Source: Halostagnicola larsenii XH-48 (GTDB lineage: Archaea > Halobacteriota > Halobacteria > Halobacteriales > Natrialbaceae). Taken from it: 64,000 nt of DNA. Below the pieces are notes generated by a model. That model saw only the letters and a program-made list of their open reading frames with translations. It was not told where the DNA came from and did no database searches. Below, piece after piece: positions 1 to 64,000 of this stretch; positions within the stretch are counted from its first letter, which is position 1, and each line of letters starts with the position of its first letter. The stretch spans positions 1,798,001 to 1,862,000 of the forward strand of contig NZ_CP007055.1 in assembly GCF_000517625.1 (NCBI RefSeq). The letters run 5' to 3'. The translations under genes were made by a program, and so were the position numbers.

Positions 1-476
1 CGGTCGAGGCCGGACACGACCCGGAAACCGGACACGCGGTCGCGAACGCGTTCGCGAGCATCCGAGACCAGACGAGCGTCGGTCTCCTCCCCGGCGCCAG
101 CGCCGCGGTGTCGGCGCTCGGCGAGGAGTACGGACTCGGACTGATCACCAACGGCGCGCCCGAAATGCAACGGGCAAAACTCGAGGCGATTGGGCTCGCG
201 GAGTCGTTCGAAACGGTGGTCTACGCGGGCCACGAGACGCGAGCCAAACCCGATCCCGAGCCGTTCGAGGTCGCTCTCGAGGCGCTCGAGGCCGACCCGG
301 AACACAGCGTCTACGTCGGGAATTCGTTCGAGTCAGACGTTGCTGGAGCCCACGCCGCGGGAATGCGGCCGGTGTGGGTGCCGACAAGTGGCGCGGCTGA
401 GACGGTTCCGGAATCGGGACCGAACCCCGAGCACGTCCTCGAGTCGCTCGCAGAATTACCACCGGTGCTTCGATAG
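1..476 (+). CDS. HAD-family hydrolase, 5'-truncated by window edge
   Basis: C-terminal part of a haloacid dehalogenase superfamily phosphatase; the reading frame is open from base 3 to the TAG at 474-476, so the gene starts before the window. Visible HAD motifs are the motif II strand GLITNGAPE, the motif III lysine in AKPDPEPF, and a motif IV-like VYVGNSFESDVAGAHAAGM. The aspartate-bearing motif I must lie upstream. Motif IV reads GN where most relatives have GD, leaving the later Asp to bind Mg2+. It resembles the complete HAD protein at 7061-7723. The substrate cannot be told; phosphoglycolate-type or nucleotide phosphatases are the usual relatives. Confidence 0.85.
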   Translation, partial: VEAGHDPETGHAVANAFASIRDQTSVGLLPGASAAVSALGEEYGLGLITNGAPEMQRAKLEAIGLAESFETVVYAGHETRAKPDPEPFEVALEALEADPEHSVYVGNSFESDVAGAHAAGMRPVWVPTSGAAETVPESGPNPEHVLESLAELPPVLR

Positions 477-534
477 CAGCGACCGTCCCGCTCGAGTCGG
501 CCCGCTTTTGTCCGCGGCCCGCGAGTTCGAGATA

Positions 535-912
535 ATGACCGACCACGCGATCAATTTTACTGCACTTCTCGAGGAGGTACGAGCGTTCGACGAGCACGGC
601 GAGTCGAACGACATCGTGACCGTAAGCGGGGACGACCCGTTCGCCGTCTGTCAGTCGCTCTTTCGACGACTCGGCGATCGGACAGCGACGGATCGATGTG
701 AGTTCGTCATGAGCCACACCGTCCGTCGAGAACTCGAGCGCACGCTCGTCCGGGGCGAACCGACGATCGGAACCGAGCCGTTTCTCGAGCGCCAGATCCG
801 AACGGACGTTTCGATGCCCGACGACGTAATTCTATTCGCGGACTTCGACGCGATCACGCTCGGCGGTACGGTTCTGGAGCCGGACGCAGTCGGCCTCGGG
901 GAATCCGCGTAG
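535..912 (+). CDS. conserved haloarchaeal hypothetical protein
   Basis: A 125-residue acidic soluble protein that I do not recognise. The ATG at 535 lies 58 bp after the HAD gene and gives a compact product; the longer open frame upstream overlaps the HAD gene and is arginine-rich, as expected of out-of-frame translation. There is no signal peptide, membrane segment or metal motif. The N-terminal half has an amphipathic helix and a VTVSGDDPFAVC segment; the C-terminal half ends in alternating hydrophobic residues (DVILFADFDAITLGG) that look like beta strands. It converges with the GTPase gene 24 bp further on. Confidence 0.6.
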   Translation: MTDHAINFTALLEEVRAFDEHGESNDIVTVSGDDPFAVCQSLFRRLGDRTATDRCEFVMSHTVRRELERTLVRGEPTIGTEPFLERQIRTDVSMPDDVILFADFDAITLGGTVLEPDAVGLGESA

Positions 913-936
913 TTCAGTAAGACCGCAGCGATCGGC

Positions 937-2610
937 TCAGTCTGCCGGTTTGACGCCCGTCACGGTGCCGACGCCCTTGCTCCGGCCCTCGCGGAAGACG
1001 AACCGTTGTCCTTCCTCGACCAGGTACGGCCGAAACTTGAACTCGACGGTCGTCTTCCCTTTGTCACCCGGCAGGAGACGCCCGTTCTCCGGGTAAAAGG
1101 CGGCGGCTTCGCCGATCGTCTCGAGGTGGACGACCGGTTCGTATCCCTCGCCGATGCGGGTGGGGTGGTTGAGGACCATGACCTCCGCCTCGAACTCCCG
1201 GACTGGCTTGGGATCGGCGTCGGCGGGGAGGAGGACCATCCCGCGCTCGATTGCGTCCTCCTGAATTCCTTTGAGTGCGATGCCGACGATTCGCCCCGCC
1301 TGAGCCTGATCGACCCGATGATAGTGCATCTCGATGGATCGGACCTCGACCTCCTCGAAGCGGCCGTCGGGCATCGGGCCGAGCAGTAACTCGTCGCCCG
1401 CTTCGACGCTTCCGGACATGACCGTCCCCGAGGCGACAGCGCCGACGCCGGTCACCGAGTAGCTTCTGTCGACGTACATCCGGAAGTCGCCGTCGTTTCC
1501 AGCCGTCTTCGGGAGCCGATCGAACAGTTCGTCGAGCGTCTCGAGTCCCTCCATTGTGATCGCGCTGGTGGCGACGATGGGGACGACGGTGTCGTCGATT
1601 TCCTCGATTGCGGCGTCGATACCGTGGCGCTCGACGCTGAGCGGCGACTTGCCGACCTCTCGAAGCAGTCGCTCGACCTCCCGCGTGACTTCGTCGACGC
1701 GGTCGTCGTCGACGGCGTCGACCTTGGTGATCGCGACGATGGTCGGCAGTTCCGTCGCGAGCAGGATGCCGAGGTGTTCGCGGGTGACCCGCGTCGGCCC
1801 GTCGTCGGCCTCGACCACCAGCAGGCCGTAATCGAGTTTCTGACCGACCAGTCCGCGGATCGTCGTCCGAAGCCACGGCTCGTGGCCGACGGTATCGACG
1901 AACGAGACGAGGCGGTCGGCTTCCTCGACGACCTGCGCGCGGTCGCCCTTCCGATTCGGGTTCCTGACGCGGATCGGCCCGTCGTCGTCGAAGCCGTACA
2001 CGGCGTAGGAGAGGTCGGCGGAGAGCCCGCGGTCGACTTCGTGGGGCTGGACGTCCAGGAAAGCTCGCGTCGCGCCGTCGCCGTCGTCGGGCTTGCCCGT
2101 CACGAGCGAGCCCACGAGCGTACTCTTTCCGTGGTCGACGTGGCCCGCGGTTCCGACCACGACGTGTTCGTCGTCGGTCTCGAGGACGGCACCTTCACGA
2201 ATTTGGGCGACGCCGACGAGACCGTTGTCGTCCGAGGATGCGGTGTCGTCGCTTCCGCCGGAGCGGTCCGCACCGGTCGCGGTGCTCGGAGCGTCGGCAC
2301 CGACGCCCCACGTCTGCACGTCGTCGATGTGACAGTCGGCTTCCTCCGCGAGCAAGGAGAGGACGTCCATCGACTCGGAGAACGTCTCCGCGTCGATACC
2401 CGCGAGGCCGCCGTCGTCTGTGACGCCGACCACGTACGTTGCTTCGCCGTCGCCGGAGAGGACGCGGTGTCGCAGTTGGGCGGCCAAACTCTCTCGACGG
2501 CCGCCGTCGAGGTGGACGTCGCGAAGCAGTCGTTCTTTGAATTCGACGCTGCCACCGTCCTGTTCACCACGTTCCAGGGCCCGCTCGAGTAAGGCCCGGT
2601 CACGGCTCAT
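937..2610 (-). CDS. GTPBP1-like translational GTPase (EF-Tu/EF1A superfamily)
   Basis: A 557-residue GTPase of the GTPBP1 branch of the elongation-factor superfamily. G motifs are clear: P-loop GTAGHVDHGKST at about 153-164, G3 DTVGHEP at 239-245, G4 TKVD at 295-298 and a G5-like SAI further on. They are followed by EF-Tu-like domains II and III (VTGVGAVASGTV; final KGVGTVTGV). Eukaryotic GTPBP1 delivers aminoacyl-tRNA and assists ribosome quality control and mRNA decay; the archaeal role is unknown. An acidic Ser/Asp linker at about 108-130 separates the N-terminal domain from the G domain. ATG 2610 was preferred to an in-frame start nine codons earlier because MSRDRALLE begins the conserved region. 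Confidence 0.88.
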   Translation of the reverse strand: MSRDRALLERALERGEQDGGSVEFKERLLRDVHLDGGRRESLAAQLRHRVLSGDGEATYVVGVTDDGGLAGIDAETFSESMDVLSLLAEEADCHIDDVQTWGVGADAPSTATGADRSGGSDDTASSDDNGLVGVAQIREGAVLETDDEHVVVGTAGHVDHGKSTLVGSLVTGKPDDGDGATRAFLDVQPHEVDRGLSADLSYAVYGFDDDGPIRVRNPNRKGDRAQVVEEADRLVSFVDTVGHEPWLRTTIRGLVGQKLDYGLLVVEADDGPTRVTREHLGILLATELPTIVAITKVDAVDDDRVDEVTREVERLLREVGKSPLSVERHGIDAAIEEIDDTVVPIVATSAITMEGLETLDELFDRLPKTAGNDGDFRMYVDRSYSVTGVGAVASGTVMSGSVEAGDELLLGPMPDGRFEEVEVRSIEMHYHRVDQAQAGRIVGIALKGIQEDAIERGMVLLPADADPKPVREFEAEVMVLNHPTRIGEGYEPVVHLETIGEAAAFYPENGRLLPGDKGKTTVEFKFRPYLVEEGQRFVFREGRSKGVGTVTGVKPAD

Positions 2611-2758
2611 GTGCCACGGTAGAGAGTCACAGCGCAAAAGCCTTCTCGTTGCGTGTCAGATGTTGACATTGGGCGATAAGTAGTTTCTCGCACGGATTTC
2701 CATGACGGTTGATCTATTCCGGGAGCGGGTTCAAGCGTCTGGAGCCACTATATGGCAT

Positions 2759-2938
2759 ATGAGCGTGAGCGGGCTCTGTCAGATCTGTGAATCGCGACCG
2801 GCTCAGGACCGGTGTGACAACTGCGGAACGCTGGCCTGCGAGCAACACTACGAACGCGACCTCGGACTCTGTGCGGACTGTGCAGCCCAGGCGCGACCGG
2901 GCGAGCAGCCGGACGACACCGATATTCACCGATTCTGA
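2759..2938 (+). CDS. 59-residue double zinc-finger protein (HIT/B-box-like)
   Basis: Small protein with eight potential zinc ligands: C7, C10, C19, C22, C27, H30, C38 and C41 (CxxC-x8-CxxC-x4-CxxH-x7-CxxC). The order and spacing fit a cross-braced two-zinc fold resembling HIT-type or B-box fingers, which usually mediate protein-protein contacts. The tail is short and acidic. ATG 2759 begins MSVSGLCQIC; an earlier in-frame ATG at 2702 would add a stretch of unlikely composition. Small zinc-finger proteins are common in haloarchaea, and the few studied affect swarming and biofilm formation. The partner here is unknown. Confidence 0.7.
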   Translation: MSVSGLCQICESRPAQDRCDNCGTLACEQHYERDLGLCADCAAQARPGEQPDDTDIHRF

Positions 2939-3052
2939 TTCATCCGGCCGGCGGCTGGTACTATCGGATCGGCGGCTCGTACTCCCTCTCGGAAAACAGC
3001 TGCTGACGGCGGTGACACCGGCTGGTTTCTATCTCGAGACTGGGACAGTTTC

Positions 3053-3853
3053 TCACTCTCGATACTGGTTCAGTCGCGATTGCAACCGCGCTGCGGCCTG
3101 ACCGGCAGCGGCCGCAAAGTCCTCCCCCGCGCCCTCTCCGGCGAAGATGATCCCCCGAGAGGAGTTGACGAGGCCGACGCCGTTAGCGAGGCCGTGTTCG
3201 ACGGCGGCTTCGGCGTCGCCGCCCTGGGCACCGATGCCCGGAACGAGGAAGGGGAGATCCGGTGCCAGTTCCCTGACCTCCTCGAGTTCGTCCGGGTTCG
3301 TCGCGCCGACGACGAGTCCGACGTTGTCGTTTGCGTTCCAGGTGTCGGCCAGCGCCGCCACCCGCTCGTAGAGCGGTTCGCCGGACTCGAGTTCGAGATC
3401 CTGGAGATCCGCTCCGCCGGGATTCGACGTTCGACAGAGGACGAACACGCCGGCTTCCTCCTCGGCGAGAAACGGCTGGAGTGAGTCACGACCCATGTAG
3501 GGGTTGACGGTGATCGCGTCGACCGTCTCGAGTATCTTCGCGTACTGTCTGGTCGTGTTGCCGATATCAGCTCGCTTGGCGTCGAGCAGGACCGGGACGC
3601 CTTTGCCGTGTGCGTAGGCGACGGTCTCCTCGAGAGCGCGCCAGCCGTCGGGGTCCTCGTAGAACGCGGCGTTTGGCTTGTAAACCGCTGCGTGTTCGTG
3701 GGTCGCGTCGATGATCCGGCGGTTGAACGCCCACCGCGGGAGGTCGTACTCCGCTAAGTGGTCGGGGATGCGTTTTGGGTCGGGATCCAGTCCGACGCTG
3801 ACGATGCTGTCGACCGAGACGATGCGGTCGTGCAACCGATCGAAGAAGTTCAT
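3053..3853 (-). CDS. pyrF: orotidine 5'-phosphate decarboxylase
   Basis: A 266-residue OMP decarboxylase that catalyses the last step of de novo UMP synthesis (OMP to UMP plus CO2). The catalytic Asp-Lys-Asp cluster is in LLDAKRADIGNT (D91, K93, D96); the substrate-binding lysine is in VYKPNAAFY (K59). The phosphate-gripper region includes VVGATNPDEL and a late GLVNSSRGI. Length and motif spacing fit the subfamily often called type 2 PyrF. It is a stand-alone gene with no other pyr gene nearby, convergent with the small zinc-finger gene. Confidence 0.95.
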   Translation of the reverse strand: MNFFDRLHDRIVSVDSIVSVGLDPDPKRIPDHLAEYDLPRWAFNRRIIDATHEHAAVYKPNAAFYEDPDGWRALEETVAYAHGKGVPVLLDAKRADIGNTTRQYAKILETVDAITVNPYMGRDSLQPFLAEEEAGVFVLCRTSNPGGADLQDLELESGEPLYERVAALADTWNANDNVGLVVGATNPDELEEVRELAPDLPFLVPGIGAQGGDAEAAVEHGLANGVGLVNSSRGIIFAGEGAGEDFAAAAGQAAARLQSRLNQYRE

Positions 3854-3994
3854 GCACTCGAGTGCAAACCCGACGGCCGAAAGTGTTGCTATCGATCATG
3901 CCCCGAATACGGTGATTCCTGCGTACGGTACCTCCGAGGACGGTGACTCGGATACGGCGAGGCTGCTGTCGCTATCATCCGCGAAAGTGCGACA

Positions 3995-4012
3995 GTGTCG
4001 TGGCGACGACAC
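3995..4012 (+). promoter_or_regulatory. inverted repeat upstream of mgsA
   Basis: Perfect 7-bp arms GTGTCGT and ACGACAC separated by GGCG. The repeat ends 37 bp before the mgsA ATG, just upstream of where the BRE/TATA element would sit, so a repressor or activator could bind here. Chance occurrence in GC-rich DNA is possible. Confidence 0.3.
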
Positions 4013-4048
4013 GGGAAACTATCACAGTATTCGTCGTAGGACAGGTAT

Positions 4049-4426
4049 ATGACCCGACTGGCGCTCATCGCACACGACGAGAAGAAACCGGAACTCATCG
4101 AGTTCGCCCAGACCCATCGAGCACAACTGCTCGAGTACGAACTGATCGCGACCGGAACGACCGGAAAACGCCTGATGGAGGCCACCGGTCTCGAGATCGA
4201 CCGCATGGCGTCGGGACCGCTCGGGGGCGACCTGATGATCGGCGCGCAGGTGGCGGAGGGGAGACTCGACGGCATCGTCTTCCTTCGGGATCCGCTGACC
4301 GCCCAGCCCCACGAACCGGACATCTCGGCCCTGCTTCGCATCTGTGACGTCCACGATACCGCGCTGGCGACGAACCTCGAGAGCGCCGCGTACCTGCTCG
4401 AGGGTGTCGCCGACCGGGAGGAGTAG
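4049..4426 (+). CDS. mgsA: methylglyoxal synthase
   Basis: A 125-residue methylglyoxal synthase (dihydroxyacetone phosphate to methylglyoxal plus phosphate), cytosolic. Family motifs are intact: ALIAHDEKK near the N-terminus, ATGTTG phosphate loop (35-40), SGPLGGDLMIGAQV with the catalytic-type D61, and FLRDPLTAQPHEPD (D81, H88, D91). It is slightly shorter than the bacterial enzymes. The gene precedes a MaoC hydratase and a KhtT/KhtU-type K+/H+ antiporter pair on the same strand. In bacteria such antiporters are activated by methylglyoxal stress, so a functional link is plausible but inferred. Confidence 0.95.
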   Translation: MTRLALIAHDEKKPELIEFAQTHRAQLLEYELIATGTTGKRLMEATGLEIDRMASGPLGGDLMIGAQVAEGRLDGIVFLRDPLTAQPHEPDISALLRICDVHDTALATNLESAAYLLEGVADREE

Positions 4427-4519
4427 GTCGCCAAATTCGACCGCTCCCTACGGCGTCGATAGATCGGCGCGGTGTCGACACCAGCAAGCTATTTCTCCGT
4501 TCGCCAACGTTCTCGAGGC

Positions 4520-4972
4520 ATGCCGACGTACTACGAAGACATCGAGGTTGGAGATACCTACTCCTTTGGCGACCGGACGATATCGAAAGCCGAGATCCTT
4601 GAGTTTGCCGAGCAGTACGATCCGCAAACGTACCACGTCGACGAGGAGGCCGCCGAGGACTCCCTGTTCGGGGAACTCATCGCGAGCGGGTGGCACACGG
4701 CGTCGCTGTGTATGCGCGAGTTCGTCGAGCACGTCGCCGACGAGGCGTGGCTCGGGGCCCGAGGCATCGACGACCTCCGCTGGATCAAACCCGTCACGCC
4801 CGATGATACGCTCTCGATGACGGTCGAGATCGTCGACAAGCGACCGCTCGAGGACGACCCGACGATCGGCCACGTCGATACCAGACTGACGGCGTACAAC
4901 CAGGACGATGAGGCCGTGATCACGTGGATCGGGCTCGGAATCGTCGCACGGCGCGATTCAGACGAGTCCTGA
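4520..4972 (+). CDS. MaoC-family (hot-dog fold) hydratase
   Basis: A 150-residue single hot-dog protein of the MaoC/(R)-specific enoyl-CoA hydratase family. The hydratase 2 signature is seen in FAEQYDPQTYHVDEEAA (D and H spaced as catalytic Asp and His) and in FGELIASGWHTAS. Relatives hydrate trans-2-enoyl-CoA in beta-oxidation or supply (R)-3-hydroxyacyl-CoA for polyhydroxyalkanoate synthesis; the length fits homodimeric PhaJ-like enzymes. ATG 4520 starts MPTYYEDIEVGD, the usual N-terminus. The substrate is not evident from its neighbours. Confidence 0.88.
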   Translation: MPTYYEDIEVGDTYSFGDRTISKAEILEFAEQYDPQTYHVDEEAAEDSLFGELIASGWHTASLCMREFVEHVADEAWLGARGIDDLRWIKPVTPDDTLSMTVEIVDKRPLEDDPTIGHVDTRLTAYNQDDEAVITWIGLGIVARRDSDES

Positions 4973-5141
4973 TCGGACTCTCGGGGAATTCGGGTTCGCG
5001 TGGAGCCCGAATCGAGTTCTCGAGCGACCTACTCGGGCACTCACAAGGCTCTACGCCCTTTTTCGCGAGAGCGCCTTCGGTTTTCGAGAGCCGATTCGAT
5101 CGAGGGCAAAAGCAGCCCCGCCAGCCACGGACGGTGTCACG

Positions 5142-5150
5142 GTGTTTATT
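5142..5150 (+). promoter_or_regulatory. TATA-like box for the antiporter operon
   Basis: GTGTTTATT, centred about 28 bp before the ATG at 5175. This spacing predicts a leaderless or nearly leaderless transcript for the KhtT-like gene and its partner. Confidence 0.45.
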
Positions 5151-5174
5151 AGCCATCCGTCTCGACTAGAGAGT

Positions 5175-5669
5175 ATGACTATCTACGAGAGCGATCTTCC
5201 CGGCGTCGGGAAGAAATACGAGATCGAGCTCGAGGGGGGAGAGCGCCTCGTTATCGTGACGCACAACACCGGGAAGCGAGAGGTCTACCTGAAAGCCGAC
5301 GCGGACGCAGACAGCGACAAACTGTTCGAACTGCCGGATCGGATGGCTCGAAAAGTGGGCACGATTCTCGAGGGCGCATACTTCCAGCCGGTCCAGACGA
5401 ACCGGGTCGAAACGATGCTCTCCGACGAAACTTTCATCGAGTGGTACGGCGTCCCAGCGGGTTCGGATATCGTCGGACAGGCGATCGCCGACGCCCAAAT
5501 CCGCGAACGAACCGGCGTTTCGATCATCGCGATTCAGCGTGGCTCCGAGGTCATCACGCCGCCCACACCCGAAACAGTAATCGAGGCCGAGGATACGCTC
5601 GTCGTCGTCGGCCAGCGCGAGGACTGCACCGAGTTCGAACAGTTGCTCGGAAACGGCGGTAACGAGTGA
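5175..5669 (+). CDS. KhtT-like regulatory subunit with TrkA-C (RCK_C) domain
   Basis: A 164-residue cytoplasmic regulator for the antiporter encoded 33 bp downstream. The first ~75 residues (starting MTIYESDLPGVGKKYEIE) match the N-terminal domain of KhtT-type subunits. The C-terminal ~80 residues are a TrkA-C domain (GSDIVGQAIADAQIRERTGVSII to EDTLVVVGQ), which binds nucleotide or ions and gates the transporter. In Bacillus the KhtT subunit controls K+/H+ efflux by KhtU. ATG 5175 was chosen over an upstream in-frame ATG because of the TATA spacing. Confidence 0.88.
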   Translation: MTIYESDLPGVGKKYEIELEGGERLVIVTHNTGKREVYLKADADADSDKLFELPDRMARKVGTILEGAYFQPVQTNRVETMLSDETFIEWYGVPAGSDIVGQAIADAQIRERTGVSIIAIQRGSEVITPPTPETVIEAEDTLVVVGQREDCTEFEQLLGNGGNE

Positions 5670-5702
5670 TCACCGTGCAGCGCCCGTCGGGGGTGAGACA
5701 GA

Positions 5703-6965
5703 GTGGCGACTGAAACCACGCTGATCGAAATCGGCGTGCTGTTCGCCACCGCCGCAAGCGCCGGCGTGCTTGCGAACCGGCTCGGACAGTCGGTCATCCC
5801 GTTTTACATTCTCGCCGGCATGACCCTCGGCCAGTACGTACTTGGTGCAACTCCGGTTCCCGAGTTTCTCACTCCGCTCGTCGGCGAGACGTTCCCGCAC
5901 CTGGTCGAAACCGACTTCATCTACCTGGGCGCGGAACTCGGAATCGTCTTTCTGCTGTTTTTCCTCGGCCTCGAGTTCAACCTCGAGCGGCTGTTGGCAA
6001 CCAAAAACCGCATCGGGAAGGCCGGGACAATCGATCTCGTATTGAATTTCGGTGCCGGGATGGCGCTTGGCTGGTACTTTTTCGGCGACTTCCTGGCCGC
6101 GTTCGTCGTCGCCGGAATCGTCTACATCTCCTCGTCGGCGATCATCACCAAGTCGCTCATCGACCTCGGCTGGATCGCAAACGACGAAGCGGACCCGATG
6201 CTCGGGACTCTCGTCTACGAGGATCTGTTCATCGCTATCTACCTCGCGGTCGTCTCCGCGCTCGTCATCGGTAGCGGCGATATCGGCGAAGCGATGGGCC
6301 AGATCGGTGCCGCGATGGCGTTCATCCTCGGACTGCTGGTGCTCGTCTACTTCGGAACCGCGTGGTTCCAGCGGGCACTCGAGACCGATTCGCACGAATT
6401 CCTCGTGCTCCGGACGCTGGGCGTCCTCGTGCTGGTCTCCGGTGGCGCCCTCGCGCTCGGCGTCAGCGAGGCGGTCGCTGCCTTCTTCATCGGGATGGCC
6501 TTTTCCTCGACGGATCACGTGCACGATCTCGAGCAACTGTTAGAACCCCTGCGTGACACGTTCGCGGCCGTCTTCTTCTTCTGGATCGGCCTGTTGACCG
6601 ACCCGAGCGTGTTCGTCGGCGTCGCGGGCATGATCGCCATCGCCGCCCTCCTCACGACCCCGAGTAAACTCGTGAGCGGATACCTCGGGGGACGCATCTA
6701 CGACCTCGACGAGCGGCGATCGGTCCGCGTTGGGCTCGGGATGGTCACCCGCGGAGAGTTCTCGCTGATCATCGCGAGCACCGTCATCGCGGCGAGCGGT
6801 TCGGGTGGACCGATCGGCGACGGAATCGCCGATACGATCTACGCCTTCACGGTCGGTTACGTCCTGCTCATGAGCATCCTCGGAACGACGCTCATGCAGT
6901 ACTCCGATCGGATCGAGGCGGTGGTCCTCCCGCGGCTTCAGAGCGGATCCGGGACGGAGTCATAA
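5703..6965 (+). CDS. CPA2 monovalent cation:proton antiporter (KhtU/KefB-like)
   Basis: A 420-residue integral membrane protein with about 12 hydrophobic segments, of the Na_H_Exchanger (CPA2) type. It lacks the C-terminal RCK domain of KefB/KefC, which agrees with the separate KhtT-like subunit encoded immediately upstream. It starts with GTG at 5703. Conserved transporter features include YLGAELGIVFLLFFLGLEF, the SSSAIITKSL helix and GMVTRGEFSLIIA. Probable activity is K+ or Na+ efflux coupled to proton uptake, contributing to pH, salt or electrophile tolerance; ion specificity cannot be read from the sequence. Confidence 0.9.
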   Translation: MATETTLIEIGVLFATAASAGVLANRLGQSVIPFYILAGMTLGQYVLGATPVPEFLTPLVGETFPHLVETDFIYLGAELGIVFLLFFLGLEFNLERLLATKNRIGKAGTIDLVLNFGAGMALGWYFFGDFLAAFVVAGIVYISSSAIITKSLIDLGWIANDEADPMLGTLVYEDLFIAIYLAVVSALVIGSGDIGEAMGQIGAAMAFILGLLVLVYFGTAWFQRALETDSHEFLVLRTLGVLVLVSGGALALGVSEAVAAFFIGMAFSSTDHVHDLEQLLEPLRDTFAAVFFFWIGLLTDPSVFVGVAGMIAIAALLTTPSKLVSGYLGGRIYDLDERRSVRVGLGMVTRGEFSLIIASTVIAASGSGGPIGDGIADTIYAFTVGYVLLMSILGTTLMQYSDRIEAVVLPRLQSGSGTES

Positions 6966-7060
6966 TCAGTGGCTACGCTCGACGAGACTCGAGCGCGCCA
7001 ACCGAGTACTCCATTTCGAAAAAAGATACCTTGAAAGCCGTTCGGTTCCTTCTATCGATC

Positions 7061-7723
7061 ATGGTAGAGGCGATCGTCTTCGATCTCGACGAAACGCTCG
7101 CCGTTCCTGATCGTGATCGAGCGACGATTCTCGAGGACGTCACGGCTGCAACGGGGACGCCGCCGATCAGTCGCGAATCGTACCTCGACGCACACCGCCA
7201 GCACCTCACCAGGAAGACTCGAGAGCCGATTTTCGCCGAACTGTTGGCCGGCCGAGAGACGGACACCGACGCCGAAGAGCTGACCACGGCGTACCGGCGG
7301 ACTATCGCGGAGTCGCTCGCTCCAATTTCCGGCGTCGAATCCCTGCTCGCGGAGCTCAAAGACACCTACAGCGTCGGCTTGCTCACGAACGGGCCGGTTC
7401 GCGCCCAGCGGGACAAACTCGAGACCCTCGGCTGGGAACGCACCTTCGATGCGGCGCTCGTGACGGGCGAACTCGAGGCGGGAAAACCCGACCCGCGGGC
7501 GTTCGGCGCGATCCTGTCCGAACTGGACGTGGACGCCGCGAGCGCGGTCTACGTCGGTGACGACGTCGAAGCCGATATCGCCGGCGCGACGAACGCCGGA
7601 ATGGATGCGATTCAAATACTGAAACCCGACGGACCCGACCCGGACGACCGGGCGCTCGCACACCTCGAGCAACACTCAATCGCGCGGGAACTGCCTGCTG
7701 TGCTCGGGCGACTCGAGCGTTGA
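7061..7723 (+). CDS. HAD-family hydrolase
   Basis: A complete 220-residue HAD phosphatase: motif I VFDLDETLA (nucleophile and acid Asp), alpha-helical cap, motif II GLLTNGP, motif III lysine in AGKPDPRAF, motif IV VYVGDDVEADIAGATNAGM. ATG 7061 was chosen because VEAIVFDLDETL must sit close to the N-terminus; the annotation could otherwise extend ten residues. It is a paralogue of the truncated gene at the window's left end. Haloarchaea carry many of these and the substrate is unknown; phosphoglycolate or other small phosphomonoesters are likely. Confidence 0.88.
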   Translation: MVEAIVFDLDETLAVPDRDRATILEDVTAATGTPPISRESYLDAHRQHLTRKTREPIFAELLAGRETDTDAEELTTAYRRTIAESLAPISGVESLLAELKDTYSVGLLTNGPVRAQRDKLETLGWERTFDAALVTGELEAGKPDPRAFGAILSELDVDAASAVYVGDDVEADIAGATNAGMDAIQILKPDGPDPDDRALAHLEQHSIARELPAVLGRLER

Positions 7724-7747
7724 CTGACTGCTGTACGAAAAGCGCTG

Positions 7748-8146
7748 TTACTCCTCGAGCGACCGGCTTACCTCGTCGAAAACGTCCGTCGCTCGTTTGA
7801 CTTCGCCGCCGTCCTCGACGAACACGAGCGTCTTCGGGGGCGTCGTTGCTTTCGGGCGGACTCTGAGGCCGACCGCTTCGGCGGCGTCTGCCGCGCGCTC
7901 TTGTCCCCGCTCGAATTCGACGCGAGTTCGGTCCTCGTGGACGAATACGCGAGCGAACAGCGCACCACCGCCGGCCGGTCTCGCTCGTTCGATGTCGTAG
8001 GCTCGAGCGCCGTCGGCGGTCGGTTCGACGTCCGTGTCGGCGTCGACGACCGCGAGTCGCTCGAGGTGGCCGTCCTCACGACCGTCGAGTTCGCTTGCGA
8101 GTAGTTCGGCGATTCGTCGGCCGTCGGTGATCCGCGCCTCGACCAT
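7748..8146 (-). CDS. conserved haloarchaeal hypothetical protein
   Basis: A 132-residue soluble acidic protein not recognised as a named family. Predicted layout is an N-terminal helix (RIAELLASELDGR), a strand-rich middle (LERLAVVDAD; ALFARVFVHEDRTRVEF), a helix (ERAADAAEAVGL) and a final strand-helix. No catalytic motif, cysteine cluster or signal peptide is evident. It converges with the HAD gene and is upstream-oriented toward the DUF2240 gene on the same strand, 46 bp apart, so the two may share a transcript. Confidence 0.6.
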   Translation of the reverse strand: MVEARITDGRRIAELLASELDGREDGHLERLAVVDADTDVEPTADGARAYDIERARPAGGGALFARVFVHEDRTRVEFERGQERAADAAEAVGLRVRPKATTPPKTLVFVEDGGEVKRATDVFDEVSRSLEE

Positions 8147-8192
8147 ACCAGCGGGTAGGCCCCGTCGAATTAATCGGCTTCGGTCGAGGGAC

Positions 8193-8648
8193 TCAGTCGC
8201 CAGCAGTGGTCAGGGCGCGTCTGGCGACGGGGGCGAGATCCGAGACGTCGATTCCCTCGCGACGAGCGTAGACGACGGCCGCGGCTTCGATCGTAATCTC
8301 GAGTTCCTGCTGGAGCGTGTTGATCGCCCCGACGGCTTCGTGTTTCTCGGTTCCCTCGGCGACGAGTGCGTCGAGGACGCGTTCGAACGCGGAGCGCTCC
8401 GCGAGAAGGTCCTCGTCGGGAACGAAATCGTCGGGAATCGTCACCGTCGCGGGATCGAACGCTAGTTCGAGGTCGGTCCCGTCGTGGGCCAGAAGGTCCT
8501 CCTGTGTGGCGATGTCGATCAGCCGCTTGGCCTGGTCGGGTGAAAACCAGTCCCGATCCAGCGAGAGGGCGACGACGAACTCGTTCTCTCGAAGTCGCTC
8601 CGTCCCGTTCTGGACGAACGGCGCAGCGACGGCGACGCGAAGACTCAT
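8193..8648 (-). CDS. DUF2240 family protein
   Basis: A 151-residue protein matching my recollection of the archaeal DUF2240 family: start MSLRVAVAAPFVQNG, then ENEFVVALSLDRDWFSPDQAKRL resembling a winged-helix-like segment, a linker, and a C-terminal helical hairpin (FERVLDALVAEG; AVGAINTLQQELEITIEAAAVVYARREGIDVS). The function is unknown; the composition suggests a small nucleic-acid or protein-binding adaptor. ATG 8648 was chosen over an upstream start that would overlap the RNase H-like gene's stop region. It probably shares a transcript with that upstream gene. Confidence 0.72.
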   Translation of the reverse strand: MSLRVAVAAPFVQNGTERLRENEFVVALSLDRDWFSPDQAKRLIDIATQEDLLAHDGTDLELAFDPATVTIPDDFVPDEDLLAERSAFERVLDALVAEGTEKHEAVGAINTLQQELEITIEAAAVVYARREGIDVSDLAPVARRALTTAGD

Positions 8649-8702
8649 CGAAATTGACTCTTCAGGGCGAGGAAATAACGATGGCGGTTCGTACTGGGGC
8701 AC

Positions 8703-9338
8703 TCAATCCGACGCTCGGTTGCCGCCGTTTCGGTTTGCTCGAGACGGCGGTGGAACTTCGGAAATCGTCGGCTCCGGCGGGTCGGGGAGCACGCACCGGT
8801 CGAGTTCGCCGTTTACGTGCTCGTACTGCATCGGTTCGTTCGCGAGCGGATGCGCGGGATTTTGGTTGCTGTCGATTCGCGCGGCGCGAATCTCTGCGAA
8901 TCCGTTGACTCGAGCCCGAATGCCCCGCCAGTGATACTCCGTTTCTGGCGGGACCGAAAACGGCCGCGGCGGTTTCCGGTCGGGATGGTTCGTCGCCAGA
9001 ATCGCGTTGTTGACGTTGCTGGCGAGCGAATCGTGATCGATGAGAACGCCGACGCTTGCGTGTCGTGGAGCGCGGGCGGCCAGCACGTCGAGTCCGAGAT
9101 GTAACGCCCGATACTCGGCGACGTTGTTGTCCGGCGGGGTGTCAGTGGTCGCAACGCGTGCGACTCGAGTGCCGTCTCTCGTTTCGATCACTGCACCGAG
9201 CCCACCGCCCGTCTTTCGGAACGACCCGTCGGTCGCGACGTAGAAGTCGCGATGATGGGTTTTAGGTGGGTGTGCGATGTGAGGAGTCGGTGACTCGTCG
9301 AACAGGTCCCGCAATGCGGGGCGGCCGTGGGCGGCCAT
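8703..9338 (-). CDS. RNase H-fold protein with altered catalytic site
   Basis: A 211-residue protein with an RNase HI-type fold. The first strand DFYVATDGSFRKTGGGLGAVIE carries D37, NNVAEYRAL carries E75, and IDHDSLASNV carries D101/D103, matching the first three carboxylates. The usual final Asp, found in ADDLANEA of the RnhA at 59005-59598, is His here (NPAHPLANEP, H163). Substrate may still be RNA-DNA hybrid, but activity is uncertain. The N-terminal ~30 residues and Pro-rich C-terminal 30 are extensions. The gene has a TATA-like box at the leaderless distance. Confidence 0.75.
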   Translation of the reverse strand: MAAHGRPALRDLFDESPTPHIAHPPKTHHRDFYVATDGSFRKTGGGLGAVIETRDGTRVARVATTDTPPDNNVAEYRALHLGLDVLAARAPRHASVGVLIDHDSLASNVNNAILATNHPDRKPPRPFSVPPETEYHWRGIRARVNGFAEIRAARIDSNQNPAHPLANEPMQYEHVNGELDRCVLPDPPEPTISEVPPPSRANRNGGNRASD

Positions 9339-9360
9339 ACTCTCAGTTGGTCCTGTAGCT

Positions 9361-9370
9361 AACTTAAAGT
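9361..9370 (-). promoter_or_regulatory. TATA-like box for the RNase H-fold gene
   Basis: Reads ACTTTAAGTT on the minus strand, centred about 27 bp before the ATG at 9338; fits a leaderless promoter. Confidence 0.45.
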
Positions 9371-9394
9371 TTTGCCAGGTATCTGCCTGTGAAA

Positions 9395-9416
9395 TCTCGA
9401 CAGAACGCTGTTGAGA
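9395..9416. promoter_or_regulatory. inverted repeat between divergent genes
   Basis: TCTCGACAG and CTGTTGAGA form arms matching at eight of nine positions around AACG. It lies in the 171-bp divergent spacer between the RNase H-fold gene and the DMT transporter gene, and could be an operator or a transcript hairpin. Confidence 0.3.
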
Positions 9417-9509
9417 CGAGGAGATAAGTCGCGAATTGTGACATTATCTGACGGCAGCGCGAGCAGAAGGAAACGCAACGTATAGGATTCGAGAACGAAA
9501 AGTCGACTC

Positions 9510-10421
9510 GTGAGCCGGTCTCGTACCCTCCTGTTGTTCCTCCTGCTTTCGGTCCTCTGGGGGTCGGCGTTCGTCGCGATCAGCGCCGGGCTCTCACACT
9601 TCCCGCCGGTGTTGTACGCCGCACTGCGCTACGACATCGCGGGTCTCCTGATGCTCGGGTACGCCGCGTACGCCGCCGAGGACTGGATTCCGCGGGGGAG
9701 CCGCGAGTGGCAGGTCGTGGCTGTCGGCGCGGTGTTGCTCATCGCCAGCTATCACGCGTTTCTGTTCGTCGGCCAGCAACACACGACAGCGGCCGCGGCG
9801 GCGATTCTGGTCAGTCTCTCACCGGTTTTGACGACCGGATTCGCGCGGATGCTGTTTCCTGCGGACGCGCTCTCGCCGACTGGTATCGGCGGCGTCGTCC
9901 TCGGGCTTATCGGCGTCGCCATCATCGCCCAACCGGATCCGTCGGACCTGCTCGCGACCGACGTAATCGCGACGCTGCTGGTCTTTCTCGCCGCGACGTC
10001 GTTCGCGCTCGGCAGCGTTCTGACGCGGCGAATCGACGCCCCGATCGAAATCGAAACGATGGAAGCGTGGTCGATGCTCGGCGGCGCGCTCGTGATGCAC
10101 GTAGTGAGCCTCGCACTTCGAGAACCGATCGAGCCGTCCGCATGGACCCATCCCGAGGCTATCGGTGCGCTCGCATACCTCTCGATCGCCGCAAGCGCAG
10201 TCGGATTTTTGCTCTACTTCGAGTTACTCGAGCGCCTCGGTGCGGTCGAGATCAACATGGTCTCGTACGTCGCCCCGATCGTCGCCGCGGTGGTCGGCTG
10301 GCTCTACCTCGGCGAAGCGATCGATCCGGCCACAGCTCGCGGGTTTGCCTGCATCGCCACTGGCTTTCTCATCGTCAAACGAAAATCGATAGGGCGCGCT
10401 GTCACCACAATCGGTCGGTAA
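9510..10421 (+). CDS. EamA/DMT-superfamily transporter
   Basis: A 303-residue membrane protein with ten predicted helices in two EamA repeats, typical of drug/metabolite exporters (RhaT/YdcZ-like). The N-terminal signature LLSVLWGSAFVAISAGL and the second-repeat AFALGSVLTRR with AGSVGFLLYFELLERLGAVEINMVSY-like features are plain. It starts with GTG at 9510, since no ATG precedes the first helix. The exported compound, perhaps an amino acid or nucleotide metabolite, cannot be deduced. Its end almost abuts the convergent small membrane gene. Confidence 0.88.
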   Translation: MSRSRTLLLFLLLSVLWGSAFVAISAGLSHFPPVLYAALRYDIAGLLMLGYAAYAAEDWIPRGSREWQVVAVGAVLLIASYHAFLFVGQQHTTAAAAAILVSLSPVLTTGFARMLFPADALSPTGIGGVVLGLIGVAIIAQPDPSDLLATDVIATLLVFLAATSFALGSVLTRRIDAPIEIETMEAWSMLGGALVMHVVSLALREPIEPSAWTHPEAIGALAYLSIAASAVGFLLYFELLERLGAVEINMVSYVAPIVAAVVGWLYLGEAIDPATARGFACIATGFLIVKRKSIGRAVTTIGR

Positions 10422-10424
10422 GCG

Positions 10425-10703
10425 TCAGTGTTCGTCTTCGCTCCGGTAGGAATGCCCCACGTAGAGCGCCCCGAGATTGAGAACGAGCAGGCCGAGGAAG
10501 ATTCCGGTTTCCGTCCCGCTCGAGAGTCCCGTCACGAGCAACGGCACGTAGAAAAACGGCAAGACGATCGCCAGCCAAAAGCTCGTTACTCGAATCGGTT
10601 TCGCTATCGACGGGAAATAGCGCTCGAGCGTGTTCGCATCCTGTCCGTCGGTAGATTCGCCCCGCCCCGCAGTTCGGTGATCGTGTGATGATTGGTTCGA
10701 CAT
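10425..10703 (-). CDS. small two-helix membrane protein
   Basis: A 92-residue hypothetical protein with a hydrophilic N-terminal ~40 residues and two hydrophobic segments (about 41-60 and 66-83) followed by an acidic tail. No family is recognised. The gap to the convergent transporter gene is three bases, so the transcripts must overlap. Hydrophobic periodicity and tight packing argue that it is real. Confidence 0.6.
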   Translation of the reverse strand: MSNQSSHDHRTAGRGESTDGQDANTLERYFPSIAKPIRVTSFWLAIVLPFFYVPLLVTGLSSGTETGIFLGLLVLNLGALYVGHSYRSEDEH

Positions 10704-11059
10704 TACAATACCAGATGACAGGACCTACCCCGCTGTCGTGGAAATAGGGGGCCGATCGTCTCGAGAAGTTGCGGAGAATTCAGACGAATGTAGGCGAATG
10801 TAGCGTTCGTTGGCGATGGCTACCGACAAAAAACCGGACGAGTTGGCCCGGAGAGTGCCGCCCGCCCGTGACTGGGCCGATACTCGAGATCGCCGATCGG
10901 TCGGCGGACAATGGCTGCGTTCGCTCGCGAAACTGCGAGGTAATCAGTGATTACTCGAGATCGTAGCCGGCCCCTAACCATGATACGCAGCGCTGACGGC
11001 TCTGGAATCCGTGCCAGTACAGGCAAAAACCGCAACGGGCTCGAGGCCGGGCGATCGCG
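10704..11059. other. 356-bp intergenic region
   Basis: Lies between the start of the small membrane gene and the end of cdc48, both on the minus strand. I see no convincing ORF, tRNA or strong hairpin; it should hold the promoter of the small membrane gene and the 3' end of the cdc48 transcript. Confidence 0.5.
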
Positions 11060-13291
11060 TTACTGGAAGCCGATGCGACTGCCGCGACGACCCGTGCCCG
11101 GTTCGGTCACGCTGGAGCCGCCCGCGAAGTCTTCCTTGATCTGCTCGTAGTAGTCTAAGATGTCGTCGGTGATCGTCGGTCGAACGTTCTCCATGGCCTG
11201 TCTGAAGTGACGCATTTCGACGACATCGGCCTCGGTGTCCTCGCGAAGCGCTTCGATAGCCGCCTCGCGGCCGATCGACTCGAGGTCGCTGCCGACGTAG
11301 CCGTCCGTAATTTCGGCGATTTCCGCCAGACTGACGTCCGCCGCCAGCGGCGTATCCTCGGTGTGGATCTCGAGGATGCGCTCGCGCCCCTCGACATCAG
11401 GCTCGCCGATCATGACGAGCCGATCGAACCGACCTGATCGGAGCAACGCGGGGTCGATCATGTCCGGGCGGTTCGTCGCGCCGATGACCATCACGTTACC
11501 CATATCCTCGAGGCCGTCGAGTTCGGTCAGCAGCTGATTGACGACCCGTTCGGAGACGTTCGAGCCGACTTCGCCGCCCCGTCCGGGCGCGAGCGCGTCG
11601 AGTTCGTCGAAGAAGATCACCGTCGGGGAGACCTGCCGCGCTTTGCGGAAGGTCTGGCGGATCGCCTTCTCGGATTCGCCGACCCACTTCGAGAGGAGCT
11701 GTGGCCCGCGAACGGAGATGAAGTTCGCGTTGGTCTCGTTGGCCACGGCCTTCGCCATCAGGGTCTTGCCGGTGCCGGGCGGGCCGTACAGCAAGACGCC
11801 CGCCGGCGGATCGATGCCCATCCGCTCGAAGCGCTCTGCGTTGTTCAGCGGCCACTCGACTGATTCCTGGACCTGATCTTTGGCCTCGTGGAGGCCGCCG
11901 ACATCGTCCCAGGAGATCTTCGGTAACTCGACGAGGACCTCCCGCATCGCCGAGGGCTCGACCTCGTTGAGCGCGCCGCTGAAGTCGTCGCGTTTGACGA
12001 TCATCCGATCGATCAGGCTCGGCGGGATGTCCTCCTCGTCGAGGTCGATCTCGGGGAGGTATCGTCGAAGCGCTTTCATCGCGGCTTCCTTGGTCAGGCT
12101 CTCGATGTCCGCGCCGACGAAGCCGTGGGTTTCGTCCGCCAGGTGCGAGAGGCTGACGTCGTCGGAGAGGGGCATCCCACGCGTGTGGATCTGTAGGATT
12201 TCCTCGCGACCGACTTCGTCCGGGACGCCGATTTCGATCTCCCGGTCGAACCGACCGGGGCGGCGCAGTGCCGGATCGACCGAATCGACGCGGTTCGTCG
12301 CGGCGATGACGATGACCTGCCCGCGAGCCTCGAGGCCGTCCATCATCGTCAACAGCTGTGCGACGACGCGGCGTTCGACCTCGCCCGTGACGTCCTCGCG
12401 TTTGGGCGCGATGGAGTCGAGTTCGTCGATGAAGATGATCGCGGGCGATTCCTCGCTCGCGTCCTCGAAGATCTCGCGCAACTGCTGTTCGGATTCGCCG
12501 TAGTATTTCGAGATGATCTCCGGGCCCGCGATAGAGAAGAAACTCGCGGAGGTTTCGTTGGCGACCGCTTTCGCGAGGAGGGTCTTTCCGGTCCCGGGCG
12601 GTCCGTGGAGCAACACCCCCTGTGGCGGCTCGATCCCCAGTTTCTTGAAGATCTGCGGGTGTTTCATCGGCAACTCGACCATCTCGCGGACCCGCTGGAT
12701 CTCGCTTTGGAGGCCGCCGATATCCTCGTAGGTGATTCCACCGCCGGTTTTCTCGAAGCCCGAGATGGGCTCTTCTCGGAGTTCCACGTCAGTATCCTCC
12801 GTGATCAGGACGACGCCTTCTGGTTCGGTCTCGACGGCGATGAGGGGGATCGCCTGTCCCGGTGATCGCATGAACGGGTGGTTCGTCGAGGACATGACCG
12901 GGACGATATCCTTGCCGACGACCGGTCGTTTCAGAATCTGGCGTTTGACCATGCCCGCGGCGTCGGAACCGAACTGAACCGATGCCTCTTCGGGCGGCGC
13001 GAGGACGAGTTTGTTCGCCTTCGTCGCCTCCGCCTTCCGAATCGTCACTCGTTCGCCGATACCCACGTCGGCGTTCTGGCGCGTGAAGCCGTCGATTCGG
13101 ACGGTATCCGTATTCCAATCCTGCCGGTCCGCGCGCCACACCTTCGCGGCGGTCGTGTCCGCACCTTCTATTTCGATGATGTCGCCCGGACTGAGCTTGA
13201 GATGCAACAGCGTGTCCGGATCGAGTCGGGCGATACCGCGCCCCGAATCGTTCGGGTACGCTTTCGCAACCTCGAGTTGAACTTCGTTCAT
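11060..13291 (-). CDS. cdc48: CDC48/VCP-type AAA+ ATPase
   Basis: A 743-residue p97-like unfoldase with the N-terminal double-psi barrel/CDC48_2 region (1-180) and two AAA modules. Walker A GPPGTGKT is at 230-237 and 503-510; Walker B is FIDELDSI near 288 and FFDELDAL near 561; arginine fingers are in RRPGRFDR and RSGRFDR. It pulls substrates from complexes and feeds the proteasome or other proteases. The C-terminus ends GFQ, lacking a classical HbYX proteasome-docking tyrosine. Haloarchaea have several paralogues. The gene is divergent from larC across 238 bp. Confidence 0.96.
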
Positions 13292-13429
13292 ATTTCGGAA
13301 TGGACGGCGTTGTCTGTAACTCCGGTACGTGATCGGATAGGTTTTGTGCTCGTGTGAGGAGCTACTGTGAGCGGGTGCCCCACCATGCTACTTTCTAACA
13401 CATGATCGTCGGACAGGGAGGTACATAGA

Positions 13430-13445
13430 TGTACCGGCGTCGTCC
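13430..13445. promoter_or_regulatory. perfect palindromic operator candidate
   Basis: GGTACAT-AG-ATGTACC: 7-bp arms with a 2-bp spacer, about 85-100 bp upstream of the larC ATG and about 140 bp upstream of cdc48. It has the symmetry of a homodimeric regulator site. It could serve either divergent gene. Confidence 0.4.
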
Positions 13446-13529
13446 GATTTCGCCGTCATAACGTCCCTCTCGAGACCCTGTCGCGCGGAAGAACGAGGAC
13501 TTTTGGTGGAGCCTACCGCCCTCGTAGAC

Positions 13530-14942
13530 ATGACACTCCTGGCGTTCGACGGTCGAATGGGTGCCAGCGGCGATATGCTCCTCGCCGCCCTTCTCGACGC
13601 CGGCGGGGACCCGACGGTCCTCGAGCCAGTCGAAGACGCGCTGTCTCTTGAGTACCGAATCGACGAGACGACGAAGTGTGGAATCACCGCGACGACGGTG
13701 GACGTGGTATTGACCGACTACCAGGACGAAACGGACTCCGAAGCGGGTCTCGAGGGGGTCGACGATCACAGCCACGGCGGCGACAACAACGATCGCGATG
13801 GCAGCGGTCACAGCCACGACGACAACAGCAACGGTCACGACGGCGGCAGTCACACCCACGACGGTGACGGCAACAGCCATGCCAATCACGAGCACAGCCA
13901 CGACCACGGCGACGACGCGACTCACGCCGAGGGCCACGGCCCGCATCGTAGCTACCTCGAGGTCTGCGAAATCGTCGAGGAGATGGGCCTCGACGCGGCA
14001 GTCGAACGCGACGCGCTTGCCATCTTCGAACTGCTGGGCGAAGCGGAAGCGAGCGTCCACGGCGAGAACCTCGAGGAGATCCACTTCCACGAGGTCGGAG
14101 CCGACGATGCCATCGCGGACGTCGTGGGGGCCGTCCTGTTGCTCTCCGATCTCGAGCCCGACCGCGTCGTCACCACGCCGCTTGCGACCGGCGGCGGAAC
14201 GGTCTCGATGAGCCACGGCCGGTATCCGGTTCCGACCCCGGCGGTCGTCGAACTCGCCGAGCGCGCTGACTGGTCGCTTCGGGGCGGACCGGTCGAAACC
14301 GAATTACTCACTCCAACGGGGGCGGCGATTCTCGGCCACGTCGCCGAGGGTGTCGATTCGCTCCCCTCGCTCTCGCTCGAGGAGTCCGGCTACGGCGCCG
14401 GCGGCTACGATCTGGACCCGCACCCGAACGTCCTCCGCGCACTGGTCGGCGAGGCCGACGCCGCGGGCCCGCTCGTGCGCGACGACATCACGGTCCTCGA
14501 GACGAACCTCGACGACGCGACGCCGGAAGTGCTGGGCGGACTGCAGGAAACGCTCACTGAGGCGGGCGCTCGAGACGTCTCGATCCTTCCCGCGACGATG
14601 AAAAAGTCCCGCCCCGGTCACCTCGTGAAGGTCATCTGCAAACCCGAGAACCGCGAGCGCGTGACCCGAGCGCTGGCCGAGGAAACCGGAACGCTCGGCA
14701 TCCGCGAAACGGGGGCGACCCACCGGTGGATCGCCAACCGGGAGTTCGAAACCGTCGCGCTCGAGCGCGACGGAGACCGCTACGAGGTCGGCGTGAAAAT
14801 CGCGAGCGACGCGGACGGGGCCGTCTACGACGTGAGCGCGGAGTACGACGACGCGGCGGCGGTGGCCCTCGAGACCCGGTGGTCGGTTCGGGAGGTGCTT
14901 CGACGCGCGGAAGAAAAGGGGCGAGAATCGCTCGAGGAGTGA
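13530..14942 (+). CDS. larC: nickel pincer cofactor biosynthesis protein LarC (single-ORF form)
   Basis: A 470-residue LarC, which inserts nickel into the pyridinium dithiocarboxylate mononucleotide to make the nickel-pincer cofactor of lactate racemase-type enzymes. The N-terminal domain starts FDGRMGASGDMLLAALLDAGG; LEEIHFHEVGADDAIADVVG and PTPAVVELA follow; the C-terminal LarC2 region has LETNLDDATPEVLGGLQETL and MKKSRPGHLVKVIC. In lactobacilli the two halves need a programmed frameshift; here they are one continuous frame. Residues about 80-139 form a His/Asp/Gly-rich insert, probably a metal reservoir. No larA, larB or larE gene is in the window. ATG 13530 begins MTLLAFDG; a TATA-like ACTTTTGG lies about 27 bp upstream. 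Confidence 0.93.
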   Translation: MTLLAFDGRMGASGDMLLAALLDAGGDPTVLEPVEDALSLEYRIDETTKCGITATTVDVVLTDYQDETDSEAGLEGVDDHSHGGDNNDRDGSGHSHDDNSNGHDGGSHTHDGDGNSHANHEHSHDHGDDATHAEGHGPHRSYLEVCEIVEEMGLDAAVERDALAIFELLGEAEASVHGENLEEIHFHEVGADDAIADVVGAVLLLSDLEPDRVVTTPLATGGGTVSMSHGRYPVPTPAVVELAERADWSLRGGPVETELLTPTGAAILGHVAEGVDSLPSLSLEESGYGAGGYDLDPHPNVLRALVGEADAAGPLVRDDITVLETNLDDATPEVLGGLQETLTEAGARDVSILPATMKKSRPGHLVKVICKPENRERVTRALAEETGTLGIRETGATHRWIANREFETVALERDGDRYEVGVKIASDADGAVYDVSAEYDDAAAVALETRWSVREVLRRAEEKGRESLEE

Positions 14943-14976
14943 GAGCCGGTACTAATTACCCGGTACTGACGTTTCA

Positions 14977-15525
14977 CTACTCAGTACTGACGTTGACTTC
15001 CCCGTCCTCGCCGTCTTCGCCGTCTTCGGCGACGGTGTCTCCTCGATCGATATCGACGTGTTCCTCGCCGGTCACGACCGTACTGCTCTGGTTCGTGGAC
15101 GTGTGCTGGCTCGTCGAACCGTTCGACTCGGTGCTCTGCGACGAGGTGCTCGTCGCGACACTGTGGGAGACGACGCGCTCGTCTTCCGTATCCCAGACGA
15201 TCGTCCGTACCGTCGAGGTGACGGTGGTTCCGTCGTCGCTCGATTCGTTCGTCTCGATGGTAATGTTCAGCATGGACTCGTTTTCCACTTCTTCGCACTC
15301 GATCTCGGCGTCTTCGGGCAGTTCGTCGACGGAGACGTTGGCATCGATGGATTCGTTCGACGCGTTGAGCGCGTCGTAGCACTCGTCGCTCAGATTCATT
15401 TCGTTCTCACTATGGGTATCATCACCTGTCGAGTTGTTGATTCCGGAGACAGCGACAATACCAACACCTGCTATCACTACTACGCAGACGACCAGTATCA
15501 CTCCTGTCGTTGGTATTCGGTTCAT
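14977..15525 (-). CDS. secreted or membrane-anchored Ser/Thr/Asn-rich protein
   Basis: A 182-residue exported protein of unknown family. Residues about 8-27 are strongly hydrophobic (VILVVCVVVIAGVGIVAV) and could be a signal peptide or N-terminal anchor. The rest is acidic, with two cysteines (in DECYDALN and ECEEVENES) and many N-x-S/T glycosylation sequons (NSS-, NES-, NVS-, NQSS-like). The C-terminus is low complexity and ends with DGEDGEDGEV repeats. It is the first of three consecutive exported proteins, and its start is followed on the same strand by the curli-like companion gene's upstream unit. Confidence 0.62.
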   Translation of the reverse strand: MNRIPTTGVILVVCVVVIAGVGIVAVSGINNSTGDDTHSENEMNLSDECYDALNASNESIDANVSVDELPEDAEIECEEVENESMLNITIETNESSDDGTTVTSTVRTIVWDTEDERVVSHSVATSTSSQSTESNGSTSQHTSTNQSSTVVTGEEHVDIDRGDTVAEDGEDGEDGEVNVSTE

Positions 15526-15705
15526 TGATCAGTGGCTGGATCAGCTATCAACGCTGCCCGTTGAAAGTATTTTTATTGATTTTACGTACTATAGGAATTG
15601 TTTACATGTCTCTCGAGTAGTGGTGTGATCTGATTGTACGCTAAAAAATTGAAGGTGAGTAGAACGCGGGTCGATTCCCGCTTAGCAGCGTTCTGTCAGC
15701 TGAGT

Positions 15706-16314
15706 TTACACTTCGATGTCGAGCTCGAGCAGCTCTATAATCTCGTCAAGGGAATCCTGAATACCAGTGAGGTCAGTAGTTCCGTCATCTCCACCATCGT
15801 CAGCTCCGCCATCGTCAGCTCCACCATCTTCAACGGTGGTTTCCTCTTCGAATTCCTGCTCGGCCTCGACATCAGCGTCGCCGCCGTCGCCGCCGTCGCC
15901 GGCGTTGGCGTCACCGCTGACGTCGCCGACTTCAGCCGAGGAGTCAGCGTAGCCAGTCTGTTCCTGTGCGTTCTGCTGGTTCACGTTCTGGAACTGGCTC
16001 GGTCCAGCGTCCCCACCATCGTCGTACTTGTTGTGGTCGGGGTTGTCAGCAGGACTCGAACTGCTCGCTGCCTGCGTGTTGGAGTTCGAAGCATCCTGCT
16101 CTTGGTCAACGATTGCTGGACCGGTTTCGACGTCTACGTTGTGGCCCTCGTGCGTCGCATCGCCGCCGTCGCCGCCGTCGCCGCCAACTCCGACACCGAT
16201 ATTGTTGGCGGATTCATTGGTGTCGTTCTGTGCCGCTGCTGTCCCGGCGAACCCCATGAACATGAGGCTGCCGACCAGTGCGAATACCATCAGCGCTGTG
16301 AATGTGCGTTTCAT
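15706..16314 (-). CDS. secreted Gln/Asn-rich protein with curlin-like half-repeats
   Basis: A 202-residue protein with a clear Sec-type signal peptide (MKRTFTALMVFALVGSLMFMGF...AAAQ, cleavage near 28). The mature part has GGDGGD tracts and two segments, DQEQDASNSNTQAA and QFQNVNQQNAQEQTGYA, matching the Q-x2-Q-x-N-x-N-x-Q pattern of the large protein at 17038-18567. The C-terminus has acidic, Gly-rich repeats (GGADDGGADDGG) and a hydrophobic amphipathic helix (LDEIIELLELDIEV). By analogy with curli, it could be a minor subunit, nucleator or anchor; that is inference. It is divergent from the larger gene across 723 bp. Confidence 0.65.
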   Translation of the reverse strand: MKRTFTALMVFALVGSLMFMGFAGTAAAQNDTNESANNIGVGVGGDGGDGGDATHEGHNVDVETGPAIVDQEQDASNSNTQAASSSSPADNPDHNKYDDGGDAGPSQFQNVNQQNAQEQTGYADSSAEVGDVSGDANAGDGGDGGDADVEAEQEFEEETTVEDGGADDGGADDGGDDGTTDLTGIQDSLDEIIELLELDIEV

Positions 16315-17037
16315 ATTTGGTTAGTGCATCGTCCGGGCATACACGCGCGGACCGCCGAAACCGGGTCGTCACCAGCGCACCGCGTTTCTGGATTCGGCAC
16401 CAGTCTCGAGTGCGCGGTTCCTCGCGGGATCTCGACCGATCCGAGCGATGCCACGGCGCGTTGCCCGGTTGGTTCCGACCATCAGCGCCCGTATTAACCC
16501 GAATTACAGTTTCAATGATCTATTGTCGATTGTGTGGCCGTTCGACCAACGTTACATTTGCTTTCGAAGTTGTCAGTCACTGTATCACCAATTTATCGTC
16601 GGAACGGACAGCCTATCGACAATTTCGCGTCTATATCTCGTGCTTACTCCCGCGGTGTAGTCGGCGTAATCTCGCATACACACGGTCCGAAACAGGTGTC
16701 GGTCCGGTTTTCAAGACTGTTCCTCAATCCGGTGGGTCACTGACTCGTGGATGTTACCGCCTACGTTCTCGAGACGGTGAACGAAACGGGCGGAATTCGG
16801 CGTGTTTTCGTCTGTCACACCGTCTCGGAACCGCCTAACCCGGACGATTTCGCCGGTAGTAGTCACCTTCGTAACCGGCCCAAAACTCGAGCGGCGCGCT
16901 CGGGGCGGTAACGACCTTGTTCTCTATTACAACCTACAGATAACAAAGACACTATTCGGAAAATGATGGTTCGCACCGTGAAGATGCAGTAAGAAAAGAC
17001 CCTCACAGGGCATTTGAAACGATAACAAAAATACACG
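16315..17037. other. 723-bp divergent intergenic region between two Gln/Asn-rich surface proteins
   Basis: More AT-rich than its surroundings. The open frames here have atypical composition and I accept none as a gene. It must hold promoters for both divergent genes; the AT-rich run GATAACAAAAATACAC ends next to the ATG at 17038. The length leaves room for several operators or a non-coding RNA, but I see no strong palindrome. Confidence 0.5.
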
Positions 17038-18567
17038 ATGATATCACGATCACAACTTACGACAGTTCTCGTCGCCGCGATGCTCGCGCTCTCGATGACG
17101 GGTGCGGCCCTCCCCGCGACCGCACAGGAGGATTCCGGCGAGGATGACAGAACGATCCACACGCTCGAGGACGGAGAAGACCTCTACTTCGTCTTCGGCG
17201 CGGATCTCGGCGATCAATCAGTAGAAGAGTACGTCGACGAACACTTAGAGAGCGAAGCCAGCGCCGCCTCCGACGGCTCGAGTCCGGCTGCGGATATCGT
17301 CCAGTATCAGGACGTGAACCAGACGAACGTCGACATTCAGGAAGGCGCAGCCTCAATCTCCATCGACGGCGGCGACGCGACCGCTATCCAAGAGTCTCAA
17401 CAGACGAACGAGAACACCCAGGAGGGCGAAGCCATCTCCGAGAACCAGAACCTCGAGGAGCAAAACGTCCAGTTCGAGGATGTCGGTGACGTCTACTTCC
17501 TCTTCGGCGATGACAACACCCAGCGCTTCGACGGCTGGGCGGTTGCCGGCGAAAAAGGAGGCGATCACGACAAGAAACACGACAAGGAGATAAAGTACTC
17601 CGAAGCGACCGTCACGCAGCTACAGCAGGTCGATCAGGCGAACGTCAACGAACAGAGCGTCGCCTTCTCGATCGCCGAAAACGGCAGTGACGCGCTCTCG
17701 ATTCAGGACAGTTCCCAGCTTAATTCCAACTCCCAGAGCGCGGTCGCGAACGCGCAGAACGTGAATCCGAGCACCGCTCAAGGCGGTACCCAGGTCGCCG
17801 CGTCGGACCTGGATCAGGCTCAGGAGAGTATGCAGACCAACATCAACCAGCAAGGCTTCGCCGTCGCGATCGCGATCGGCAACGAATCCACGGCGACGTC
17901 GATCCAGACGACGGACCAGTCGAACATCAACGAACAAGTCGGAAGCGCCTACTCGGCGTCCGTCCTCGAAGCGACGGAGGGCATGAACGTCGCGTCGGCG
18001 AGTACGAACGGCGGCTCCGACGTGGTCGAAACCGTTAGCGACAAACAGAAGACCGGCCACGACAAGAAGAAAGGAAGCGACAATACCGACGCGAGCGTCA
18101 GCCAGTACCAGAGCGTCGACCAGCTCAACCTCAACCAGCAGAGCTCCGCGGTCGCAATCGCACTCAACGGCAGCGAAGCGACTGCGATCCAGATCTCTCA
18201 CCAGGAGAACCACAACGCACAGGTCGGCATCTCACAGGCGCTGCCGGCGAACGAGGCCGGATCGTCACCGGGCGTTCTCTACAGCGAGGAGACGACCGTC
18301 TCGCTCAAGGGAGACAACGCGTCGGACAACCCGATCATGACGATCGACTCCGACGTTGGCGGCCAACAAAAACAGGACGTCGCCTATCAGCCCGATGCGG
18401 ACGTCGATCAGTACCAGTCGCTCTTCCAGGAGAACTTAAACGAACAGCAGGCTGCGTTCGCAGTTGCCGAGGATGGCGGTGAAGCGACATCGTCGCAAGT
18501 GAGCATGCAGTCCAACGAGAACGTTCAGTTCGGCTCCGCGATCGCTCCGTCTGCGATCCCGGCATAA
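17038..18567 (+). CDS. secreted curli-like repeat protein (five Gln/Asn/Ala modules)
   Basis: A 509-residue protein with a Sec-type signal peptide (1-30, ending ATAQ). The mature chain has five ~48-residue modules at about 87-134, 190-240, 257-308, 352-401 and 454-503. Consensus: Q-x2-Q-x-N-x-N-x-Q-x2-A-x-A-x-A-x3-G-x2-A-x-x-x-Q-x3-Q-x-N-x-N-x-Q-x-G-x-A, two strand-turn-strand units per module. The Gln/Asn ladder and alternating small residues resemble curlin (CsgA) repeats, which fold as stacked beta-solenoid amyloid. Spacers hold Lys/His-rich strings (near 174-187 and 336-349). Probable role is extracellular fibre or biofilm matrix; this is inferred. No CsgG-like exporter is visible nearby. 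Confidence 0.72.
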   Translation: MISRSQLTTVLVAAMLALSMTGAALPATAQEDSGEDDRTIHTLEDGEDLYFVFGADLGDQSVEEYVDEHLESEASAASDGSSPAADIVQYQDVNQTNVDIQEGAASISIDGGDATAIQESQQTNENTQEGEAISENQNLEEQNVQFEDVGDVYFLFGDDNTQRFDGWAVAGEKGGDHDKKHDKEIKYSEATVTQLQQVDQANVNEQSVAFSIAENGSDALSIQDSSQLNSNSQSAVANAQNVNPSTAQGGTQVAASDLDQAQESMQTNINQQGFAVAIAIGNESTATSIQTTDQSNINEQVGSAYSASVLEATEGMNVASASTNGGSDVVETVSDKQKTGHDKKKGSDNTDASVSQYQSVDQLNLNQQSSAVAIALNGSEATAIQISHQENHNAQVGISQALPANEAGSSPGVLYSEETTVSLKGDNASDNPIMTIDSDVGGQQKQDVAYQPDADVDQYQSLFQENLNEQQAAFAVAEDGGEATSSQVSMQSNENVQFGSAIAPSAIPA

Positions 18568-18688
18568 CCTGCTGGAGAGTCAAGCACCACACCATCTCGA
18601 GGCAGTCTCGAGATCGAAGCGTCCCTGATTTTTCGAGCCCAATTATCGGCCGAAGAGCGCCAGCAGTGCACTTCGAGCGCCGTCTTTC

Positions 18689-19450
18689 TTATTCTTCGTC
18701 GACGCCGGTCGTCGGTGAGTCGTCGGTTTCGCGGTGTTCGGCGAGGGCCTCGTCGATGCCCAACTCGCCCGCGGCGACGCGTTCGGCCAGCGAATCGTCG
18801 ATCGCGCGGTTCGTTTCGCTGCGCTCGCGCGAGCGGTCTTTGATCACCTGCAACTCGCCGGCGGTGGGTTCGATCTCCCGACTCTCGACGGGGTCCCCCT
18901 CGAGTCTCGCGATATTCGCGGCCGCGAGGAGGTCGCCGGCCCCTCGAGCGCCCGTTCCCAGGTACGGCGTCGTCCCCGTTTCGTCGACGAGTTCGACGCG
19001 AACGCCCTCGAGTTGGTTGACGAGCTTTGCGCTCTGGAGCCGAGAGCCGTCGCCGATCCGAACCAGCGGGTCGACGGCTTCGGCCGCTTCGCGGGTGATG
19101 ACATCGACTGCGTCGGCGATCGGAACCTGGAACGCGGCGACGATCATCTCCCCCGCGAGGACGGCGATACCCGGCTTTCGGCCGGGATCGACGCCGATGA
19201 TCGTTCGGCCGCTCTCGCCGCGAAATGCGGCGAGGGCCTGCTCGACGGCGCGTCGTGACTCGTCCGGAACGGCGACGACCGTGGGAACGCCCTCGAACGC
19301 GTCTGCGTTGTCTTCGCCCGTGATCACGACGCCGGTCTGCTCGGGGAGGTCGTCGTCGGCTTCGATCGTCGTAAACGTCGCTCCGCGGTCGCGGAGTTCG
19401 TTGACGACGCCGTGGTAGACTTCGAAGTCGGTCGTTGCGACGACGATCAC
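18689..19450 (-). CDS. RuvC/RNase H-fold protein adjacent to radB
   Basis: A 253-residue protein whose central domain (about 82-185) has the RuvC/YqgF pattern: first strand IIGVDPGRKPGIAVL (D88), VRIGDGS (D134), RVELVDETGTT (E157) and a helix with GAGDLLAAANIA (D173). This order of carboxylates fits a two-metal nuclease. The N-terminal ~80 residues look like a small alpha/beta domain and the C-terminal ~60 are charged helix. It is divergent from radB, whose product is a recombinase paralogue, so a recombination or repair role is plausible. I do not recall a characterised member; activity is inferred. Confidence 0.65.
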   Translation of the reverse strand: MIVVATTDFEVYHGVVNELRDRGATFTTIEADDDLPEQTGVVITGEDNADAFEGVPTVVAVPDESRRAVEQALAAFRGESGRTIIGVDPGRKPGIAVLAGEMIVAAFQVPIADAVDVITREAAEAVDPLVRIGDGSRLQSAKLVNQLEGVRVELVDETGTTPYLGTGARGAGDLLAAANIARLEGDPVESREIEPTAGELQVIKDRSRERSETNRAIDDSLAERVAAGELGIDEALAEHRETDDSPTTGVDEE

Positions 19451-19598
19451 ACACAGACGTTCGTCGCGGCGGGGAATAAACTATCCCGTTCGAAGAATGC
19501 GGCGCTCTCGGCTGGACTCAGTATGGGTGTGCAGTTCCGAAATCCGTCCTCGAGAACGGTTCCGGGAGGTTTTTGCTGGCAGCCATCCACGTTCGACC

Positions 19599-20318
19599 GT
19601 GAACGACGAGTCGATTCAGACCGGTTGTCCACCGGTCGACGAGTTGCTCGGCGGCGGCTTCGAGCGCGGCACCGTGACGCAACTGTACGGCCCGCCCGCC
19701 GCGGGCAAGACCAATCTGGCCCTCTCGAGCGCCGTCGAAACGGGTGCAAACGGCGGGACCGCGGTCTACATCGACACCGAAGGGGTCTCCGTCGATCGGT
19801 TTCAGCAACTGCTGTCCGCTCGCGTTGAATCCGGAGAGTCCGACCAGACGGTCGAGGATGTCGCCTCCCGAATCGTCATCGAGGACGCGCTCGATTTCGG
19901 GGAACAGGAGGAAGCCGTCCGGGACGCCGAGGAGTTCGCCGAGCGAGCGGACCTGATCGTCCTCGACAGCGCGACCGGCTTCTACCGACTCGAGCGGACC
20001 GGCGACAGCGACGGCGGGGAGGCGCTTCGGAGCGTCACCCGGCAGGTGACTCATCTCCTCTCGCTCGCGCGCAAGTACGATCTCGCGGTGGTTCTCACGA
20101 ATCAGGTGTTCGCCGATCCGGACTCGGATCGAACGCGGGCACTCGGCGGGAACACCTTAGAGCACTGGACCGGCGTCGTCGTCCGCGTCGACCGATTCCG
20201 CGGCGGGAACCGGCGAGCGACGCTCGAGAAACACCGGTCGAAGGCGGCCGGTGAATCAGCGCAGTTCCAGATCACCGATACCGGACTCGAGGGAAGTAGC
20301 GACGGGTCGAATTTCTGA
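19599..20318 (+). CDS. radB: RadB, archaeal RecA/RadA paralogue
   Basis: A 239-residue single-domain recombinase paralogue without the N-terminal helix-hairpin-helix domain of RadA. It starts with GTG at 19599 (NDESIQTGCPPVDELLGGG), close to usual RadB length. Walker A is GPPAAGKTN at about 32-40; Walker B is LIVLDSATGFYR; the L2-like region includes VVLTNQVFADPD and the family-typical GGNTLEHWTGVVVRVDR. RadB assists RadA in homologous recombination and interacts with Hjc and PolD in other archaea. It is divergent from the RuvC-fold gene. Confidence 0.93.
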   Translation: MNDESIQTGCPPVDELLGGGFERGTVTQLYGPPAAGKTNLALSSAVETGANGGTAVYIDTEGVSVDRFQQLLSARVESGESDQTVEDVASRIVIEDALDFGEQEEAVRDAEEFAERADLIVLDSATGFYRLERTGDSDGGEALRSVTRQVTHLLSLARKYDLAVVLTNQVFADPDSDRTRALGGNTLEHWTGVVVRVDRFRGGNRRATLEKHRSKAAGESAQFQITDTGLEGSSDGSNF

Positions 20319-20407
20319 TCGAACTGTGAGAGCGGTTGCTGACGTGCGGTTGTGGTAGTTCGTCGAGACAACCACCGACAAAAGACCGGGCGGCCCGCAC
20401 CGCCGTC

Positions 20408-21565
20408 TCAGATTTCGTTGAGCTTTCGCAGCAGTTGACCGCGATACTCCTCGTCGCTCGCGATGCCTTTCATCTCGAGGACGTTTCGCTCGAGTTTGTC
20501 CAGCGCGACGCGGAAGCCGTTTTCAGCGCCGTAGCCTTCGCCGGTGCCGGCGACCTGTCCTTTGTTCGTCCGGAGTCGGATCTGCACCTGTACTAGGGGA
20601 GTTCCGCGGAGCTTTTCGTTGTGCTGGTGGAGGCGAACGTGGGCGTGCATCACCTGCATCTCCTGGTACTTGTCCGCGACCGACTGAATGCTCTCCGTGA
20701 CGGACTCTCGAGTGATGGTATCGAGCAAGGATACGTTCGTAATCTGAACGTCCATGTGCTCTTCTTCCGTGTAAGTGAGCGCGCGGAGGACATCCGTCTT
20801 CGTCACGATGCCGTTGACGATGCGGTCGTCGTCCTTGGGGGTGACCATCAGGCCCGCATAGTCGTCGTCGAGCATCTCTTCGACCGCCTCCTTTGCCGTC
20901 GTATCGAGGGTCGTCGTTTCGACGGGACTGTTCATGATGTCGTAGACCGGCACGTCGAGCATTCGATCGTTGTCCCCGACGCGGTCTCCGGTCGTCATCC
21001 GTTCGTTCTGCCGGATGACGAAGTCCGCGATGTCGTGGGTGGTGACGACGCCGGTCAGGTAGCCGTTTTCGTTCAGGACCGGTAGCCGAGAGATCCCGTT
21101 CTCGCGCAGGTAGTTGATCGCCTTTCCGATCCCGTCGTTCTCGTCGACGGTGATCGGATCGTCGGAGTAGATATCCCCGACGGTGAGCGTATCTAAGTTC
21201 TCGAGGACGGCCTCGAGGATCGCGTCGCCGCTGATGACGCCCCAAAGGGCGTCGTTTTCGAACACCGGTGCGACCTTCGAGTTGCTCTCGATGAGCTGTC
21301 GTGCGGTCTCGCGGACGTCTTCGTACCGATCGAGTTTCGGTGCCGGCGAGTTTCGACTCGGTTTGAGCAGCGCCGACACTTTCGCGTCGTCCTCGACGTG
21401 GGATTGAAGGACCTCCCGCTCGCTGATGACGCCCTCGTACTCCCCGTCGTCGGTGACGATAATTCCTTTGGGGTTGCCGTTCTCGAAGGTCGAACGGACT
21501 TTCCCCATGCGTGTTCCGACATCTACTTCGATGAAGTCTTTGGTGGCGATATCAGCGATATCCAT
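20408..21565 (-). CDS. four-CBS-domain protein with C-terminal HPF/S30AE-like domain
   Basis: A 385-residue protein with four CBS motifs at about 1-55, 65-120, 127-184 and 205-265, forming two Bateman modules that would bind adenine nucleotides. Residues about 271-367 (HAHVRLHQHN, VQVQIRLRTNKG, GTGEGYGAENGFRVALDKLERNVLEMKG) resemble the beta-alpha-beta-beta-beta-alpha pattern of ribosome hibernation factors (S30AE/HPF), including a terminal helix like DKLERQL. An energy-sensing ribosome-inactivating factor is a reasonable inference. Start ATG 21565 (MDIADIATKDF); upstream extension lacks CBS-like sequence. Confidence 0.8.
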   Translation of the reverse strand: MDIADIATKDFIEVDVGTRMGKVRSTFENGNPKGIIVTDDGEYEGVISEREVLQSHVEDDAKVSALLKPSRNSPAPKLDRYEDVRETARQLIESNSKVAPVFENDALWGVISGDAILEAVLENLDTLTVGDIYSDDPITVDENDGIGKAINYLRENGISRLPVLNENGYLTGVVTTHDIADFVIRQNERMTTGDRVGDNDRMLDVPVYDIMNSPVETTTLDTTAKEAVEEMLDDDYAGLMVTPKDDDRIVNGIVTKTDVLRALTYTEEEHMDVQITNVSLLDTITRESVTESIQSVADKYQEMQVMHAHVRLHQHNEKLRGTPLVQVQIRLRTNKGQVAGTGEGYGAENGFRVALDKLERNVLEMKGIASDEEYRGQLLRKLNEI

Positions 21566-21667
21566 CGTTACGGGTGGGGCTACTCGCGCTGGGGTATTTA
21601 AGATAACGCCTGTAACGAACGGTTCCGGGGGACGCGCTTTTTTTGCACTGGAGGTGTAGGGGGCGCC

Positions 21668-21991
21668 ATGATCCCCGATATTAGCGTCTTCGGTCGATAC
21701 ACCTACCTCGTGACGGAACTGTTCTGGGGAGCGATCGCACTGATCCTCCTTCGTCGAGCGGGCGCGCTTCGAAAGGCTGCCGTGACGATTCTCGCCCTGT
21801 ATCCGGTGGCTTACGTCTGGGACAGGTATACGCTCGAGGTCGGCGTCTTCGACATCAAACTCCGAACGGGGACCGACATCGCCGGCATCCCGCTCGAAGA
21901 ACACCTCTTCATGGCCGTCGTTCCCGGACTGGTGATCGCCTTTCACGAGACGATTTTCGGTCCCCGGAGGGAGGATCGATCCGCCGCCTGA
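21668..21991 (+). CDS. single lycopene cyclase domain protein
   Basis: A 107-residue membrane protein with three hydrophobic segments matching one lycopene cyclase domain (CrtYc/CrtYd type): YTYLVTELFWGAIALILL, YPVAYVWDRYTLEVGVFDI and IPLEEHLFMAVVPGLVIAFHETI. The P-x-E-E motif is the family's signature acidic pair. Haloarchaeal CrtY normally carries two such domains in one chain, so this one-domain gene may be a half-enzyme needing a partner, or a paralogue with another role. No other carotenoid gene is nearby. It is divergent from the CBS gene. Confidence 0.78.
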   Translation: MIPDISVFGRYTYLVTELFWGAIALILLRRAGALRKAAVTILALYPVAYVWDRYTLEVGVFDIKLRTGTDIAGIPLEEHLFMAVVPGLVIAFHETIFGPRREDRSAA

Positions 21992-22076
21992 GAACGCCAG
22001 ACAGCATGTGGGACAGCCATCATGTCCTGCGACTAACCATGAACGTCTTAATACTCCGGCGTCTTGATACGAGTGA

Positions 22077-22856
22077 ATGGGCCGTGGCCCCCCGTCCGAT
22101 ACCGATTCCCGCAGAACGGATTCCATCGACGAGGAGGAATCGTCTCCGACCGTCGCATCAAGACTGGCATCGGCCGCTCGGGTACTCCTCACGCTCGGGT
22201 TGCTCTGTGGACTCGTTATCAGTGCGATAGCGGTCGGTCCGACGCTCATCGACGATTTCGGCGATTTTGGCGAGTTCGACGACCTCCCAGCGCCCAGCGA
22301 GGATCCGCCACCGGCCGGCGAGCGCGACCCGGACGTCACCGATCCGGATGATCCGAACGAAACGAGCTACGAAACCGAAGTCGAGACGGTATCCTCCGAA
22401 ACCGTCGAGGACTTCGTCCACGCGAAGGTCAACGACCGCCGTGCCGAACACGATCTCGAGGCGCTCGAATGGGACGGAACGATCGCCTCGGTCTCCCGGG
22501 CCCACAGCGAAGATATGGACGATCGGGACTATTTCGCACACACGAACCCCGATGGTGAAGACCCGTACGACCGGTTCGAAGACGTCTCGGATTACTGTCG
22601 GAGCTACGGAGAGAACCTGGCGATGAACTGGCTCGAGCGCCCCGTTCAAGAGCCAAACGAGAGTACGACCGTCGAGTACCAGACCGCAGAAGGGATCGCC
22701 GAAGCGCTCGTCGTACAGTGGATGAACTCGCCGGACCACCGCGATGCGATCCTCGAGGAGGGCCAGAGCCAATCGTGGGACCGCGCCGGCGTCGGCGTCT
22801 ACCTCTCCGAAGACGGCGAGGTCTACGCATCGCAGAATTTCTGTACGGAGTGGTGA
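22077..22856 (+). CDS. CAP-domain (SCP/PR1) extracellular protein
   Basis: A 259-residue protein with a short cytoplasmic N-terminus, one hydrophobic segment at about 35-58 (VLLTLGLLCGLVISAIAVG) and an extracellular CAP domain. A linker rich in Asp/Pro (EDPPPAGERDPDVTDPDDP) precedes it. CAP features are HAKVNDRRAEHDLEALEWD, SRAHSEDMDDRDYFAHTNP with metal-binding-type His, GENLAMNW, VVQWMNSPDHRDAIL and a terminal GVGVYLSEDGEVYASQNFC. Bacterial homologues of this type (YkwD-like) are secreted proteins of unclear enzymatic action. Downstream YihY gene is 46 bp away. Confidence 0.88.
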   Translation: MGRGPPSDTDSRRTDSIDEEESSPTVASRLASAARVLLTLGLLCGLVISAIAVGPTLIDDFGDFGEFDDLPAPSEDPPPAGERDPDVTDPDDPNETSYETEVETVSSETVEDFVHAKVNDRRAEHDLEALEWDGTIASVSRAHSEDMDDRDYFAHTNPDGEDPYDRFEDVSDYCRSYGENLAMNWLERPVQEPNESTTVEYQTAEGIAEALVVQWMNSPDHRDAILEEGQSQSWDRAGVGVYLSEDGEVYASQNFCTEW

Positions 22857-22902
22857 CCAGCGGAGACGACCTGCTCTGTGACGACCGAACGAACACACAG
22901 CT

Positions 22903-23685
22903 ATGAACCCAAAAGAGACGATCCTCGAGATCTACGCTACGGCCAGCGATCGCGACCTGACGTATCTCGCCGCGGGATTCGCGTACTACGCGTTCGTGTC
23001 GGTGATCCCGCTGATACTGCTTGCGATCGTCGTCGGCTCGCTGCTCGGCGGCGAGGACATCGCCGAGCAATTGATCAGGGTTGCCGGTGATTTCCTCCCC
23101 GAAGCCGGAGAAGAACTCGTTACGGACGCGCTAACGACGGAGTCCGGTCGCACAGAAGCGACAATCGTCGCGCTGCTGGTCGCCGTCTGGGGTGGTCTGA
23201 AGGTGTTCAGAGGGCTCAGTCTCGCATTCGACCGGGTGTACGGCACCGACGCCGAGAACTCGTTTCTCGAGCAGATAACGGACGGACTGGTCGTCATCCT
23301 CGCGGGGGCCGGCGGTATCGGATTGATGGTCGCAACGGCCGCGATTCTCGGCTTGCTCGCGGGAACGGTTCCGTTCGTCGGCGTCCTGAGCTGGCCGCTT
23401 TTGGTGCTCGGACTCTTTTTCGTCTTCCTCCCGATGTACTACGTCCTCCCACCGATCTCCCTCGAGCTACGGGAGGCGATCCCCGGAGCGGTATTCGCCG
23501 CGGTCGGCTGGACGGTTCTCCAGGCTGGCTTCCAACTCTACGCGGCCAACGCCGGCCAATACGAGGCCTACGGTGCCGTCGGTGCGGTCTTGCTGTTTGT
23601 CACCTGGCTGTACTTCGCCGGAATCCTTCTCCTGTTCGGTGCCGTCATCAACGTCGTTCGCTCGCGGCCGGATCTCGCCGAGTAA
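22903..23685 (+). CDS. YihY/BrkB family membrane protein
   Basis: A 260-residue integral membrane protein with about six helices. The family start pattern LTYLAAGFAYYAFVSVIPLILLAIVV and the middle VAVWGGLKVFRGLSLAFDRVYG, with LPPISLELREAIPGAVFAAVGWTVLQ, identify the YihY/BrkB family (once annotated ribonuclease BN in error). Function is unknown; relatives are proposed transporters or envelope proteins. It follows the CAP gene on the same strand and may be co-transcribed. Confidence 0.9.
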   Translation: MNPKETILEIYATASDRDLTYLAAGFAYYAFVSVIPLILLAIVVGSLLGGEDIAEQLIRVAGDFLPEAGEELVTDALTTESGRTEATIVALLVAVWGGLKVFRGLSLAFDRVYGTDAENSFLEQITDGLVVILAGAGGIGLMVATAAILGLLAGTVPFVGVLSWPLLVLGLFFVFLPMYYVLPPISLELREAIPGAVFAAVGWTVLQAGFQLYAANAGQYEAYGAVGAVLLFVTWLYFAGILLLFGAVINVVRSRPDLAE

Positions 23686-23795
23686 GCCCGCGCGCAAACG
23701 CGTTCGAAACCGTAACTCGATCGGTCAGTATCCCGCAGCTCGATCGGCCAGTATCGTGGAGAAAGATTATGCTATCGGCGAGTAGAAACCAAACC

Positions 23796-24545
23796 ATGAC
23801 CGACGATTCGGATTCTGCGGACGGATCGACGCCCGGCGGCGGTCCGACTCGAGTCGTTTCGGAGACGAGCGTCGACGACATCCTCGAGTCGATCGACTCG
23901 TCTCCGGAGACGGTTCGGGACGACCCCGGCGACGAAACGCAACGAGACGGGGTAAACCGAGACGAGACGAAAGAGCCGGACGAAAGCGACGACTCGCGCC
24001 CCCTCGAGTCCGACGACGAAGACGAGTTCAACGCCGATTCGATCGACGACTCGAAACCGACCACGACGACCATCGAAACCGGTCAGCCGGCCGATCCCAA
24101 CGCCGTCGCCGCGGACGCCGACTCGAGTGTAGCGTCGCCCGACGAGACCGCTTCAGCGGAGCCAGACAAAGGAGACCCCGCTCGCGAGGACGACAGCCCG
24201 GGACTTCCCTCGCGTATCGAACGCGGTGCGGTTACCGGTGCCGACGTCCGTGCGGCAGAGACCGGCGACGGCCGCGAGGAGACGACCGACATCGGCGACA
24301 TCGATCTCTCGATGGACGACCTCGAGTCCTCGCGCGAGAGCGCCGGTCCATCGGGGAGCAAGCGCGGCAGGTCGTCGACCGACGGCCCGCTCTCGGGCAC
24401 GATCGGATCCGGCGCTCCGAAATCCGACGACGGCGGTGTCAGCGACGACGAGACCACACCCGACCACGGCGACGCCGACGAGTCGGGGACAGAGGCCTCC
24501 TCGAGCGGCGTGTTCGGACGGTTGAAAGGGCTGTTCTCGAGGTGA
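23796..24545 (+). CDS. acidic low-complexity hypothetical protein
   Basis: A 249-residue, Asp/Glu/Ser-rich protein with almost no hydrophobic core and no cysteine. A few motifs could be docking sites: SETSVDDILESID near the start, IGDIDLSMDDLESS near the middle and a final GVFGRLKGLFSR amphipathic, basic helix that could bind a membrane. ATG 23796 (MTDDSDSADG) was preferred to 23769. Likely intrinsically disordered. I do not recognise the family. Confidence 0.6.
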   Translation: MTDDSDSADGSTPGGGPTRVVSETSVDDILESIDSSPETVRDDPGDETQRDGVNRDETKEPDESDDSRPLESDDEDEFNADSIDDSKPTTTTIETGQPADPNAVAADADSSVASPDETASAEPDKGDPAREDDSPGLPSRIERGAVTGADVRAAETGDGREETTDIGDIDLSMDDLESSRESAGPSGSKRGRSSTDGPLSGTIGSGAPKSDDGGVSDDETTPDHGDADESGTEASSSGVFGRLKGLFSR

Positions 24546-24654
24546 AGACGCGCTCGCGCCGTTGGATCTGTTATTGGCAACCCGCAGCCACCAGACAATC
24601 AGTTCGCCCCTTGAGTTCGTTTGCTCCGCTCAGCGGGTGTGTTCTGTGAAAATC

Positions 24655-24674
24655 GGGTTGGGGCAGATTTGAAC
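24655..24674 (+). repeat. direct repeat of the tRNA-Val 3' end (possible att scar)
   Basis: Twenty bases identical to 24853-24872, which are the complement of the acceptor stem and T-loop of tRNA-Val. The copy lies 178 bp beyond the tRNA's 3' end, on the side where a tRNA-targeting integrase would leave a second attachment site. A partial inverted copy (GTTCAAATCTCCC) is at about 24733-24745. Confidence 0.6.
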
Positions 24675-24851
24675 AACGTCAAGACGGTCCGGGTCGCTCA
24701 CGTCGTTCGCTTCCCGGGCTGCGACTTGCCTCGTTCAAATCTCCCGTGACAATTTTTCAGCGACGAGCGCCTCGCTTCGCTCGCGGCTTCGCCGTTCGCG
24801 ATCGTGGCGCGACGCGCCACGCACCGCTCGTCGCGTTGTGTCGCTGAGAAA
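24675..24851. other. hairpin-rich spacer between tRNA-end repeats
   Basis: No gene. Nested inverted repeats: CAGCGAC (24758-24764) pairs with GTCGCTG (24840-24846), GCGACGAGCG (24760-24769) with CGCTCGTCGC (24825-24834), and GTGGCGC (24804-24810) with GCGCCAC (24814-24820). This could fold into a large cruciform or transcript hairpin ending the tRNA transcript. Confidence 0.5.
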
Positions 24852-24926
24852 TGGGTTGGGGCAGATTTGAACTGCCGGCCTCCTCCATGTCAAGGAGGTG
24901 TCATAACCAGACTAGACCACCAACCC
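24852..24926 (-). tRNA. tRNA-Val (anticodon GAC)
   Basis: A 75-nt cloverleaf: acceptor stem GGGTTGG/CCAACCC with discriminator A, D-arm, anticodon stem CCTCC/GGAGG around loop TTGACAT (anticodon GAC, reading GUC and GUU), five-base variable region, T-arm GGCAG-TTCAAAT-CTGCC. No intron and no encoded CCA. It lies just upstream of trpD on the opposite strand. Confidence 0.95.
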
Positions 24927-25040
24927 GTGTCCGGTTTTCTCGGCGCGCGTCGCGCCTCGTGCAACTAATCGTTGCCCACCACCGTAATTGAAGGTTTCGA
25001 ATCGGTCGGCGTACGCGAGCCATCACCACGGCCCGTCCGA

Positions 25041-25050
25041 TACGTTTAAG
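25041..25050 (+). promoter_or_regulatory. TATA-like box for the trp operon
   Basis: TACGTTTAAG, about 55 bp before the trpD ATG at 25103, predicting a 5' leader of roughly 25-30 nt. Confidence 0.35.
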
Positions 25051-25102
25051 CCGATGTACTCATTTGGACATTGTAAGACAACTACGTACATTGGTGTTTA
25101 CT

Positions 25103-26113
25103 ATGCAGGAGTACGTCGAACGGGTGACTGACGGAGACGATCTCACACAGAGAGAGGCTCGAGCGGCCTCGAGCGCGGTTTTCGAGGACGCAACAGAGGC
25201 ACAGATCGGCGCGTTGCTCGCGGGGTTGCGCGCGAAAGGAGAAACCGAAGCCGAAATCGCAGGCTTCGCAGAAGGGATGCGCGAGGCCGCGCGAACGATC
25301 GAACCGGACCGCGAGCCGCTGGTCGACACCTGCGGCACGGGCGGGGACGACTACAACACGATCAACGTCTCGACGACGAGCGCGGTCGTCGCCGCGGGAG
25401 CGGGCGTTCCCGTCGCCAAACACGGAAACTACTCGGTGTCCTCCTCGTCGGGCAGCGCGGACGTCCTCGAGGAGGTCGGCGTCGACGTGGAGGCAGAACC
25501 GCCGGCCGTCGAGGAAGCGATCGAGAACGACGGCATCGGATTCATGCTCGCGCCGGTCTTTCACCCCGCGATGAAGGCGGTCATCGGACCGCGAAAGGAA
25601 CTCGGGATGCGGACGATATTCAACGTCCTCGGCCCGCTCACCAACCCCGCCGGCGCGGACGCGCAGGTCGTCGGCGTCTACGACCCGAATCTCGTGCCCG
25701 TTCTCGCCAATGCGCTCGCGCGAATGGATGTGAGCCGAGCGCTGGTCGTCCACGGCGCCGGCACCGACGAAATCGCGATCCACGGCGAAACCGTCGCCGC
25801 GGAGGTCGACGGGTCGGACGTCGAGACAACGACCGTAGAGCCCGCAGATATCGGTCTCGAGTCCCACGACATCGGCGACATCGCGGGCGGGACGCCAGAA
25901 GCCAACGCGGCGGACCTCCGCGGCATCGTCGACGGATCGGTCACGGGCGCGAAACGAGACGTGATTCTCGCGAACGCGGGCGCTGCAATATACGCCGCTG
26001 GCGACGCCGATTCGCTCGAGGAAGGCGCGGTGATCGCCGGAAACGCCATCGACAGCGGGGACGCGGCAGCCAAACTCGACCAGCTCCGGTCGGTCTCACC
26101 GGAGGCACGATGA
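25103..26113 (+). CDS. trpD: anthranilate phosphoribosyltransferase
   Basis: A 336-residue TrpD transferring phosphoribosyl from PRPP to anthranilate. The glycine-rich motif DTCGTGGDDYNTINVST, the VAKHGNYSVSSSSGSADVLE anthranilate/PRPP-binding segment and the GPRKELGMRTIFNVLGPLTNPA segment are all present. ATG 25103 (MQEYVERVTDG) gives the usual length; the earlier start at 25064 lies upstream of it. First gene of the four-gene trp operon, overlapping trpF by four bases (ATGA). Confidence 0.96.
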   Translation: MQEYVERVTDGDDLTQREARAASSAVFEDATEAQIGALLAGLRAKGETEAEIAGFAEGMREAARTIEPDREPLVDTCGTGGDDYNTINVSTTSAVVAAGAGVPVAKHGNYSVSSSSGSADVLEEVGVDVEAEPPAVEEAIENDGIGFMLAPVFHPAMKAVIGPRKELGMRTIFNVLGPLTNPAGADAQVVGVYDPNLVPVLANALARMDVSRALVVHGAGTDEIAIHGETVAAEVDGSDVETTTVEPADIGLESHDIGDIAGGTPEANAADLRGIVDGSVTGAKRDVILANAGAAIYAAGDADSLEEGAVIAGNAIDSGDAAAKLDQLRSVSPEAR

Positions 26114-26766
26114 CGCGGGTCAAAGTCTGTGGCATCACGCGATCCGAAGACCTGCAGACGGCGGTTGATGCGGGCGCGGACGCGATCGGGATTATCGCCG
26201 ACGTTCCCGTCGACACCCCCCGAGACGTGTCGCCGGAACGCGCCGCGGACCTCGTCACGGAGACGCCCCCGTTCGTCACGTCGGTGCTCGTGATGATGCC
26301 GTCGGACTACGCGCGGGCGATCGAACTGGCTACCGAAATCGAACCGGACGCGATTCAGCTTCACGGCGATATCCGCCCCGGCGACCTCGCGTATCTGCGC
26401 GCGAAGCTCGAGACCCGGATTTTGCTGGCGGTCGACGCCGAAGACATCTCGGTTGCGAAACAGTACGACGACATGGTCGACGGCTTCGTCGTCGATTCGA
26501 TCGGGGAAGACGGCGGCGGCGGCACCGGTCGAACCCACGACTGGGAACGCACGCGAGCCGAAACGGCAGACCTCGAGTCGGCCGTGATCCTCGCCGGCGG
26601 GTTGACGCCCGACAATGTCGCCGAGGCCGTCCGTACGGCAGAGCCGTTCGCCGTCGACGTCGCCAGCGGCGTCGAGGAACGCGGCGGCGTCAAAGATCCG
26701 GATGCGGTCGCGTCGTTCGTCGAACGCGCGACCGGAAACACGCAGGCCGTCGAACCGGGCTCCTGA
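26110..26766 (+). CDS. trpF: phosphoribosylanthranilate isomerase
   Basis: A 218-residue TIM-barrel enzyme converting phosphoribosylanthranilate to carboxyphenylamino-deoxyribulose phosphate. Catalytic cysteine is in the N-terminal VKVCGITRSEDL (C7); the catalytic Asp is in the DGFVVDSIGEDGGGGTGRTHDW region; the phosphate loops are AGGLTPDNVAEAV and VDVASGVEERGGVKD. Overlaps trpD by ATGA, implying translational coupling. Confidence 0.96.
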   Translation: MTRVKVCGITRSEDLQTAVDAGADAIGIIADVPVDTPRDVSPERAADLVTETPPFVTSVLVMMPSDYARAIELATEIEPDAIQLHGDIRPGDLAYLRAKLETRILLAVDAEDISVAKQYDDMVDGFVVDSIGEDGGGGTGRTHDWERTRAETADLESAVILAGGLTPDNVAEAVRTAEPFAVDVASGVEERGGVKDPDAVASFVERATGNTQAVEPGS

Positions 26767-26794
26767 GAGCCACTCTCCATCGAATTTCGATCTC

Positions 26795-28489
26795 ATGACC
26801 GAACACGATACAGAACCTGACCCCGCGGATCGCACCGCCGAGACGCCGACGCTCGACCTCGAGCGCGCGGCGTTTTGCGAACACGCCGGCTCGAGCGAGG
26901 ATCGACCGGCCGTCGTCCGAGTCGTCGCGACGTACGATCTCGAGACGACGCCGTTGGCTGCCTACGCGGCGCTCACCGGGCGGTCGACGCACGGACGGGA
27001 GCGGTCCAGTGACGAAACCCCCTACGCATTTCTACTCGAGAGCGCACAGAAGACGCCCTCGAGCGATCCCGACGGTGCGTTTCAGCCCAGCTCCGCGGAC
27101 GCAGAGCGCCACGCCCGATTTTCGTACGTCGGCTACGATCCCGAGGCCGTCGTGACGGTCGGCCCCGAGGGAACGTCCGTCGAGGCGCTTTCGGAGAACG
27201 TTCCGCTCGATCTGATCGACACTGCGGGGGCGGACGACACCGTGGATGCGCTTCGCGGTGCGCTTCCGGATGTCCGACTGGCGAATATGCCGGACCACGA
27301 TCGCCAGCATCTCGAGGGCGGGCTCGTCGGGTTTCTCTCCTACGACGCCGTCTACGACCTCTGGCTCGAGGAGGTCGGACTCGAGCGACCGGACTCTCGG
27401 TTCCCGGACGCCCAGTTCGTCCTCACGACAAAGACGCTCACGTTCGACGAGCGCGACGGAACGGTCTCGCTCGTGTGTACGCCGGTGCTCGAGGCTGCGG
27501 ACGATCCAGCCCGCGTGTACGAAGAGATTCGCGAGGAAGCCCAACGCGTCGGAGACGTCCTCGCCGAGGCCGAAGACCCCGAAGCAGGCGGATTCGTCCG
27601 CGAGGGCGAGGTCGCCGGGTCGAAAGACGCCTACGAGGAGAGCGTTCGACGGGCGAAAGAACACGTCCTCGACGGCGACATCTATCAGGGCGTGATCTCG
27701 CGGACGCGCGAGCTCTACGGCGACGTCGATCCGCTCGGGTTCTACGAGGCGATGCGGGACGTGAACCCTTCGCCGTACATGTACCTCCTCGATCACGGCG
27801 ACCTCACGGTCGTCGGTGCCAGCCCCGAGACGCTGCTCTCGGTCCGCGGCACGGAGGTCATGTCGAATCCGATCGCCGGGACCTGCGACCGGGGCTCGAG
27901 TCCCGTCGAGGATCGGCGGCTGGCGGGCGAGATGCTGGCCGACGACAAGGAGCGGGCCGAGCACACGATGCTGGTCGACCTCGCCCGAAACGACGTTCGT
28001 CGCGTCGGCGAACCGGGATCGGTCCGCGTCGAGGAGTTCATGAACGTCCTCAAGTACAGCCACGTCCAGCACATCGAGTCGACCGTAACCGGCCAGCTAC
28101 GCGCGGGTTCCGACGCGTTCGACGCCACGCGAGCGTCGTTTCCCGCGGGTACGCTTTCGGGCGCGCCGAAGGTGCGAGCGATGGAAATCATCGACGAGTT
28201 GGAGACCGAACCCCGCGGCCTGTACGGCGGCGGCGTCGGCTACTACTCCTGGACCGGCGACGCGGACTTCGCCATCGTGATTCGGACGGCGACCGTCGAG
28301 AACGACACCCCGGCGGATACGCCGGGTTCACAGCGGATCACCGTCCGGGCGGGCGCGGGACTCGTCGCCGACAGCGACCCGACGGCGGAGTACGACGAGA
28401 CCGAAAAGAAGATGGGCGGCGTTCTCGCCGCGCTCGAGCGCATAGAGGAGACCCCCGCCGAGACGCCACCAGCGGAGGTGTCCAGATGA
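26795..28489 (+). CDS. trpE: anthranilate synthase component I
   Basis: A 564-residue chorismate-using subunit of anthranilate synthase. N-terminal regulatory domain includes ERPAVVRVVATYDLETTPLAAYAAL and ESAQKTPSS (Trp-binding LLES-type element). The catalytic domain has DIYQGVISRTREL, NPSPYMYLLDHGDLTVVGASPETLL, PIAGTCDRGSSPVEDRRLAGEML, ARNDVRRVGEPGSV and AGTLSGAPKVRAMEIIDELE, plus the final RAGAGLVADSDPTAEYDE. Start ATG 26795, 28 bp after trpF. The frame is open further upstream inside trpF, but that stretch is Ser/Arg-rich and not TrpE-like. Confidence 0.95.
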   Translation: MTEHDTEPDPADRTAETPTLDLERAAFCEHAGSSEDRPAVVRVVATYDLETTPLAAYAALTGRSTHGRERSSDETPYAFLLESAQKTPSSDPDGAFQPSSADAERHARFSYVGYDPEAVVTVGPEGTSVEALSENVPLDLIDTAGADDTVDALRGALPDVRLANMPDHDRQHLEGGLVGFLSYDAVYDLWLEEVGLERPDSRFPDAQFVLTTKTLTFDERDGTVSLVCTPVLEAADDPARVYEEIREEAQRVGDVLAEAEDPEAGGFVREGEVAGSKDAYEESVRRAKEHVLDGDIYQGVISRTRELYGDVDPLGFYEAMRDVNPSPYMYLLDHGDLTVVGASPETLLSVRGTEVMSNPIAGTCDRGSSPVEDRRLAGEMLADDKERAEHTMLVDLARNDVRRVGEPGSVRVEEFMNVLKYSHVQHIESTVTGQLRAGSDAFDATRASFPAGTLSGAPKVRAMEIIDELETEPRGLYGGGVGYYSWTGDADFAIVIRTATVENDTPADTPGSQRITVRAGAGLVADSDPTAEYDETEKKMGGVLAALERIEETPAETPPAEVSR

Positions 28490-29097
28490 GCACGACTGCC
28501 TCGGCGAGCGAGACCGATCGCTCGACCGTGCTGTTTATCGACAACTTCGACTCGTTTACGTACAATCTCGTCGAGTACGTGAGCCAGCACGCCGAGACGG
28601 CGGTTCTGAAGAATACCGCCTCGCTCGCCGACGTGCGAGCGGTCGACCCGGACGCGATCATCATCAGTCCCGGCCCCGGCCACCCCAGACACGACCGCGA
28701 CGTCGGCGTCACGATGGACGTGCTCCGCGAGATCAGTCCCACCGTTCCAACGCTCGGGATCTGTCTCGGGCTCGAGGCCGCGGTCTACGAGTACGGCGGG
28801 TCGGTCGGTCGAGCGCCGGATCCGATACACGGGAAGGCGTCCCCGATCGATCACGACGGAACGAGCGTCTTCGACGGCCTCGAGGACGGATTTCGCGCGG
28901 GTCGATATCACTCACTCGTCGCGACGGAGATTCCGGACTGTTTCGACGTTTCGGCGACGGCCGAACACGACGGAGAGACGCTCGTGATGGGCGTTCGCCA
29001 CCGCGAGTACCCGATCGAGTGCGTGCAGTTTCACCCCGAGAGCGTCCTGACGGCGGTCGGGCACGATCTGATCGAGAATTTCCTCGAGAGCGTCTAA
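28486..29097 (+). CDS. trpG: anthranilate synthase component II (glutamine amidotransferase)
   Basis: A 203-residue class I amidotransferase delivering ammonia to TrpE. The catalytic triad is seen in GICLGLEAAVYEYGG (Cys) and VQFHPESVL (His, Glu). The start FIDNFDSFTYNLVEYV and the oxyanion region ISPGPGHPRHDRDVG are typical. ATG overlaps the trpE stop by four bases. Cys in GICLG is followed by LEAA, where many amidotransferases have HQAI/HQ; minor divergence. Confidence 0.95.
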   Translation: MSTTASASETDRSTVLFIDNFDSFTYNLVEYVSQHAETAVLKNTASLADVRAVDPDAIIISPGPGHPRHDRDVGVTMDVLREISPTVPTLGICLGLEAAVYEYGGSVGRAPDPIHGKASPIDHDGTSVFDGLEDGFRAGRYHSLVATEIPDCFDVSATAEHDGETLVMGVRHREYPIECVQFHPESVLTAVGHDLIENFLESV

Positions 29098-29155
29098 CGG
29101 CTATGAAAGCAGATGATACGTGATTCAGCAGAGTGGCGCGATTCTATCGCGGGAC

Positions 29156-29329
29156 TTAGACGAAGCCTAGAATACCGGCGGTGTAGTAAGCACCGAGAAT
29201 AACCGCGGCCACGATGCCGACGCGGATGGCGAGTTTGATCGCGATTTTAACCGCGACGATAACGACCATGAGGGCAGCCAGCACCGCGAGGCCGAGCAAC
29301 ACCGGGGAGCCTGTGAGTATGTCGATCAT
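29156..29329 (-). CDS. 57-residue small membrane protein
   Basis: Hydrophobic peptide with two adjacent helices: MIDILTGSPVLLGLAVLAALMVVIVAV and KIAIKLAIRVGIVAAVILGAYYTAGILGFV. The interior Lys/Arg spaced four apart suggests a positive loop or amphipathic strip. No family is recognised. The ATG at 29329 is preferred because upstream extension is out of character (Arg/Ser-rich). Convergent with trpG. Confidence 0.55.
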   Translation of the reverse strand: MIDILTGSPVLLGLAVLAALMVVIVAVKIAIKLAIRVGIVAAVILGAYYTAGILGFV

Positions 29330-29747
29330 ACTGGATATCGTGAACGGAAGGACGTAACCTTTCTGGTGACGTGACAAACGAGGATAGGTGACCGACAGCG
29401 ACTCGAGACTGTTCGGATACGGCCTCGTTCGCGGCTGGAAGACGGATCGACGGATCGAACATTCCACTTCCAGTACGGTCTGAAAATCGTTAAGGCCGTC
29501 CGGTACGTACTAGCTGATAAGCACGCAGACGGCCGTCTCAGCCGTCCCACTACCGACCACCGCACAAGATCTTATAGAGACTTCTGTACAAGTGTATTTG
29601 TCCTAATACAAGAAAAGTAGGACCACATCACCACACTTTATGAGGAATGCATGAATACCGAACTTTCGTCACGAATGATCCGAACGAGGACCAACTACGG
29701 TACGGAAATGACAGACGGCGACGTATTCGCCTCGAGGTGTCTCGCGC
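29330..29747. other. 418-bp upstream region of nrdJ
   Basis: No convincing gene. It contains the promoter of the small membrane gene (left) and the nrdJ promoter. A TATA-like CTTATAGAGA at 29571-29580 suggests a leader of about 140 nt before the nrdJ ATG. Confidence 0.45.
29593..29610. promoter_or_regulatory. palindrome in the nrdJ leader/promoter region
   Basis: TGTATT-TGTCCT-AATACA, perfect 6-bp arms about 13 bp downstream of the TATA-like box. Position near the expected transcription start suits a repressor site for ribonucleotide reductase expression, or an RNA stem in the leader. Confidence 0.35.
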
Positions 29748-32700
29748 ATGAGTAAGTCTGACCTCTCTGCGGACGATCTTACACTGCCGATCAAGCGCAC
29801 CGACGGGGACACTTTAGCGGAGCGCCTGACCGATAACGCCTATCAGAATATTCTGCCGGCTCGCTATCTTCGCAAAGACGCAAGCGGCGACCTGATCGAA
29901 ACGCAAGAAGAACTCTTCGAACGCGTCGGGCGCAACATCGCGCTCGCAGAAGCGCCGTACGAGGCCGAAAAACGGGACCTCGAGATCACCGTCACGCCCG
30001 ACCAGCTCAAACCGGACCACCCGCGGCGAGACGAACTCGCCGAGGAAGTTTTCGGTGATGGCGTCACCGCAGCAGACGACGTTGAAACGACACTTACGGA
30101 AACCAACGTCAACAAGTTCGCCTACGACACCGTCGTTCCGGAACTGCCAGCTGACGTCCGCGAGCACGTCGAGGACGTCGCCGAAACGTTCACCGAAGGC
30201 ATGGAGTCGCTTTCTTTTATGCCGAACTCTCCGACGCTGATGAACGCCGGCGACGAACTCCAGCAGCTCTCGGCCTGTTTCGTCATGTCCCCGGACGACG
30301 ACCTCTCGGATATCCACGAGACGGCCAAGAAGGCCGCGGAAGTCTTCCAGTCCGGCGGCGGCGTCGGCTACGGCTTCTGGAAGCTTCGCCCGTTCGGCGA
30401 CGCCGTCGGATCGACCGGCGGGATCGCGTCGGGCCCGATCACCTTCATGCGGACCTACGACCAGCTCTGCGAGACCATCGCACAGGGCGGGACCCGACGC
30501 GGCGCACAGATGGGAATCATGCGCGTCTCCCACCCCGACGTCATCGAGTTCATCCACGCGAAGAACAAGGACGTCTCGCTGGCCCACACGCTGCGACTCA
30601 ACGACCCCGACGACTACACATACACCTCCTTCAGCGAGGCGCTCGAGGAGGCTCGAGAACTCATCGACGACGACGGACGCGTTCCGAAACACCTGCGCAA
30701 CGCCGTCGAAGGTCACCTCTCTAACTTCAACATCTCCGTCGGCGTCACGGACGACTTCATGGAAGCCGTCCAGAACGACGAGGAGTACACGTTCACCAAC
30801 CCGCGCACGGAAGAGCCACACATCGCCACCGAGGAAACCAAGGAGATGTACGGTCGCTACGACCTCGGCGAGCACGTCGAGGTCGGCGAACCGCTTTCGA
30901 TCCCCGCCGAACTCATCTTCGAACGCATCGTCGAAGGCGCTCACGAGAACGGCGAACCCGGCGTGATCTACCTCGAGCGAGTGAACAAGGAACACTCCTT
31001 CGACGTCGAGGCGGAACCGGACCACCGCATTCTCGCGACGAACCCGTGCGGCGAACAGCCCCTCGAGGAGAACGAGGCCTGCAACCTCGGCCACATCAAC
31101 CTCTCGACGCTCGCCGACCTCGACGCGCCCGACTGGCGCGTCTGGTCCGAGCAACACGGAGACGAGTACGACTCCCACGAGGCCGCCATCGAGGCCTTCC
31201 TCAAGGAGGCCATCGACTTCGAGGAGTTCGACGAACGCATCGAGTACGGCACGCGATTCCTCGAGAACGTCGTCACGATGTCGGATTTCCCCGTCGAAGA
31301 CATCGAGCAAACCGTCCGCGACATGCGCAAGATCGGTTTGGGCGTCATGGGCCTCGCCCAGTTGTACGTCCAACTCGGCGTGAAATACGGCAGCGAGGAA
31401 GGAAACGAGATCGCCAGCCAGCTGTTGACCCACATCAACCACGGCGCGAAGGCCAAGAGCCACGAACTCGCGACCGAACGCGGTTCGTTCAACGACTGGG
31501 ACGAATCCAAGTACGCGAACCCGACCGAGTACCGCGAGTGGTTCGAAAAACAGACCGGCGAAGACGCAGACGACTGGGCAGACGGCTTCCCGATCCGCAA
31601 CCACAACGTCACCACCATCGCCCCGACCGGAACCACCTCGATGGTCGGCAACACGACCGGCGGCTGCGAACCGATCTACAACGTCGCCTACTACAAGAAC
31701 GTCACCGACGACGTGCAGGGCGAGGAGATGTTAGTCGAGTTCGACGACTACTTCCTGCGCACCCTAGAGGACAACGACATCGACGTCGACGCCGTCAAGG
31801 AAGAAGCTCAAGAGCAGATGGCGACCAACCAGTTCGACGGCGTCGAGGGTCTCGAGACGGTTCCTGACGCCATCGGCGAACTGTTCGTCATCACCAGCGA
31901 CCTCTCGGCGAAACAACATGCCGCAGTCCAGTGTGCCTGCCAGAACGGCGTCGACTCGGCCATCTCGAAGACGGTCAACGCGCCGAACGACTCCACGCTC
32001 GAGGACGCGAAGGAAGTCTTCGAGTGGGTCTACGACAACGGCGGCAAGGGCGTCACCTACTACCGCGACGGCACCCGCTCGAAGCAGGTGCTGACGACCC
32101 GCGCGGACAACGCCGACTTCGCCGACGAAACCGAGGCTGCCGAGGCGCTCGTCGACCAGATCGACGAGATCTTCGGCGGGCTCGAGGCCTTCCTCGAGAG
32201 CGAGGATGTCCAGGACATCCTCGAAGAGGACGTCGACTCGCTGCTCGCCGACGAAGGCGAGACGGTTCACGTCGACTTCACCGAGAAACGCGAGCGACCC
32301 GACGCCCTGCAGGGTGTCAGCCAGCGGATCGACACCGGCTACGGCAAAGTCTACGTGACGATCAACGAGGATCCCGAGACCGGCCAGCCGTTCGAACTAT
32401 TCGCGAACATCGGCCACTCGGGCGGCTTCACGAACTCCTTTACCGAAGCGCTGGCGAAGGTCATCTCGACCTCGCTGCGCTCGGGCGTCGATCCGGAGGA
32501 GATCGTCGACGAACTCTGTGGCACGCGCAGTCCGAAAGTCGCCTGGGACAAAGGCGAGCAGATTCAGTCGATTCCAGACGCCATCGGCACCGCGATGCGC
32601 CGCTATCTCGACAACGAGATCGACAAACCGTACCCGAAACAGGCGACACTCGAGGAGTCAGCCGACGCCGAGATGGGCGTTGAACCGGCCGACGCACACG

Positions 32701-32867
32701 AGACCGACGGCGGTGCTACAGCACAGCCACCCGTCGACGACCACGACGCCACGCAGGACTTAATCGACGCCGGCGAATCGCCGGAATGTCCGTCCTGTGG
32801 CTCGCTCTCGCTTTACTTCTCGGAAGGCTGCAAGACCTGCGAGTCCTGTGGCTGGAGCGAGTGCTAA
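29748..32867 (+). CDS. nrdJ: adenosylcobalamin-dependent ribonucleotide reductase (class II)
   Basis: A 1039-residue class II ribonucleoside-diphosphate reductase supplying dNTPs without oxygen or a small subunit. Key segments: FMPNSPTLMNAGDELQQLSACFV, FQSGGGVGYGFWKLRP, RGAQMGIMRVSHPDV, the active-site NPCGEQPLEENEACNLGHINLS, APTGTTSMVGNTTGGCEPIYN and VNAPNDSTLEDAKEVF. The C-terminal ~25 residues form a CxxC...CxxC zinc ribbon (CPSCGSLS, CKTCESCGWSEC) probably acting in active-site disulfide regeneration. No nrdA/nrdB-like gene is near. Needs vitamin B12; a small zinc-ribbon gene follows. Confidence 0.96.
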   Translation: MSKSDLSADDLTLPIKRTDGDTLAERLTDNAYQNILPARYLRKDASGDLIETQEELFERVGRNIALAEAPYEAEKRDLEITVTPDQLKPDHPRRDELAEEVFGDGVTAADDVETTLTETNVNKFAYDTVVPELPADVREHVEDVAETFTEGMESLSFMPNSPTLMNAGDELQQLSACFVMSPDDDLSDIHETAKKAAEVFQSGGGVGYGFWKLRPFGDAVGSTGGIASGPITFMRTYDQLCETIAQGGTRRGAQMGIMRVSHPDVIEFIHAKNKDVSLAHTLRLNDPDDYTYTSFSEALEEARELIDDDGRVPKHLRNAVEGHLSNFNISVGVTDDFMEAVQNDEEYTFTNPRTEEPHIATEETKEMYGRYDLGEHVEVGEPLSIPAELIFERIVEGAHENGEPGVIYLERVNKEHSFDVEAEPDHRILATNPCGEQPLEENEACNLGHINLSTLADLDAPDWRVWSEQHGDEYDSHEAAIEAFLKEAIDFEEFDERIEYGTRFLENVVTMSDFPVEDIEQTVRDMRKIGLGVMGLAQLYVQLGVKYGSEEGNEIASQLLTHINHGAKAKSHELATERGSFNDWDESKYANPTEYREWFEKQTGEDADDWADGFPIRNHNVTTIAPTGTTSMVGNTTGGCEPIYNVAYYKNVTDDVQGEEMLVEFDDYFLRTLEDNDIDVDAVKEEAQEQMATNQFDGVEGLETVPDAIGELFVITSDLSAKQHAAVQCACQNGVDSAISKTVNAPNDSTLEDAKEVFEWVYDNGGKGVTYYRDGTRSKQVLTTRADNADFADETEAAEALVDQIDEIFGGLEAFLESEDVQDILEEDVDSLLADEGETVHVDFTEKRERPDALQGVSQRIDTGYGKVYVTINEDPETGQPFELFANIGHSGGFTNSFTEALAKVISTSLRSGVDPEEIVDELCGTRSPKVAWDKGEQIQSIPDAIGTAMRRYLDNEIDKPYPKQATLEESADAEMGVEPADAHETDGGATAQPPVDDHDATQDLIDAGESPECPSCGSLSLYFSEGCKTCESCGWSEC

Positions 32868-33015
32868 GAACGGGAGTACGACTCATTCACTAACGCAGGC
32901 GGTCGAAGCGTCGATTCATCGATTCGGTTTTTCGTTTCAGCCTTCGAGCAGTCGTCACGTTGATAGCGACGCCGTTCGTTGCACCGGATACGAGACGCCC
33001 TAGCGAGGACAATCG

Positions 33016-33192
33016 ATGAGCAATAGCGACACTGGATCTGGCGACGAGCCGGATTCTGAGACCGAACGCGACTTCGAGCGCGGAACCGGACCGCCGTGTC
33101 CGTTCTGTGAAACGCCGATGTACAAGCGCCACTGCAAGTACGTCTGCCCCCAACACGGGGTCGTCATCGACTGCAGCGATCCGTTTCTCTAA
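33016..33192 (+). CDS. 58-residue zinc-ribbon protein
   Basis: MSNSDTGSGDEPDSETERD then an acidic stretch and a compact ribbon, GTGPPCPFCETPMYKRHCKYVCPQHGVVIDCSD. Likely ligands C28, C31, C40 and C44 plus His residues. It starts at ATG 33016, 148 bp after nrdJ, and its stop abuts the convergent gene. Such small zinc proteins are conserved in haloarchaea; one in Haloferax is linked to swarming. This one may work with NrdJ or simply sit downstream. Confidence 0.72.
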   Translation: MSNSDTGSGDEPDSETERDFERGTGPPCPFCETPMYKRHCKYVCPQHGVVIDCSDPFL

Positions 33193-33996
33193 CTATATCG
33201 AGACACGCTCGAGATCGATGCGTCTCGGTTCGGGCGTCGACTCGCGATCAGACATCGTCACCGCGTACGCGCCGCGATCCTCGAGAGCGGCGTCCGTGCT
33301 GCCTTCGGAAGCGTTGCTCTCGGCATGTCCGCTCGAGAGGACGCAGACCCCGTCAGCGAGCAGCGGTGCGATCACGCCTGCGGCGACCGCCCGCGGATCC
33401 GATAGCGGCGCTCTGACGACGACTCGATCTCCCGTTTCGATGTCGTTCGTCGCGATCACGTCTCGCCCGCATTCGAGGAGTTCGCCGTGGGTGACTGTCC
33501 GATCCCCGTCGGTTAGCACCGGCGTTTCGGGATCGGTGTCGATCGGCGGAAACGACGGGTTCTCGCTCCAGAGGCCGGTATCCAGGTGGTGAACGGCGGG
33601 CTCGTCCGGGCTCTCGCCGTATCCGATCCGTTGGCCACCCGTCGGCAGTCGATAGTCGCCGACGCGCGGAGTCGGGGCGACGACCACCCGGTACGCGTCG
33701 CCCGCTGCGGACGACTCGCTGGTGCCCTCATCGACGAGATTCGTCGGCGGATCGAACCTGGTCGTCCCCTCGAGCAGTGTGGTCCCGAAAAACGAAAGCA
33801 GCGCCATGGGTCCGGAGCCGACGACGCCGACGGACACCCCTTCTCTGACTCCGCTGTGTCGGAGGAAGTTCCCCGCCTTCCACGCGCTCGTACAGAGCCA
33901 GTGAGCGTCGTAGGTCCGGCCGGTGGCGTCCTCGAGTGCGGGTCGGTCCGTTCGCCGGTCTCGAGCGAACAGGTCGCCGACCGTTGCTGCGGTCAT
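33193..33996 (-). CDS. degenerate ANL-superfamily (AMP-binding-like) protein
   Basis: A 267-residue protein with two segments resembling the N-terminal start of acyl-CoA synthetases: DRPALEDATGRTYDAHWLCTSAWKAGNFLRHSGVREGVSVGVVGSGPMALLSFFGTTLLEG-like (about 17-80) and, after a linker, TPVLTDGDRTVTHGELLEC...ETGDRVVVRAPLSDPRAVAAGVIAPLLADGV (about 160-225). The P-loop SSGTTGxPK, motif A5 and C-terminal domain are absent, so adenylation is unlikely. Probably a non-enzymatic or CoA-binding relic conserved in haloarchaea. Start ATG 33996. Confidence 0.6.
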   Translation of the reverse strand: MTAATVGDLFARDRRTDRPALEDATGRTYDAHWLCTSAWKAGNFLRHSGVREGVSVGVVGSGPMALLSFFGTTLLEGTTRFDPPTNLVDEGTSESSAAGDAYRVVVAPTPRVGDYRLPTGGQRIGYGESPDEPAVHHLDTGLWSENPSFPPIDTDPETPVLTDGDRTVTHGELLECGRDVIATNDIETGDRVVVRAPLSDPRAVAAGVIAPLLADGVCVLSSGHAESNASEGSTDAALEDRGAYAVTMSDRESTPEPRRIDLERVSI

Positions 33997-34155
33997 ACCC
34001 GACAATTCGTTCGGAGCGGAAAAAGGACGCCGACTCGCGTCACCGCTCGGGAGCGGACCGTCCGAACCTGAACTGCGGTCCGGTGACACACCGCGTCAGT
34101 CGTCTGCCGAAACCGTTAGCCGTCCGTCAGGGTCGTCAATCATCTGCCGGAGCCA

Positions 34156-34749
34156 TCAATCGTCCGCTGGAGCGGCCTTGGCGTGCTCGATTTCGGTCCC
34201 GAGCACGTCGAGGAACTCGGCGAGCCACTCGGGATGGTCCGGCCACGCCTGACCGGTGACGAGGGTCTCGTCTCGAACGACGCCGTCCTCCCACGTACCG
34301 CCCGCGCCTTCCACGTCCGCCTGCAGCGCGGGATAGGCCGTGCAGGTTCGGCCCTCGAGCACGTCGGCGGCCGCCAGGATCTGCGCGCCGTGACACAGGG
34401 ACGCGACAGGTTTGTCGGCCTCGAAAAAGTGCCGAACGATCTCGAGCACCTCGTCGTAGGTTCGGAGATACTCGGGTGCGCGACCGCCCGGAACGACCAG
34501 CGCGTCGTACTCGGTCGGGTCGACGGCGTCGAAATCGTGGGTCAGTTCGAAGTTGTGGCCGGGTTTTTCCGTGTAGGTCTGATCGCCCTCGAAATCGTGA
34601 ACGGCGGTCGGGCAGCTATCTCCGGCGGCCTTCTCCGGACAGACCGCGTGGACGTCGTGGCCGACCATCTCGAGGGCCTGAAACGGGACCATTACCTCGT
34701 AGTCTTCGACGAAATCGCCGGCGAGTAACAGGATCTGTTGTGCTGGCAT
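34156..34749 (-). CDS. DJ-1/PfpI family protein
   Basis: A 197-residue class I glutamine amidotransferase-like protein of the PfpI/DJ-1 family. Nucleophile elbow is [17 protein letters not shown] (Cys), with the preceding [14 protein letters not shown] and catalytic-type Glu near [21 protein letters not shown]. Such proteins act as cysteine peptidases, chaperones or methylglyoxal deglycases. Here a deglycase/stress role is plausible because the dnaJ-dnaK genes are next to it. Start ATG 34749 ([13 protein letters not shown]). Confidence 0.9.
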
Positions 34750-34855
34750 GGCGTTGTAACACCCGCAAGGAACTACCACGCCCACGAAGATAAGGCTCGT
34801 GTCGGAGCATACCAATCGACACGGATTGTAGCTATTCGATCGACGAGCGATCAGT

Positions 34856-36025
34856 TCAAAAGGCTCGCTTGATCTTCTCGAAGAAGCCTTCGTTGACCTC
34901 GATTTCGTCGCCGCCGGCTTCCGCGAACGCCTCGAGGGCCTCTCGCTGTTCAGCGTTTAAGCTATCGGGCGTGACGACCTGGACCTGCACGAAGAGGTCA
35001 CCGCTGCCGCGGCGCTGGAGTCGGGGCATCCCTTTACCCTCGAGACGGAAGGTTTCGCCGCTCTGGGTCCCGTCCGGAATCTCGAACTCGGCCGCGCCGT
35101 CGAGCGTCGGCACTTCGACCGTATCGCCGAACGTCGCCTGCGGGAACGAAATCGGGAGGCGGTATCGGAGGTCGTTGCCGTCGCGTTCGAACTCCTCGTG
35201 CTCGCGGATCGAAACGTCGATCAGCAGGTCGCCGCTCGGGCCGCCCTCCGGACTCGGACCCCCTTCGCCTTCCATTCGGAGCGTCTGCCCGTCCTGAATG
35301 CCCGCGGGAACGTCGACGGTGAGCGTGACCTCCTCGCGGACGTACCCTTCGCCGCGACAGTCGCCGCAGGTCTCCGAGTAGAGCGTCCCCTCGCCCTCAC
35401 AGCGCGGACAGGCCGTCGTCTGCTGGACGCGCCCGAGCGGGGTCTGTTGGACCTGTGTGACCTGCCCGCGGCCCTGACACTCCGGACATGTCTGTGCGTC
35501 CGCGTCCGGCGGATGTCCCTCGCCGTGACAGGTGTCACACGCTTCAGGTCTGGCGATCGTGAACTGCTTTTGAGCCCCCTCGTAGGCCTCCTCGAGGTCG
35601 ATCTCGAGATCAGTTCGCATGTTTCTGCCTTTCTGGGGGCCGCGTCTCCCGCGGCCGCCGCCACCGCCGAAGACCTGCTCGAAGATGTCGCCGAGGCCGC
35701 CACCGCCGCCCATACCGCCGGCACCGCCACCCATTCCACCGAATGGGCCGCCGCCCATGCCGCCGGCTCCGCCCTGGCTGGCGTCGTACCCGTGTTTTTC
35801 GGCCTGCTCGTACTGGTCGTGGCCCATCCGATCGTAGGCGCTTCGTTTCTCCTCGTCCGTCAGGACCTGTTTCGCCTTCTGTATCTTCTTGAACTTCTCT
35901 TCGGCGTTGGGGTCGTCGCTGACGTCCGGATGATACTCCGTCGCCTTCGATCGGTAAGCCTGCTTGATCTCCTCGGGCGAAGCGTCCGGACTCACGCCGA
36001 GAACATCGTAGAAATCCTCACTCAT
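34856..36025 (-). CDS. dnaJ: chaperone DnaJ (Hsp40, type A)
   Basis: A 389-residue type A J-protein. J domain at 1-70 with [18 protein letters not shown] (HPD motif that triggers DnaK ATPase); a Gly/Met-rich linker ([13 protein letters not shown]); four zinc repeats [32 protein letters not shown]; and two C-terminal substrate-binding barrels ([19 protein letters not shown]). It hands unfolded proteins to DnaK. Downstream of dnaK with a 105-bp gap. Confidence 0.97.
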
Positions 36026-36130
36026 TCGTTACCCCACGGTAATCGATTGAGCCACTTGAAATGACCGTTTGTCCGACCTCGTGACCGATCCGCGAGGACG
36101 AGCGTTCGGGGTCGTTAGGAGCCGGGGTCG

Positions 36131-38101
36131 TTAGGAGTCGTCGCCGTCGTCGCCGTCGTCGTCGCCGCTTTCGTCCTCGACGTCTTCGAAGTCGGCGTCG
36201 ACGTACTCGTCGTCACCCGCATCTGGGCCGCCCGCTCCGGGATTCGGGCCGCCACCCATGCCGCCTCCCATTCCGGCACCGCCCGCGGCTCCCGGTCCGC
36301 CGGCAGCGCCGGCTCCTGCCGCACCGGCGCCGGGACCCGCACCGCCCGCGGCGCCCGCACCGGCGTCCTGATAGAGCTGTTTGCCGATCTCCTGGAGCTC
36401 CTTGCTCAGGGTTTCGGTCGCCGCCTCGATGTCCTCTGCGTCGGCGTCCTCGTCGTCGATCGTCTCTTCTAAGTCCTCGACGGCCGATTCGACGCTCTCG
36501 CGGATCTCGTCGTCGACCTCCTCGTTCTCCTCGAGGAGCGTCTCCGCGCGCTGGATCGCGGCCTCGGCGGAGTTGCGCGCCTCGATCCGTTCGCGGCGCT
36601 GCTGGTCCTCTTCGGCGTGTTCTTCTGCTTCTTCCTGCAGTCGGTCGATCTCGTCGTCGGAGAGACCGGCGCCGCCTTCGATCGTGATCTCCTCGCTGGT
36701 GCCGGTTCCCTTGTCTTCGGCGGAGACGTTGACGATCCCGTTCTCGTCGATCGAGAAGCCGACCTCGATCTGGGGCGTTCCGGCCGGTGCCGGCGGGATG
36801 CCGGTCAGGTGGAACTCGCCGAGCAGTTCGTTCTTCTCGGCGAGTTCGCGCTCGCCCTGGAAGACCCGGACCTGCACCGACGTCTGGTTGTCCGCGGCGG
36901 TCGTGAAGACCTTCGACTCCTCGGTCGGGATCGTCGTGTTCTTCTCGATGAGTCGCTCGAAGAGACCGCCCTTGACCTCGATACCGAGCGAGAGCGGCGT
37001 CACGTCGAGCAACACGACATCGTCGACCTCGCCGCCGAGGACGCCACCCTGAATCGCCGCACCGAGCGCGACGGCCTCGTCGGGGTTGACGTTCTTCTGT
37101 GGCTCTTCGCCGATGAGTTCCTCGACCTTGTCCGCGACCTGTGGCATTCGGGTCGAGCCGCCGACGAGCAGGACTTCGTCGATGTCGCCCTTGTCGTAGC
37201 CCGCGTCCTCGAGCGCCTGTTCGGTCGGTTCGACCGTGCGCTCGATGAGGTCCGACGTGAGCGACTCGAACTTGGCTCGAGTCATGCTCTCTTCGAGGTG
37301 GATCGGGCCGTCGTCGGTCGCCGTGATGAAGGGCAGGTTGATCTCGGTTTCCTTCCGGCTGCTGAGTTCGATTTTGGCCTCCTCCGCGGCGTCTTTGAGC
37401 CGCTGGAGGGCCTGTCGGTCCTCGCGGAGGTCGACGCCGTGTTCGGCCTCGAACTGCTCGGCCAGCCAGTCGATGATGGCGTGGTCCCAGTCGTCGCCGC
37501 CGAGGTCGTTGTCGCCGTTGGTCGCGACGACCTCGTAGACGCCGCCGCCCAGGTCGAGGATCGACACGTCGAACGTCCCGCCGCCGAGGTCGTAGACGAG
37601 GACGGTCTGATCGGCGTCGTCCTCTAAGCCGTAGGCCATCGACGCCGCGGTCGGCTCGTTAATGATCCGCTCGACCTCGAAGCCGGCGATCTCGCCGGCA
37701 TCCTTGGTCGCCTGGCGCTGTCGATCCGAGAAGTACGCCGGTACCGTGATGACCGCCCGCTCTAAGTCGTCACCGAGGTACTCTTCGGCGTCGCGTTTGA
37801 TCTTCTGGAGGATCATCGCCGAAATCTCTTCGGGCGTGTACTCCTCGCCCTCGATTTCGACGGTGTAGTCCTCCTCGCCCATGTGGCGTTTGATCGAGGA
37901 GATGGTCTTTTCCGGGTTCTGAATCGCCTGATTCTTCGCCGGTTTGCCGACGAGCCGTTCGTCGTCGGTAAAGGCCACAATCGACGGCGTCGTCCGATCT
38001 CCCTCCGAGTTGACGATGATCTCCGGGTCACCGCCTTCCATCACTGCGAAGGCACTGTTCGTCGTCCCGAGGTCGATCCCGAGAATCTTGTTGCTCGTCA
38101 T
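36131..38101 (-). CDS. dnaK: chaperone DnaK (Hsp70)
   Basis: A 656-residue Hsp70 with ATPase domain ([40 protein letters not shown]), linker [15 protein letters not shown]-type and substrate-binding domain, ending in an acidic Gly/Ala-rich tail. Works with the DnaJ and GrpE encoded here. Start ATG 38101; an extension of seven residues exists upstream. The strong TATA box about 28 bp from the start suggests a leaderless, heat-responsive transcript. Confidence 0.97.
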
Positions 38102-38126
38102 CTGGCCGGGTATAACGCGCACTTTG

Positions 38127-38134
38127 TTTTAAAG
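38127..38134 (-). promoter_or_regulatory. TATA box for dnaK
   Basis: Reads CTTTAAAA on the minus strand, about 29 bp before the dnaK ATG: classic haloarchaeal leaderless spacing. Confidence 0.55.
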
Positions 38135-38305
38135 CTTACTAGCTGGGACCGACCTACGAATAAAACCCACAGAGAGCGCGTTTATCGCCGACTTTCGGCA
38201 GTTGGGATGCGAATAAAAATTTCGGGGTTCTCGAGTCTCCGGTTCGCGAATGACCGGACAAATCGTATCAACACACGGATGTTCGTTGGGTGGAATGATC
38301 CCGTC

Positions 38306-38989
38306 ATGGGCCTCGTCGCCGAATTCGAGATCCACTGCGAAGCGCTCCCGCTGGTCGAGGTTGCCGAAGCCGCTCCGGCGGCAGCCATCGAGGTCGAGAT
38401 ACAGTTCAATCACGGCAATCGGCCGCCGTTCATCGTTCACGTCACCCACGATTCACCCGACGCAGTCGAGCGGGCGCTCGAGTCGTCGTCCTTTGTCGCG
38501 ACGTATACGGTGCTCGGGCAGGCCGGCGAGACGCGTCGATATCAAGTGATCCCGGCTGTCGGAATCGTCGAACAACTCGGCGATCACGTCGACCTCTCGG
38601 GGCTTCGCGCGCTGGCCACGACCGACTCGAGCATCGATCGGATTCGCGCGACGCCGACGGGCTGGATCCAGACCGGGTGGTTCGCCGACCGAGACGCGTT
38701 CCACGAGTTCCGCCGATTCTGGCAGAAAAACGCCGGATTCACTCTCCGGCGTCTCGGCCGCGTCGGCGAACCCGAAGAACCGGGCGACGGCCTGACCGAT
38801 CCACAGCGGGAAGCGCTCCGGACCGCCTACGAGATGGGACACTACCGGATTCCGCGGGCGGCGTCACTCGAGGCGGTCGCCGACGAACTCGAGATTTCGC
38901 CGTCGTCGCTCTCCGAACGGCTCCGTCGCGCGCAGACGCACCTGATAGAGACGACGGTGGCTTCGATCTGGCCGCCGCTGCCGGAGTGA
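38306..38989 (+). CDS. HTH_10 (Bat-type) transcriptional regulator
   Basis: A 227-residue regulator of the bacterio-opsin-activator-like HTH_10 class. N-terminal ~150 residues form a sensor-like domain (GLVAEFEIHCEALPLVEVA); the C-terminal GDGLTDPQREALRTAYEMGHYRIPRAASLEAVADELEISPSSLSERLRRAQTHLI is the HTH_10 DNA-binding helix-turn-helix. It is divergent from dnaK, so it might control the chaperone genes; this is inferred from location. Start could instead be ATG 38279. Confidence 0.85.
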   Translation: MGLVAEFEIHCEALPLVEVAEAAPAAAIEVEIQFNHGNRPPFIVHVTHDSPDAVERALESSSFVATYTVLGQAGETRRYQVIPAVGIVEQLGDHVDLSGLRALATTDSSIDRIRATPTGWIQTGWFADRDAFHEFRRFWQKNAGFTLRRLGRVGEPEEPGDGLTDPQREALRTAYEMGHYRIPRAASLEAVADELEISPSSLSERLRRAQTHLIETTVASIWPPLPE

Positions 38990-39085
38990 ACTGCGAGAAT
39001 TGGCGCGGTCACCGACGACGGATAAACTGCCGAACGATTGCGAGACACGCTTAGCCGGGTCGACACCAAATCCGTCGATCCACCC

Positions 39086-39901
39086 ATGCAGACGATCACG
39101 TCAGCAGACGGTACCAGTATCGCGTACGAGACGGACGGAGACGGTCCGCCGCTGGTCCTCCTCCACGGCGGCGGGACGCGCCGCTATTGGGAGCCGTTCG
39201 TTCCTCGGTTCTCGGACGACTTCACTGTCGTTCGGCCGGACCGTCGAGGCCGCGGCGACAGCGGCGACGGCGACGAGTACGATATCGGCCGCGAGGTCGA
39301 AGACGCTCGCGCAGTAGTCGACGCCGTGGCCGGCGATCCGATCCTGTTCGGGCACTCTTTTGGCGGCCTCCAAGCGCTCGAGGCCGCTCGAGACGCGCCC
39401 GTGCAAGCGGTCATCGCCTACGAACCCGCGTACCTCGTCGGCGACTATCGAAAGCGAGCGAACCTCGCGTCCCGAATGCAGGCCCAACTCGAGAACGGCA
39501 ATCGTCGCGAGGCGATGAAACTTCACCTCGAGGAGGTGATCCACGGCGGCGAGATCGACGAGCTCGATCGCTGGCTCGAAGAGTGGCCCGCCTGGCCGGA
39601 GTACGCCGAACACGTCGAGAACGCGGCGCGTATGGACCGCGCGCTCGAGGACCACCAGCTTTCAGAGACGCTGGACGTGGACGCACCAGCACTTTTACTG
39701 ACCGGGAGCGAGGGGCCGTCGCACCTCCGGGAGAGCGTTCGGGCAGTTCACGACGCACTTCCCGAAAGCCGACTCCTCGAGTTCGACGGCGTCGGTCACC
39801 TCGGCCCGACCGAAGCGCCGGAGCGGATCGCGACCGAGCTTCGGCGGTTTCTCGAAGAAACAGAGGCGGCGGATCCGACGATCGAAGGTGAGCAAATCTA
39901 A
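39086..39901 (+). CDS. alpha/beta hydrolase
   Basis: A 271-residue alpha/beta-fold hydrolase. Oxyanion HGGGT at about 27-31, nucleophile elbow GHSFGG (Ser 91), acid near LLLTGSEGP and His in GVGHLGP near the C-terminus. Length fits small-molecule esterase or lactonase types such as MhpC. Substrate is unknown. It lies between the HTH_10 regulator and grpE and begins at ATG 39086 (MQTITSADGT). Confidence 0.85.
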   Translation: MQTITSADGTSIAYETDGDGPPLVLLHGGGTRRYWEPFVPRFSDDFTVVRPDRRGRGDSGDGDEYDIGREVEDARAVVDAVAGDPILFGHSFGGLQALEAARDAPVQAVIAYEPAYLVGDYRKRANLASRMQAQLENGNRREAMKLHLEEVIHGGEIDELDRWLEEWPAWPEYAEHVENAARMDRALEDHQLSETLDVDAPALLLTGSEGPSHLRESVRAVHDALPESRLLEFDGVGHLGPTEAPERIATELRRFLEETEAADPTIEGEQI

Positions 39902-39956
39902 AAGGGCGGACGCAATACGTACGGCCTTCTCGTCGCACACCTGTTTTCGAACTGCG

Positions 39957-40880
39957 TCAGTTCTCGGGTTCCGCTTCGGAGTCTCCAGATTCGTTTACCG
40001 GCTCCTCGGCTGGCCCACCGTCCGCATCCGCCCCGTTTTCGTCGTCCTCGTCGGCGAATTCCCCGTTCGAGACGGTGATCTGCGCGTTCTGGATTACCTT
40101 CTCGCCCATCTCGTAGCCGGGCGTAAACACGTCCGCGACCGTTCCCTCGGGCTGGTCGCTGTCGACGTTCATCATGACCTCGTGGCGTTGGGGGTCGACC
40201 TCGGCTCCCGGTTCCGGATCGATTTCGGTGACGTTCTCGTCCTCGAGGATCCGGTCGAACTCTCGAAGGGTCATGTCGACGCCGTCGCGAAGGCTTTCAA
40301 CGTCGCCGCTTTCCTCCTCGAGTGCGCGTTTGAGGTTGTCTCGAACGCCGACCAGCCGCTCGACTAGGTCTTCGGTCGCGCGCTCTTTCATCTGCTCCTG
40401 GCGCTTTTTGGCTCGCTTCTTGTAGTTCTGGAAGTCGGCTTGCTTGCGCTTGAGCCGGCTCTGGAGGTCCTCGATTTCGGCTCCCGCCTCCTCGAGTTGT
40501 TCGTCTCGCTGCCCGAGCGCCGCCCGAAGCTCGCCGATCGTTTCGGCCTGTTCTTCGACGCGGCCGACGAGGTCCGCCTCGCGTTCGACCGCGTCCGCGA
40601 GCAGTCGATCGACCTCCTCGGAGGTGTCCTCGTCCGGAATCGCCGCGACGGCGTCGGCGAGTGTCGTCGAGACGTCGGTATCGGCGGGTTGTCCGTCCTC
40701 GAGCGATTCGTCGGTAGTCGATTCAGTGTCGGAATCCGCGGCGTCTGACGCATCGAGTCCATCCCCGGTGGACTCGTCGGTTTGGCGTGCCGAACGCTCG
40801 TTCCCGTCGGCACCGTCGTCGGATTCCTCCTCGGACGAAACGGCCTGGGCGTCTGCATTTGTGCCCTCGTCTTCGCTCAT
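39957..40880 (-). CDS. grpE: nucleotide exchange factor GrpE
   Basis: A 307-residue GrpE that releases ADP from DnaK. A coiled coil at about 125-200 (VEEQAETIGELRAALGQRDEQLEEAG...RLKRKQADFQNYKKRAKKRQEQ) is followed by the beta-wing domain (LVGVRDNLKRAL; PGYEMGEKVIQNAQITVSNG). Both ends carry long Asp/Glu/Ser-rich tails, so the protein is larger than bacterial GrpE. It is separated from dnaK by two genes. Start ATG 40880 (MSEDEGTNADAQ). Confidence 0.93.
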   Translation of the reverse strand: MSEDEGTNADAQAVSSEEESDDGADGNERSARQTDESTGDGLDASDAADSDTESTTDESLEDGQPADTDVSTTLADAVAAIPDEDTSEEVDRLLADAVEREADLVGRVEEQAETIGELRAALGQRDEQLEEAGAEIEDLQSRLKRKQADFQNYKKRAKKRQEQMKERATEDLVERLVGVRDNLKRALEEESGDVESLRDGVDMTLREFDRILEDENVTEIDPEPGAEVDPQRHEVMMNVDSDQPEGTVADVFTPGYEMGEKVIQNAQITVSNGEFADEDDENGADADGGPAEEPVNESGDSEAEPEN

Positions 40881-41045
40881 ATCCCAGTCAAAGAACAGCG
40901 GTAATAAAAGGGTTGAGGTCCGCATCCGGACGTGTCAGTACGCCTGGTAGCGATCGTGACGCGCTGTGGGTCTCGAATTCGAACGCTCGCCGGCCGAACT
41001 GGCCCCAGCCAATCGATATTTGTGCGTCCGGCGTGAGTTCCTGCT

Positions 41046-42506
41046 ATGACGGCTCCGGAATCGGACGACGCGTTTCATCTCACCCTCCGCTACGAGGATG
41101 GAACGGTCCGTCTCGACGGAGACCTCCCCGAACGCGTTCGCTCGCAGCTTCTCGAGTCGCCCTCCCTCGAGTTCGAATCGGACTCGCGAACCGGCACGTA
41201 TCGTGTTCCAGGATTTCAGTACGCAGCGCTTCTCGAAGCCCTCGAGCACAGCACTGACAACACCGGCACCGATGTCAGTGCGGATCGAGTGACGATCGAT
41301 GACCGAGTCCTCTCGGTCGAGCATATCCCGCAACTCGAGTCGGCCTATACGTTGCGGGAGTATCAGGAGACGGCCCTCGAGCGCTGGCTCGAGACCGACT
41401 CGAGTCCGGGTAACGACGACTGCCCGCCTGCCCCCGCGGGCGTTCTCGAACTCCCGACGGGCAGCGGCAAGACGGTGATCGGGCTGAAAGCGATCGAGCA
41501 CCTCTCGAGACCGACGCTGATCGTGGTTCCGACGATCGACCTCCTCGAGCAGTGGGAACGCGAACTCGAACGGGAGTTCGAGGTTCCGATCGGGCGATTC
41601 GGCGGCGGCGAACAACGACTCGAGGTGATCACCGTCTCGACGTACGACTCGGCGTACCTGAAGGCGGACTCGGTCGGCGACCGGTTCGGCCTCGTCGTCT
41701 TCGACGAGGTACACCACCTCGGCGGGGAGGGGTATCGCGACATCGCTCGGCTGCTGGCCGCACCCGCACGGCTCGGACTCACGGCGACGTTCGAGCGGCC
41801 GGACGACGCCCACGAAGTGGTCGCCGACCTCGTCGGCCCGCTCGTCCACCGGATCGAGGTCGACGAGCTCGCCGGAGACCACCTCGCGCCCTACGACATG
41901 AAACGACTCGAGGTGTCGCTCACGGACGAAGAGCGCGAGGAGTACGAGCGGAACCAGTCGATTTTCACCGACTACCTCGCCAGTTCGAACATCCGAATGC
42001 AAAGCGGCTCGGACTACCAGGAACTCGTCAAGCGCTCGGGCAACGACGCGGAGGCCCGCGAGGCGCTGCTCGCACGACAACGTGCGCGAGAGATTACCCG
42101 CGGAAGCGACGCCAAGATACGGGCGCTCGAGTCGATTCTCGACGAGCACCGCGGCGAACGGATCATCGTCTTCACCGCCTCGAACGACCTCGCGTACGAG
42201 GTGAGCGAACGATTCTTGATCCCCACGATCACGCATCGGACTGGGACGGAAGAGCGCCGGGAGATTCTCGAGCGCTTTCGCGAGGGCACCTACTCGCGCG
42301 TGGTAACCTCGAACGTCCTCGACGAGGGCGTCGACGTTCCGGACGCCTCCGTCGCCATCGTCCTCTCGGGGAGCGGCAGCGAACGCGAGTTCACCCAGCG
42401 GCTCGGTCGGATCCTTCGCCCGAAGGACGACGGCGGACGAGCGCTGTTGTACGAGGTCGTGAGCCGGGAGACGAGCGAAGAGCGCGTCGCCGACCGTCGG
42501 CGATAG
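41046..42506 (+). CDS. XPB/ERCC3-like DNA helicase
   Basis: A 486-residue superfamily 2 helicase of the archaeal XPB type. Motif I LELPTGSGKTVIGL, motif II VFDEVHH (DEVH), motif III LGLTATFER, motif VI FTQRLGRILRP. An N-terminal damage-recognition region (1-115) precedes the helicase core, and a thumb-like insertion with helix-rich EEREEYERNQSIFTDYLA is present. It unwinds damaged DNA in concert with Bax1, encoded 62 bp downstream. Likely operon XPB-bax1. Confidence 0.93.
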   Translation: MTAPESDDAFHLTLRYEDGTVRLDGDLPERVRSQLLESPSLEFESDSRTGTYRVPGFQYAALLEALEHSTDNTGTDVSADRVTIDDRVLSVEHIPQLESAYTLREYQETALERWLETDSSPGNDDCPPAPAGVLELPTGSGKTVIGLKAIEHLSRPTLIVVPTIDLLEQWERELEREFEVPIGRFGGGEQRLEVITVSTYDSAYLKADSVGDRFGLVVFDEVHHLGGEGYRDIARLLAAPARLGLTATFERPDDAHEVVADLVGPLVHRIEVDELAGDHLAPYDMKRLEVSLTDEEREEYERNQSIFTDYLASSNIRMQSGSDYQELVKRSGNDAEAREALLARQRAREITRGSDAKIRALESILDEHRGERIIVFTASNDLAYEVSERFLIPTITHRTGTEERREILERFREGTYSRVVTSNVLDEGVDVPDASVAIVLSGSGSEREFTQRLGRILRPKDDGGRALLYEVVSRETSEERVADRRR

Positions 42507-42568
42507 CTCGAGTCTCGCAGGACTCACACCGGGTGATTTTTACCATCTCTGCGCTGATAGGTTCATAG

Positions 42569-44131
42569 ATGTTGACGAAGGACCTGTTGCGCGTCTCGCG
42601 CGCAGGAGGGGGATACCAGCCGCGCTTTGCCGGGCGCGAACACCGGCCGCTCGCGGCGCGGGTCATCGGAATCTATCAGGGCCACGTCGGCGAGTCGAGG
42701 GGCGCACTCGAGTCGGCGCTCGAGGAACTCGAACGGGGGATCAGCGGCGTGGGGGAATCCTCGGACGGATCGGCGTCGAACGAGCGACAACGTCCCGTCG
42801 ACGAGTTTAAACTGGTCCGCGGGCTCGCTGCGCTGTTGGATCGCGAGACGACGGTCCAGACCGAAGCGCCGCTCGAGCCGGTTCGCGCCCGCAGGGCGGC
42901 CTTCGAGGCCGCCGAAGCCGTCGGCGGGGTCGCCTCCGAGGAGGAGCGCGCGATGGCGCTGGTCGGGGCCGGCGAGACCCTCGAGATATCCGCCGACGAT
43001 ATCGCGACGTCGCTGTACGCCGACCTCGAGGACCGACAGATCGTTGAGACGGTCGACTCGCGCTGGAGCCCCGACGAACTCCTCGCCCAGTACAACCTCT
43101 CGCTGGCTCAGACGGCACTGTTCGACGCCACGGAGATCCGCGTCCGCTCGAGCGACCCGAAGGCGCTAATTTCGGCGATCAAACGCCTGCGGCTGATGTA
43201 CGAAATCGAGAAGACGCCGGCGGGGCGCGAGGTCGTCGTCACCGGCCCGACGCACCTCTTTCGCGCGACGAGGCGGTACGGGACCCGCTTTGCCAGGTTG
43301 CTGCGGACGGTCGCGAAAACGAGCGAGTGGCGACTCGAGGCGACGATCGACGACCGCGGGACCGAGCGAACGATGACGCTCTCGGACGACGACCCGGTAT
43401 CGGTTCCCGACGCCGCGCCGGTCGTCGACGTCTCCTTCGACAGCGGCGTCGAATCGGAGTTCGCCGCCCGCGTCTCGGCCGTCGACCTCGAGTGGGACCT
43501 CGTGCGCGAACCCGAGGCCCTAGAGAGCGGGACGCGCGTGATGATCCCCGACTTCGCGTTCGACTACCACCACGCGGACTTTCGGGTCTACCTCGAGATC
43601 ATGGGCTTTTGGACGCCCGAGTACGTCGAGAAGAAACTCGCACAACTCGCGAACCTCGAGGACGTCGACATGATCGTCGCCGTCGACGAATCGCTCGGCG
43701 TCGGCGAGGAAATCGTCGCTCGAGACCACCGCGCGATCCCCTACTCGGGGTCCGTTCGACTCAAAGACGTCGCGGACGTCCTTCGGGAGTTCGAATCCGA
43801 CCTCGTGGCAGAGAGCGTGGCCTCGCTCCCCGACGAGATCGATCCGGACGAGGACGCGGTGGCGCTCGCCGCGCTGGCCGAGTCCTACGGCGTCAGCGAG
43901 GACGCCCTGTCGGAGCCGTCGTATCCGAACCACGAACTCGTCGGACGAACGCTCGTTTGCCCTGCAGTTCTCGAAGACCTCGAGGAAACGCTCGAGGACG
44001 GGATGGATCTGGCGGCCGCCGAAGCGGCGTTCGGGTCATACGGTATCTCCGACTCGAGCGCGATGCTCTCCCGGCTCGGCTACCGCGTCGACTGGGAGGG
44101 ATTGTCCGGCGGGACCGTACGCGAGCGGTGA
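42569..44131 (+). CDS. bax1: Bax1 nuclease, XPB partner (DUF790)
   Basis: A 520-residue DUF790 protein. Bax1 binds XPB and has structure-specific endonuclease activity in other archaea, acting 3' to bubble structures. The nuclease-type region is MIPDFAFDYHHADFRVYLEIMGFWTPEYVEKKLAQL (Asp, Glu, Lys as in PD-(D/E)xK) at about 325-360. N-terminal part has LLRVSRAGGGYQPRFAGREHRPLAARVI. It starts at ATG 42569, in the operon after XPB. Confidence 0.9.
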   Translation: MLTKDLLRVSRAGGGYQPRFAGREHRPLAARVIGIYQGHVGESRGALESALEELERGISGVGESSDGSASNERQRPVDEFKLVRGLAALLDRETTVQTEAPLEPVRARRAAFEAAEAVGGVASEEERAMALVGAGETLEISADDIATSLYADLEDRQIVETVDSRWSPDELLAQYNLSLAQTALFDATEIRVRSSDPKALISAIKRLRLMYEIEKTPAGREVVVTGPTHLFRATRRYGTRFARLLRTVAKTSEWRLEATIDDRGTERTMTLSDDDPVSVPDAAPVVDVSFDSGVESEFAARVSAVDLEWDLVREPEALESGTRVMIPDFAFDYHHADFRVYLEIMGFWTPEYVEKKLAQLANLEDVDMIVAVDESLGVGEEIVARDHRAIPYSGSVRLKDVADVLREFESDLVAESVASLPDEIDPDEDAVALAALAESYGVSEDALSEPSYPNHELVGRTLVCPAVLEDLEETLEDGMDLAAAEAAFGSYGISDSSAMLSRLGYRVDWEGLSGGTVRER

Positions 44132-44163
44132 CGTTTTGACGCTTCGACGGCGATTCACGCTCG

Positions 44164-44499
44164 ATGAACGACGAGGACGAGCGCCCGCTCCCGCCCGCGG
44201 ACCTCGACCCGGACGTGGTCGAGTCCCTCGCGGTGTTCGAGGACGAGGAGCCCTCGACGCTGCGGGCGGTCGCGGCGTACCTCGAGGAGCGCGCAGCGTG
44301 GGAGGAATCGAGAGCGCTCGAGGAAAGAGAAGAGCCGCCCGAGGGAACGGAGGAGACACCCGAGAGGATAGAGGAGCCGCCCGCGGGCGTCCCCGAACGG
44401 GCGACCGTCTCGGTCACGGAGATCGGCGGGACCGAGTACCGCTACTACCAGTGGCGCGAGGGCGACGAGATCAAATCCGCGACGAAAAAGCGGGAGTAA
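44164..44499 (+). CDS. small acidic protein downstream of bax1
   Basis: A 111-residue hypothetical protein, Glu/Arg-rich with a Pro-rich middle (EEPPEGTEETPERIEEPPAG) and a terminal beta-hairpin-like VSVTEIGGTEYRYYQWREGDEIKS. N-terminal DPDVVESLAVFEDEEPSTLRAVAAYLEERAAWEES is helical. It is probably the third gene of the XPB-bax1 operon (32 bp gap). No known family. Confidence 0.6.
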   Translation: MNDEDERPLPPADLDPDVVESLAVFEDEEPSTLRAVAAYLEERAAWEESRALEEREEPPEGTEETPERIEEPPAGVPERATVSVTEIGGTEYRYYQWREGDEIKSATKKRE

Positions 44500-44546
44500 C
44501 ACCGCGACCGAACCGCGGGTAATCGATCACCCGTGATCGACGCTCC

Positions 44547-45773
44547 TCACTCGAGGGCCGCCAGAATCTCCGCTGGCGTGGCGTCGAATCCGCCGCCCTG
44601 AGCGAGCCGATCAGAACCGCCACCACCGCCGCCGAACGCCGAGGTAATCTCCTCGAGCACCGCCGTCGCGGGCGTCGATTCGTCGGTTGCGACGACGGCG
44701 AAGACGGAATCGGTTTCGCCGGTCGCGACGACGACATCGCCGAACTCGCTCCGTCGATCGTCGAGTACGTCGCTCGCGACGCCTGCCGACATGTCGCCGA
44801 CATCTGCGAGGAGCCACTTCGCTCCGTCGCGCTCGAGGATCTCGCCGTGCTCGAGTCGGGCTTCGACGAGTTCGCGTTCCCGCGTTCGCAGCGCGTTCGC
44901 GAGTTCTTTGCGTTCGGCCGCACGGCGCTCGAGTTCGTCGGTGACGTCCGCGAGTCCCACGCCCAGTTCCGACTTGGCGGCGAACGCTGTCTCCTTCTCC
45001 GTGGCCCGTCGATCGATGGCGTTCGGACCGACGGCGAACTCGACTCGAGTCATCCCTTCGCCGGGGTTCGATCGTCCGAGAACAGTCACCGGGCCGATCT
45101 CCCTGGTGTTTCGAACGTGCGTGCCGCCGCAGGCGGCGACGTCCCACGAATTCTGCGAGACGACGCCGTTGTGGCCGTTCTCGTCTTTCTCGCCGATCGT
45201 CACGAGTCGGACGCGCCCCTTCGTGAACGCGGCGTCCTCGGTCGCCTCGTTGAAGGCGATGTCCTCGCGCTCGCGGGCGTCCGCGACCGGAACGTCCTCC
45301 CAGGAAACCGATCGGGACTCCCAGACGACCCGATTGACCTGCTCGTTGAGTTCGACCAGCAGTCCGTCGTCGACTTCGGTCGTGGTTTCGAGGTCGACGC
45401 GAACCTTCTCCGGGCCGATGTCGAACCCGCCGTAGCCCAGGTCGGCGAGGAGGTTTCGCCCCGCGCCGTAGAGGGCGTGACTCGCCGTGTGCGCGCGCAT
45501 GCAGTACATCCGAAACGACCAGTCGATCCGGCAGAGCACGCGACGCTCGGCCCCGAACGTCGGCTCCTCGGACAGGACGTGGACGTGCTCGCCGTCGACG
45601 AGTTGTACGTCTTCGACCTCCACGTCGCCGATCGTTCCCCGATCGGCCGGTTGGCCGCCGCTCTCGGCGTAGAAGTAACTCGTCTCAAGCCAGACGCGTC
45701 GCCCGTCGACGGCCGTCACTTCGGTTTCGAACCGCGTCGTGTACGGCTCCGCTGCCGCCTGTTGCCCGCTCAT
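44547..45773 (-). CDS. alanyl-tRNA editing protein AlaX-L
   Basis: A 408-residue trans-editing protein with the AlaRS second-additional domain plus C-terminal DHHA1-like domain. Zinc-binding motifs HTASH (H95, H99) and CGGTH (C215, H219) are intact. It hydrolyses Ser-tRNA(Ala) or Gly-tRNA(Ala) to prevent mistranslation. The C-terminal part has a coiled-coil region (ERRAAERKELANALRTRERELVEARLEH) and DHHA1 (SAFGGGGGGSDRLAQGGG). ATG 45773 (MSGQQAAAEP) was chosen; a GTG eight codons upstream is possible. Confidence 0.92.
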   Translation of the reverse strand: MSGQQAAAEPYTTRFETEVTAVDGRRVWLETSYFYAESGGQPADRGTIGDVEVEDVQLVDGEHVHVLSEEPTFGAERRVLCRIDWSFRMYCMRAHTASHALYGAGRNLLADLGYGGFDIGPEKVRVDLETTTEVDDGLLVELNEQVNRVVWESRSVSWEDVPVADAREREDIAFNEATEDAAFTKGRVRLVTIGEKDENGHNGVVSQNSWDVAACGGTHVRNTREIGPVTVLGRSNPGEGMTRVEFAVGPNAIDRRATEKETAFAAKSELGVGLADVTDELERRAAERKELANALRTRERELVEARLEHGEILERDGAKWLLADVGDMSAGVASDVLDDRRSEFGDVVVATGETDSVFAVVATDESTPATAVLEEITSAFGGGGGGSDRLAQGGGFDATPAEILAALE

Positions 45774-45867
45774 CGGTTGGACTCCGTCTGCCGACACTAA
45801 AAGTCTGCCCGCCGCGTCGAGCGGTCGATCGAATCCGCCGTGTCGCTGTCACGGCCGCAGTCGTCTG

Positions 45868-46389
45868 TTACTCCTCGAGTTCGATGTCCAACCGCTCCTC
45901 GAGCGCGACGATGAGGCCGCCCCCGATGCCGGCCTGGGTCGCTCGGCCCTGTTCGACCGCGAGCAGGTCGCTCTCGGGAACCCCGAGTACCTCGGCGAGT
46001 TCGCCCCGCTGCAAGCCGGCGTCCTGTCGGGCTTCGACGAGGATGTCGCCGTAGCCGGTGACCAGGTACGGCAGCGGGTCGTCGTCGTAGTTCGTCCCCT
46101 CCTTCTCCCAGTGTTCGGAGTCGCCGTCCCAGATCGGGTTCGCCTTGGCGACGTTTTGGGCCGCCTTTTGCTTTCGGTTCGGTTCGTCCCCCCGTCCAGC
46201 GCTGTTCCCGCCGTCGCCGCTACGGGAGCTACTCGTTCGCTGTGCATCGTCGTGGGGTGCACAGTTCGGACAGACCTCGAGTTCCGCGCCTGCGACGTTC
46301 GCGCGAGTGAGCGAATCGCTCTCTGCGCCGCAGAGTTCACAGGACGTCCCACCGCCGCCGCCGGACGATCCCGTCGAGTATTTGGCCAT
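45868..46389 (-). CDS. multiprotein bridging factor type HTH protein (MBF1)
   Basis: A 173-residue aMBF1 homologue. N-terminal zinc ribbon CELCGAE...CPNC, a variable Ser/Arg/Gly-rich linker, then a conserved HTH_3 Cro/C1 domain at about 105-160 (ILVEARQDAGLQRGELAEVLGVPESDLLAVEQG). Archaeal MBF1 binds the small ribosomal subunit and assists translation or transcription. Start ATG 46389 (MAKYSTGSS); the next gene upstream is tRNA-Leu. Confidence 0.9.
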   Translation of the reverse strand: MAKYSTGSSGGGGGTSCELCGAESDSLTRANVAGAELEVCPNCAPHDDAQRTSSSRSGDGGNSAGRGDEPNRKQKAAQNVAKANPIWDGDSEHWEKEGTNYDDDPLPYLVTGYGDILVEARQDAGLQRGELAEVLGVPESDLLAVEQGRATQAGIGGGLIVALEERLDIELEE

Positions 46390-46524
46390 GATACCATTTG
46401 GCATTTCGCGCATTTGAACGCTCCGCTTGGGACGGTTCCGTGTGATATCGCCGCAGGCGTCGGACTAAAGGAAAGGGCTTTAATAGTCACACTGGATACG
46501 ATTGAGTGCAGAAAGCAAACGCGA

Positions 46525-46609
<85 letters not shown>

Positions 46610-46616
46610 TCGCACC

Positions 46617-46633
46617 GGTGGACGATGTCCACC
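46617..46633 (+). terminator. hairpin just after tRNA-Leu
   Basis: GGTGGAC-GAT-GTCCACC, perfect 7-bp arms with a three-base loop, eight bases past the tRNA end. No T-run follows, so it may aid processing or termination by structure alone. Confidence 0.35.
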
Positions 46634-46857
46634 ATTACGATGCAGGTGATCTCCTCCGAGGACATCACCCACGCACAATTCTACCGGAGCCAACGTCCGC
46701 GAGCGAGTGCGCTCGCTGTCGATTCTTCGACTCTCGAGAAACCGTCGATCGCCCGAGAGTCTCTCGGGTTCGACCGTCCAATACCCCGTCGAGTTGCAAC
46801 CTCGAGCGGTAACTCGAGGACAGTAACCACTTTCCCGCGCCGGCCGAACGGGTACGT

Positions 46858-47421
46858 ATGGAATACGTTTCTCGAGAGCGCGTCGCACCGCTGACGGGTA
46901 TCCTGAGCGTGGTCTCGCTCGCGGTGGTCTTCGCGGCCGCGGGCGGACGAATTCCCCCCTCGGTAGTCCCGGCCGCCCCCGAGAGTCTGCTCGAGGCGAT
47001 CCCCCACGTCAACGCGCTCATCAGCCTGACCGCGCTCGGCACGATCACGATGGGGTGGCGGTGGATCCGCCGGGGCGAGATCGGTAAGCACAAGGTCGCG
47101 ATGCTTTCCTCGTTCGGCCTGTTCGCGTCCTTCCTCGGGCTCTATCTCTATCGGCTGGTCGCGACCGGCGGCCCCCAGCCGTTCCCCGGCCCGGAGGCGA
47201 TCTACCAGTTCGTCTACCTGCCGGTGCTCGCGATCCACATCCTGCTGGCGATCGTTTGCATCCCGTTTCTGTACTACGCGCTCCTGTTAGCGGCCGCCTA
47301 CCCGCTCGAGGAACTCTATCAGACCAGTCACGCGCGATTCGGCCGGATCGCCGCGAGCCTCTGGCTGATCTCGTTTTCGCTCGGAATCGTCGTCTACCTG
47401 CTTCTCCACGGCGTGTACTGA
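46858..47421 (+). CDS. DUF420 membrane protein
   Basis: A 187-residue protein with about five transmembrane helices (LTGILSVVSLAVVFAAAGG; LISLTALGTITMGW; VAMLSSFGLFASFLGLYLY; LPVLAIHILLAIVCIPFLYYALLL; IAASLWLISFSLGIVVYLLLHG). It fits DUF420; the conserved His residues (IPHVN, GKHK, AIHIL) suggest heme or copper handling, as in CtaM/YozB relatives associated with cytochrome oxidase assembly. No oxidase gene is near. Confidence 0.85.
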   Translation: MEYVSRERVAPLTGILSVVSLAVVFAAAGGRIPPSVVPAAPESLLEAIPHVNALISLTALGTITMGWRWIRRGEIGKHKVAMLSSFGLFASFLGLYLYRLVATGGPQPFPGPEAIYQFVYLPVLAIHILLAIVCIPFLYYALLLAAAYPLEELYQTSHARFGRIAASLWLISFSLGIVVYLLLHGVY

Positions 47422-47657
47422 GTTTCCATCTCGAGATACGGAGAACACCACGGAACCGACGCGCGGTGGCGCGCGCTGAATCGCGGCGAACCGACGGTGA
47501 GCCGTGATTCGACTTTGTGCGAGGTCTTCGGTCACGAAGTGACCGAACGGCTTGGAAGTCGCGAAGCGCCTTCCAGTGGATGAGTGAGCGAACAGCGAGA
47601 GCGAGCGAATCTCGAGCCCAGTGGATTCAAACGGCCTCGAGTCCAACACACCCCAAA

Positions 47658-48266
47658 ATGGAGAAGACGCCGCGAGGGACGTCAGTTGGGGTCGACGACC
47701 CCTACGAGTTCGCGGGGCTCTGTGATCACCTGACCGGCGAGGGCCGCTGTCGGTACGCCTTCGACCACTACGAACACGACCCGGAGTTCGCCCGCGAGCG
47801 CGCCGAAGACGACTACACCTGCCCGCCCGCGAACCCCGAGTCCGAAGCCACGTGGGCCGACTGTCCGCACTTTCGATCGCGCAAACAGGACCGGGAGTGC
47901 GTCCGCTGCGGCCTCGAGGAAAAGCTGAACGAACTGACCGACGAGCGGCCGCTGCTGGAAGAACACCACCTCTCCTACCGGGATACGCTCGAGGCGACCG
48001 ACGGTGTCGGCAGTGGCGACGAAACGACCGCCACCGCCGCCGATGACGACGAACCAGCCGTGGATAGCGGTGACGACGGCGAGCTCTCCCACGAAATCAC
48101 GATCTATCTCTGTCGGTGGTGTCACGCCAAGGTCCACAACTCGTGGGCGCGGATCACCGACGACGTCGCGCCCGACCCGGAAGCCGTCGCCGCGCTCGAG
48201 GAACGCCGAGGCCGGGAACTCGAGGAGACGGGCTTCGAGTCGGCGGCCGATCGGTACGGAGAGTAA
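47658..48266 (+). CDS. Cys/His-rich hypothetical protein with HNH-like C-terminus
   Basis: A 202-residue haloarchaeal protein. A Cys-rich N-terminal half (GLCDHLTGEGRCRYAF, DYTCPP, ADCPHF, ECVRCGLEEK) suggests zinc binding. The later LEEHHLSYRDTLE, followed after an acidic insert by EITIYLCRWCHAKVHNSWARI, resembles an HNH/His-Me finger arrangement with Cys-x2-Cys ligands. It could be a nuclease or a structural zinc protein; unproven. Start ATG 47658 (MEKTPRG), since upstream extension is low quality. Confidence 0.62.
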   Translation: MEKTPRGTSVGVDDPYEFAGLCDHLTGEGRCRYAFDHYEHDPEFARERAEDDYTCPPANPESEATWADCPHFRSRKQDRECVRCGLEEKLNELTDERPLLEEHHLSYRDTLEATDGVGSGDETTATAADDDEPAVDSGDDGELSHEITIYLCRWCHAKVHNSWARITDDVAPDPEAVAALEERRGRELEETGFESAADRYGE

Positions 48267-48305
48267 CGAGCGACGAAGTCGACGCTTTGTAGCCGGGTCG
48301 AACGA

Positions 48306-48935
48306 CTAGGGACCCGAACGCGCCGCTGGGCGTTCGATCTCTGCCAGCAGCCTCGAGTACACGAGAGACTCGTAAAGCAGCGCCGCCGGAATCAACAGGA
48401 TTCCGATTATGGTGAACGCGAGTGCGACCTGGAAAACGGTGAAGACGATGGGGGCGACTACCACCACGAGCACGAAGATAGCGAGGTATCGGAGACTGAG
48501 CGCCGTCCGGACGACGCGTCGAACCTGCAACGCGTCGCGCATGCGCCGCCGTCGACTGAATCGATACGTAATGGCGCCCATGCAGTAGAGCAGCCCGAAA
48601 TAGAACGGGATCAGCACCGCCCAGAGCAGCGCCAGCGCTGCCGTCTCGTTGAACTCCTGAACGAAGAGCATCGCAAACGCTGCGAGGACGAATGCGACGA
48701 TGTAGACGAGGAACACGCCGGTCAGTTTGACCCCGTCGACGAAGAGGCCTCCGTAGTCCTCGAACCGCGGCGGTTCGCGGCCGTCCGACGCGTTCTGTAT
48801 CGCCCGGACGAAATACCCCGTGAGAACGAAAATGGGGAGTATCAGAACGGAACCGATCAGTAGCACCGAGCCGATCAGCATCGTCTCGAGCGTGTCCTCG
48901 CTCTCGAGCGGATATTTCAGCGCGTCGACTATCAT
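48306..48935 (-). CDS. DUF4013 membrane protein
   Basis: A 209-residue integral membrane protein with about six helices, matching the DUF4013 pattern: start MIVDALKYPLES, then IGSVLLIGSVLILPIFVLTGYFVRAIQNAS, EPPRFEDYGGLFVDGVKLTGVFLVYIV, and C-terminal FTVFQVALAFTIIGILLIPAALLYESL. Function is unknown. Start ATG 48935. It converges with the preceding HNH-like gene. Confidence 0.85.
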   Translation of the reverse strand: MIVDALKYPLESEDTLETMLIGSVLLIGSVLILPIFVLTGYFVRAIQNASDGREPPRFEDYGGLFVDGVKLTGVFLVYIVAFVLAAFAMLFVQEFNETAALALLWAVLIPFYFGLLYCMGAITYRFSRRRRMRDALQVRRVVRTALSLRYLAIFVLVVVVAPIVFTVFQVALAFTIIGILLIPAALLYESLVYSRLLAEIERPAARSGP

Positions 48936-49173
48936 GGGCGGAGTCGGTTCCGTCTTCGCATAAGTCTTCACTGTCGTTTCCGGGCCAGAAACACCACGAA
49001 CACGGAAACTCGGACAGATCGGGTAGCAGTAACGAAACGGCGGGTGACGGAACGATAAACCACCATCGCTCGCGCTCGGCGATTCGTTTTGTCGATCAAC
49101 CAGGGCTGATACTCTCGCGTTGGTGATAGTAACGAGAGGTTACCTATATCGCACCGACTCGAGCATCGACGCG

Positions 49174-49746
49174 ATGGAACGACCCGATTCGATAGCCCGA
49201 CGCCGAGCGCTGGCGCTGGCTGGCAGCGCCACGGCGACCGCACTCGCCGCCGGTTGCCTCAGCGACGACGAGGCGGCGGCCGACGACGGAGAAACGTCGA
49301 GCGACGATGGAAGCGACAACGGAGACAGCGACGACGCCGCTGAACGAGACGAGGCAGACGAAGACGACGAGTCGACAGAGACAGACGCTAAGGGCGACGC
49401 GTGGGCGGACGTCGAGGAAATCCGCCTGAGCGCTACCACCTCGAGATTCGAGGGCGTCGAACCCGAATTCATCGAGGGCGAGGAAAACCCGACGCTCGTC
49501 CTCACAGAAGGCGAGGAGTACGTCATCACGTGGGTGAACGCCGACGGCAAATCGCACAATCTCGAGCTCTGGGACGAGGACGAAACGGTTGTCGACGGGC
49601 ACAGCACCGAGGTGATGGGCGAGAAAAACGAAACCCGCTCGCTCGAGTTCGAGGCCGACGCGGCGATGAGCGAGTACATCTGCCGGATCCACGTCGACTG
49701 GGGAAAACGCGGCGATATCGAGATTGCAACCGGCGACCGGGACTGA
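49174..49746 (+). CDS. Tat-exported cupredoxin lipoprotein (halocyanin-like)
   Basis: A 190-residue exported protein: twin-arginine motif near IARRRALALAG, lipobox LAAGC, an acidic Asp/Ser/Glu-rich linker, then a plastocyanin-like domain. Copper ligands His (GKSHNLELWD) and the Cys/His pair in YICRIHVDWGKRG are visible, but the axial Met of ordinary halocyanins (CxxHxxM) is absent. It may bind copper differently or not at all. Start ATG 49174 (MERPDSIARRRAL). A TATA-like TTACCTATATC is about 27-35 bp upstream. Confidence 0.85.
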   Translation: MERPDSIARRRALALAGSATATALAAGCLSDDEAAADDGETSSDDGSDNGDSDDAAERDEADEDDESTETDAKGDAWADVEEIRLSATTSRFEGVEPEFIEGEENPTLVLTEGEEYVITWVNADGKSHNLELWDEDETVVDGHSTEVMGEKNETRSLEFEADAAMSEYICRIHVDWGKRGDIEIATGDRD

Positions 49747-49856
49747 GAGCGCGTCGATGTCTCGAGCGTGCGTGACGATGCTCGGGTCAGTGCGAGAGTG
49801 TGCGAGAAGATTCGAGGGCAGGTAACTAACGACTCGAGACCGCGACGAGCGGATCC

Positions 49857-50054
49857 TTACTCGAGGATGTCGCCGATTCGGCGCGGCTCGCCCTGCAGGT
49901 CCGGTTGTTCGGCGACGATCTGTAGCACCTCGTGATCGGTGACGTCGTAGTAGGATTTTTCGGTCGCCTCCTCGATGAGTTCCTGCTCGAGGCGAAACTC
50001 CGTTCCCTCGTAGACAACGTCGACGCCAGTGTCGTCAAATGCGAGCGTAGTCAT
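49857..50054 (-). CDS. DUF5800 small protein
   Basis: A 65-residue protein starting MTTLAFDDTGVDVVYEGTEF, with a helix EQELIEEATEKSYYDVTDHEVLQIV. It matches the haloarchaeal DUF5800 family as I remember it; function is unknown. Convergent with the cupredoxin gene and divergent from the bactofilin-like gene. Confidence 0.75.
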   Translation of the reverse strand: MTTLAFDDTGVDVVYEGTEFRLEQELIEEATEKSYYDVTDHEVLQIVAEQPDLQGEPRRIGDILE

Positions 50055-50274
50055 AGCCGACCGTACGAGACGCTGGATTAAAAGCGGGGCGACTTGCTCG
50101 GCCGGGCTCCGTTTCGGAACTCCCAGCAGATTCCTCGAGCGGCCGCTGTCCCTCGAGCGGCCACCAACTGAACCCGCGTTCGGGGCTCGAGGAGACGAGC
50201 CGTTGACAGGTTCGTCTGACGAACGGCCGACGGCGCGAGAGGTTTAATACCGGGGGACCACATTCGTTGCGAGT

Positions 50275-51129
50275 GTGGCATTCAGTAGGGATCCGCTCGA
50301 CGAACTCGTCGTTCCCGACGGGACGGAAGCCAAGGAAGTCGACCTCGTGACCGACGGCGACGTGCTCGTCGGCGGCCGATCGACCATCGAGTTCGGTATC
50401 CGTGGCCGAAACGTCCTCCTTGGCGAAAACGTCGAGGTCGACGGCGCCATCGAAGCCGAAGGCGACTGTCGACTCGATATGTGGTGTGACATCGACGACG
50501 ACGTGCTCGTCGGACAGGATGCCTACCTCGGCGAACGAGTCCATATCAACGGCGAACTGAAAGTCGCCGGCGACCTCGATATCGGCGATGACGTCGACAT
50601 CGAGGAGGGGTTCGAAGCTAACGGCTGGATCGTCATCCGAAATCCGATGCCGACCATCGTGTTCCTGTTCGTCTACCTCAAACACCTCCTCCTGATCGGC
50701 GAGGACGACGCGGCCCAGCAACTCATTTCTGAGATGGTCGACGAGGACGAAGAGGCAGAAACCGAGCCGCTGGTCATCCCCGGAAACGCGACCGTCAACG
50801 ACGACGCCTGGCGCGTTTCGACGCCCGCCCGAATCGGTTCCGACTGCCGACTCCACGGCAACGTCCGGGCCGAAACGATCGACGTCGGCGCCGACTGTAA
50901 CATCTTCGGGAGCCTCCGCGCTCGAGGCGACGTCTACGTCGGAAACGGAACCCGAATCCACGGCGATCTGACGACGCGCGACGGCGACGTCGTCCTCGAG
51001 AAGGACGCCCGCGTGCTCGGGGACGTTTCGTGTGACACGCTGGATATTGCGCCCCGTGCCGAGGTCGACGGGACGATCCGGGCCGACGGCGAGATTACGA
51101 TGGGGACGACCGAACGCGACCTCGAGTAA
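50275..51129 (+). CDS. bactofilin/halofilin-like polymer-forming protein
   Basis: A 284-residue right-handed beta-helix-like protein with many short repeats: VDLVTDGDVLVGGRSTIEFGIRGRNVLLGENVEVDGAIEAEGDC, VRAETIDVGADCNIFGSLRARGDVYVGNGTRIHGDL, LGDVSCDTLDIAPRAEVDGTIRADG. A hydrophobic stretch at about 125-142 (NPMPTIVFLFVYLKHLLLI) splits two repeat sets and might anchor it. Bactofilins form non-polar filaments at membranes; haloarchaeal homologues (halofilins) shape cells. Starts with GTG at 50275. Confidence 0.8.
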   Translation: MAFSRDPLDELVVPDGTEAKEVDLVTDGDVLVGGRSTIEFGIRGRNVLLGENVEVDGAIEAEGDCRLDMWCDIDDDVLVGQDAYLGERVHINGELKVAGDLDIGDDVDIEEGFEANGWIVIRNPMPTIVFLFVYLKHLLLIGEDDAAQQLISEMVDEDEEAETEPLVIPGNATVNDDAWRVSTPARIGSDCRLHGNVRAETIDVGADCNIFGSLRARGDVYVGNGTRIHGDLTTRDGDVVLEKDARVLGDVSCDTLDIAPRAEVDGTIRADGEITMGTTERDLE

Positions 51130-51200
51130 CCGCCGGGCTGTGTCAGTACGGCTATCCGAAAAGCGATCCGTCCAGTCTTCCGTCGGTGATTTGCACCCAC

Positions 51201-51210
51201 ATTCTTAAGA
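51201..51210 (+). promoter_or_regulatory. TATA-like box for the etf-fix operon
   Basis: ATTCTTAAGA, about 70 bp before the etfB ATG; predicts a leader of roughly 40-45 nt. Confidence 0.4.
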
Positions 51211-51267
51211 GCGAGAGTGTCGATAGCGTGAGGTGAGTTATGTTACGGACACACATACCACAGCTAC

Positions 51268-51273
51268 GGAGGG
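51268..51273 (+). promoter_or_regulatory. Shine-Dalgarno-like site for etfB
   Basis: GGAGGG four bases before the ATG at 51278. Unlike most starts in this window, etfB seems to use a leader with an SD site, and this fixes the start codon. Confidence 0.5.
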
Positions 51274-51277
51274 ACGC

Positions 51278-52141
51278 ATGCGATCCGTCGTGCTGACCAA
51301 AGGCGTGCCCGACTTCTCCGAGGGCGCCGTCTCCTTCGACGAGGACGGCCATCTCGAGCGCGGGAAGACGCCGACAGTGATGAATCCCAACGACGAAGTG
51401 GCACTCGAGGCAGCGCTCCAGACGAAGGTGCGCCACGGCGGCCACGTCACCGGCATGAGCATGGGACCGCCGGGCTACGCCAGCGTCCTCGAGGAGGCCA
51501 TGGAGTCGGTGTACACAGACGACAGTTACCTCCTCTCGGATCGGGAACTCGCGGCGTCGGACACCTGGGCGACTGCCATCACGCTCTGTTCGGGCCTCGA
51601 GAAGTACCGAGAGGAGATCGCGGACATCGACCTCGTCTTCGCCGGGTTCAAAACGGCCGACGGCGAGACGGGCCAGACCGGGCCCCAGACCGCCTGGGCG
51701 CTCGAGTGGCCGATCGTCACGCACGTATTAGCCCTCGACATCGATCCCGACGAGGGCACCCTTCGGGCGAAACGGCTCGTCGAAGGCGATATCGACGAAA
51801 TCGAGACCGTCGAAGCGCCGCTGCCGTGTATGGTCATCGCGGATCCGGAATTTTCGCCGACCTACCGCACGGCTTCCCACCGACTGGCGCACAAACGCCT
51901 CCGCAGCGAAACGACGGCGCGGGCGGCCGACCACGAGGACCACCTCGCGACCTGGAACCACGAGGATCTGAACCTCGACCCGGACTACATCGGCCTCGAC
52001 GGCTCGCCGACCATCGTCTCCTCGGTCGATCCGATTCCGAAAGCGCCCGCAGAGCGAGACGCGACGATGATCGAGCCCGGAGACGAAGACGAGATGGGGC
52101 AGGTGCTCGAGGAACTGCGGCCCCACGCGGGGGGTGACTGA
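51278..52141 (+). CDS. etfB: electron transfer flavoprotein, beta subunit
   Basis: A 287-residue ETF beta (FixA-type) subunit: MRSVVLTKGVPDFSEG, VTGMSMGPPGYASVLEEAM, LVFAGFKTADGETGQTGPQTAWAL and the C-terminal region with VEAPLPCMVIADPEFSPTYRT. It binds AMP and contacts EtfA to pass electrons from dehydrogenases to the quinone oxidoreductase encoded by fixC. First gene of the operon; stop TGA at 52139-52141 lies two bases before the etfA start. Confidence 0.93.
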   Translation: MRSVVLTKGVPDFSEGAVSFDEDGHLERGKTPTVMNPNDEVALEAALQTKVRHGGHVTGMSMGPPGYASVLEEAMESVYTDDSYLLSDRELAASDTWATAITLCSGLEKYREEIADIDLVFAGFKTADGETGQTGPQTAWALEWPIVTHVLALDIDPDEGTLRAKRLVEGDIDEIETVEAPLPCMVIADPEFSPTYRTASHRLAHKRLRSETTARAADHEDHLATWNHEDLNLDPDYIGLDGSPTIVSSVDPIPKAPAERDATMIEPGDEDEMGQVLEELRPHAGGD

Positions 52142-52143
52142 CC

Positions 52144-53835
52144 GTGGGAATCGATCCCGACGAGTACACGATCGACGAACTGACCGAGGAACTCGAAACG
52201 GTCGACGACGCCGAGGAATTGAACGCGGTGCTCGAGGCAGAGCGAGCAGGACAGGATCGAAAAACTGCCCGAGAGGCGGTTCACAGGCGACTCGAGGAGG
52301 TCGACGAACCGGCGAGCGACGGTTCCGCAGCTGACGAACCCGATGCGGACGGTGACGAAACGGACAACGGAACTGAAAATGGGGGCGTCGAAACGGACGA
52401 CGAAACCGAAGGGGAGTACGAGGAGACTGAAGAAGACGTCGGCGAGGACGCCGAAGGCGAGGCGGTCGACGAAGGAGCCGACGACGTAGCGGAAGACGAA
52501 GCGACTGAGACGGCGGACGAAGAGCCCGAGGAAGACGACAATCTCACACACCCAACTCGAGACAAGCGCCACGTCCGAGCGCTCGACGGCGGGGACTACG
52601 AGGACATGTGGGTCTTCTGTGAGACGCAGGGAGGCGAGTTGCTCGAGGTTTCGAAGGAGATGCTCGGCAAGGCTCGAGCGTTGATGGACGAATTCGCGGA
52701 CGAATACGGTGACGAGGAGCGCGTCGTCGCGTTCCTGATGGGCGAGGACTGTTCGGGCCTCGCCGAGGAATGCATCGCCTACGGCGCGGACGTCGCCGTC
52801 TACCACGACGACGAGCGCCTCGAGCGGTTCTTGCACAAACCCTACACCGAAATCTCGGCGCACATGGCCCGCGGAGAAGGGACGAGCGAGAGCACCGAGT
52901 GGCGCGAGTACGACCAGCCACGATATATCCTGTTCCCGGCGACGAACAACGGGCGGGACCTCTCGGCGAAGGTGCAGGCGGAACTCGATTCTGGACTCGC
53001 CTCGGACTGTTCGGATCTCTTCATCGAGGAAGAGGAGGTCTCGAATCCCGTGAAGACCGGCGAACCCGGCGTCAAGAAGACCTTCGAGAAGGTACTTCAC
53101 ATGAAGCGTCCCGACTTCTCGGGCTTCGAGTACTCGACGATCCTGTGTCTGGACAACCCCGGACGCGACTTCCACCCGCAGGGTTGTTCGATCATTCCGG
53201 GCAGCTTCGAGCCGATCGAACGCGACGACGACCGAGACGGCCTCATCGTCGAGCACGACATGGCCCTCGAGGACGACTGGTTCACGGTCGAGATTACCGA
53301 ATACGACCGGCTCGAGGAGGGGATCGACCTGACCGGCCACGACGTGATCGTCTGTCTGGGACGGGGGATCGGCGACGACCCCACCGAGGGCATGGAACTC
53401 GGACTCGACCTCGTCGACGCGTTCGAAGACGCCGCGCTGGGAATCACGCGCGGGATCGTCACCTCCTCCTACCAGTTCGAGGGACACGTCGAGCGCTACT
53501 CGAGCGAAGAACGTCAGATCGGCGAAACGGGACAGGTCGTGGCCCCTGACTGCTACATCGCGGCGGGGGTCTCGGGTGCCGTCCAGCACAAGGTCGGGAT
53601 GGACGAGTCCGACACGATCGTCGCGATAAACACGGATACGGACGCGAGAATTAGGGATTTCAGTGATTACTTCATCGAGGGGGACCTCTTCGAGGTCCTC
53701 CCGCAGCTCACGGCGGCGGTCGAATCGGGCGAGTTCGAACTCGAGGCCGCGACCGACGGCGGTGGCGAGGAAACGAGCAGTGCAACCGACGGCGGTGGCG
53801 ACGGGACGGCCGACACGAACGGAGGTGGAGACTGA
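52144..53835 (+). CDS. etfA: electron transfer flavoprotein, alpha subunit, with acidic N-terminal extension
   Basis: A 563-residue EtfA, longer than the usual ~320. Residues 1-50 form a helical module (YTIDELTEELETVDDAEELNAVLEAERAG...), 51-135 are Asp/Glu-rich; the conserved core starts at about 140 (VRALDGGDYEDMWVFCETQGGELLEVS) and the FAD domain contains CYIAAGVSGAVQHKVGMDESDTIVAINTDTDARI. It receives electrons via EtfB. Starts with GTG at 52144. Its stop overlaps the fixC ATG by one base. C-terminal tail is Gly/Thr/Asp-rich. Confidence 0.93.
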   Translation: MGIDPDEYTIDELTEELETVDDAEELNAVLEAERAGQDRKTAREAVHRRLEEVDEPASDGSAADEPDADGDETDNGTENGGVETDDETEGEYEETEEDVGEDAEGEAVDEGADDVAEDEATETADEEPEEDDNLTHPTRDKRHVRALDGGDYEDMWVFCETQGGELLEVSKEMLGKARALMDEFADEYGDEERVVAFLMGEDCSGLAEECIAYGADVAVYHDDERLERFLHKPYTEISAHMARGEGTSESTEWREYDQPRYILFPATNNGRDLSAKVQAELDSGLASDCSDLFIEEEEVSNPVKTGEPGVKKTFEKVLHMKRPDFSGFEYSTILCLDNPGRDFHPQGCSIIPGSFEPIERDDDRDGLIVEHDMALEDDWFTVEITEYDRLEEGIDLTGHDVIVCLGRGIGDDPTEGMELGLDLVDAFEDAALGITRGIVTSSYQFEGHVERYSSEERQIGETGQVVAPDCYIAAGVSGAVQHKVGMDESDTIVAINTDTDARIRDFSDYFIEGDLFEVLPQLTAAVESGEFELEAATDGGGEETSSATDGGGDGTADTNGGGD

Positions 53836-55532
53836 TGGCGACCAGTAAACGGACGCAGGCGGAGGACAAGTACGAACACTACGAAGCCGTCGTCGTCGGT
53901 TGCGGTCCCGGCGGGGCCGCCGCCGCGGCGAGGTTCGCAGACCACGGCGTCGAGACGCTCGTCTTAGAGCGCGGCACCGAAGCAGGTTCGAAGAACGTCT
54001 CCGGCGGCCTCATCTACGCCGAGGAGTCGGCTCCGTACACGATCGACGACCTCTTCGAAAACTTCCGCGAGGAGGCGAGCGAGCGGCCCGTCACCGACTA
54101 CAAGATCCACAACATCGCGGGAACCAAAGTCAAAACCTACGACCTGACTGACCTCCACGAACACGACACCGAGTGGTGTGACGCCGTGCTTCGGCGACCG
54201 ATGGATTCGTGGCTCGAGCAACGCGTCCACGAGAAGACGAGCGAAACGGGCGGCGGCGTCCTGACCGATGTTCGAGTCAACGGCCTGCTGCGAGAGAACG
54301 GGGAAATCGTCGGCGTCACCTGCGACGAACTCGACCCGATTACGGCGGATATCGTCGTCGCGGCCGACGGCGTGAATTCGGAACTCGCCCGCGATGCGGA
54401 ACTGATGGACTGGAAGGACCCCGACGAGTGGTTCCAGGGCGTTAAGGCGACCGTCGAGATGGACACCGAGACGATCGCTGATCGATTCGGAATCGACGAC
54501 GACGAAGGCGTTGCACACCTCTTTTCGGGGGACTTATTCGACGACGTTCGCGGCGGCGGATTCCTCTACACCAACGAGGACTCGCTCTCGATCGGCACCG
54601 TCTTCCACCTCGACAGTCTGGTCGCGGAGCGGGCCGAACCCCACGAACTGCTCGACTCGTTGCTCACCCATCCGCTACTAGCCCAGTGGTTCAGAGACGA
54701 GTATCACGAACGTGAGTACGCCGCGAAGCTGGTTCCCGACTCGAAGAAGGTCGCACATAGGGAGCCGTATCGGGATCGACTGGTCCTCGTCGGCGATGCT
54801 GGGGGGCAGATGCAGGCCCAGGGGCCGATCATCAAGGGGATGAACCACGCGGTCAGCGCGGGCGCGCTCGCGGCTGACGCCTACGTCGTTTCCCGTGGCA
54901 ACGCCGATCCGGAAAGCGCCGGCCGGCGCTACACGAAAATGCTCGAGCGGTCCGGGACGATGGAGAAACTCCGGCCGAGACGGTACGACCTCGCCCGCAC
55001 CGTCGGCGAACACGACGCGGTCACGAACGCCGTCGAGCGGGTCCTCGACTCGCCGGTCGGGAGCGTCGCCGTCGGAAACCCCCTCTCGAAGCGAGCGATG
55101 AAACTGGCGTACAACTCGCCGTTTCTCGTTTCGATGCTGCCCGACACCGCCACGGGCTACGTGACGCTCCCGTCGATCATCGGGGAGGAACACGGCCGAA
55201 CGATCCACTGGGACAACGAGATTGAACCGCCGTCCCTCGAGGAGCGGATCGGCGATCTCACCTACGATACGGACATCGGGAACCCCCACATCCACCTGCG
55301 GGACGACTCGGTCGAGGCGAGCGGGGCCGCCGTCTACGCCTGCCCGGTCAGCGCCGAAGACTTCGGCGGCGGCTGTTATCGATCGGAGACGGTCCAGGCG
55401 AACGGCAGCGAGGAGACGGTGGTGAGCCTGGATACCCAGCCCTGCGTCGAGTGTGGTACTTGCGCCATCGTCGCCGATACGGACTGGGAACACCCGCGCG
55501 GTGGCAAAGGCGTCGAGTTCCGCGAGGGGTGA
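53835..55532 (+). CDS. fixC: ETF-quinone oxidoreductase FixC with fused ferredoxin-like domain
   Basis: A 565-residue FAD-linked oxidoreductase. Dinucleotide motif EAVVVGCGPGGAAAAARFADHG, FAD region LVLVGDAGGQMQAQGPIIKGMNHAVSAG. The C-terminal ~80 residues carry a FixX-type ferredoxin segment with CPVSAEDFGGGCY and QPCVECGTC (iron-sulfur ligands), so FixC and FixX are one chain. It passes electrons from EtfAB to menaquinone; the carbon source feeding it is unknown. Confidence 0.92.
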   Translation: MATSKRTQAEDKYEHYEAVVVGCGPGGAAAAARFADHGVETLVLERGTEAGSKNVSGGLIYAEESAPYTIDDLFENFREEASERPVTDYKIHNIAGTKVKTYDLTDLHEHDTEWCDAVLRRPMDSWLEQRVHEKTSETGGGVLTDVRVNGLLRENGEIVGVTCDELDPITADIVVAADGVNSELARDAELMDWKDPDEWFQGVKATVEMDTETIADRFGIDDDEGVAHLFSGDLFDDVRGGGFLYTNEDSLSIGTVFHLDSLVAERAEPHELLDSLLTHPLLAQWFRDEYHEREYAAKLVPDSKKVAHREPYRDRLVLVGDAGGQMQAQGPIIKGMNHAVSAGALAADAYVVSRGNADPESAGRRYTKMLERSGTMEKLRPRRYDLARTVGEHDAVTNAVERVLDSPVGSVAVGNPLSKRAMKLAYNSPFLVSMLPDTATGYVTLPSIIGEEHGRTIHWDNEIEPPSLEERIGDLTYDTDIGNPHIHLRDDSVEASGAAVYACPVSAEDFGGGCYRSETVQANGSEETVVSLDTQPCVECGTCAIVADTDWEHPRGGKGVEFREG

Positions 55533-55544
55533 TACTGAGCAGCC

Positions 55545-55931
55545 ATGAGCCGATACGGACCGCGAATCGCCGCGCTCGCCCGCCGGGCCGACCGCGATCG
55601 AGCGACGTTCGACCCCGAGACGGCGACCCCGGCAGACGGCCGGACGTACCTTCGCGAAGGTGCCGGACCCGCAATCTGGCTCTACCTCGAGGGCCGCACC
55701 GGCGGCCGAACGGTCCGATTTTCCGATTTGGAGCTGACAGCGCTTCGTGGGGCGATGAACGCGTGGCTCACGTGTTATGCACGCTGTCACGGCGTCTCCC
55801 TCGAGGCGGACTTTACCGTTCGAGAAGCGGCGACGGTGTTACTCGAGACACGAAACGTGTTCGAGACGGCGCAGTTGCTGACACACGTTCCACAGCGAGC
55901 CGAGGATCCTCGTCGGACGGGCCACACGTAA
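55545..55931 (+). CDS. conserved haloarchaeal hypothetical protein
   Basis: A 128-residue basic-to-neutral protein, 12 bp after fixC and probably the last gene of its operon. A strand pair (GAGPAIWLYLEGRTGGRTVRFSDLE) and helices (LTALRGAMNAWLTCYARCHGVSLEAD; REAATVLLETRNVFETAQLLTHV) are predicted. One CYARCHG segment has two Cys. No family is recognised. Confidence 0.6.
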   Translation: MSRYGPRIAALARRADRDRATFDPETATPADGRTYLREGAGPAIWLYLEGRTGGRTVRFSDLELTALRGAMNAWLTCYARCHGVSLEADFTVREAATVLLETRNVFETAQLLTHVPQRAEDPRRTGHT

Positions 55932-55963
55932 ACCGGAAAATGCGAGACAGGAAGGCAATGGAG

Positions 55964-56194
55964 TTAGGGTTCGTACTCCGTCGATATATCCTTGGCGTCA
56001 GGGTCTGGACCGATGAGCCGTTCGTTTTCGGCCTCGCGAAGGGGTTTCCCCGCCCGCAGGAGTTCGTACCCGAGCAAGGCGACACCCAAAATCGTAAACG
56101 GCGGGATTAGGAGGACGACACCGAGTACCAATCGTCTGCGAGGAACGAAACCGAGTCGCGCCTCGAGTTCTTCGATGGCGTTTCGATCGCTCAT
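55964..56194 (-). CDS. 76-residue membrane protein
   Basis: MSDRNAIEELEARLGFVPRR, one long hydrophobic stretch RLVLGVVLLIPPFTILGVALLGYELL (probably two short helices), then a polar tail with PDPDAKDISTEYEP. Not recognised. Ends close to the preceding hypothetical gene (convergent) and starts after phoU on the same strand. Confidence 0.6.
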   Translation of the reverse strand: MSDRNAIEELEARLGFVPRRRLVLGVVLLIPPFTILGVALLGYELLRAGKPLREAENERLIGPDPDAKDISTEYEP

Positions 56195-56334
56195 ACGGTT
56201 CCTCCTCGAGGGCCGAACTGATAGCTGTGCGGGGTGATACACAAAAACCGAAACTGATACTCGGACCGGAGCGACGGCGTGGTGCCGTCCGAATTCGCCG
56301 AGCCGACTGATATACGTCCAGTCCGCTGTGTTCC

Positions 56335-57006
56335 TCAGTAGATGAGTTCGTCGTCGTTTTCGACCATATAGACCGTTCGTGCAGCGATGTTGACCGCGTG
56401 ATCGCCGACGCGCTCTAAGTCCCGGATCGTCAGAAGAAGCCGGGACACGTCCTGTAGGATCGTCTCGACCTCGTCGGGCGAATCGAGTTCGCGTTCGATC
56501 AGGTCGCGGACGACGATCTCGCTCGCCCGTTCGGCGAACTGGTCGAGATCGTCGTCCCGCTCGGCGAGATCGTAGCACGCCTCGACGTCCTCGTCGTCGT
56601 AGGCCGTGATCGCGTCGTCGACCATCTCGAGGGTCAGTTCGCCCATCGCCTGCACGTCGACGTCCGGAAAGAGGTCCCGTTCGGCGTCGAGACTGTACTC
56701 CCCGAGATTTACGGCGAGGTCTGCGATCCGCTCTAAGTCCGTGATGATCTTGAACGACGCGGCGATGAATCGAAGATCGCTCGCGACCGGCTGCTGGAGC
56801 GCGAGCAGGTCGATACAGTCCTGCTCGAGGTCGAGGTACATGCGGTTTATCTCTCCGTCGCCCGTCATCAGTTCGTGTGCGAGATCGTCGTCTTTCTGCT
56901 CCAGAGCGTCGAGTCCCATTCGGAGGCGTTCCATGACGACTTCGCCCATGTAACAGACATCCTCGCGGAGCTCCACGAGCTTGTCCTGGTACGTTTTTCT
57001 GGCCAT
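56335..57006 (-). CDS. phoU: PhoU-family phosphate regulator
   Basis: A 223-residue all-helical PhoU domain protein with duplicated three-helix bundles. MARKTYQDKLVELREDVCYMGEVVMERL, the acidic metal-binding repeats EINRMYLDLEQDCIDLLALQQPVASDLRFIAASFKIITDLERIADLA and DDDLDQFAERASEIV...LLTIRDLERVGDHAVNIAARTVY are typical. It modulates phosphate ABC transport. No pst genes are nearby. Divergent from gfcR. Confidence 0.93.
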   Translation of the reverse strand: MARKTYQDKLVELREDVCYMGEVVMERLRMGLDALEQKDDDLAHELMTGDGEINRMYLDLEQDCIDLLALQQPVASDLRFIAASFKIITDLERIADLAVNLGEYSLDAERDLFPDVDVQAMGELTLEMVDDAITAYDDEDVEACYDLAERDDDLDQFAERASEIVVRDLIERELDSPDEVETILQDVSRLLLTIRDLERVGDHAVNIAARTVYMVENDDELIY

Positions 57007-57106
57007 ATTCAGCCACCATTCCCGGCAGGGATATAGCTTGCGCCCAGTAGCGGTCGTCAGCGCACACCGGGGCCAAGTAACGGCCGCATTGGCGAACGAC
57101 GATACG

Positions 57107-57115
57107 CCTATAAAA
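57107..57115 (+). promoter_or_regulatory. TATA box for gfcR
   Basis: The sequence CCTATAAAAAC, centred about 27 bp before the ATG at 57139; strong leaderless promoter. Confidence 0.6.
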
Positions 57116-57138
57116 ACGGGGCCCAAACCACTTCGCAT

Positions 57139-57789
57139 ATGAAAAACGTCGATGACCTCATCGAAAGCGCATCGGAACTCGCGACGCGCGGGCTGTCGAA
57201 GGGCGAAATTGCGGACGAACTGAACGTCTCCCGCGAAACCGCGAGCTGGCTCGTCGAGCGAAGCGATACGACGCCACAGCCGACCGACGCCGGTCAGTCC
57301 AACGGTGCGGCGCGAAGCGGGCCGCAGGACATCCACGTCGACTGGTCTGCGATCGGCCGCGACAGCGGGCGAATGGAATCGATCGCGTCGGCGATGGCAG
57401 ACCTCCTCGCCAAACACGGCGAGAATGTCGACCTCACGATCGGGATCGAGAAGGCTGGCGGACCGATCGCGACGCTGGTCGCTCGAGAACTCGAGACCGA
57501 TCTCGCGACGTACACGCCGTCGAAACACCAGTGGGAGGAAGGCGACCTCGACGAACTCGGCGGGATGTTCTCCCGAAACTTCGCGACGATCCGCGACCGC
57601 GAGTGCTACATCGTCGACGACACCATCACGAGCGGCACGACGATGCGAGAGACGATCGAAGCGATCCGCGCCGACGGCGGCGATCCGCTCGCATGCGTCG
57701 TCCTCGCCGACAAACAGGGCGTCGAGGAGATCGACGGCGTCCCCGTCTACTCGCTGTTGCAGGTCATCAGCGTCGGTAAAGACGACTGA
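57139..57789 (+). CDS. gfcR: GfcR-type regulator (HTH plus phosphoribosyltransferase domain)
   Basis: A 216-residue protein: N-terminal helix-turn-helix (1-45; LATRGLSKGEIADELNVSRETASWLVERS) fused to an orotate phosphoribosyltransferase-like domain with the PRPP motif CYIVDDTITSGTTMRETI. In Haloferax GfcR (once called a PyrE2-like protein) activates glycolysis and glucose/fructose catabolic genes, probably sensing a phosphorylated metabolite. Whether the PRTase site is catalytic here is unknown. Confidence 0.9.
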   Translation: MKNVDDLIESASELATRGLSKGEIADELNVSRETASWLVERSDTTPQPTDAGQSNGAARSGPQDIHVDWSAIGRDSGRMESIASAMADLLAKHGENVDLTIGIEKAGGPIATLVARELETDLATYTPSKHQWEEGDLDELGGMFSRNFATIRDRECYIVDDTITSGTTMRETIEAIRADGGDPLACVVLADKQGVEEIDGVPVYSLLQVISVGKDD

Positions 57790-57881
57790 TCGGCCGATTC
57801 CGTCGACTCCTCGAGGGGGCGACGCTGTCGCTACGCAGTGAGCGATTTCGCACCTCCTCTAAAAATACGGAGTGAGCGGCC

Positions 57882-58844
57882 TTAACCGTGGATCCCCATC
57901 GCTTCGATCTGTTCTTGATAGCGGTTCCGGATGGTCACTTCGGTGACCTGCGCGACGTCTGCGACTTCGCGCTGGGTCTTTTTCTCGTTACAGAGCAGTG
58001 AGGCAGCGTAGATCGCGGCTGCGGCGTATCCGGTCGGTGATTTGCCCGAGAGGAGTCCTTCTTCGGCCGTCTTCTCGATGATCTCGTTGGCTTTGGTCTG
58101 GACCTCTTCGGAGAGTTCGAGTTCGGAACAGAATCGTGGGACGTATTTTTTCGGGTCGACGGGTCGCATCTCGAGGCCGAGTTCCTGCGAGATGTATCGA
58201 TACGTTCGCCCGATTTCTTTGCGTTCGACGCGTGAGACTTCCGAAATTTCCTCGAGACTGCGCGGGATGCCCTCCTTTCTGCAGGCGGCATACAGCGCAG
58301 ACGTCGCGACGCCCTCGATCGAGCGACCGCGAATCAGGTCTTCTTTGAGCGCGCGGCGATAGATGACCGATGCGACCTCTCGCACGGACCGCGGCACGCC
58401 GAGCGCCGAGGCCATCCGATCGATTTCGCTGAGCGCGAACTGGAGATTACGTTCGCCGGCGTCTTTGGTACGGATGCGTTCTTGCCACTTGCGCAGTCGG
58501 TGCATCTGACTGCGCTTTTTCGAAGAAATCGAACGACCGTAGGCGTCCTTATCTTTCCAGTCGATCGTCGTCGTCAGTCCCTTGTCGTGCATCGTCTGGG
58601 TCGTCGGTGCGCCGACGCGGGACTTTTGTTGCCGTTCCTGGTGGTTGAACGCCCGCCACTCAGGACCGGGATCGATTTTTTCCTCCTCCACGACGAGCCC
58701 ACAATCTTGACAGATGAGCTCACCCCGGTCGGAATCCTTTACGAGATTATCCGATTCACACTCGGGGCAGGCACGTACCCCTTCTTGTTCCTCGGTCTCG
58801 TCCGTCTCACGTGTTCGCTCCCGCTGGCGGGTGGACCGTGTCAT
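57882..58844 (-). CDS. tfb: transcription initiation factor TFB
   Basis: A 320-residue archaeal TFIIB. Zinc ribbon CPECESDN...CQDCGLVV at 25-50; B-reader/linker [24 protein letters not shown]; two cyclin folds with [38 protein letters not shown] and the matching [35 protein letters not shown]. Haloarchaea have several TFB genes; this one is beside rnhA and rosR. Start ATG 58844 with its own TATA box. Confidence 0.97.
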
Positions 58845-58870
58845 CGCACTTTTATAGTAGTATCAGGGAC

Positions 58871-58880
58871 GTATATAAAT
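58871..58880 (-). promoter_or_regulatory. TATA box for tfb
   Basis: ATTTATATAC on the minus strand, centred about 31 bp before the tfb ATG: one of the best TATA matches in the window. Confidence 0.6.
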
Positions 58881-58970
58881 CCTTGGTAAGGGTTTTTTGC
58901 CATTGGAGCCAAAGCGCCGATATCAGTCGAGAGACGCACTGACGGACGGAGTTTGTCACTCCAAACCAGA

Positions 58971-58980
58971 AAGACTTTAT
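58971..58980 (+). promoter_or_regulatory. TATA-like box for rnhA
   Basis: AAGACTTTAT, centred about 29 bp before the rnhA ATG; leaderless spacing. Shared divergent spacer with tfb. Confidence 0.45.
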
Positions 58981-59004
58981 CCGGATCTGGCCGAGTTTTC
59001 ACGA

Positions 59005-59598
59005 ATGCCGGTCATCGAGTGCGACGTCGAGCGAGCCCGCGAACGGCTCGAGGACGCGGGCGTTATCGTCGAGTCGGGAAACACGGATCACGAGCGTTGG
59101 CGGGCGAGCCGCGGCGACGCGACGGGTATCGCCTACGACGACAAGGTCGTTATCCAGGGATCGAACCCGCAGGATCTCGAGGCGCTACTGCGCGAGGGCG
59201 GCGGTCGCGCGCACGTCTACTTCGACGGCGGGGCGCGCGGCAATCCCGGCCCGGCGGGAATCGGCTGGGTGATCGTCACGAGCGACGGCATCGTCGCCGA
59301 GGGCAACGACACGATCGGACGCGCGACGAACAACCAGGCCGAGTACGAGGCGCTCATCGCTGCGCTCGAGGCGGCACGCGATTACCAGTACGACGAGGTC
59401 CACGTCCGCGGGGACTCCGAACTGATCGTCAAACAAGTCCGAGGCGAGTACGATACGAACAATCCCGAACTCAGAGAGCGGCGCGTGACCGTGCTCGAGT
59501 TGCTCTCGAGCTTTGGGGAGTGGACCATAGAGCACGTCCCTCGAGAGGCCAACGAACGGGCTGACGACCTCGCAAACGAAGCGCTCGACGAGGCTTGA
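59005..59598 (+). CDS. rnhA: ribonuclease HI
   Basis: A 197-residue archaeal RNase HI with an N-terminal ~65-residue extension. The catalytic carboxylates are in VYFDGGARGNPGPAG (Asp), NNQAEYEALIAAL (Glu), VRGDSELIVKQV (Asp) and NERADDLANEA (Asp). It removes RNA from RNA-DNA hybrids, such as primers or R-loops. Followed 90 bp later by a gene named in haloarchaea for its association with rnhA. Confidence 0.95.
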   Translation: MPVIECDVERARERLEDAGVIVESGNTDHERWRASRGDATGIAYDDKVVIQGSNPQDLEALLREGGGRAHVYFDGGARGNPGPAGIGWVIVTSDGIVAEGNDTIGRATNNQAEYEALIAALEAARDYQYDEVHVRGDSELIVKQVRGEYDTNNPELRERRVTVLELLSSFGEWTIEHVPREANERADDLANEALDEA

Positions 59599-59688
59599 GC
59601 CGCGCGCATTCGCTGGCGAATCGACCACCCACCTCCACACCGAGAACGCACGACTGAAAAGCCGGCCGCCCCTTTTATCGAGTATTCT

Positions 59689-60351
59689 ATGCCCACGCCG
59701 AACGAGGAGTCGTCTACCGAAGCGGACGGAACGAACGCCGAAGCAGAAGCCGAACCGGTCTCGCGAGAAGCGACCGACGGGAACGACTCGCCGCTCCCGA
59801 GGGCAGTAATCGACGACGCAGAACGGCTCACCAGACTCGAGCGAAACGCCGTCGACGACGAGGAAGCCGCCGCCTACAGAGCCGAGCGCGAGACGTTGCT
59901 CGAGGACCACGAGTACACCGCGCGCATCAGAACGGACGGCGACGACGTGCTCGTACTCCACCCACAGGAGTGGCACGACGAGGACGAGGGCGTCATCAGA
60001 ACGGATCGGATCGACGACCTCGAGCGCGCCGCCGAAATCCCGCTCGAGGGGGCCGCCGATCCGGACGACTGGGCGGAAGTCGACGCGCAAAACCGTGCAC
60101 TCGTCGACGAGGTCCGGGCCGCCCACGGCGACGTCCACGGCGACAACGCGGCGATGCTCGCGGATTTCATGGGAAACCACTACGCCAAACCCATCGAATC
60201 GGCGACGGCCGCGGAGCTCTCGGAGTTTCGCACGGAGTACGTCGTCAGAAATGCGTGGCCGTCCGACGAGCAACGAGACGCGCTCGAGCAGTCAATCGAC
60301 CGTATCTACGAGACGGCTGGCGAACCGGTGCCCGAATACCGGCCCGACTGA
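59689..60351 (+). CDS. rnhA-operon associated protein
   Basis: A 220-residue acidic protein of unknown function. Disordered N-terminal ~35 residues, then a DAERLTRLERNAVDDEEAAAYRAERETLLEDHEYTARIRTDGDDVLVLHPQEW region and DNAAMLADFMGNHYAKPIESATAAELSEFRTEYVVRNAWPSDEQRDALEQSI. Conserved next to rnhA in haloarchaea. It may bind nucleic acid but shows no catalytic motif. Confidence 0.75.
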   Translation: MPTPNEESSTEADGTNAEAEAEPVSREATDGNDSPLPRAVIDDAERLTRLERNAVDDEEAAAYRAERETLLEDHEYTARIRTDGDDVLVLHPQEWHDEDEGVIRTDRIDDLERAAEIPLEGAADPDDWAEVDAQNRALVDEVRAAHGDVHGDNAAMLADFMGNHYAKPIESATAAELSEFRTEYVVRNAWPSDEQRDALEQSIDRIYETAGEPVPEYRPD

Positions 60352-60408
60352 TCCCGTAGTCCGCTATGCCGCCCGAAACGGCTCTGAGGTCACCCTCGAA
60401 ACGGCTGT

Positions 60409-60768
60409 TCAGTAGCTGTTTTCGACGATGTCGGTGATCTCGTCCGCGCGCTCGTCGCCCGTGACGACCTTCGAGAGCGTCCAGTTGATTCCGTCGAGGA
60501 CGGCGTCGTAGCCGTCGTCGGTCAGCGAGTACTCGTTCGTTCGCTTGTCGAGTTCGCTCTTTTCGACGAGACCGAGTTCGACGAGTTCGTCGAGGTTTGG
60601 ATAGAGTCGGCCGTGGTTTACTTCGGTTCCGTAGTAATCCTCGAGTTCTCGTTTGATCGCCAGGCCGTACATCGGCTCTTTAGCGAGGATAACGAGGATG
60701 TTGTTTTGGAACGCGGTCATTTCGCGCGCAATGCTCTGCTCGCCCGTGATTGCTTGTGCCTCTGACAT
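60409..60768 (-). CDS. rosR: RosR-like PadR-family transcriptional regulator
   Basis: A 119-residue winged-helix protein (AFQNNILVILAKEPMYGLAIKRELEDYYGTEVNHGRLYPNLDELVELGLVEKSELDKRTNEYSLT). Sequence and synteny (rnhA-adjacent, then ppa) match RosR of Halobacterium, a regulator of the response to reactive oxygen and other stress. Works as a dimer. Start ATG 60768 with a leaderless TATA box. No Cys sensor is evident, as for the known protein. Confidence 0.88.
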   Translation of the reverse strand: MSEAQAITGEQSIAREMTAFQNNILVILAKEPMYGLAIKRELEDYYGTEVNHGRLYPNLDELVELGLVEKSELDKRTNEYSLTDDGYDAVLDGINWTLSKVVTGDERADEITDIVENSY

Positions 60769-60790
60769 AGATTTGTAAATGTCACCAGAC

Positions 60791-60798
60791 TATTTAAG
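60791..60798 (-). promoter_or_regulatory. TATA box for rosR
   Basis: TTAAATAG-like element on the minus strand (reads CTTAAATA), about 27 bp before the rosR ATG: leaderless. Confidence 0.5.
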
Positions 60799-60968
60799 AC
60801 TTGCCAACTATTCGTCCAGATTTTGCAGCCAAACAGCTTCTCGTAGCGTTGTTGGCCGTCTCCCGGAGGTTTCGTTGGCTCACCTCGTTGACGCGTCTGG
60901 TGGCCATCAGGTATAGGTTCCAGTTCGATTACGAAAGTACTTTTTGATCGTCCATGAATCGTTTCGGT

Positions 60969-61502
60969 ATGGTAAATCTCTGGGAAGACATAGAAACCGG
61001 ACCAAACGCGCCCGAAGAGATCTACGCCGTCGTCGAATGTCTGAAAGGCGAACGCAACAAGTACGAGTACGACAAGGACGTCCCCGGCGTCGTCCTCGAT
61101 CGCGTTCTCCACTCGAACGTCCACTATCCGTCCGATTACGGCTTCATCCCGCAGTCGTACTACGACGACGAGGACCCCTTCGACGTGCTCGTTCTCGTCG
61201 AGGATCAGACGTTCCCCGGCTGCGTCATCGAAGCGCGTCCTGTCGCCCTGATGAAGATGGACGACGACGGCGAGCAGGACGACAAGGTCATCGCCGTCCC
61301 CTCCGAGGATCCGCGATACGATCACATCGAGGACCTCGAGGACATTCCACAGCAGCAACTCGACGAGATCGACGAGTTCTTCAAGACGTACAAGAACCTG
61401 GAGGAAGGCAAGGAAGTCGAAACGCAGGGCTGGGAGGACAAGCAGGCCGCCTACGACGCGATCGAACACGCACAGGATCTCTACGAAGAGAACTTCGCCT
61501 GA
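60969..61502 (+). CDS. ppa: inorganic pyrophosphatase (family I)
   Basis: A 177-residue soluble PPase: N-terminal MVNLWEDIETGPNAPEEIYAVVE, YPSDYGFIPQSYYDDEDPFDVLVL with the DEDPFD signature, and KVIAVPSEDPRY. It hydrolyses PPi from biosynthesis using Mg2+. Start ATG 60969, five codons after an upstream ATG; a TATA-like AAGTACTTTTTG is about 27 bp upstream of 60969. It is divergent from rosR. Confidence 0.96.
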   Translation: MVNLWEDIETGPNAPEEIYAVVECLKGERNKYEYDKDVPGVVLDRVLHSNVHYPSDYGFIPQSYYDDEDPFDVLVLVEDQTFPGCVIEARPVALMKMDDDGEQDDKVIAVPSEDPRYDHIEDLEDIPQQQLDEIDEFFKTYKNLEEGKEVETQGWEDKQAAYDAIEHAQDLYEENFA

Positions 61503-61754
61503 TCGCCGACGATCGCAACGAACTGTCGACCAACCCGCTCGATTCCGATTTTTATCGCAGTATCGTGACGAGTAGACCGTCGAGCGAGAGAGACATCTCT
61601 CGAGTGTTCTTCGAGGACGAATCTGCGATGGACGAATCCGTGAGCGGACCGGTATCTCACGACAGATAATTCACCTTGGTAATCAACGTACAGACTCGCA
61701 TGCATTATGAGCATGGGTAATTTTATTGGGTGCGAGAGCGTTGGTTTACCCGTT
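61503..61754. other. 252-bp intergenic region downstream of ppa
   Basis: Nothing recognisable except an imperfect CATGC/GCATG dyad near 61698-61715 and an AT-rich TATA-like element near 61720-61730. Confidence 0.4.
61720..61729 (+). promoter_or_regulatory. TATA-like box for the 40-codon ORF
   Basis: ATTTTATTGG, about 30 bp before the ATG at 61755; leaderless spacing like known genes in the window. Confidence 0.4.
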
Positions 61755-61877
61755 ATGGCAGCAAAAGAGTCCCCAGTTGGATACCAGCGTTCAGACCCCG
61801 ACGAACCCGAAGCCGGCGTCGGGATGGCACATCCAACGATCGTTCCGACGAACTTCGAGCCGGACACCGCCGAGTAA
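61755..61877 (+). CDS. putative 40-residue protein
   Basis: MAAKESPVGYQRSDPDEPE then AGVGMAHPTIVPTNFEPDTAE: an acidic, non-hydrophobic peptide of a composition typical of small haloarchaeal proteins. Supporting its reality are the TATA-like box at the right spacing and an isolated location. No family is recognised, and it could be the remains of a longer gene or a chance ORF. Confidence 0.4.
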   Translation: MAAKESPVGYQRSDPDEPEAGVGMAHPTIVPTNFEPDTAE

Positions 61878-62040
61878 CGCTGCGTTCTTCGCCCTCGTTT
61901 GCACCCGAGCACTCGCGGGGAACTGACTGCCGTTTACGGGACAGCGCCGCCGATCGTTCGACCGCCGCGGGTGGCCCGCCGTTCTCGAAAACAGTGTCTG
62001 GAAACGAACCTTCTTGTATCCGCTCGGACTACGACCTCGC

Positions 62041-63384
62041 ATGGGTCTGTTTGACCGGTTACGGGGCGATGGAAGCCCTCGAGTCGCGTTTATCGGAGTT
62101 GATGGTGTTCCGTACAGTCTTCTCAGGGACAACGAAGAGCGGTTCCCGAACTTCGCGGCGCTCGCGTCGGACGGGACCGCAAGCGAGATCTCGAGCATCG
62201 TACCGCCGGAGTCCAGCGCCTGCTGGCCCTCGCTGACCACCGGGATGAACCCCGGCGAGACCGGCGTCTACGGCTTTCAGGATCGGGAGGTCGGCACCTA
62301 CGATACCTACGTCCCGATGGGCAACGAGGTGCAAGCCACCCGCGTCTGGGACCGCGTCCAGGAGGACGGACGAAATGCGACGGTGATGAACGTGCCGGTC
62401 ACGTTCCCGCCCCAGCGAAACGTCCAGCGGATGGTTTCTGGCTTTCTCTCCCCCGGCCTCGAGAAAGCGGCCTACCCCGACGACGTTCGAGACACCCTCG
62501 AGGGATTCGAATATCGGATCGACGTCAACCCGAAACTCGGCCATCAGGAGGACAAACGCGAGTTCATCGAAGACGCACACGCGACGGTCGACGCGCGATA
62601 CGAGGCGTTCAAACACTACATCGAGGAAGACGACTGGGACCTCTTTTTCGGCGTCTTCATGACGACCGACCGGGTCAACCACTTCCTGTTCAAAGACTAC
62701 GAGCGCGACGGCGAGTTCCGCGAGGAGTTCCTCGAGTTCTACGAGAAGGTCGACGACTACATCGGTAAGCTACGCGAGGCGCTTCCCGAAGATGTCACGC
62801 TCATCGTCGCCTCCGATCACGGCTTCACCAGCCTCGATCACGAGGTTCACTTCAACGAGTGGCTTCGGGAGAACGACTGGCTCTCCTTCCGGACCGACGA
62901 ACCGGAGGAACTGGACGATATCGCCGACGAGACCAAAGCCTACTCGTTCATTCCGGGTCGGTTCTACATCAACCTCGAGGGGCGAGAGCCCCGCGGGTCG
63001 GTCCCCGAATCGGAGTACGACGAAGTTCGCGACGAGCTCAAGGCCGAACTCGAGGCCCTCGAAGGACCCGACGGCCGCAAGGTGGTCGATCGCGTCGTCG
63101 AGAAGGAAGCCGCCTTCCGCGGCGACCACGATGAGATCGCGCCCGATCTGGTCGCGATCCCGACGAAGGGATTCGATCTCAAGTCCGGCTTCAAGGCCGA
63201 TTCGGAGGTGTTCACGACGGGACCGCGAAACGGCATGCACAGCTTCGACGACACGTCGCTGTACGTCGACGATCCGAACGTGACCATCGACGACGCCGAC
63301 CTCTACGATATCGCGCCGACGATCCTCGATCTGATGGAGATCGAGTACAGTCGCGGCGAGTTCGACGGCGCGAGCCTGGTATAG
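62041..63384 (+). CDS. type I phosphodiesterase / alkaline phosphatase superfamily protein
   Basis: A 447-residue enzyme of the AP superfamily. Metal ligands: the first Asp in FIGVDGVPYSLL, the nucleophile region SSACWPSLTTGMNPGETGVYGF (Thr or Ser), VFMTTDRVNHFLF and VASDHGFTSLDHEVHFN (Asp-His). The C-terminus has MHSFDDTSLYVDDPNVTIDDADLYDIAPTILDLM. Members hydrolyse phosphodiesters or phosphonates, or act on nucleotides; the substrate is not clear. Start ATG 62041 (MGLFDRLRGDGS). Confidence 0.9.
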   Translation: MGLFDRLRGDGSPRVAFIGVDGVPYSLLRDNEERFPNFAALASDGTASEISSIVPPESSACWPSLTTGMNPGETGVYGFQDREVGTYDTYVPMGNEVQATRVWDRVQEDGRNATVMNVPVTFPPQRNVQRMVSGFLSPGLEKAAYPDDVRDTLEGFEYRIDVNPKLGHQEDKREFIEDAHATVDARYEAFKHYIEEDDWDLFFGVFMTTDRVNHFLFKDYERDGEFREEFLEFYEKVDDYIGKLREALPEDVTLIVASDHGFTSLDHEVHFNEWLRENDWLSFRTDEPEELDDIADETKAYSFIPGRFYINLEGREPRGSVPESEYDEVRDELKAELEALEGPDGRKVVDRVVEKEAAFRGDHDEIAPDLVAIPTKGFDLKSGFKADSEVFTTGPRNGMHSFDDTSLYVDDPNVTIDDADLYDIAPTILDLMEIEYSRGEFDGASLV

Positions 63385-63453
63385 TCTGGCTCAGTGCTCG
63401 AGAACCGGGCGCACGATCGATTCCATTTTCAGCGTGAGGCGGCGAACGTAGCT

Positions 63454-63945
63454 ATGAGCGATCCGACGACGACCAGCGACGGCGGCGAACGGAAAGACGA
63501 TATCGACGAGCGAGAGCGCACCCTCGAGGAAATCATCCACGCCCGCGGCCACGAGAACGTCAGCGCCGAGCACGCGAGCACGTTCGAGGTTTCGACCGAC
63601 GACTTTCTGACCCCTGCCGGCGACTGTATCCTCGCGATCGAGGCCGACCGCGCACCAGCGGATTTCGACCCGGAATTCGTCGCCGCCTGCCAACAGCGCG
63701 ATGCGACGATCACGGTCACGCTCGAGGCCGACGGCCACCGGGATTCGGTCCGCGGTCGCGGCGACCCGGAACTCGAGTTCTCGAGCGAGCGCAGCGCGGT
63801 GGGTCGGACGAGCGAGTACGTCGACGAGCGGACGATCGCGCTCGAGTCGGAACACGCCGCGGAGGGGTTCGATCGGGACCTCGTCGATTCGCTGGCCGCG
63901 GGCGCGGACGTGACCGTGACGATCACCGTGTCCGTGGACGATTGA
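63454..63945 (+). CDS. DUF371 family protein
   Basis: A 163-residue protein matching the archaeal DUF371 pattern: LEEIIHARGHENVSAEHASTFEVSTDDFLTPAGDCILAIEADRAPADFD. The start is acidic (MSDPTTTSDGGERKDDIDERERTL). Function is unknown, and it is highly conserved in archaea. Start ATG 63454; upstream in-frame ATG 63394 is less likely. The last 55 bases of the window hold nothing identifiable. Confidence 0.82.
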   Translation: MSDPTTTSDGGERKDDIDERERTLEEIIHARGHENVSAEHASTFEVSTDDFLTPAGDCILAIEADRAPADFDPEFVAACQQRDATITVTLEADGHRDSVRGRGDPELEFSSERSAVGRTSEYVDERTIALESEHAAEGFDRDLVDSLAAGADVTVTITVSVDD

Positions 63946-64000
63946 GCGCGACTGAGCGTTAGAAGCGGTGGAGGGAGAAACTCGATGATCCTCGAGGGAG

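Follow-up and report, generated by a model that had tools for sequence, protein, structure and literature searches.

The window that we analyzed, a 64-kb stretch (64,000 nucleotides) of the Halostagnicola larsenii XH-48 genome, contains two genes, here called BIG and SMALL, that diverge from an AT-richer gap (Table 1). Both products are of exported type, as judged from signal peptides recognized by inspection. The open reading frames, strands, lengths, and quoted segments given in a first-pass annotation, as well as the divergent arrangement around the gap, were confirmed on the sequence. A genome search found BIG as a single-copy gene in H. larsenii, and the same holds for SMALL.

Table 1. 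Features of the BIG/SMALL region in the window and, where preceded by a locus number, at related loci.
Feature	Positions	Strand	Remarks
THIRD	14977-15525	-	182 aa, exported or N-terminally anchored, Ser/Thr/acid-rich
SMALL	15706-16314	-	ORF, 202 aa, exported-type
A-type half module, SMALL residues 105-126	15937-16002	-	p=0.007 vs shuffles
B-type half module, SMALL residues 67-87	16054-16116	-	p=0.003 vs shuffles
SMALL signal peptide	16231-16314	-	Most conserved part of SMALL family
Divergent BIG/SMALL intergenic region	16315-17037		723 bp, G+C 0.54 vs 0.63 for 64-kb window
Element GAAACYGTNNTNCGGGTTNAA, upstream of SMALL	16493-16513	-	Conserved; one mismatch in window
Element CAACN5GATAACAAAGNC	16930-16950	+	Conserved; core 99 bp before BIG start codon
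BIG	17038-18567	+	ORF, 509 aa, exported-type, five Gln/Asn-rich modules
BIG Sec-type signal peptide	17038-17124	+	Ends near ALPATAQ; by inspection
BIG N-terminal segment, LYFVFGADLGDQSVEEYVDEHL	17152-17289	+	Y50, F53, G54 invariant in alignment A1
BIG module R1, residues 85-136	17290-17445	+	
BIG linker 1, second VYFLFG...FDGWAV segment	17446-17589	+	Model pLDDT mostly <60
BIG module R2, residues 190-241	17605-17760	+	
BIG module R3, residues 256-309	17803-17964	+	
BIG module R4, residues 352-403	18091-18246	+	
BIG module R5, residues 454-505	18397-18552	+	4 residues from C terminus
C18 genes	L144:2163-2795; L142 and L143:2470-3126; L163:1377-1985	-	
SMALL-facing surface-protein genes	L145:2362-3567; L166:2169-3347; L168:1258-2316; L169:1391-2445; L173:1245-2300; L179:1245-2300	+	

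The next gene in line (THIRD) had been proposed as a further exported component of the locus. The ORF is real, but it is no conserved component: matches were restricted to 5 of 125 family genomes, a genus-level distribution, and we rejected it as a conserved member. At loci L142, L143, L144, and L163, its position is taken by another Ser/Thr-rich exported-type gene (C18), with a GEDGEDG-like tail on three of the four copies. The THIRD profile gave no match to the C18 genes at E values up to 1, and C18 is a positional analogue of THIRD. At six other loci, a surface-protein gene faces SMALL; the one at L169 is split, and its second part ends in Q/N-rich stretches and a PGF-CTERM-like tail. Such a protein is a possible anchor for the BIG-SMALL pair.

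Repeat modules of BIG and SMALL

Exactly five modules of ca. 52 residues were present in all 66 near-complete BIG homologues scanned (450 aa or more), with median linker lengths of 47, 14, 43, and 50 residues. The modules follow the pattern AxVxQxQxVxQxNxNxQxxAxAIAxxGSxATAxQxSxQxNxNxQxGxA, and the alignment of 200 copies (5 each from 40 BIG proteins) gave the consensus AxVxQxQxVxQlNvNeQxxAvAIAxdGSeATAiQxsxQxNxNxQxGxAxAxN, in which residues alternate as in beta strands and the Gln/Asn positions were 95 to 100% conserved (82% for N15). Mean column conservation was 66 to 72% in the modules versus 40 to 45% in the three long linkers. The median Q+N content of the BIG family was 17.5%, versus 4.7% in 413 neighboring gene-like ORFs, among which the highest value was 10.8%. 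No C-terminal cap follows R5, and since BIG stops 4 residues past this module, its last rung would be uncapped.

The nearest named relatives of BIG are from Halostagnicola (82 to 88% identity). Neither BIG nor SMALL has a Pfam family, the BIG family is also without an NCBIfam assignment, and we found no description of the BIG/SMALL family in the open-access literature, in agreement with the initial view of the locus as undescribed. Comparison of 40 BIG relatives with family profiles returned signal or anchor motifs, chance-level matches, and nothing else. TIGR04126 (PGF-CTERM) was matched by 3 of these 40 proteins, and a PGF-CTERM anchor was present on BIG at 5 of 67 loci; the motif was not found in the BIG of the window.

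The resemblance between SMALL and the half repeat of BIG, noticed in the first-pass annotation, was borne out by profile analysis. Residues 107 to 119 of SMALL (QFQNVNQQNAQEQ) fit Q.Q...Q.N...Q, a pattern present five times in BIG, and residues 70 to 83 read DQEQDASNSNTQAA. Given that direct matches between SMALL proteins mostly rest on their conserved signal peptide, a signal-free test was needed. A 52-position hidden Markov model (HMM) of the module, built from BIG homologues, gave 10.9 bits on the window SMALL without its signal peptide, a score reached by none of 200 shuffles of this protein and, in a second run, by 1 of 300; both half modules were also found. The module is badly decayed here, and its halves stand in the order B-A, while some other SMALLs have A-B.

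Clearer modules were detected in the SMALLs of other species, with E values of 2.5e-16 (L178) and 5.1e-13 (L144), computed for 1,000 sequences. We scored 29 mature SMALLs, namely, that of the window and 28 chosen from 58 short SMALL-like ORFs (counted by eye); 24 of them exceeded all 200 shuffles, and 15 had E values below 1e-3, again for 1,000 sequences. The HMM found no module in the L138 SMALL (149 of 200 shuffles scored as high), both halves of which were detected in the half-module scan. At p values up to 0.02, both halves were present in 19 of the 29 proteins, 12 in the order B-A and 7 in the order A-B; since the halves fall on overlapping stretches in L137, L151:3762, and L157, only nine of the B-A orders are meaningful. 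These 29 proteins had been picked from matches, and therefore, a less biased scan of all ORFs weighs more. Among the 2,980 ORFs of 68 loci, the module HMM retrieved 28 shorter than 330 aa at E values below 0.01, which we sorted by eye into 25 of the SMALL type, one piece of the disrupted BIG at L201, and two C18 genes, which are identical and come from the two copies of the region in Natronorubrum bangense. That SMALL proteins carry one decayed copy of the BIG module, with its halves sometimes reversed, is thus supported at the sequence level. Comparison of the same 29 relatives with family profiles yielded weak matches, none of them consistent. The signal peptide of SMALL is more conserved across genera than the mature part, which is unusual.

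Predicted fold and comparison with known amyloids

The AlphaFold2 model of BIG, obtained from a 40-row alignment, had a mean pLDDT of 59.5; R2 to R5 were all beta (pLDDT of about 70 to 88), and most linkers were below 50. The separate model of the R2-R3 domain was weak (pLDDT, 67.5; pTM, 0.41). When the whole model was searched with Foldseek against 350,542 PDB chains, the first match was the CsgA of Pontibacter (E, 0.18) and the second was FapC (E, 0.63), while FapC came first for the R2-R3 model (E, 0.045; TM, 0.12); with neither model was there a match at an E value at or below 0.001. In VIA-align 2, the whole model best matched SufD-type beta helices (Z, 8.0 to 8.4), above CsgA, and the R2-R3 model had no match at a Z value of 2 or more, although weak or missing matches do not exclude a family. 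The models predict a stack of beta strands for each module and flexible linkers in between, and regular Q/N-rich repeats of this predicted kind are a trait of functional amyloids. The matches to CsgA and FapC are suggestive of a stacked-beta fold and of that only.

The first-pass annotation had suggested that SMALL may nucleate fibers as CsgB does for CsgA, which stands as an analogy. The pair resembles curli in having five repeat units with Gln/Asn at fixed spacing, a minor subunit with the repeat of the major one (CsgB and CsgA), and a long divergent intergenic region (as in csgD-csgB). However, the BIG module is made of two halves, and SMALL is divergent from BIG, whereas csgB lies next to csgA in the same orientation. 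Membership in the curli family was rejected on sequence. Curlin_rpt (PF07012) did not match BIG or SMALL, was not listed for any of the 40 BIG or 29 SMALL family members, and was not found in the H. larsenii genome at E values up to 1. No homology of the module to CsgA or CsgB was found, their module HMM scores (-1.5 and -2.6 bits) being reached by 191 and 62 of 300 shuffles, respectively. A halocurlin HMM gave no score above shuffles on BIG, and hhalign aligned a single column between the BIG module and the halocurlin repeats. No csgG, csgE, or csgF was recognized in the gene clusters around the 68 loci (by recognition rather than with csg profiles), and archaea are not known to have an outer membrane of the csgG/csgE/csgF type.

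By analogy, the nearest design to BIG is that of FapC, for which linkers, an array of conserved Asn/Gln residues, and, in 94% of proteins, a count of three imperfect repeats are described (PMC12392863). A fixed count of imperfect repeats, linkers, and the Asn/Gln array are features of FapC/FapB, as described there, that recur in BIG/SMALL, together with a major and a second subunit having repeats in common (PMC12392863). In contrast, FapC has three repeats of ca. 38 to 39 residues, versus five of ca. 52 in BIG, and SMALL differs from FapB in having one module. Profile A3 retrieved no FapC chain from the PDB at E values up to 10, nor were fap-like neighbors recognized in the gene clusters examined around BIG loci.

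Among archaea, the sheath proteins of Methanospirillum and Methanosaeta are likewise extracellular and amyloid-like; however, by their description, they belong to another group and form sheath rings rather than a repeat-linker protein with a partner (PMC10593813). True curlin-repeat secreted proteins, above the PF07012 cutoff, are encoded at L205:1300-2037 (-) and L206:994-1617 (+), in two genomes of one genus, probably Haloterrigena. They are, like BIG, secreted haloarchaeal Q/N repeat proteins but are distinct from it, with 19-residue tandem curlin repeats. The single archaeal protein with curli-like repeats mentioned by Dueholm et al. (PMC3521004) could resemble these proteins and not BIG.

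We favor, with a probability of roughly one-half, a role of BIG and SMALL as the major subunit and minor partner, respectively, of a stacked Gln/Asn beta-arch surface assembly, that is, a functional-amyloid-like beta-solenoid. In the best reading, drawn by analogy, BIG would be a self-assembling FapC-like subunit and SMALL a minor partner and possibly a nucleator. BIG would be exported by Sec and then fold outside the cell, where its molecules may stack end to end via their exposed end modules into a fiber or layer. SMALL, with its single, sometimes permuted module, may cap, seed, or coassemble with BIG, and the expected product would be matrix or surface fibers for adhesion or biofilm. This reading draws on the constant number of modules, their conserved Gln/Asn positions, the high Q+N content, the predicted beta fold, the module in SMALL, the linkage of the pair, and the FapC-like plan; counting against it are the lack of significance of the fold matches, the weak R2-R3 model, the PGF-CTERM anchors, and the decayed state of the module in the window SMALL.

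Possible, if on the doubtful side, is that BIG does not polymerize and is a beta-solenoid surface protein (adhesin or coat) with SMALL as a soluble companion, the repeats reflecting the fold and not a fiber. The SufD beta helices were indeed its best VIA-align 2 matches, the N-terminal segment could cap one end, and given the PGF-CTERM anchor on some BIGs, a tethered protein fits as well as a fiber. The uncapped last module at the C terminus, the predicted flexibility of the linkers between modules, the presence of the module in a separate small protein, and a Q/N ladder like that of functional amyloids nevertheless argue against it.

Distribution and pairing among haloarchaea

BIG was present in 99 of the 125 genomes of its family (Natrialbaceae), and its profile matched 85 of 391 genomes of the class, with 6 outside the family, one of them weak. 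A lack of co-occurrence in related genomes had been set beforehand as the refuting condition, and the outcome favored a linked pair: SMALL was matched in 54 family genomes, all of which also carry BIG (lists compared by eye), and in none of the 26 without BIG. The hypergeometric probability was 3.5e-8, a value that ignores kinship and in which many SMALL matches rest on the signal peptide. A divergent SMALL-like gene was counted by eye in 28 of 40 fetched BIG regions, which were hand-chosen and include paralogues and Tat-type copies. BIG and SMALL form a conserved divergent pair, kept where flanking genes change, and the flanks are also conserved in many genomes. In Haladaptatus salinisoli, a plasmid carries, among unrelated genes, a clade II BIG (see below) and two SMALLs, the BIG and SMALL genes being annotated as hypothetical proteins. 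Viral contigs contained 125 stretches with the module pattern, none confirmed as relatives.

The tree of 66 BIGs separated clade I (43 rows, Sec) from clade II (23 rows), where Tat-like motifs were found by pattern in 22 rows, L178 being the sole Sec-type member. A divergent SMALL lies beside 38 of the 43 clade I BIGs, 36 by an automatic rule and 2 (L161 and L170) by inspection; no divergent SMALL was found at L146 and L185, and L160, L167, and L177 have only 2,015, 490, and 2,325 bp of upstream sequence, respectively. In clade II, this was the case for 2 of 23 BIGs (L176 and L178), with L180, L197, and L202 having only 2,208, 1,293, and 485 bp upstream; at the Tat-type loci L181 and L186, SMALL-like genes lie on the opposite side of BIG.

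The motif GATAAC[AT]A[AT]G occurred exactly once upstream of clade I BIGs at 38 of the 68 loci scanned, each time close to the start of BIG and on its strand, and was not found at any clade II locus. The longer form CAACN5GATAACAAAGNC had one exact match genome-wide and six further places at two mismatches, versus two for a control pattern. The conserved elements upstream of SMALL and BIG differ, so that each gene would have its own conserved promoter region. An Rfam search gave nothing meaningful.

Also against the assembly that we favor, most Tat-type BIGs are without a divergent SMALL, so that BIG can do without it. An unlikely but more specific version is an independent two-component archaeal amyloid in which the export route sets the need for the partner. 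Sec would send BIG out unfolded, and SMALL would seed its folding outside the cell; Tat-type BIG would be folded inside before export, and SMALL would have been largely lost.

The same association with Sec-type BIGs, including the Sec-type L178 as one of the two clade II cases, could be read as SMALL being an export-stage chaperone or inhibitor, whose half modules bind unfolded Sec-exported BIG and block premature stacking. We consider this quite improbable, given the divergent SMALL of the Tat-type BIG L176, the SMALL-like genes at Tat-type L181 and L186, and no chaperone family being recognized among the 29 SMALL relatives. Least probable of all is mere inherited synteny of genes with unrelated jobs between larC and the radB-side housekeeping genes, which the conserved flanks would allow but which is at odds with the common module and with a pair that survives flank changes and occurs on a plasmid.

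Several loci were peculiar. N. bangense (L142 and L143) has an identical BIG in the same neighborhood on chromosome and plasmid, either a recent duplication or an assembly artifact. In Halobiforma nitratireducens, a transposase-like gene (L149:2954-3610, -) is inserted beside SMALL. On chromosome 2 of Haladaptatus halobius, BIG is in pieces (L201:5001-6032), and its divergent SMALL-like gene (L201:3098-3463) is still open.

Implications for the haloarchaeal matrix

Biofilms of Haloferax volcanii are described as staining with amyloid dyes, and HVO_1403 has been proposed as a candidate on other grounds (PMC4180959). BIG and SMALL, known here from genes and models, look like a home-grown haloarchaeal counterpart of bacterial biofilm amyloid fibers. 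They provide a concrete candidate family, from other genera of haloarchaea, that has a defined repeat and a partner, which makes the question of an amyloid matrix in haloarchaea accessible to deletion and purification. If the assembly that we favor is correct, functional amyloids of the repeat-linker type that have a small partner would have arisen more than once, here in an archaeon at molar salt.

Follow-up and report, generated by a model that had tools for sequence, protein, structure and literature searches.

Organization of the locus

The window (the whole 64,000-nucleotide stretch of Halostagnicola larsenii XH-48 DNA that was analysed) contains an open reading frame on the plus strand that starts with ATG at position 17038 and encodes a protein of 509 amino acids, with an N-terminal hydrophobic signal ending near ATAQ. 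The five-module gene is present as a single copy in its own genome, and a small gene for a second secreted protein lies upstream of it on the opposite strand. The features of this divergent pair are listed below, with residue numbers referring to the 509-amino-acid protein.

15706-16314, minus strand: gene for a Q/N-containing secreted protein of 202 aa, which may be a minor subunit or partner; a gene of this type is kept at this position in 41 of 44 Sec-type loci
16315-17037, no strand: divergent intergenic region shared by the two genes, 723 bp; in three Halostagnicola genomes it has strongly conserved blocks next to each of them
17038-18567, plus strand: five-module secreted repeat protein gene, putative major fibre subunit, 509 aa
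17038-17127, plus strand: Sec-type signal peptide, residues 1-30; hydrophobic N-terminus kept in Sec-type homologues
17128-17289, plus strand: N-terminal region, residues 31-84, carrying the conserved motifs DLYFVFGADL and EEY; F53 and G54 invariant
17290-17445, plus strand: module 1, residues 85-136; HMM E value 1e-17; predicted strands 84-109 and 113-136
17446-17604, plus strand: linker 1, residues 137-189; conserved DVYFLFG...FDGW motif and Lys/His-rich end
17605-17760, plus strand: module 2, residues 190-241; HMM E value 1e-15; predicted strands 185-214 and 218-244
17761-17802, plus strand: linker 2, residues 242-255 (14 aa); 10-75 residues in homologues
17803-17961, plus strand: module 3, residues 256-308; HMM E value 7e-16; predicted strands 251-280 and 285-311
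17962-18090, plus strand: linker 3, residues 309-351, Lys-rich; predicted disordered (pLDDT <50); 35-83 residues in homologues
18091-18246, plus strand: module 4, residues 352-403; HMM E value 3e-21; predicted strands 349-375 and 380-403
18247-18396, plus strand: linker 4, residues 404-453; mostly disordered by prediction
18397-18552, plus strand: module 5, residues 454-505; HMM E value 1e-20; predicted strands 453-477 and 482-505

The signal peptide would be cleaved near ATAQ/ED, and the protein stops 4 residues past module 5 without an anchor. Module limits were set by a homologue profile, and the module HMM was built without the genus Halostagnicola. This HMM found all five modules, with domain E values from 1e-15 to 3e-21, while the best E value from 1,000 shuffled sequences was 0.65. 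The motif QxNxNxQ occurs 9 times in the mature sequence, compared with a mean of 0.03 and a maximum of 2 in 10,000 shuffles. The open reading frame, the signal, the module HMM and the shuffle controls thus confirmed the exported five-module protein proposed in an earlier sequence-only reading, whose module limits (87-134, 190-240, 257-308, 352-401 and 454-503) lay close to those of the profile. The same reading had described Lys/His-rich spacers between the modules, which held for linkers 1 and 3 only; linker 2 lacks both Lys and Arg, and linker 4 is not enriched in Lys. Neither Lys nor Arg occurs anywhere in the modules of the window protein, and Lys-rich linkers were seen again in homologues from other species.

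Conservation of the modules

Across homologues the module has a fixed length of 52 residues (53 in module 3, whose extra residue is present in every homologue) and almost no indels, whereas the linkers vary from 10 to 83 residues and show about half the conservation of the modules. Each module carries paired Q/N ladders with a spacing of 27 residues (28 in module 3) rather than 22. With residues numbered from the first Gln of QxN (position 0), conservation falls on Q-6, Q-4, Q0, N2, N4 and Q6 in strand A and Q23, Q27, N29, N31 and Q33 in strand B, the latter shifted by one in module 3. Most of these 11 Gln/Asn positions are 90 to 100% conserved in each of the five modules (N4, 79 to 91%), and they are accompanied by Ala at positions 9, 11, 13, 19 and 21 and by Gly/Ser at the turn. 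Since the conserved residues alternate, each strand has one conserved face; their parity shifts between Q6 and A9, where strand A is also interrupted in a two-module structural model. All five modules keep the same Gln/Asn positions, as expected for ladders between stacked layers.

Pairwise dN/dS values against two other Halostagnicola genomes were 0.08 and 0.14 within the modules and 0.14 and 0.18 outside them. The five-module gene is under purifying selection, which is stronger in the modules than outside. These results bear on the reading of the gene product as a low-complexity secreted protein, in which the modules would be unstructured or would just be linkers or ligand-binding segments, with polysaccharide, metal or DNA bound through the Lys/His spacers. 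The strong composition bias, the K/H runs in the linkers and the Lys-rich tails of one group of homologues exported by the twin-arginine (Tat) route would suit such a protein. However, the Lys-rich spacers are variable and missing from linker 2, and it is the modules, not the linkers, that form the conserved, fixed-length and confidently structured part, so we consider this explanation very unlikely. The sequence-only reading had named a repeat found only as low-complexity linkers in homologues as evidence against itself, and the homologues show the opposite.

Distribution and variants of the family

A protein search of 61 related genomes found the family in 30, all of one same family. A profile scan of genome contigs with the family alignment gave 64 loci in Natrialbaceae (many genera), Haladaptatus, Halomicrococcus and Halegenticoccus, and the groups carrying the family are Natrialbaceae, Haladaptataceae and Halegenticoccus. 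The five-module gene was present in 62 of 293 genomes drawn from the order, all in three families, and among 393 genomes from the phylum, a sparse sample that leaves room for rare cases elsewhere, the module was found only in Natrialbaceae. Exactly five modules were counted in all 63 large homologues tested. In Natronorubrum bangense, identical large genes are found on the chromosome and on a plasmid (L036 and L037), with the same neighbour matches at the same distances, which may represent a recent whole-locus duplication or transfer, or an assembly artefact.

Searches of Pfam, NCBIfam and PDB sequences returned nothing for the modules. The sole part of the family that was recognised is the PGF-CTERM sorting tail of eight homologues (NCBIfam), and plasmid copies are annotated as "hypothetical protein" or "PGF-CTERM sorting domain-containing protein". 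Judged by these sequence searches, this is an unannotated haloarchaeal protein family. A viral origin was also considered and rejected, as neither the IMG/VR viral contigs nor the phage records contained a relative of the five-module protein.

In a tree of the family, a Natrialbaceae clade with Sec signals, including the window protein, is separated from a Haladaptatus-centred clade within which Natrialbaceae members are also found. In this sister group the Sec signal is mostly replaced by a twin-arginine signal, and Lys-rich tails are frequent. The eight PGF-CTERM ends are spread over both clades. That a single unvarying five-module core is secreted without an anchor, tethered by sortase or exported by Tat suggests that it acts at the surface or outside the cell. 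The neighbours of the Tat-type copies included no conserved accessory gene; apart from the five-module gene, the largest cluster to recur there seems to consist of antisense frames of that gene. Seven Tat-exported homologues (L075, L076, L078, L080, L081, L084 and L086) have long C-terminal Lys-rich tails of the KKGKKDKK type, which are unusual for acidic haloarchaeal proteins and could bind DNA, polysaccharide or an acidic surface.

A conserved divergent gene for a possible partner

The follow-up newly identified the upstream divergent gene, which resembles a minor-subunit gene. A gene for a small (about 100 to 200 aa) secreted Q/N-rich protein was located upstream and on the opposite strand in 41 of the 44 testable Sec-type loci, and in none of the 44 was such a gene found downstream or on the same strand as the large gene. 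Many of these small proteins hold one recognisable module, with E values down to 1e-15. The module HMM does not detect the window small protein (15706-16314), since in this genus the module is too diverged for it. With phmmer its mature part gave only weak matches (1e-6 to 1e-4, with biased composition) to small proteins from other genera, and it was assigned mainly by its position. The neighbours on the flanks of the block in Natrialbaceae are genes for LarC, an AAA ATPase, a DUF460-like protein and a RadB-like protein, and common descent therefore accounts for part of the constancy of the pair. Loci L070-L072 have different flanking genes and still keep the pair.

The region between the two genes, which probably holds their promoters or leader, contains long blocks at about 16900-17025 and 16430-16520 that are nearly identical in three Halostagnicola genomes. 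A possible hairpin, CCCTCACAGGG, lies in it just upstream of the large gene, and together with the conserved blocks it may form a regulatory leader.

Other genes in and around such loci were also recorded. On a Haladaptatus salinisoli chromosome (L093:7908-9849, plus strand) five small secreted proteins are encoded in tandem with no five-module gene among them; four have one complete module and one has about half. In the window, a second small secreted protein of 182 aa, rich in Ser, Thr, Asn and acidic residues, is encoded at 14977-15525 on the minus strand and was found in one other Halostagnicola locus only (L032) among the loci examined. The LarC-type nickel insertion protein (PF01969) at 13503-14942 on the plus strand has a His/Asp/Gly-rich insertion of ~60 residues (residues ~87-150).

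The protein is not a curlin

Because of its Gln/Asn ladders and Gly turns, the protein had been compared with curlin, and secretion and a gene pair like that of a major and a minor subunit add to the resemblance to a true CsgA-family member with a diverged repeat. However, the curlin repeat profile PF07012 had no match in the H. larsenii genome, although the E. coli positive control matched, and none at an E value of ≤1 in the 62 homologues. Profile-profile alignment by hhalign against the CsgA and CsgB repeats gave probabilities of 0.8% and 0.2%, respectively. The CsgG exporter (PF03783) is absent from the genome by profile search, in agreement with the earlier observation that no bacterial-type exporter accompanies the gene, but this would be expected anyway since archaea have no outer membrane. 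The geometry also differs, with 52-residue modules and linkers of up to 83 residues in place of end-to-end coils of ~22 residues, and the proposal that each module represents two curlin units did not agree with the structural model, which gives one arch of two long strands per module. Profile HMM, profile-profile alignment, exporter search and module geometry all speak against membership of the curlin family, which we reject, and we regard a diverged curlin as extremely improbable.

True curlin-repeat proteins do occur in the class and are clearly different. Among 292 class-level genomes PF07012 matched in two only, both from one Natrialbaceae genus of Haloterrigena type. These secreted proteins with 8 to 10 repeats (L126:1300-2037, minus strand, genome G031, and L127:994-1617, plus strand, genome G260) gave E values of 1e-36 to 1e-45 and have no relationship to the window family. 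Dueholm et al. in 2012 (PMC3521004) mentioned a single archaeal protein whose repeats resemble those of curli; it may be of the same kind.

Predicted structure and fold matches

The structure prediction suggested by the sequence-only reading was carried out with AlphaFold2 on a 62-sequence alignment. The mean pLDDT was 64 and the pTM 0.58, but within the modules, each of which was predicted as a pair of beta strands of ~24-30 residues, the pLDDT was about 85 to 96. The signal, the N-terminal region (residues 31-84) and most of the linkers had values <50. A model of two modules only reached a pLDDT of 70, and this drop in confidence would be expected if the layers stabilise one another. Equivalent positions are identical from module to module, which suggests that the modules stack in parallel. 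AlphaFold2 readily yields beta-solenoids for repetitive sequence.

When the full model was compared by Foldseek with 350,542 PDB chains, only three matches had E values of ≤10, namely FapC (9nqd, 0.23), CsgA (8c50, 1.4) and FapC (9u4u, 7.7), none of them significant. With the two-module model FapC again came first (0.08) and the E. coli CsgA fibril fifth, also without significance, in a list that mixed in ordinary beta-helices such as SufB and ice-binding proteins. With E values of 0.08 to 8 and very low TM-scores for both models, the matches to FapC, whose layers have a Greek-key fold, and to CsgA are a pointer to a possible fold, not proof of it.

A candidate extracellular fibre

The analysis established the secretion signal, the five invariant modules with their Q/N conservation, the purifying selection, the predicted long strands and the conserved two-gene divergent locus. 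The earlier suggestion of an amyloid-like archaeal fibre protein is plausible and gained support from the protein family, the structural model and the conservation of the partner gene. We put the chances at about even that the five-module protein is the major subunit of a convergent, FapC-like, self-stacking archaeal extracellular fibre, with its polymerisation, amyloid nature and matrix role all inferred. As such it looks like an unrecognised counterpart of bacterial biofilm amyloid fibres.

In the mechanism we propose, the protein would be exported by Sec and would fold or assemble outside the cell, with each 52-residue module forming one layer. Strand A (AxVxQxQxVxQxNxNxQxxAxAxA) would pass through a tight turn (xxGS) into strand B (AxAxQxxxQxNxNxQxGxAxAxN), and the two would lie face to face as a beta-arch around a core of Gln/Asn and Ala. 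Five such layers, stacked in register, would make a rod with amide ladders of identical Gln/Asn side chains running along its axis and the disordered linkers looped out on the outside. Through its open first and last layers, molecule could stack on molecule to give a fibre that would serve in the matrix of a biofilm or cell surface much as FapC or CsgA does. We propose a minor-subunit role, as nucleator, cap or adaptor, for the small divergent protein, which has no more than one module.

The main rival is a discrete beta-solenoid that does not polymerise, an adhesin, stalk or S-layer-associated spacer, in which the five modules would form one closed beta-stack. The N-terminal region (residues 31-84) is a possible end cap, and its conserved LYLVFGAD segment would suit a capped single domain. 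A count of exactly five in 63 of 63 homologues is no less compatible with a discrete folded protein than with an open-ended polymer, and the two-module Foldseek matches include SufB and ice-binding proteins. The PGF-CTERM anchor of eight homologues would tether each subunit to the cell, which counts against a fibre. On the other hand, most Sec-type homologues, the window protein included, end a few residues past module 5 and so would leave one edge open, a capped monomer does not readily account for the small secreted partner with its one module, and the best fold matches, although non-significant, are amyloids. We therefore consider a closed solenoid possible but rather doubtful.

If the protein does form fibres, the two genes could make up an independently evolved haloarchaeal functional amyloid, with a five-layer major subunit, a divergently encoded one-module minor subunit, Sec or Tat export without a dedicated exporter, and archaeosortase-tethered variants. 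We advance this fuller reading only tentatively.

Congo red and thioflavin T both stain biofilms of Haloferax volcanii (PMC4180959), which makes an archaeal matrix amyloid plausible; this species is not among the loci carrying the five-module family. In the literature consulted we found no identification of the fibre protein behind the dye staining of haloarchaeal biofilms, and the defined archaeal amyloids that we found were methanogen sheaths. As a fibre candidate the family is widely distributed and testable; its layer motif is clear, it has a partner gene, and free, anchored and Tat-exported variants occur naturally. If the proposal is correct, it could explain amyloid-dye staining in biofilms of the haloarchaea that carry the gene, and it would mean that archaea arrived separately at the principle of FapC and CsgA, in which imperfect repeats stack and form amide ladders, and that this principle works in near-saturated salt with no need for an outer-membrane exporter.

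Comparison with known systems

The window protein shares with functional amyloids the character of a secreted imperfect-repeat subunit with conserved Gln/Asn at equivalent positions. FapC has fixed-length imperfect repeats, variable linkers and conserved Asn/Gln networks, with one cross-beta layer per repeat (PMC12392863). The window protein is likewise secreted, and its imperfect repeats are few, fixed in length and marked by conserved Asn/Gln, with variable disordered linkers between them; as with FapC and FapB, a separate, putatively minor repeat protein is encoded at the same locus, and FapC was the top, though non-significant, Foldseek match of both models. However, the window family has five repeats with 52-residue QxNxNxQ pairs, whereas FapC has three GN-rich repeats of about 39 residues, and no FapC chain was matched when the PDB was searched with family and module sequence profiles. 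The putative minor protein differs in having one module and in being encoded divergently. No fapABCDEF-like neighbours were seen, the conserved neighbours being LarC, the AAA ATPase, and the DUF460-like and RadB-like proteins, and in haloarchaea, in contrast to Pseudomonas, there is no outer membrane for the protein to cross.

Other archaeal systems are more distant. The Haloterrigena-type curlin-repeat proteins come from the same archaeal class and are secreted Q/N repeat proteins, but their tandem repeats have 19 residues (NDADVDQRNxAxVxQDGKN), and they form a separate family at a separate locus. The sheath amyloids of Methanospirillum and Methanosaeta (MspA/SH), compared by literature description only, are also archaeal, extracellular, amyloid-like protein polymers, but from other organisms and with another architecture. 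E. coli CsgA has five repeats with stacked Gln/Asn ladders and Gly turns, appeared among the Foldseek matches and is encoded with a minor subunit, CsgB. Its 22-residue repeats follow each other end to end without linkers, however, whereas the module of the window protein is predicted to be one long arch. Overall, the combination of fixed modules with long variable linkers is the design of FapC rather than that of CsgA.
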